From the NCBI GenBank assembly GCA_040756715.1, contig JBFLYE010000006.1, positions 1 through 9,485 on the forward strand: DNA of 9,485 nt. Reading direction: 5' to 3'. How positions within the stretch are numbered: the first letter of the stretch is position 1; each line of letters starts with the position of its first letter. The translations under genes were made by a program, and so were the position numbers. A model generated the notes under the pieces. It had not been told where the DNA came from, searched no databases, and saw only the letters and a list, made by a program, of their open reading frames with translations. This document shows, piece by piece, positions 1-9,485 of the stretch. This DNA is from JBFLYE01 sp040756715 [NCBI: bacterium]. Lineage in GTDB: Bacteria > UBA9089 > UBA9088.

Positions 1-1
1 C

Positions 2-124
2 ACATTTTTCAATGTCATACGAAGAGAGAAGGAGCCTGGTAGGTCCTCTAAACCTTTCCGCCACAGGCTTTCTTTCCCTTGGGTATTGAATGGTTACATG
101 CCTTTTAAATAAATGGAAAAATGT
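2..124 (+). ncRNA. candidate structured RNA, possibly 6S-like
   Basis: Seen: positions 2-10 and 116-124 are perfect reverse complements (9 bp) and would close the whole segment. Inside, AGCCTG (33-38) pairs with CAGGCT (64-69), extendable by G-rich/T-rich flanks, and AGGT (41-44) pairs with ACCT (52-55). This gives closing stem, wide asymmetric bubble and terminal hairpin, which is the general plan of 6S RNA. The 3' side contains GGTTACATGCC (92-102), which from memory resembles GGUUACAGCC near the 3' end of E. coli 6S RNA. Context: 6S RNA genes are known to lie near zapA and, in some deltaproteobacteria, close to rny, so the site fits. Against: about 124 nt is short for 6S (usually 160-200), the window may cut it, and strand is inferred only from context. 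Could be the end of an unseen gene instead. Confidence 0.25.
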
Positions 125-243
125 AATCCACAGCCCCCTTATCAGCTCAATTATTGCTTGCACAAAAAAAGTATAAATTTAAAAGAGCTTAAAGTCTAGT
201 TTTTTTGTTATAAAATTATAAGGATATGACATATAAAAAAAAT
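125..243. other. AT-rich intergenic stretch, no gene seen
   Basis: Part of the gene-free stretch upstream of rny. I see no start-to-stop reading frame with protein-like composition, no tRNA-like fold and no clear terminator. A run of seven T at 200-206 is not preceded by a stable GC-containing hairpin. Several TATAAA-like hexamers occur (for example 172-177 and 232-237), but none has a well-spaced -35 partner. Confidence 0.6.
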
Positions 244-272
244 TTGACTTAAAGATAAGAATAAATTATACT
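244..272 (+). promoter_or_regulatory. sigma70-type promoter of rny
   Basis: TTGACT (244-249) and TATACT (267-272) each match the sigma70 consensus at five of six bases and are separated by exactly 17 bp. Transcription would start near position 279, giving a leader of about 94 nt before the rny ATG. It is the best-formed promoter in the window and probably drives rny, scpB, the protease and the phosphorylase together. Confidence 0.7.
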
Positions 273-278
273 AAAAAT

Positions 279-372
279 AGGTTTTGAAGGCAATGAAAGA
301 TAAAAAATTTATATATATTTCAATAAAATTTCCTGCCTTTAAACCCTAAATTTTTTAAAGGGGGTTAAATAA
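279..372 (+). promoter_or_regulatory. rny leader with two competing helices and the RBS
   Basis: Starting at the predicted transcription start, 279-292 pairs with 334-347 (14 positions, one T/C mismatch at 282:344 and one G-U wobble at 286:340). The same downstream strand, 338-346, can instead pair with 362-369 (CCC to GGG, then AA/TT and TTT/AAA around one bulged A), which takes up three Gs of the Shine-Dalgarno sequence AAGGGGG (358-364, 8 nt before the ATG). The two helices share 338-346, so they exclude each other: the first leaves the RBS open, the second hides it. Pairing is read directly from the sequence; a regulatory role is inference. No known riboswitch core was recognised in the 41-nt loop. 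Confidence 0.4.
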
Positions 373-1920
373 ATGAACAACATTTACATCTACATAATTA
401 TTGTTATATCTGCCTCTTTATTAGGAATTCTAATTGGATACATTATAAGAAAGGCTTACGAGAAACTGACAAAAAGAGAGGCACAGAAAGAGGCAGAAAG
501 AATAATAGAGGATGCAAAAAAAGAGGCTACTTCTCTAAAGGAAAAGCTGCAATTGGAGGCAAAAGAAACACTCCACAAAGAAAGGATTGAGCTTGAAAGG
601 GAAAACAAGAGGGAAAAGGCAAATCTTACAAGGCAAGAAGAAAGGATAAAAAGGAGAGAGCAGGATATTGACAGAAGACAGGATGGAATAAGAAGGCAGG
701 AGGAAAGGCTAAAAAGGGAAGAGGAAAATCTAAAGAAAAGGGAGGCAGAGATTCAAGAGATAAAAAAACAAGAGCTTAAAAAGCTTGAAGAAATTTCTAA
801 TATGAACATTGATGAGGTGAAAAAGATGCTTATTGCTGAGGTGGAGCAGGAGGCAAGGTATGAATCAGCAAAGATAATAAAAAAAGTTGAAGAAGAGGCA
901 AAAGAAGAGGCAGAAAGGAAGGCTCGCGAAATATTAGCAGAATCAATTGGTAGATTAGCCTCTTCCTATGTTGCAGAGAATACCGTCTCTACGGTTTCTC
1001 TCTCATCAGAGGAGATGAAGGGAAGGGTTATTGGAAGGGAGGGAAGAAATATTAGAACATTTGAATTAACCACAGGGACAGAGCTAATTATTGATGATAC
1101 GCCTGATGCGGTTACCATTTCATCCTTTGATCCTGTAAGGAGGGAGATAGCAAGGGTTTCTTTGGAAAGGCTAATAGCTGATGGAAGAATCCACCCAGGA
1201 AGAATAGAGGAAGTTGTGGCTAGGACAAAGGAGGAAATAGAAGGGAAGATGAAGGAAGAGGCTAAATCTGTTGCCTTAAGCCTTGGGATTCATAATCTTA
1301 CACCCAGGGAGATAGAATTGCTGGGAAGGCTTAAGTATAGAACAAGCTATGGACAAAATGTCTTACAACATAGCATTGAGGTTGTTCATATAGCCTCTAT
1401 AATGGCTTCTGAGCTTGGAATAAAGGATTTGAGGCTTGTAAAAAGAGCCGCCCTTCTCCATGACATTGGGAAGGCCATTCCTTCAAAAGAAGAGGGCTCA
1501 CATATTGAAATAGGAGAAGAGGTTTTAAGACAGGCAGGAGAGGATGAGCTTCTTATCAATGCTGTCATTGCCCATCACGGACAATTTCCTTTTAAAAGCA
1601 TTGAGGCTGTTCTTGTTCAGGCAGCTGATGCTGTTTCTGCTTCTCGTCCAGGAGCCCGAAGGGATACCATTGAGGCATATGTAAAGAGGCTTGAAAAGCT
1701 AGAAGGGATAGCAAATAGCTTTCCTGGCGTAGAAAAGGCTTATGCTATTCAGGCAGGAAGAGAGATGAGGGTTATTGTTAAATCAGAGGAGATAGACGAT
1801 GTAAAGACCTTTAGCCTGGCAAAGGATATAGCAAAGAAGATAGAGGAAGAGCTTGAGTATCCTGGATTAGTAAAGGTAAATGTAATCCGTGAGATTAGGG
1901 CTGTGGAATATGCGAAATAA
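373..1920 (+). CDS. rny: ribonuclease Y
   Basis: Membrane-anchored endoribonuclease that starts mRNA decay in many bacteria lacking RNase E. The 515 residues match the usual length (about 520) and show the full domain order: a hydrophobic N-terminal anchor (about residues 4-25), a long charged Lys/Glu/Arg coiled coil (about 30-185), a KH RNA-binding domain with the GxxG-type loop GRVIGREGRN (217-226), and an HD phosphohydrolase domain with the metal-binding pair H363-D364 in LLHDIGKA and the downstream AHHGQ (400-404). The start is fixed by AAGGGGG eight bases upstream and by the membrane anchor beginning directly after Met. It is the first gene of a probable operon with scpB 13 bp downstream. 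Arg codons are almost all AGG/AGA (about 42 of 46 by hand count), which sets the local codon style. Nothing looks truncated. Confidence 0.97.
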   Translation: MNNIYIYIIIVISASLLGILIGYIIRKAYEKLTKREAQKEAERIIEDAKKEATSLKEKLQLEAKETLHKERIELERENKREKANLTRQEERIKRREQDIDRRQDGIRRQEERLKREEENLKKREAEIQEIKKQELKKLEEISNMNIDEVKKMLIAEVEQEARYESAKIIKKVEEEAKEEAERKAREILAESIGRLASSYVAENTVSTVSLSSEEMKGRVIGREGRNIRTFELTTGTELIIDDTPDAVTISSFDPVRREIARVSLERLIADGRIHPGRIEEVVARTKEEIEGKMKEEAKSVALSLGIHNLTPREIELLGRLKYRTSYGQNVLQHSIEVVHIASIMASELGIKDLRLVKRAALLHDIGKAIPSKEEGSHIEIGEEVLRQAGEDELLINAVIAHHGQFPFKSIEAVLVQAADAVSASRPGARRDTIEAYVKRLEKLEGIANSFPGVEKAYAIQAGREMRVIVKSEEIDDVKTFSLAKDIAKKIEEELEYPGLVKVNVIREIRAVEYAK

Positions 1921-1921
1921 A

Positions 1922-1935
1922 AGTGTATAGTGTAT
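1922..1935 (+). repeat. two-unit 7-bp tandem repeat over the scpB start
   Basis: AGTGTAT occurs twice in direct succession (1922-1928, 1929-1935). It fills the rny-scpB gap and supplies the first two bases of the scpB ATG (1934-1936). No Shine-Dalgarno sequence is visible in front of scpB. The unit length matches the five longer heptad arrays elsewhere in the window, so this may be a short member of the same class. Confidence 0.5.
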
Positions 1936-2431
1936 GGAAAACATTAAGACAAAGTCCATAATTGAAGCATTGATATTTTCACAAGAAAACCCCCTATCAG
2001 AAAAGATGCTTGCAAAAATCCTTGAAAAGAAAGAGGATGTTATAAAATCTGCAATTTGTGAATTAAAAGAGGATTTTAAAGATAGGGCTATTGAGCTTAC
2101 CAATATTGCCGGTGGATGGAAATTTCAGACAAAGAAGGAATTTTTTCCCTGGATAGAAAAGCTTTCTCCTTCTAAAAAAATAAAATTGTCAAAGCAGACC
2201 CTTGTTACATTAGCCATTATTGCCTATAATCAGCCCATAACCAGGCAGGGGATAGAGAGGATAAGGGGTGTGGATTCACATGGTGCAATAAATAGCCTAC
2301 TTGATTGCGAATTTGTTGAGATAGCGGGAGTAAAAAAGTCTCCAGGAAATCCATTTCTTTACAGGACAACCAAGAAATTCCTTTTAAGCACAGGCCTTCC
2401 TGATATATCAGCCCTTCCAAAAATACAATGA
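1934..2431 (+). CDS. scpB: segregation and condensation protein B (ScpB)
   Basis: Kleisin-associated winged-helix subunit of the bacterial SMC-ScpA-ScpB condensin, needed for chromosome compaction and segregation. The 165 residues hold the two expected winged-helix units. The N-terminal one has IIEALIFSQENPLSEKMLAKIL and the IELTNIAGGWKFQT hairpin (about residues 9-70). The C-terminal one has the family signature around LAIIAYNQPITRQGIERIRGVDS (about 92-114), then a PGNPFLYRTTKKFL stretch (about 137-150). It is close to the shorter end of family length. scpA, the usual partner next door, is not in the window; RNase Y lies immediately upstream. No Shine-Dalgarno sequence is seen, so translation may be coupled to rny, whose stop is 13 bp away. 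Its stop codon overlaps the next gene's start (ATGA at 2428-2431). Confidence 0.93.
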   Translation: MENIKTKSIIEALIFSQENPLSEKMLAKILEKKEDVIKSAICELKEDFKDRAIELTNIAGGWKFQTKKEFFPWIEKLSPSKKIKLSKQTLVTLAIIAYNQPITRQGIERIRGVDSHGAINSLLDCEFVEIAGVKKSPGNPFLYRTTKKFLLSTGLPDISALPKIQ

Positions 2432-3774
2432 TAAGTCAGGAATCAGGAGTCGGGGGTCGGGGGTCAAGGTGGTATCGGTTCAAGACTCAAGACTCAAAGC
2501 TCTTGGCTCTTGGCTTATTGATTTTTCTCCTTTTTCCATCCCTTTTGTTTTCTGCCCCATCCCTTTACAATAAGTCACCATCTGAAGAAAAAATGATAGA
2601 AACAAAGGGGCTTTCTCCCACCGGAACAATTTCAGTATTATTTTTAAGGGTTGAGTTTTCTGATGTTAGCTCTAACCATCAGGATTTTACAGAATATATG
2701 AATAAGATGGGCGATTATTATAAAAATGTATCCTCGGGAAAGCTTAATTTGGTATCCACAATTACTCAGGTCTTTGCTTTAACAAAAACAATGGCTTATT
2801 ACGGAAATCCTGAAAAGCCAGAGGAGCTAAAAAATGATGCAATAGCAACCGCCACAGCAGAGGGGATTAACCTTTCAAATTATGATTCTATAATGCTCCT
2901 CCATGCAGGATGTGGCGAGGAAACAGACAATGGTCTTCATCCTGAATGGATTAGATCCTCCTATATTGATGGAACATATAGCACAATCCCGGAGATGGAA
3001 AATTTTGGCATTTCTCCCTTTGGTGTATGGTGTCATGAATTTGGCCATCAGCTTGGAGTTCCTACTACCTTACCCGACCTTCCGGGAGCTGGAGTCTGGT
3101 CTTTAATGGATACAGGGTGCTACAATGGGAATGGCGAATACCCGGCAGGGCTTGATGCATATTCAAGGATTAGGCTTAATTGGATAGTTCCCCAAACAGC
3201 AACCACAATAGCTATTGATCCAAGATTAGATTACCCTGTCTATCAGCTTGGGATATTTGGACAAGAATGCTTCCTGGTTGAAAAAAGGGATGAGCCTGGG
3301 CTTCCGGGCAAGGGGTTCCTTGTTTGGCATCTTGTTTGGCATCAATCGGGCGATTTAGATAGGCTTTCCCTCCTTCAAGCAGATGGAGGAAATTTAGGTG
3401 ATTCGGGCGACCCATTTCCTGGCTCTACAAGGAATTTCCTTTTAGATGATTATACCAACCCATCTTTAAGATACTTTAATGGAAATCCATCTGGGTTTAG
3501 GATAGAGGTTTTAATCCCCCATATTCCAAAGGCAAAGGTCTTTCCAAATCCAATAAACCTAAATGAAACAAAGAGGGTTTTCTTTGAAGTAGAAAGAGAA
3601 AGCTCAGTTTTTATTTACAACATCAAGGGAGAGAATATAAAATATTTAAGAGACTTTCAGAATACGGGAAGGATATATTGGGATATAGAAAATATAGCCT
3701 CTGGTGTCTATATTTTTATGGTAACTGACAAAGACAGAAATCGCTCTTTTGGAAAGATTGGGATTATAAAATGA
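2428..3774 (+). CDS. secreted M6-family metalloprotease with FlgD/T9SS-like tail
   Basis: Probable zinc endopeptidase of the M6 (immune inhibitor A-like) family, exported. A signal peptide is visible: short basic region, then LLALGLLIFLLFPSLLFSA (about residues 25-43) with likely cleavage after Ala43. The catalytic site is HEFGHQLG with H203, E204 and H207, followed by GVWSLMDTG, which resembles the family's Met-turn. The C-terminal ~80 residues start with a KAKVFPNPIN element and end in an IASGVYIFMV beta-hairpin and GKIGIIK, typical of FlgD-like/T9SS type A C-terminal domains, suggesting surface anchoring or secretion. Oddities: the first ~30 codons run through two 7-bp repeat arrays, so the true start could instead be TTG at 2503; and the Asp expected soon after HExxHxxGxP is displaced (D217, with TTL inserted). 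Both ends overlap neighbours by ATGA. Confidence 0.85.
   Translation: MISQESGVGGRGSRWYRFKTQDSKLLALGLLIFLLFPSLLFSAPSLYNKSPSEEKMIETKGLSPTGTISVLFLRVEFSDVSSNHQDFTEYMNKMGDYYKNVSSGKLNLVSTITQVFALTKTMAYYGNPEKPEELKNDAIATATAEGINLSNYDSIMLLHAGCGEETDNGLHPEWIRSSYIDGTYSTIPEMENFGISPFGVWCHEFGHQLGVPTTLPDLPGAGVWSLMDTGCYNGNGEYPAGLDAYSRIRLNWIVPQTATTIAIDPRLDYPVYQLGIFGQECFLVEKRDEPGLPGKGFLVWHLVWHQSGDLDRLSLLQADGGNLGDSGDPFPGSTRNFLLDDYTNPSLRYFNGNPSGFRIEVLIPHIPKAKVFPNPINLNETKRVFFEVERESSVFIYNIKGENIKYLRDFQNTGRIYWDIENIASGVYIFMVTDKDRNRSFGKIGIIK
2435..2469 (+). repeat. heptad array 1 (5 x 7 bp, G-rich)
   Basis: Five contiguous 7-bp units following GTCRGGR: unit 1 GTCAGGA, unit 2 one base different, units 3 and 4 both GTCGGGG, unit 5 degenerate. 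It starts four bases after the scpB stop and is read in frame as the start of the metalloprotease. Same unit size and copy number as the four other arrays, but an unrelated unit sequence. Confidence 0.75.
2481..2515 (+). repeat. heptad array 2 (5 x 7 bp)
   Basis: Units 1 and 2 are CAAGACT, unit 3 is the hybrid CAAAGCT, units 4 and 5 are CTTGGCT. It lies 11 bp after array 1 and encodes the basic region and the first residues of the hydrophobic core of the protease signal peptide (about residues 18-30). The two unit types partly complement each other (CAAG against CTTG), so the transcript can form a small hairpin. Confidence 0.75.
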
Positions 3775-4463
3775 AGGCAATCATTGCAGGATTTTCTCCC
3801 TTTGAGCTTGGATTTGATGGCTTTTCTGAAAAGGAAATAGAAACAGAGAGAGGAAAGGCTCAGCTTTTTATAAAAGAAGGCATTGTTTTTCTTCCCAGGC
3901 ATGGAAAGGATAAAACAATTCCACCCCATATTATCAATCATCAAGCAAATATGCTTTCCCTAAAAAGCCTTGGCGTATCTCAAATTATCTCAATAAACTC
4001 GGTTGGCTCTTTAAAGGAGGAGATTACACCCGATGACTTTCTTGTGCCTGATGATTACATAGGTTTATGGGACACAAAGACATTTTATGATGATAAAATC
4101 GTCCATATTACCCCAGGGTTAGATGAAAATACAAGGCTCTTGATTATGGAGATTGCTAGCTCTTGTGGAATAAAGCCGATTGATGGCGGTGTATATGTCC
4201 AAACCCGAGGACCTCGGCTTGAGACAAAGGCAGAGATAAGGTTTTTAAAGACATTAGGGGATGTGGTTGGAATGACAATGGCTTCTGAGGCAACCATTGC
4301 CAAAGAGCTTGATATTCCTTATGCCTCATTGTGTATGGTGGATAATTATTGCAATGGAATAAAGGAAGAGCCCCTCTCTTTTTCTCTGATAAAGGAAGCA
4401 CAAAGAAAAAAGATGGGGTATCTGTTTAACTTCGTTAAACAATTGCAAATTGAAGGCCGATAA
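3771..4463 (+). CDS. PNP/MTAP-family nucleoside phosphorylase
   Basis: Cytosolic purine-nucleoside phosphorylase of the trimeric PNP/MTAP family, cleaving a purine (methylthio)nucleoside with phosphate for salvage. Landmarks are LPRHGKDKTIPPH (residues 41-53, the family RHG and PPH elements), INSVGSL (75-81), GVYVQTRGPRLETKAEIR (140-157), DVVGMTMASEA (164-174) and MVDNYCNGI (189-197). The length (230) is slightly below the family norm because the N-terminus is short: MKAIIAGFSP replaces the usual IIGGTG/IGGSG phosphate loop. Asn192 falls where 6-oxopurine enzymes carry Asn and adenine-specific MTAP carries Asp, so inosine, guanosine or methylthioinosine is a better guess than methylthioadenosine; this relies on hand alignment. 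The start overlaps the protease stop (ATGA), implying coupled translation. Confidence 0.85.
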   Translation: MKAIIAGFSPFELGFDGFSEKEIETERGKAQLFIKEGIVFLPRHGKDKTIPPHIINHQANMLSLKSLGVSQIISINSVGSLKEEITPDDFLVPDDYIGLWDTKTFYDDKIVHITPGLDENTRLLIMEIASSCGIKPIDGGVYVQTRGPRLETKAEIRFLKTLGDVVGMTMASEATIAKELDIPYASLCMVDNYCNGIKEEPLSFSLIKEAQRKKMGYLFNFVKQLQIEGR

Positions 4464-4465
4464 AA

Positions 4466-4500
4466 AATTTAAAATTTACAATTTAAAATTTAAAATTAAG
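4466..4500 (+). repeat. heptad array 3 (5 x 7 bp, A/T only)
   Basis: Units 1, 3 and 4 are AATTTAA, unit 2 ends in C, unit 5 is the degenerate AATTAAG. It fills most of the gap between the phosphorylase stop and the nrdD Shine-Dalgarno sequence. No promoter with correct spacing is visible within it. The pattern of units 1, 3 and 4 being identical with a variant second unit recurs in array 5. Confidence 0.75.
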
Positions 4501-4509
4501 CGAAGCGAC

Positions 4510-4520
4510 AAGGAGGGGGA
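4510..4520 (+). promoter_or_regulatory. strong Shine-Dalgarno sequence of nrdD
   Basis: AAGGAGGGGGA contains the full AAGGAGG consensus seven bases before ATG 4524. This favours ATG 4524 over the adjacent in-frame ATG 4527. It is the strongest ribosome binding site in the window and contrasts with scpB, the protease and the methyltransferase, which have none. Confidence 0.8.
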
Positions 4521-4523
4521 AAT

Positions 4524-6626
4524 ATGATGATTAAACACATTAGAAAGCGTGATGGAAGGCTTGTTCCATTTACTCAGGAGAAGATAACCGAGGCGGTCTT
4601 TAAGGCAACCAAGGCAGTAGGTGAGCCAGACAGAAAAAAGGCAGAAAAGATTACCAGGCAAGTGGTTGCGGCTATTTCGGTTATCTATAAGGATGAGAGG
4701 GTTCCTACCGTAGAGAATGTCCAGGACTTAGTGGAAAAGATGCTCATTGAGGATGGCTACGCTGAAGTAGCCAAGGCTTATATCCTCTATAGGGAACAGC
4801 ATGCAAAGCTTCGGGAGACAAAGGCACTTCTTTCTGATGCGGTCTCTATGGTGGATAGCTATTTGGGGGGGAAAGATTGGAGGGTTCGGGAAAATTCAAA
4901 TATGAGCTATTCCTTACAGGGGCTAAACAACCACATATTTTCCCTTATAACCTCCAATTACTGGCTTTCCAAGCTATATCCCCAAGATGTAAGGGATGCC
5001 CATATTTCTGGGGATATTCATATCCACGACATTGGTGTCTTATCGGTTTATTGCTGTGGATGGGACCTGAAAGACTTGCTTACTAGAGGTTTTGGTGGTG
5101 CCTTGGGGAAGGTTGAATCCTCACCTCCCAAGCACTTTAGGTCTGCTTTGGGCCAAATTGTCAATTTCTTCTATACCCTACAGGGAGAGGCAGCAGGGGC
5201 CCAGGCGTTTTCAAACTTCGACACACTCCTTTCACCGTTTATCCGTTATGACGGCTTGTCCTATAAGGATGTTAGGCAATGCCTTCAGGAATTTGTCTTT
5301 AATATGAACATTCCCACTCGGGTAGGCTTTCAAACCCCTTTTAGTAATATCACAATGGATGTTACACCACCGAGAAACCTTGCCAAAGAATATGTAATTA
5401 TTGGAGGAAAACCACAGGATACAACCTACGCTGAGTTTGAAAAAGAAATGTTAATGATCAACAAGGCATTCTGCGAGGTAATGGCAGAGGGCGATGCAAA
5501 GGGAAGGGTATTTACCTTTCCCATTCCCACCTATAATATTACAAGGGATTTTAAATGGGAGGATGAAAATTTAGAAGCCCTTTGGGAGATAACCTCAAAA
5601 TATGGCATCCCCTATTTTTCTAATTTCATAAACTCTGATATGTCTCCTGAGGATGCAAGGAGTATGTGTTGCAGACTTAGATTGGACAACCGCGAGCTCA
5701 GAAAAAGAGGAGGCGGGCTATTCGGCTCTAATCCCTTAACCGGCTCAATTGGTGTGGTTACCATAAACCTAGCCAGGGCAGCCTATCTTTCAAACCACAA
5801 TGAAGAGAAATTTTTTGAAAGGCTAGCAAGCCTTATGGAGATTGCCAAGGAAAGCCTAGAGATAAAAAGAAAAGTAATTGAAAGACTAACCGATGAGGAG
5901 CTATATCCCTATGCCAGGCACTACCTTTCATCTATTAAAGAGGGATTTGGTGGCTATTGGAAAAACCATTTCTCAACCATTGGGCTTATCGGGATGAATG
6001 AGGCTTGTCTTAATCTTATTGACTCTGATATTGCAAGTCCTGAAGGAAAAAATCTTGCCATAAAAACATTAAGTTTTATGAGGGAGAAAATCTTAAAATT
6101 TCAGGAAGAGACCGAGAGTCTTTATAACATTGAGGCAACCCCGGCAGAAGGAACAACCTATAGGCTTGCTATGCTTGACAAAGAGCAATACCCCGAGATT
6201 ATTACAAGCGGGACAAACAAACCATATTATACAAATTCAACCCACCTTCCCGTAGGCTATAGCGATGACCTATTCTCTGCCTTATCCCATCAGGATGAGC
6301 TTCAGGCATTATACACAGGAGGAACGGTATTTCATGGGTTTATTGGAGAAAAGATTGACAACCCTAAGATGTGTAAATTGCTAGTAAAGAAAATTGCCGA
6401 AAGATTCTCCCTTCCCTATTACACAATCACCCCAACCTTTAGCATCTGCCCAATCCATGGTTATATCAAGGGTGAACATCCTACCTGCCCAAAATCCTCA
6501 GGCAATGGGCTTTGCCATACAAAATGCGAGGTTTATTCAAGGGTGGTCGGATATTACAGACCCATTCAGCAATGGAACGATGGAAAGCAGGAGGAATTTA
6601 GGGAGAGAAGGGAGTATAAAATATAA
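4524..6626 (+). CDS. nrdD: anaerobic (class III) ribonucleoside-triphosphate reductase
   Basis: Glycyl-radical enzyme that reduces ribonucleoside triphosphates to dNTPs without oxygen, with formate as usual reductant. Order: N-terminal ATP-cone allosteric domain (about residues 4-92), catalytic ten-stranded barrel, C-terminal zinc site and radical loop. The thiyl-radical cysteine is in SMCCRLRLD (C382/C383). The glycyl radical is G676 in RVVGYYRPIQQWN, 24 residues from the end. Zinc-site candidates are C642, C655, C664 and C668; the second position of the usual CxxC is His (CPIH), and the last pair is spread out (CPKSSGNGLCHTKC), a variant arrangement. The 700 residues agree with E. coli NrdD (712). 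The activase gene nrdG, often adjacent, is not in the window. No NrdR-box pair was found upstream. Confidence 0.96.
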   Translation: MMIKHIRKRDGRLVPFTQEKITEAVFKATKAVGEPDRKKAEKITRQVVAAISVIYKDERVPTVENVQDLVEKMLIEDGYAEVAKAYILYREQHAKLRETKALLSDAVSMVDSYLGGKDWRVRENSNMSYSLQGLNNHIFSLITSNYWLSKLYPQDVRDAHISGDIHIHDIGVLSVYCCGWDLKDLLTRGFGGALGKVESSPPKHFRSALGQIVNFFYTLQGEAAGAQAFSNFDTLLSPFIRYDGLSYKDVRQCLQEFVFNMNIPTRVGFQTPFSNITMDVTPPRNLAKEYVIIGGKPQDTTYAEFEKEMLMINKAFCEVMAEGDAKGRVFTFPIPTYNITRDFKWEDENLEALWEITSKYGIPYFSNFINSDMSPEDARSMCCRLRLDNRELRKRGGGLFGSNPLTGSIGVVTINLARAAYLSNHNEEKFFERLASLMEIAKESLEIKRKVIERLTDEELYPYARHYLSSIKEGFGGYWKNHFSTIGLIGMNEACLNLIDSDIASPEGKNLAIKTLSFMREKILKFQEETESLYNIEATPAEGTTYRLAMLDKEQYPEIITSGTNKPYYTNSTHLPVGYSDDLFSALSHQDELQALYTGGTVFHGFIGEKIDNPKMCKLLVKKIAERFSLPYYTITPTFSICPIHGYIKGEHPTCPKSSGNGLCHTKCEVYSRVVGYYRPIQQWNDGKQEEFRERREYKI

Positions 6627-6656
6627 TATATTCTTTAGGAAGATCTACCGAATGTT

Positions 6657-7988
6657 ATGGTAACCATTATAGGTTTTAGCTTAGGTTTAATCATGGGCGG
6701 AATTATGGGATGGCTTATTGCCTCTTTGAAGGCTAAAACTAGAGAGGTATTGAACAATGAGCTAAGGCAGCAGATTCAACACAGAGATTCTGAAAGAGAC
6801 AAGCTTAATGAGGAACTCGTTGCGGAAAGACAAGCTAGGGTTGAGGCAATTACAAGACTTGAGGAATCTCAGAAGAGATTTGAGGAAGAAAAGGACCTTA
6901 TTGAGGCAATGAAAAAGGAGATGGCCGATACATTTAATGCCCTTTCATCTGCCGCCTTGAAGAGTAGTAGCGAGGACTTTCTTAAGCTTGCCTCTTTGCA
7001 TCTGGAAAAGATTATTGCCGATACAAAGGGAAGGCTGGGAGAGCATCAAGCAGCAATTGATGGGCTAATCAAGCCCCTTCAGGATGCTTTGAAAAGATCC
7101 GAGGAACAGATAAATAATATTGAGGCAAAGAGGAGGCAGGATTATGGGGGTTTACAAGAGCAGATTAAACTACTTGGCTTAACCCATCAGCAACTACAGA
7201 AAGAGACAAGCAATCTTGTCACTGCCTTACGGAAACCACAGGTTAGTGGTTCATGGGGTCAGCTTTCATTAAGGAGGACAGCTGAGCTTGCCGGGATGAC
7301 TGCCTACTGCGATTTTTATGAGCAGGTTTTAGTATCCACTGAAAGGGGTCATCTAAGACCTGATATGGTGGTTAAGCTTCCCAATGGCAGGGAGATTGTG
7401 GTAGATGCAAAGGCACCGGTTGATGTCTATCTAAATGCAATATCCGCATCACAAGAGGAAGAGAGAAAGAAGGGTATAGCCCAGTATGTTAATCAGGTAA
7501 GGATGCATATAAATAACCTTAGTTCCAAATCTTATTGGGAGCAATTTCCAAACTCTCCCGAAATGGTGGTGATGTATTTACCGGGAGAATCATTCTTTAG
7601 TGCAGCCGTGGAGTATGACCATAAGCTTATTGAAGAAAGTAGCATTAAAAAGGTAATCCTGGCTACGCCAACCACCTCTATTGCCCTCCTTAAGGCGATT
7701 GCTTGTGGTTGGCAGGAGAAGGAGATGGCAAAAAATGCTGAGCGAATAAGTATGCTAGGTAAGGAGCTATACGAAAGGATTAGCACACTGGCAAAGCATT
7801 TTGACGATATGGGTAGTGCAATTAAAAGGGCAATGGATGCTTATAACAAGGTAATCGGTTCAATGGAAGCAAAGGTGTTACCTTCAGTAAGAAAATTTAG
7901 AGAATTGGGGGTTAAGGTTGCAGGTGAAATACCCCCTTTTGAAGAAATAGACCATCTGCCAAGGAGGCTAATTTCTGGCCCAGAATGA
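6657..7988 (+). CDS. rmuC: DNA recombination protein RmuC
   Basis: RmuC homologue, linked in E. coli to limiting inversions and rearrangements at short inverted repeats. The 443 residues show an N-terminal membrane segment (about 3-23), a coiled coil (about 25-185) and the RmuC core. Core elements: GSWGQLSLRRTAELAGM, RPDMVVKLPNGREIVVDAKAPVD, VVMYLPGESFFSAAVE, and ILATPTTSIALLKAIACGW followed by NAERISMLGKELYERI. P235-D236 and D250-A-K252 fit a PD-(D/E)xK nuclease-like site, as proposed for this family. It follows nrdD by 30 bp, probably on the same transcript. The start is not well marked: AGGAAGA (6637-6643) is 13 bases away, longer than usual, but Met1 precisely precedes the membrane segment. 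Confidence 0.95.
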   Translation: MVTIIGFSLGLIMGGIMGWLIASLKAKTREVLNNELRQQIQHRDSERDKLNEELVAERQARVEAITRLEESQKRFEEEKDLIEAMKKEMADTFNALSSAALKSSSEDFLKLASLHLEKIIADTKGRLGEHQAAIDGLIKPLQDALKRSEEQINNIEAKRRQDYGGLQEQIKLLGLTHQQLQKETSNLVTALRKPQVSGSWGQLSLRRTAELAGMTAYCDFYEQVLVSTERGHLRPDMVVKLPNGREIVVDAKAPVDVYLNAISASQEEERKKGIAQYVNQVRMHINNLSSKSYWEQFPNSPEMVVMYLPGESFFSAAVEYDHKLIEESSIKKVILATPTTSIALLKAIACGWQEKEMAKNAERISMLGKELYERISTLAKHFDDMGSAIKRAMDAYNKVIGSMEAKVLPSVRKFRELGVKVAGEIPPFEEIDHLPRRLISGPE

Positions 7989-7989
7989 A

Positions 7990-8024
7990 GATTTAGGAAT
8001 TAAGAATTTGTAGTTTTTAGTTTT
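7990..8024 (+). repeat. heptad array 4 (5 x 7 bp)
   Basis: Five 7-bp units: GATTTAG, GAATTAA and GAATTTG (related, G-start), then TAGTTTT twice. It starts two bases after the rmuC stop and ends six bases before the annotated methyltransferase ATG. It is more degenerate than arrays 1, 3 and 5 but shows the same period and length, and two exact copies stand side by side. Confidence 0.6.
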
Positions 8025-8030
8025 AATAAA

Positions 8031-9029
8031 ATGTATACCTCTCAAAAAAGTGATATAATAAACATAATAAAAAGAAAAAAAATGCAAATGCTCTTGCCAT
8101 TTTATTATTCTTCTGTGGATAAAAAGAGACAAATCCTTGCTCGCTTATCCAGGAATGGTTTGAGAAAGGGATATAAGCGTTATTTGGGTTCCCCAATCCG
8201 TTATGCGGGTGGAAAAAGTTTAGCCGTGGGTTATGTAATTGAATATTTGCCCGATAATGTAAAAAGGGTGATTTCGCCCTTTTTTGGCGGTGGGTCGGTT
8301 GAGATTGCAATTGCTAAGAAATTAGGTATTCCTGTTCTTGGTTTTGAGATTTTTGACATTCTTGTAAATTACTGGCAGATTCAAATTAGTAAGCCTGATG
8401 AGCTTTACCAAAAACTAGCAGAGTTAAAGCCGACAAAAGAGGAATATGCGAAGGTAAAAGCTAAATTAAAGGCACACTGGAAAAAAGAGATAACATTGCC
8501 TTCCCTTGAACTCGCCGCTTATTACTATTTTAACCATAATCTCTCTTATGGGCCAGGATTTCTCGGCTGGATGTCAAAAATCTATGAAAATTCTGAAAGG
8601 TATAGTTTGATGATTGAGAAGGTTCGTGATTTTAATCTAAAAAATGTTTGGGTTGAATGTAAGTCTTTTGAGAATGTTCTTCCAAAATTTAGAAACGATT
8701 TTTTATATTGTGACCCACCTTATTATCTTGGAAAGGATAGCACCCTATTTCGTGGAATATATCCTCAGCGAAACTTCCCAATTCATCATAATAATTTTGA
8801 CCATGAAAAATTGCGTGATTTGCTGTTAAATCATCACAGAGGAGGGTTTATTCTTTCTTATAACGATAGCCTTACCATAAGAAAATGGTATTCAGAATGT
8901 CAGATTATAGAGGTTTCGTGGCAATACACGATGGGACAGGGTGAGACAAGAATTGGTTTAAACAGAAAAAGAGAAAACAGAAATCATGTTAAAAAATCTA
9001 ATGAAATTTTGGTGGTGAAATATGCATAG
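8031..9029 (+). CDS. N6-adenine DNA methyltransferase (Dam/D12-type, type II R-M)
   Basis: Transfers methyl from S-adenosylmethionine to adenine N6 in a specific DNA sequence. Motif order X-I-IV is that of the alpha (Dam, D12 class) group: PIRYAGGK (residues 55-62, motif X), SPFFGGGSVE (82-91, AdoMet-binding motif I), DPPY (228-231, catalytic motif IV). The variable region between I and IV should set the target; I cannot name the site. Motif X usually lies close to the N-terminus, so the ~50 residues before it are suspect. An extended -10 element at 8051-8059 would put transcription start downstream of ATG 8031, so ATG 8082 or 8088 is a likely true start. About 7 of 19 Arg codons are CGN, against about 4 of 46 in rny, hinting at foreign origin. 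Its stop overlaps the next ATG (9022). Confidence 0.9.
   Translation: MYTSQKSDIINIIKRKKMQMLLPFYYSSVDKKRQILARLSRNGLRKGYKRYLGSPIRYAGGKSLAVGYVIEYLPDNVKRVISPFFGGGSVEIAIAKKLGIPVLGFEIFDILVNYWQIQISKPDELYQKLAELKPTKEEYAKVKAKLKAHWKKEITLPSLELAAYYYFNHNLSYGPGFLGWMSKIYENSERYSLMIEKVRDFNLKNVWVECKSFENVLPKFRNDFLYCDPPYYLGKDSTLFRGIYPQRNFPIHHNNFDHEKLRDLLLNHHRGGFILSYNDSLTIRKWYSECQIIEVSWQYTMGQGETRIGLNRKRENRNHVKKSNEILVVKYA
8051..8059 (+). promoter_or_regulatory. extended -10 element inside the methyltransferase 5' end
   Basis: TGATATAAT is a perfect TG-N-TATAAT extended -10, which does not require a good -35 (none is seen 17 bp upstream). Transcription would start near 8066, after the annotated ATG 8031 and before the in-frame ATGs at 8082 and 8088. 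This supports a separate promoter for the modification gene and the shorter protein. Confidence 0.45.
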
Positions 9030-9099
9030 GAAGAAAGCAATGACATCAGAAAAGGCAAGTTTTGTTAAAAGACAAGGCCATCGTGATGCAAAAGAATGA
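9022..9099 (+). pseudogene. N-terminal fragment of a probable restriction endonuclease
   Basis: A 25-residue reading frame beginning at an ATG that overlaps the methyltransferase stop (ATGCATAG). Its sequence includes SEKASFVKRQGHRDAKE, which looks like a conserved N-terminus rather than random translation and which I associate, from memory only, with type II restriction endonucleases. An internal ATG at 9040 could also be the start. It ends at TGA 9097-9099, exactly where the next fragment begins in another frame. I read it as the 5' end of one gene broken by a deletion whose length is not a multiple of three, or by a frameshift plus deletion. Confidence 0.45.
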
Positions 9100-9413
9100 C
9101 ACGATTTGAGGAAGATTATTCTTTCCAGGCAATGAATGGGTTGGGGAAATTGTTTCTTGCGTGCATAGAGTGTTTTCCAGAAACATTTACAGAATATCAA
9201 AAGAACAAAAAATTATACAAGGAAAGGCTTCAATTTCCAATGATAGAATTGTGCAAGAGGCTAAAGAATCAAAATATACTTTCTGCTTTTATTGATAAAG
9301 CAATGTTTAACAGCGGCGAAGTGAATTATCTGGCAATAAAACACGAGGGAAAATTTCATGTGTTTTGGTCAAGGGATGTGGTTGAGATACTTATAGTATC
9401 TTCCATTACTTAG
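9096..9413 (+). CDS. probable restriction endonuclease remnant (later part)
   Basis: A 105-residue frame following the methyltransferase. Its start overlaps the previous fragment's stop (ATGA), but it has no Shine-Dalgarno sequence and reads directly into a conserved-looking core: EDYSFQAMNGLGKLFLACIE, FPETFTEYQKNKKLYKERLQ, then FNSGEVNYLAIKHEGKFHVF. I believe these belong to the same endonuclease as 9022-9099 because of position, co-orientation and the usual pairing of such genes with a type II methyltransferase; I did not verify this by search. At about 130 residues together, both pieces are shorter than typical type II enzymes (often 200-350), and no PD-(D/E)xK site is evident, so nuclease activity is probably lost. 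The end (VSSIT) looks ragged and may itself follow a frameshift. Alternative: a small hypothetical gene. Confidence 0.45.
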   Translation: MTRFEEDYSFQAMNGLGKLFLACIECFPETFTEYQKNKKLYKERLQFPMIELCKRLKNQNILSAFIDKAMFNSGEVNYLAIKHEGKFHVFWSRDVVEILIVSSIT

Positions 9414-9434
9414 TGCAAAAATAGTATTTAAGAA

Positions 9435-9469
9435 ATTTTGAATTCTAAATTTTGAATTTTGAATTGAAA
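9435..9469 (+). repeat. heptad array 5 (5 x 7 bp)
   Basis: Units 1, 3 and 4 are ATTTTGA, unit 2 is ATTCTAA, unit 5 is the degenerate ATTGAAA. It lies 21 bp after the stop of the endonuclease remnant. The arrangement (1 = 3 = 4, variant second, degenerate fifth) is the same as in array 3 although the unit differs. Confidence 0.75.
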
Positions 9470-9485
9470 AAGGTTAAGTTTTATA

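What the first reader, a model, noticed from the sequence alone, without database searches (positions are those of the whole stretch)
2435..9469. Five dispersed arrays, each five units of 7 bp, with different unit sequences
Arrays at 2435-2469, 2481-2515, 4466-4500, 7990-8024 and 9435-9469 all have period 7 and length 35 bp, and all sit at gene borders, but their units are unrelated (G-rich, mixed or A/T only). Conservation of format without conservation of sequence suggests one generating process or protein, not one mobile repeat. Arrays 3 and 5 even share the same internal order (units 1, 3 and 4 identical; unit 2 variant; unit 5 degenerate). Established parallel: heptanucleotide STRR repeats in heterocystous cyanobacteria. 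Their presence here and their fixed copy number are, to my knowledge, not well explained.
Basis: partly seen in the sequence, partly recalled or inferred. Interest (0 to 1): 0.72.

Follow-up and report, generated by a model that had tools for sequence, protein, structure and literature searches.

The report
Seven-base DNA arrays renewed within genes
This uncultured bacterium is peppered with short runs of a 7-letter DNA word, even inside housekeeping genes, and a related species often keeps such a run at the same place but spelled with a different word, which gives a new way to study why bacteria favour a 7-letter step.

Summary
The five arrays are real: each has at least 21 of 28 lag-7 matches, and none of 300 shuffles of the window reached 21. 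They sample a genome-wide trait: 64 period-7 segments in contigs C1-C51 against 0.7 in shuffles. They are not one kind of thing. Array 5 lies in a MITE, array 3 in a second dispersed element, arrays 1-2 at a border where a congener has a period-8 array, and array 4 looks decayed. Elsewhere arrays sit inside housekeeping genes such as leuS, mfd and mnmG. Of 21 gene or gene-edge sites aligned with the congener, 13 carry a called array in both genomes, mostly with another unit. Paired arrays still match in register (0.60 against 0.27 mispaired), so they look inherited and re-homogenised rather than newly inserted. Copy number is not fixed: perfect 30-37 nt arrays occur in ORFs, while intergenic perfect runs stop at 20 nt. 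Best reading: recurrent 7(-8)-nt slippage or duplication filtered by reading frame. Reverse transcriptase, Y1 transposase, Y-family polymerase and hairpin pairing are not supported as causes. The heptamer bias of prokaryotes is known and unexplained.

The parts
2435..2469 (+). Array 1 (GTCAGGA/GTCGGGG units), single-locus array directly after the scpB stop, in the 5' end of ORF 2428-3774
   Evidence: 22/28 lag-7 matches; maximal segment 2436-2465; the congener has a degenerate stretch here and G002 nothing comparable
2481..2515 (+). Array 2 (CAAGACT changing to CTTGGCT), same border
   Evidence: 23/28; at this border the congener has a perfect 35-nt period-8 array
4466..4500 (+). Array 3 (AATTTAA units), inside a dispersed element
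   Evidence: 24/28; maximal segment 4464-4497; absent from the same border in G001 and G002 but similar copies at many other places of G001
4417..4513 (+). Approximate extent of the dispersed element that holds array 3 (heptamer arms, then AAGCGAAGCGA); it also supplies the last codons of ORF 3771-4463
   Evidence: Repeated partial matches of 4417-4452, 4441-4497 and 4464-4513 in G001; four other G000 loci with heptamers next to AAGCGAAGCG
7990..8024 (+). Array 4, weak, probably decayed
   Evidence: 21/28, significant against shuffles but not called by TRF or at score 12
9435..9469 (+). Array 5 (AATTTTG units), left heptamer block of a MITE
   Evidence: 21/28; maximal segment 9434-9465; same block in 19 of 23 left blocks matched in the G000 loci
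9392..9485 (+). MITE copy cut by the contig end; it supplies the stop codon of ORF 9096-9413
   Evidence: TATAGTATCTTCC start at 9392; 23 complete copies in the G000 loci read, modal length 241 bp

Best explanation
The arrays are products of a recurrent local duplication (slippage) process with a preferred step of 7 nt and a second preference for 8 nt, strong in some lineages and weak in close relatives. They settle in neutral DNA: gene borders, mobile-element interiors, protein loops and linkers. Arrays persist at a site by descent. Units are copied onto their neighbours, so an array stays uniform while its unit drifts (concerted evolution). In coding DNA only changes that keep the frame survive; the smallest pure unit change that does so is three units (21 nt), which would explain why long perfect arrays in ORFs have about 4.3-5.3 units while intergenic arrays, free to change unit by unit, are heterogeneous. 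Shown: period-7 excess, conserved sites, relatedness in register, uniformity within arrays above identity between species, the ORF-intergenic contrast, and period 7 against 8 at matching places. Inferred: that slippage during DNA synthesis is the copying step, and that frame selection sets the size. Open: why 7.
For: 64 period-7 segments against 0.7 and 0.0 in two kinds of shuffle. Excess both in ORF interiors and between genes. 13 of 21 aligned sites have a called array in G000 and G001. In-register identity 0.595 against 0.268 mispaired, 0 of 20,000 permutations as high. In the gap-free pairs, units agree better within an array than between genomes. Perfect runs of 30-37 nt: 12 in ORF interiors, 4 near ORF ends, 0 of 13 intergenic runs. 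A copy of one intergenic array differs by exactly one 7-nt unit. LeuRS array has period 7 in G000 and 8 in G001 with related units. No reverse transcriptase or Y1 transposase match in G000.
Against: Units recur at unrelated loci far above chance and have a purine-block/pyrimidine-block grammar, which plain slippage does not predict. Length differences at shared sites (0 to 27 nt) are in frame but mostly not multiples of 7 or 21. MITE copies show no unit gain or loss in 59 blocks (divergence is low and the blocks are imperfect). No gene tested explains why G002, or G009 and G015 against G012, have few arrays. Six of 21 sites have a called array in one genome only.
Confidence: 0.6

Rival explanations
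1. A dedicated, possibly templated writer (reverse transcriptase, telomerase-like polymerase, or a Y1/RAYT-type transposase system) adds or rewrites heptamers at many sites.
For: Restricted unit vocabulary shared by G000 and G001: 34 same-unit pairs against 2.3 expected in G000, 16 against 1.1 in G001, six shared units. Abrupt differences in abundance within a genus: 455 pattern matches in G012 against 3, 8 and 0 in its congeners.
Against: No RVT_1 match in array-rich G000, G005 and G016; no Y1_Tnp match in array-rich G000, G001 and G005. Period changes from 7 to 8 with related units, and in-register descent.
Confidence: 0.17
2. Arrays are independent insertions that land in the same few tolerant loops in each lineage.
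For: The MnmG array sits where this family is much shorter than other phylum members. Two TMEM260-like paralogues have arrays in the same loop. Six of 21 sites have a called array in one genome only. A first test found no excess similarity between paired arrays (p = 0.49).
Against: In-register identity of 0.595 against 0.268; shared unit cores at Mfd, ValRS site 1 and PMT28.
Confidence: 0.1
3. Mobile elements that carry heptamer blocks spread all arrays.
For: True for array 5 (MITE) and array 3.
Against: The in-gene arrays inspected have no element around them, and their units differ from the element's in most cases.
Confidence: 0.05
4. Arrays are selected functional sites (regulator binding, terminators, protein linkers with a role).
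For: One intergenic array is identical in G000 and G001 while its flanks are 88-89% identical. Other authors proposed regulatory roles for TAACTGA and GGGAATC arrays (PMC4679880, PMC4692102, passages).
Against: Unit sequence changes at a fixed site while only place and frame are kept; sites lie in unrelated housekeeping proteins.
Confidence: 0.05
5. Assembly artefact (k-mer collapse of longer arrays to about 31-37 nt).
For: Perfect period-7 runs end at 37 nt in the contigs counted; one of 170 contig ends lies in an ordinary array.
Against: G001 has a perfect 45-nt period-8 and a perfect 38-nt period-7 array. Random collapse would break the frame in two of three genes, but no perfect run of 30 nt or more falls in the frame-broken class. 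For G000 alone a ceiling is not excluded.
Confidence: 0.03

Closest known systems
Heptameric long simple sequence repeats of prokaryotes (Mrazek et al. 2007, known to me here only as cited; SPADE survey PMC6344855, passages)
   Same: Unit length 7 dominates; no settled explanation; polymerase contact length proposed as the cause of slippage.
   Different: Those reports stress intergenic DNA. Here arrays also sit in the interior of housekeeping genes, with many units per genome and with sites kept while units change.
GGGNATC-type heptamers of Xanthomonas and Nostoc (PMC4692102, passages)
   Same: Sites mostly kept between two species while length and sequence vary; majority of four units; some inverted pairs.
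   Different: One G-rich unit type with a possible quadruplex role; under-represented on the coding strand in ORFs.
TAACTGA repeats of Beggiatoaceae and cyanobacteria (PMC4679880, passages and section 15)
   Same: Heptamer arrays of 2-6 units; in ORFs the orientation avoids stops; patchy distribution among relatives.
   Different: A single unit per genome, mostly just upstream of start codons.
Cyanobacterial STRRs and the heptamers of the tRNA-Leu intron (recalled; not read)
   Same: Tandem 7-nt units, several unit types.
   Different: None of the STRR units that I recall (CCCCAGT, TTGGTCA, CAACAGT) is among the units counted here.
MITEs of the IS630/Tc1-mariner kind (likeness by recall)
   Same: About 241 bp, imperfect terminal inverted repeats, TA at both ends, many near-identical copies.
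   Different: Contain inverted heptamer blocks; the parent transposase was not sought.

Membership tests
Heptameric long simple sequence repeats | 7-nt units over-represented against other unit lengths and against shuffled sequence | tested here: met
   64 against 0.7; other non-harmonic periods 0-7
Heptameric long simple sequence repeats | Whole-unit length changes between copies or relatives | tested here: inconclusive
   One intergenic case of exactly 7 nt, in a multi-copy sequence; none in 59 MITE blocks; coding sites change in multiples of 3
Cyanobacterial STRR | Defined STRR units (recalled) | tested here: not met
   Compared by eye with the units: none equal; the STRR units come from memory
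Phase-variable contingency repeats | Arrays that switch the reading frame on and off | tested here: not met
   Perfect runs of 30 nt or more lie fully within one ORF (16 of 16) and aligned sites differ by multiples of 3; switching within a population could not be tested
Hairpin-prone (CNG-like) expanding repeats | Units with more self-pairing than permuted units | tested here: not met
   Mean rank 0.52 over 37 units
MITE (window array 5) | Short dispersed copies with terminal inverted repeats | tested here: met
   23 complete copies with the same ends; the ends were matched by the search pattern itself, the inverted repeat seen by eye
MITE (window array 5) | TA target duplication shown by an empty site | not tested
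   No empty site was compared
Reverse-transcriptase or Y1-transposase driven repeats | RVT_1 or Y1_Tnp gene in the genome | tested here: not met
   No match in G000 for either; G000 is about 96% complete

The most novel reading that the evidence does not exclude
A switchable, trans-acting activity of unknown identity renews heptamer arrays at fixed sites across the genome, with a sequence preference (a purine block, then a pyrimidine block). Lineages that lose it let their arrays decay, as G002 and some members of genus g8 may have done.
Probability: 0.17. Interest if true: 0.85.

Novelty: new variant of a known kind. Interest (0 to 1): 0.56.

Why it matters
A survey of 7,006 prokaryote genomes called tandem heptamers the most abundant repeats in intergenic DNA of many species, with no clear clue to their function (PMC6344855, passage seen). 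Here the same step is seen inside housekeeping genes, where the reading frame constrains what the process may leave behind, and a congener carries different words at the same sites. Array-rich and array-poor members of one genus exist. This makes the old question 'why seven?' testable by comparison and by a simple reporter assay. It also warns annotators that linker peptides such as ECGMRNA or KSKVKSQ may be DNA-driven filler.

Tried and rejected
Reverse transcriptase as writer: no RVT_1 match in G000. Y1/RAYT transposase: no match in G000 or G001. Mismatch-repair loss as the switch: MutS_V has no match in G000-G004, G006-G008, G011 and G012 and matches in G005, G009, G010 and G013-G018, so no overall agreement with array abundance, although within genus g8 only the array-rich G012 lacks it. 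Y-family polymerase: no IMS match in 19 of 19 genomes, while 11 of 14 control genomes ring. SbcD: no match in G000 or G001, weak matches in 9 of 19, none over the cut-off; no consistent relation. Hairpin-prone units: not supported.

Assembly ceiling: suspected because perfect period-7 runs end at 37 nt in the contigs counted; contradicted in G001 by a perfect 38-nt period-7 and a perfect 45-nt period-8 array, not excluded for G000. Of 170 contig ends examined, 15 are period-7: 14 of the AATTTTG kind and 1 ordinary.

First relatedness test (p = 0.49) used 8 hand-picked pairs and local alignment without register. One search uses the register, on 12 of the 15 sites that have an array, called or weak, in both genomes; ValRS site 2, TMEM260 site 2 and the L010 N-terminus were left out by hand. 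For 7 of the 12 the alignment has gaps at or near the array, so the aligner had some freedom; the five gap-free pairs give 0.59, 0.39, 0.77, 0.49 and 0.68. In one search my TMEM260 strings were one base out of register (0.26); one search has the right value (0.39). Two sites that I first counted as arrays in both genomes did not pass a later check: the TrpB/TrpA border has none called in G000, the L010 N-terminus only a weak one; the counts here use that check.

The 20 contigs were mostly chosen for AATTTTG matches, so no rate rests on them; rates use contigs C1-C51 (390 kb, 20 kb of it N, eight contigs wholly N; C35 cut at 20 kb). One search masks arrays that resemble MITE blocks; this drops four perfect AAAATTC arrays listed (L005 and L166 interior, L019 near a start, L020 only partly over an ORF; contexts). 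The unit grammar was found after looking at the units; its presence in both the ORF and the intergenic subset is the only check.

Literature searches. In their listings I saw nothing that describes site-conserved, unit-changing heptamer arrays inside genes; most subscription journals are not in that library. PMC4060949 was searched for heptamers without a relevant passage.
Full report
WHAT IS IN THE WINDOW. The window is contig 6 of a 1.55 Mb, 218-contig genome with estimated completeness of 96%. Pfam finds RNase Y, ScpB, an M6-type peptidase with a secretion tail domain, a PNP_UDP_1 phosphorylase, anaerobic ribonucleotide reductase, RmuC and a D12 adenine methyltransferase; the 105-aa ORF 9096-9413 has no family. 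No Rfam family reaches its threshold in the window. The five reported arrays have 22, 23, 24, 21 and 21 of 28 lag-7 matches. None of 300 dinucleotide shuffles of the window reached 21. Array 4 is among the weakest and TRF does not report it.

A GENOME-WIDE TRAIT. In contigs C1-C51 (390 kb, 20 kb of it N) I counted 64 period-7 segments, against 0.7 in dinucleotide shuffles and 0.0 in 4th-order Markov sequence. Other periods from 1 to 13 gave 0-7, period 8 most; 14, 16 and 21 (57, 6, 12) are harmonics of 7 or 8. Of a congener (G001) and of another genus of the same family (G002) I read 399 kb and 194 kb: 36 and 0 period-7 segments. G002 is not wholly without arrays: a few lie on other contigs. 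A degenerate heptamer pattern is patchy over the phylum: 455 matches in G012 but 3, 8 and 0 in three members of its genus, and 332 and 185 in G000 and G001 but 11 in G002. These counts include dispersed elements, and the reversed-pattern control is also high in some genomes (91 in G000, 101 in G005 against 100 matches, 35 in G013 against 8). In 80 named loci from other bacteria and from G002 (861 kb) there are 6 period-7 segments, against 0-4 for other periods from 3 to 15.

TWO KINDS OF ARRAY. (A) Arrays in dispersed elements. Array 5 is the left block of a MITE. 23 complete copies were matched in the 80 G000 stretches read (modal length 241 bp, 10 of 23; ends TATAGT...ACTATA). The heptamer blocks that the search anchored kept their length in units in 23 of 23 and 36 of 36 cases, at about 1.3% divergence among the ten modal copies; some copies carry the left block twice. 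The MITE starts at window 9392 and supplies the stop of ORF 9096-9413. Array 3 belongs to another dispersed element: pieces of window 4417-4513 recur at many places of the congener, and heptamers joined to AAGCGAAGCG occur at four other G000 loci; the same border of G001 and G002 lacks the array. (B) Single-locus arrays with many different units; arrays 1 and 2 are examples and array 4 probably a decayed one.

ARRAYS INSIDE GENES. Period-7 segments lie in ORF interiors (10 in G000 C1-C51, 13 in G001, against 0-5 for other non-harmonic periods) and between genes (45, many in the MITE, and 15). Pfam supports the genes for LeuRS (array in the editing domain), Mfd, another class I tRNA synthetase that I read as ValRS, MnmG, a fused FdhD-NadA, TMEM260-like proteins, a Wzy-type protein and TrpA. 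The names MurG, AroA, NadD, UvrD-like, PMT28 and glycosyltransferase used below are my own reading of the sequences. The consensus unit is stop-free on the coding strand in all three frames in 39 of 44 ORF arrays; 21 of these 39 are not stop-free on the other strand.

SAME SITE, DIFFERENT WORD. I aligned 21 in-gene or gene-edge sites between G000 and G001. This is what could be aligned: 42 G001 arrays gave 10 two-sided placements, some of them intergenic, and 12 chosen G000 sites gave 11 (one had no match). With a score of 12 or more at period 7 or 8 as the rule, 13 of 21 have an array in both genomes: MnmG, TMEM260 sites 1 and 2, FdhD-NadA, NadD, one glycosyltransferase site, MurG, LeuRS, Mfd, Wzy, ValRS sites 1 and 2, and PMT28. 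Two of 21 are weak in G000 (the other glycosyltransferase site and the L010 N-terminus). Six of 21 have it in one genome only: AroA, the UvrD-like gene and the L060, L006 and L178 ORFs in G000, and the TrpB/TrpA border in G001 (for the doubtful ones). At AroA, the UvrD-like gene and the L060 ORF the congener is 27, 27 and 21 nt shorter. Examples: MnmG GAATGCG against ATTGCAA at equal length; Wzy TTGTCTG against CTTCTTA at equal length; LeuRS TCAGGGG (7) against TCAGAGGG (8). PMT28 keeps the same unit in both, and Mfd shares part of it. The window's own border of arrays 1-2 behaves alike: G001 has a degenerate stretch and then a perfect 35-nt period-8 array. At ten of these loops G002 was aligned too: three show a weak remnant (LeuRS, PMT28, ValRS site 1), seven none.

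DESCENT WITH RE-HOMOGENISATION. Alignment register separates inheritance from new insertion. Twelve paired arrays agree at 0.595 of positions, against 0.268 for mispaired arrays and 0.23-0.35 for true pairs at wrong phases; 0 of 20,000 permutations were as high. One pair (NadD) is at 0.06. For seven of the twelve the aligner had some freedom; the five gap-free pairs give 0.59, 0.39, 0.77, 0.49 and 0.68. A cruder test without register found nothing. Within the gap-free arrays the units agree better than the two genomes do (for example 1.00 and 0.96 against 0.59 in MnmG; 0.79 and 0.82 against 0.77 in Mfd), while measured flanks agree at 79-94%. That is the mark of concerted evolution. A copy of one multi-copy intergenic sequence differs by exactly one 7-nt unit, whereas another intergenic array is identical in both genomes.

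LENGTH. In the G000 and G001 contigs read, perfect period-7 runs of 30-37 nt occur in ORF interiors (12) and near ORF ends (4), not among 13 intergenic runs (all 18-20 nt) and not in the partly overlapping class (0 of 2) (arrays like MITE blocks masked). I propose that the reading frame explains this: a pure unit change in a gene must be a multiple of three units (21 nt), so surviving expansions are large and uniform, while intergenic arrays can change unit by unit. Length differences at shared sites (0, 3, 6, 9, 12, 15, 21, 24, 27 nt) show that other in-frame indels act as well, so this stays an inference.

UNIT VOCABULARY. Units recur at unrelated loci more than chance allows: 34 same-unit pairs against 2.3 expected in G000 (44 arrays) and 16 against 1.1 in G001 (30 arrays); six units are shared. 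They tend to have one purine block and one pyrimidine block per unit: 20 of 29 distinct ORF units against 8.5-9.9 expected, 10 of 11 intergenic ones against 3.5-4.1. They do not self-pair more than permuted units. Plain slippage explains this preference least well.

WHAT IT IS NOT. A reverse transcriptase or Y1 transposase of the tested families is not needed. MutS, SbcD and Y-family polymerase do not track the trait over the phylum. An assembly ceiling is contradicted in G001 and few contig ends lie in ordinary arrays (1 of 170).

PLACE AMONG KNOWN THINGS. Heptamer excess in prokaryotes is known. PMC6344855 (passages seen) reports it for a wide range of species without explanation. PMC4692102 and PMC4679880 (passages seen, and section 15 of the latter) relay the proposal of Mrazek et al. 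2007, which I did not read, that 7 nt may be the length contacted by the polymerase. PMC4692102 also found that heptamer sites are mostly kept while length and sequence vary between two Xanthomonas, with four units the commonest. What is added here: many units per genome, arrays within housekeeping genes with in-register descent, a 7-to-8 change at one site, the ORF-intergenic contrast in perfection, and abundance that differs sharply between close relatives. The listings showed no report of these points.

Noticed in passing
window 9392-9485 and many G000 loci: A MITE of about 241 bp with TATAGT...ACTATA ends, many near-identical copies; 14 of 170 contig ends examined lie in AATTTTG-type blocks, so it probably breaks the assembly.
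   Followed up: partly
window 4417-4513: A second dispersed element with heptamer arms and AAGCGAAGCGA; it encodes the last residues of the phosphorylase ORF 3771-4463.
   Followed up: partly
L265, L266, L136 (MnmG): MnmG of this family is much shorter at one place than in other phylum members, and the heptamer array of G000 and G001 sits there.
   Followed up: partly
L179:2188-4062 and L119:18243-19925: FdhD and NadA are fused in one reading frame, with a heptamer array as the linker in both species.
   Followed up: no
L303 (G001 LeuRS): Perfect 45-nt period-8 array at the site where G000 has a period-7 array; period 8 is the second most common period in both genomes.
   Followed up: partly
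L120:18228-18260 and L053:2456-2488: An intergenic heptamer array is identical in both species while its flanks are 88-89% identical; perhaps a functional or recently mobile copy.
   Followed up: no
19 phylum genomes G000-G018: No Y-family polymerase (IMS) match in any of the 19, unusual for so many bacteria.
   Followed up: no
G012:C164: The MnmG match is split near residue 136 by about 159 nt within an open frame.
   Followed up: no
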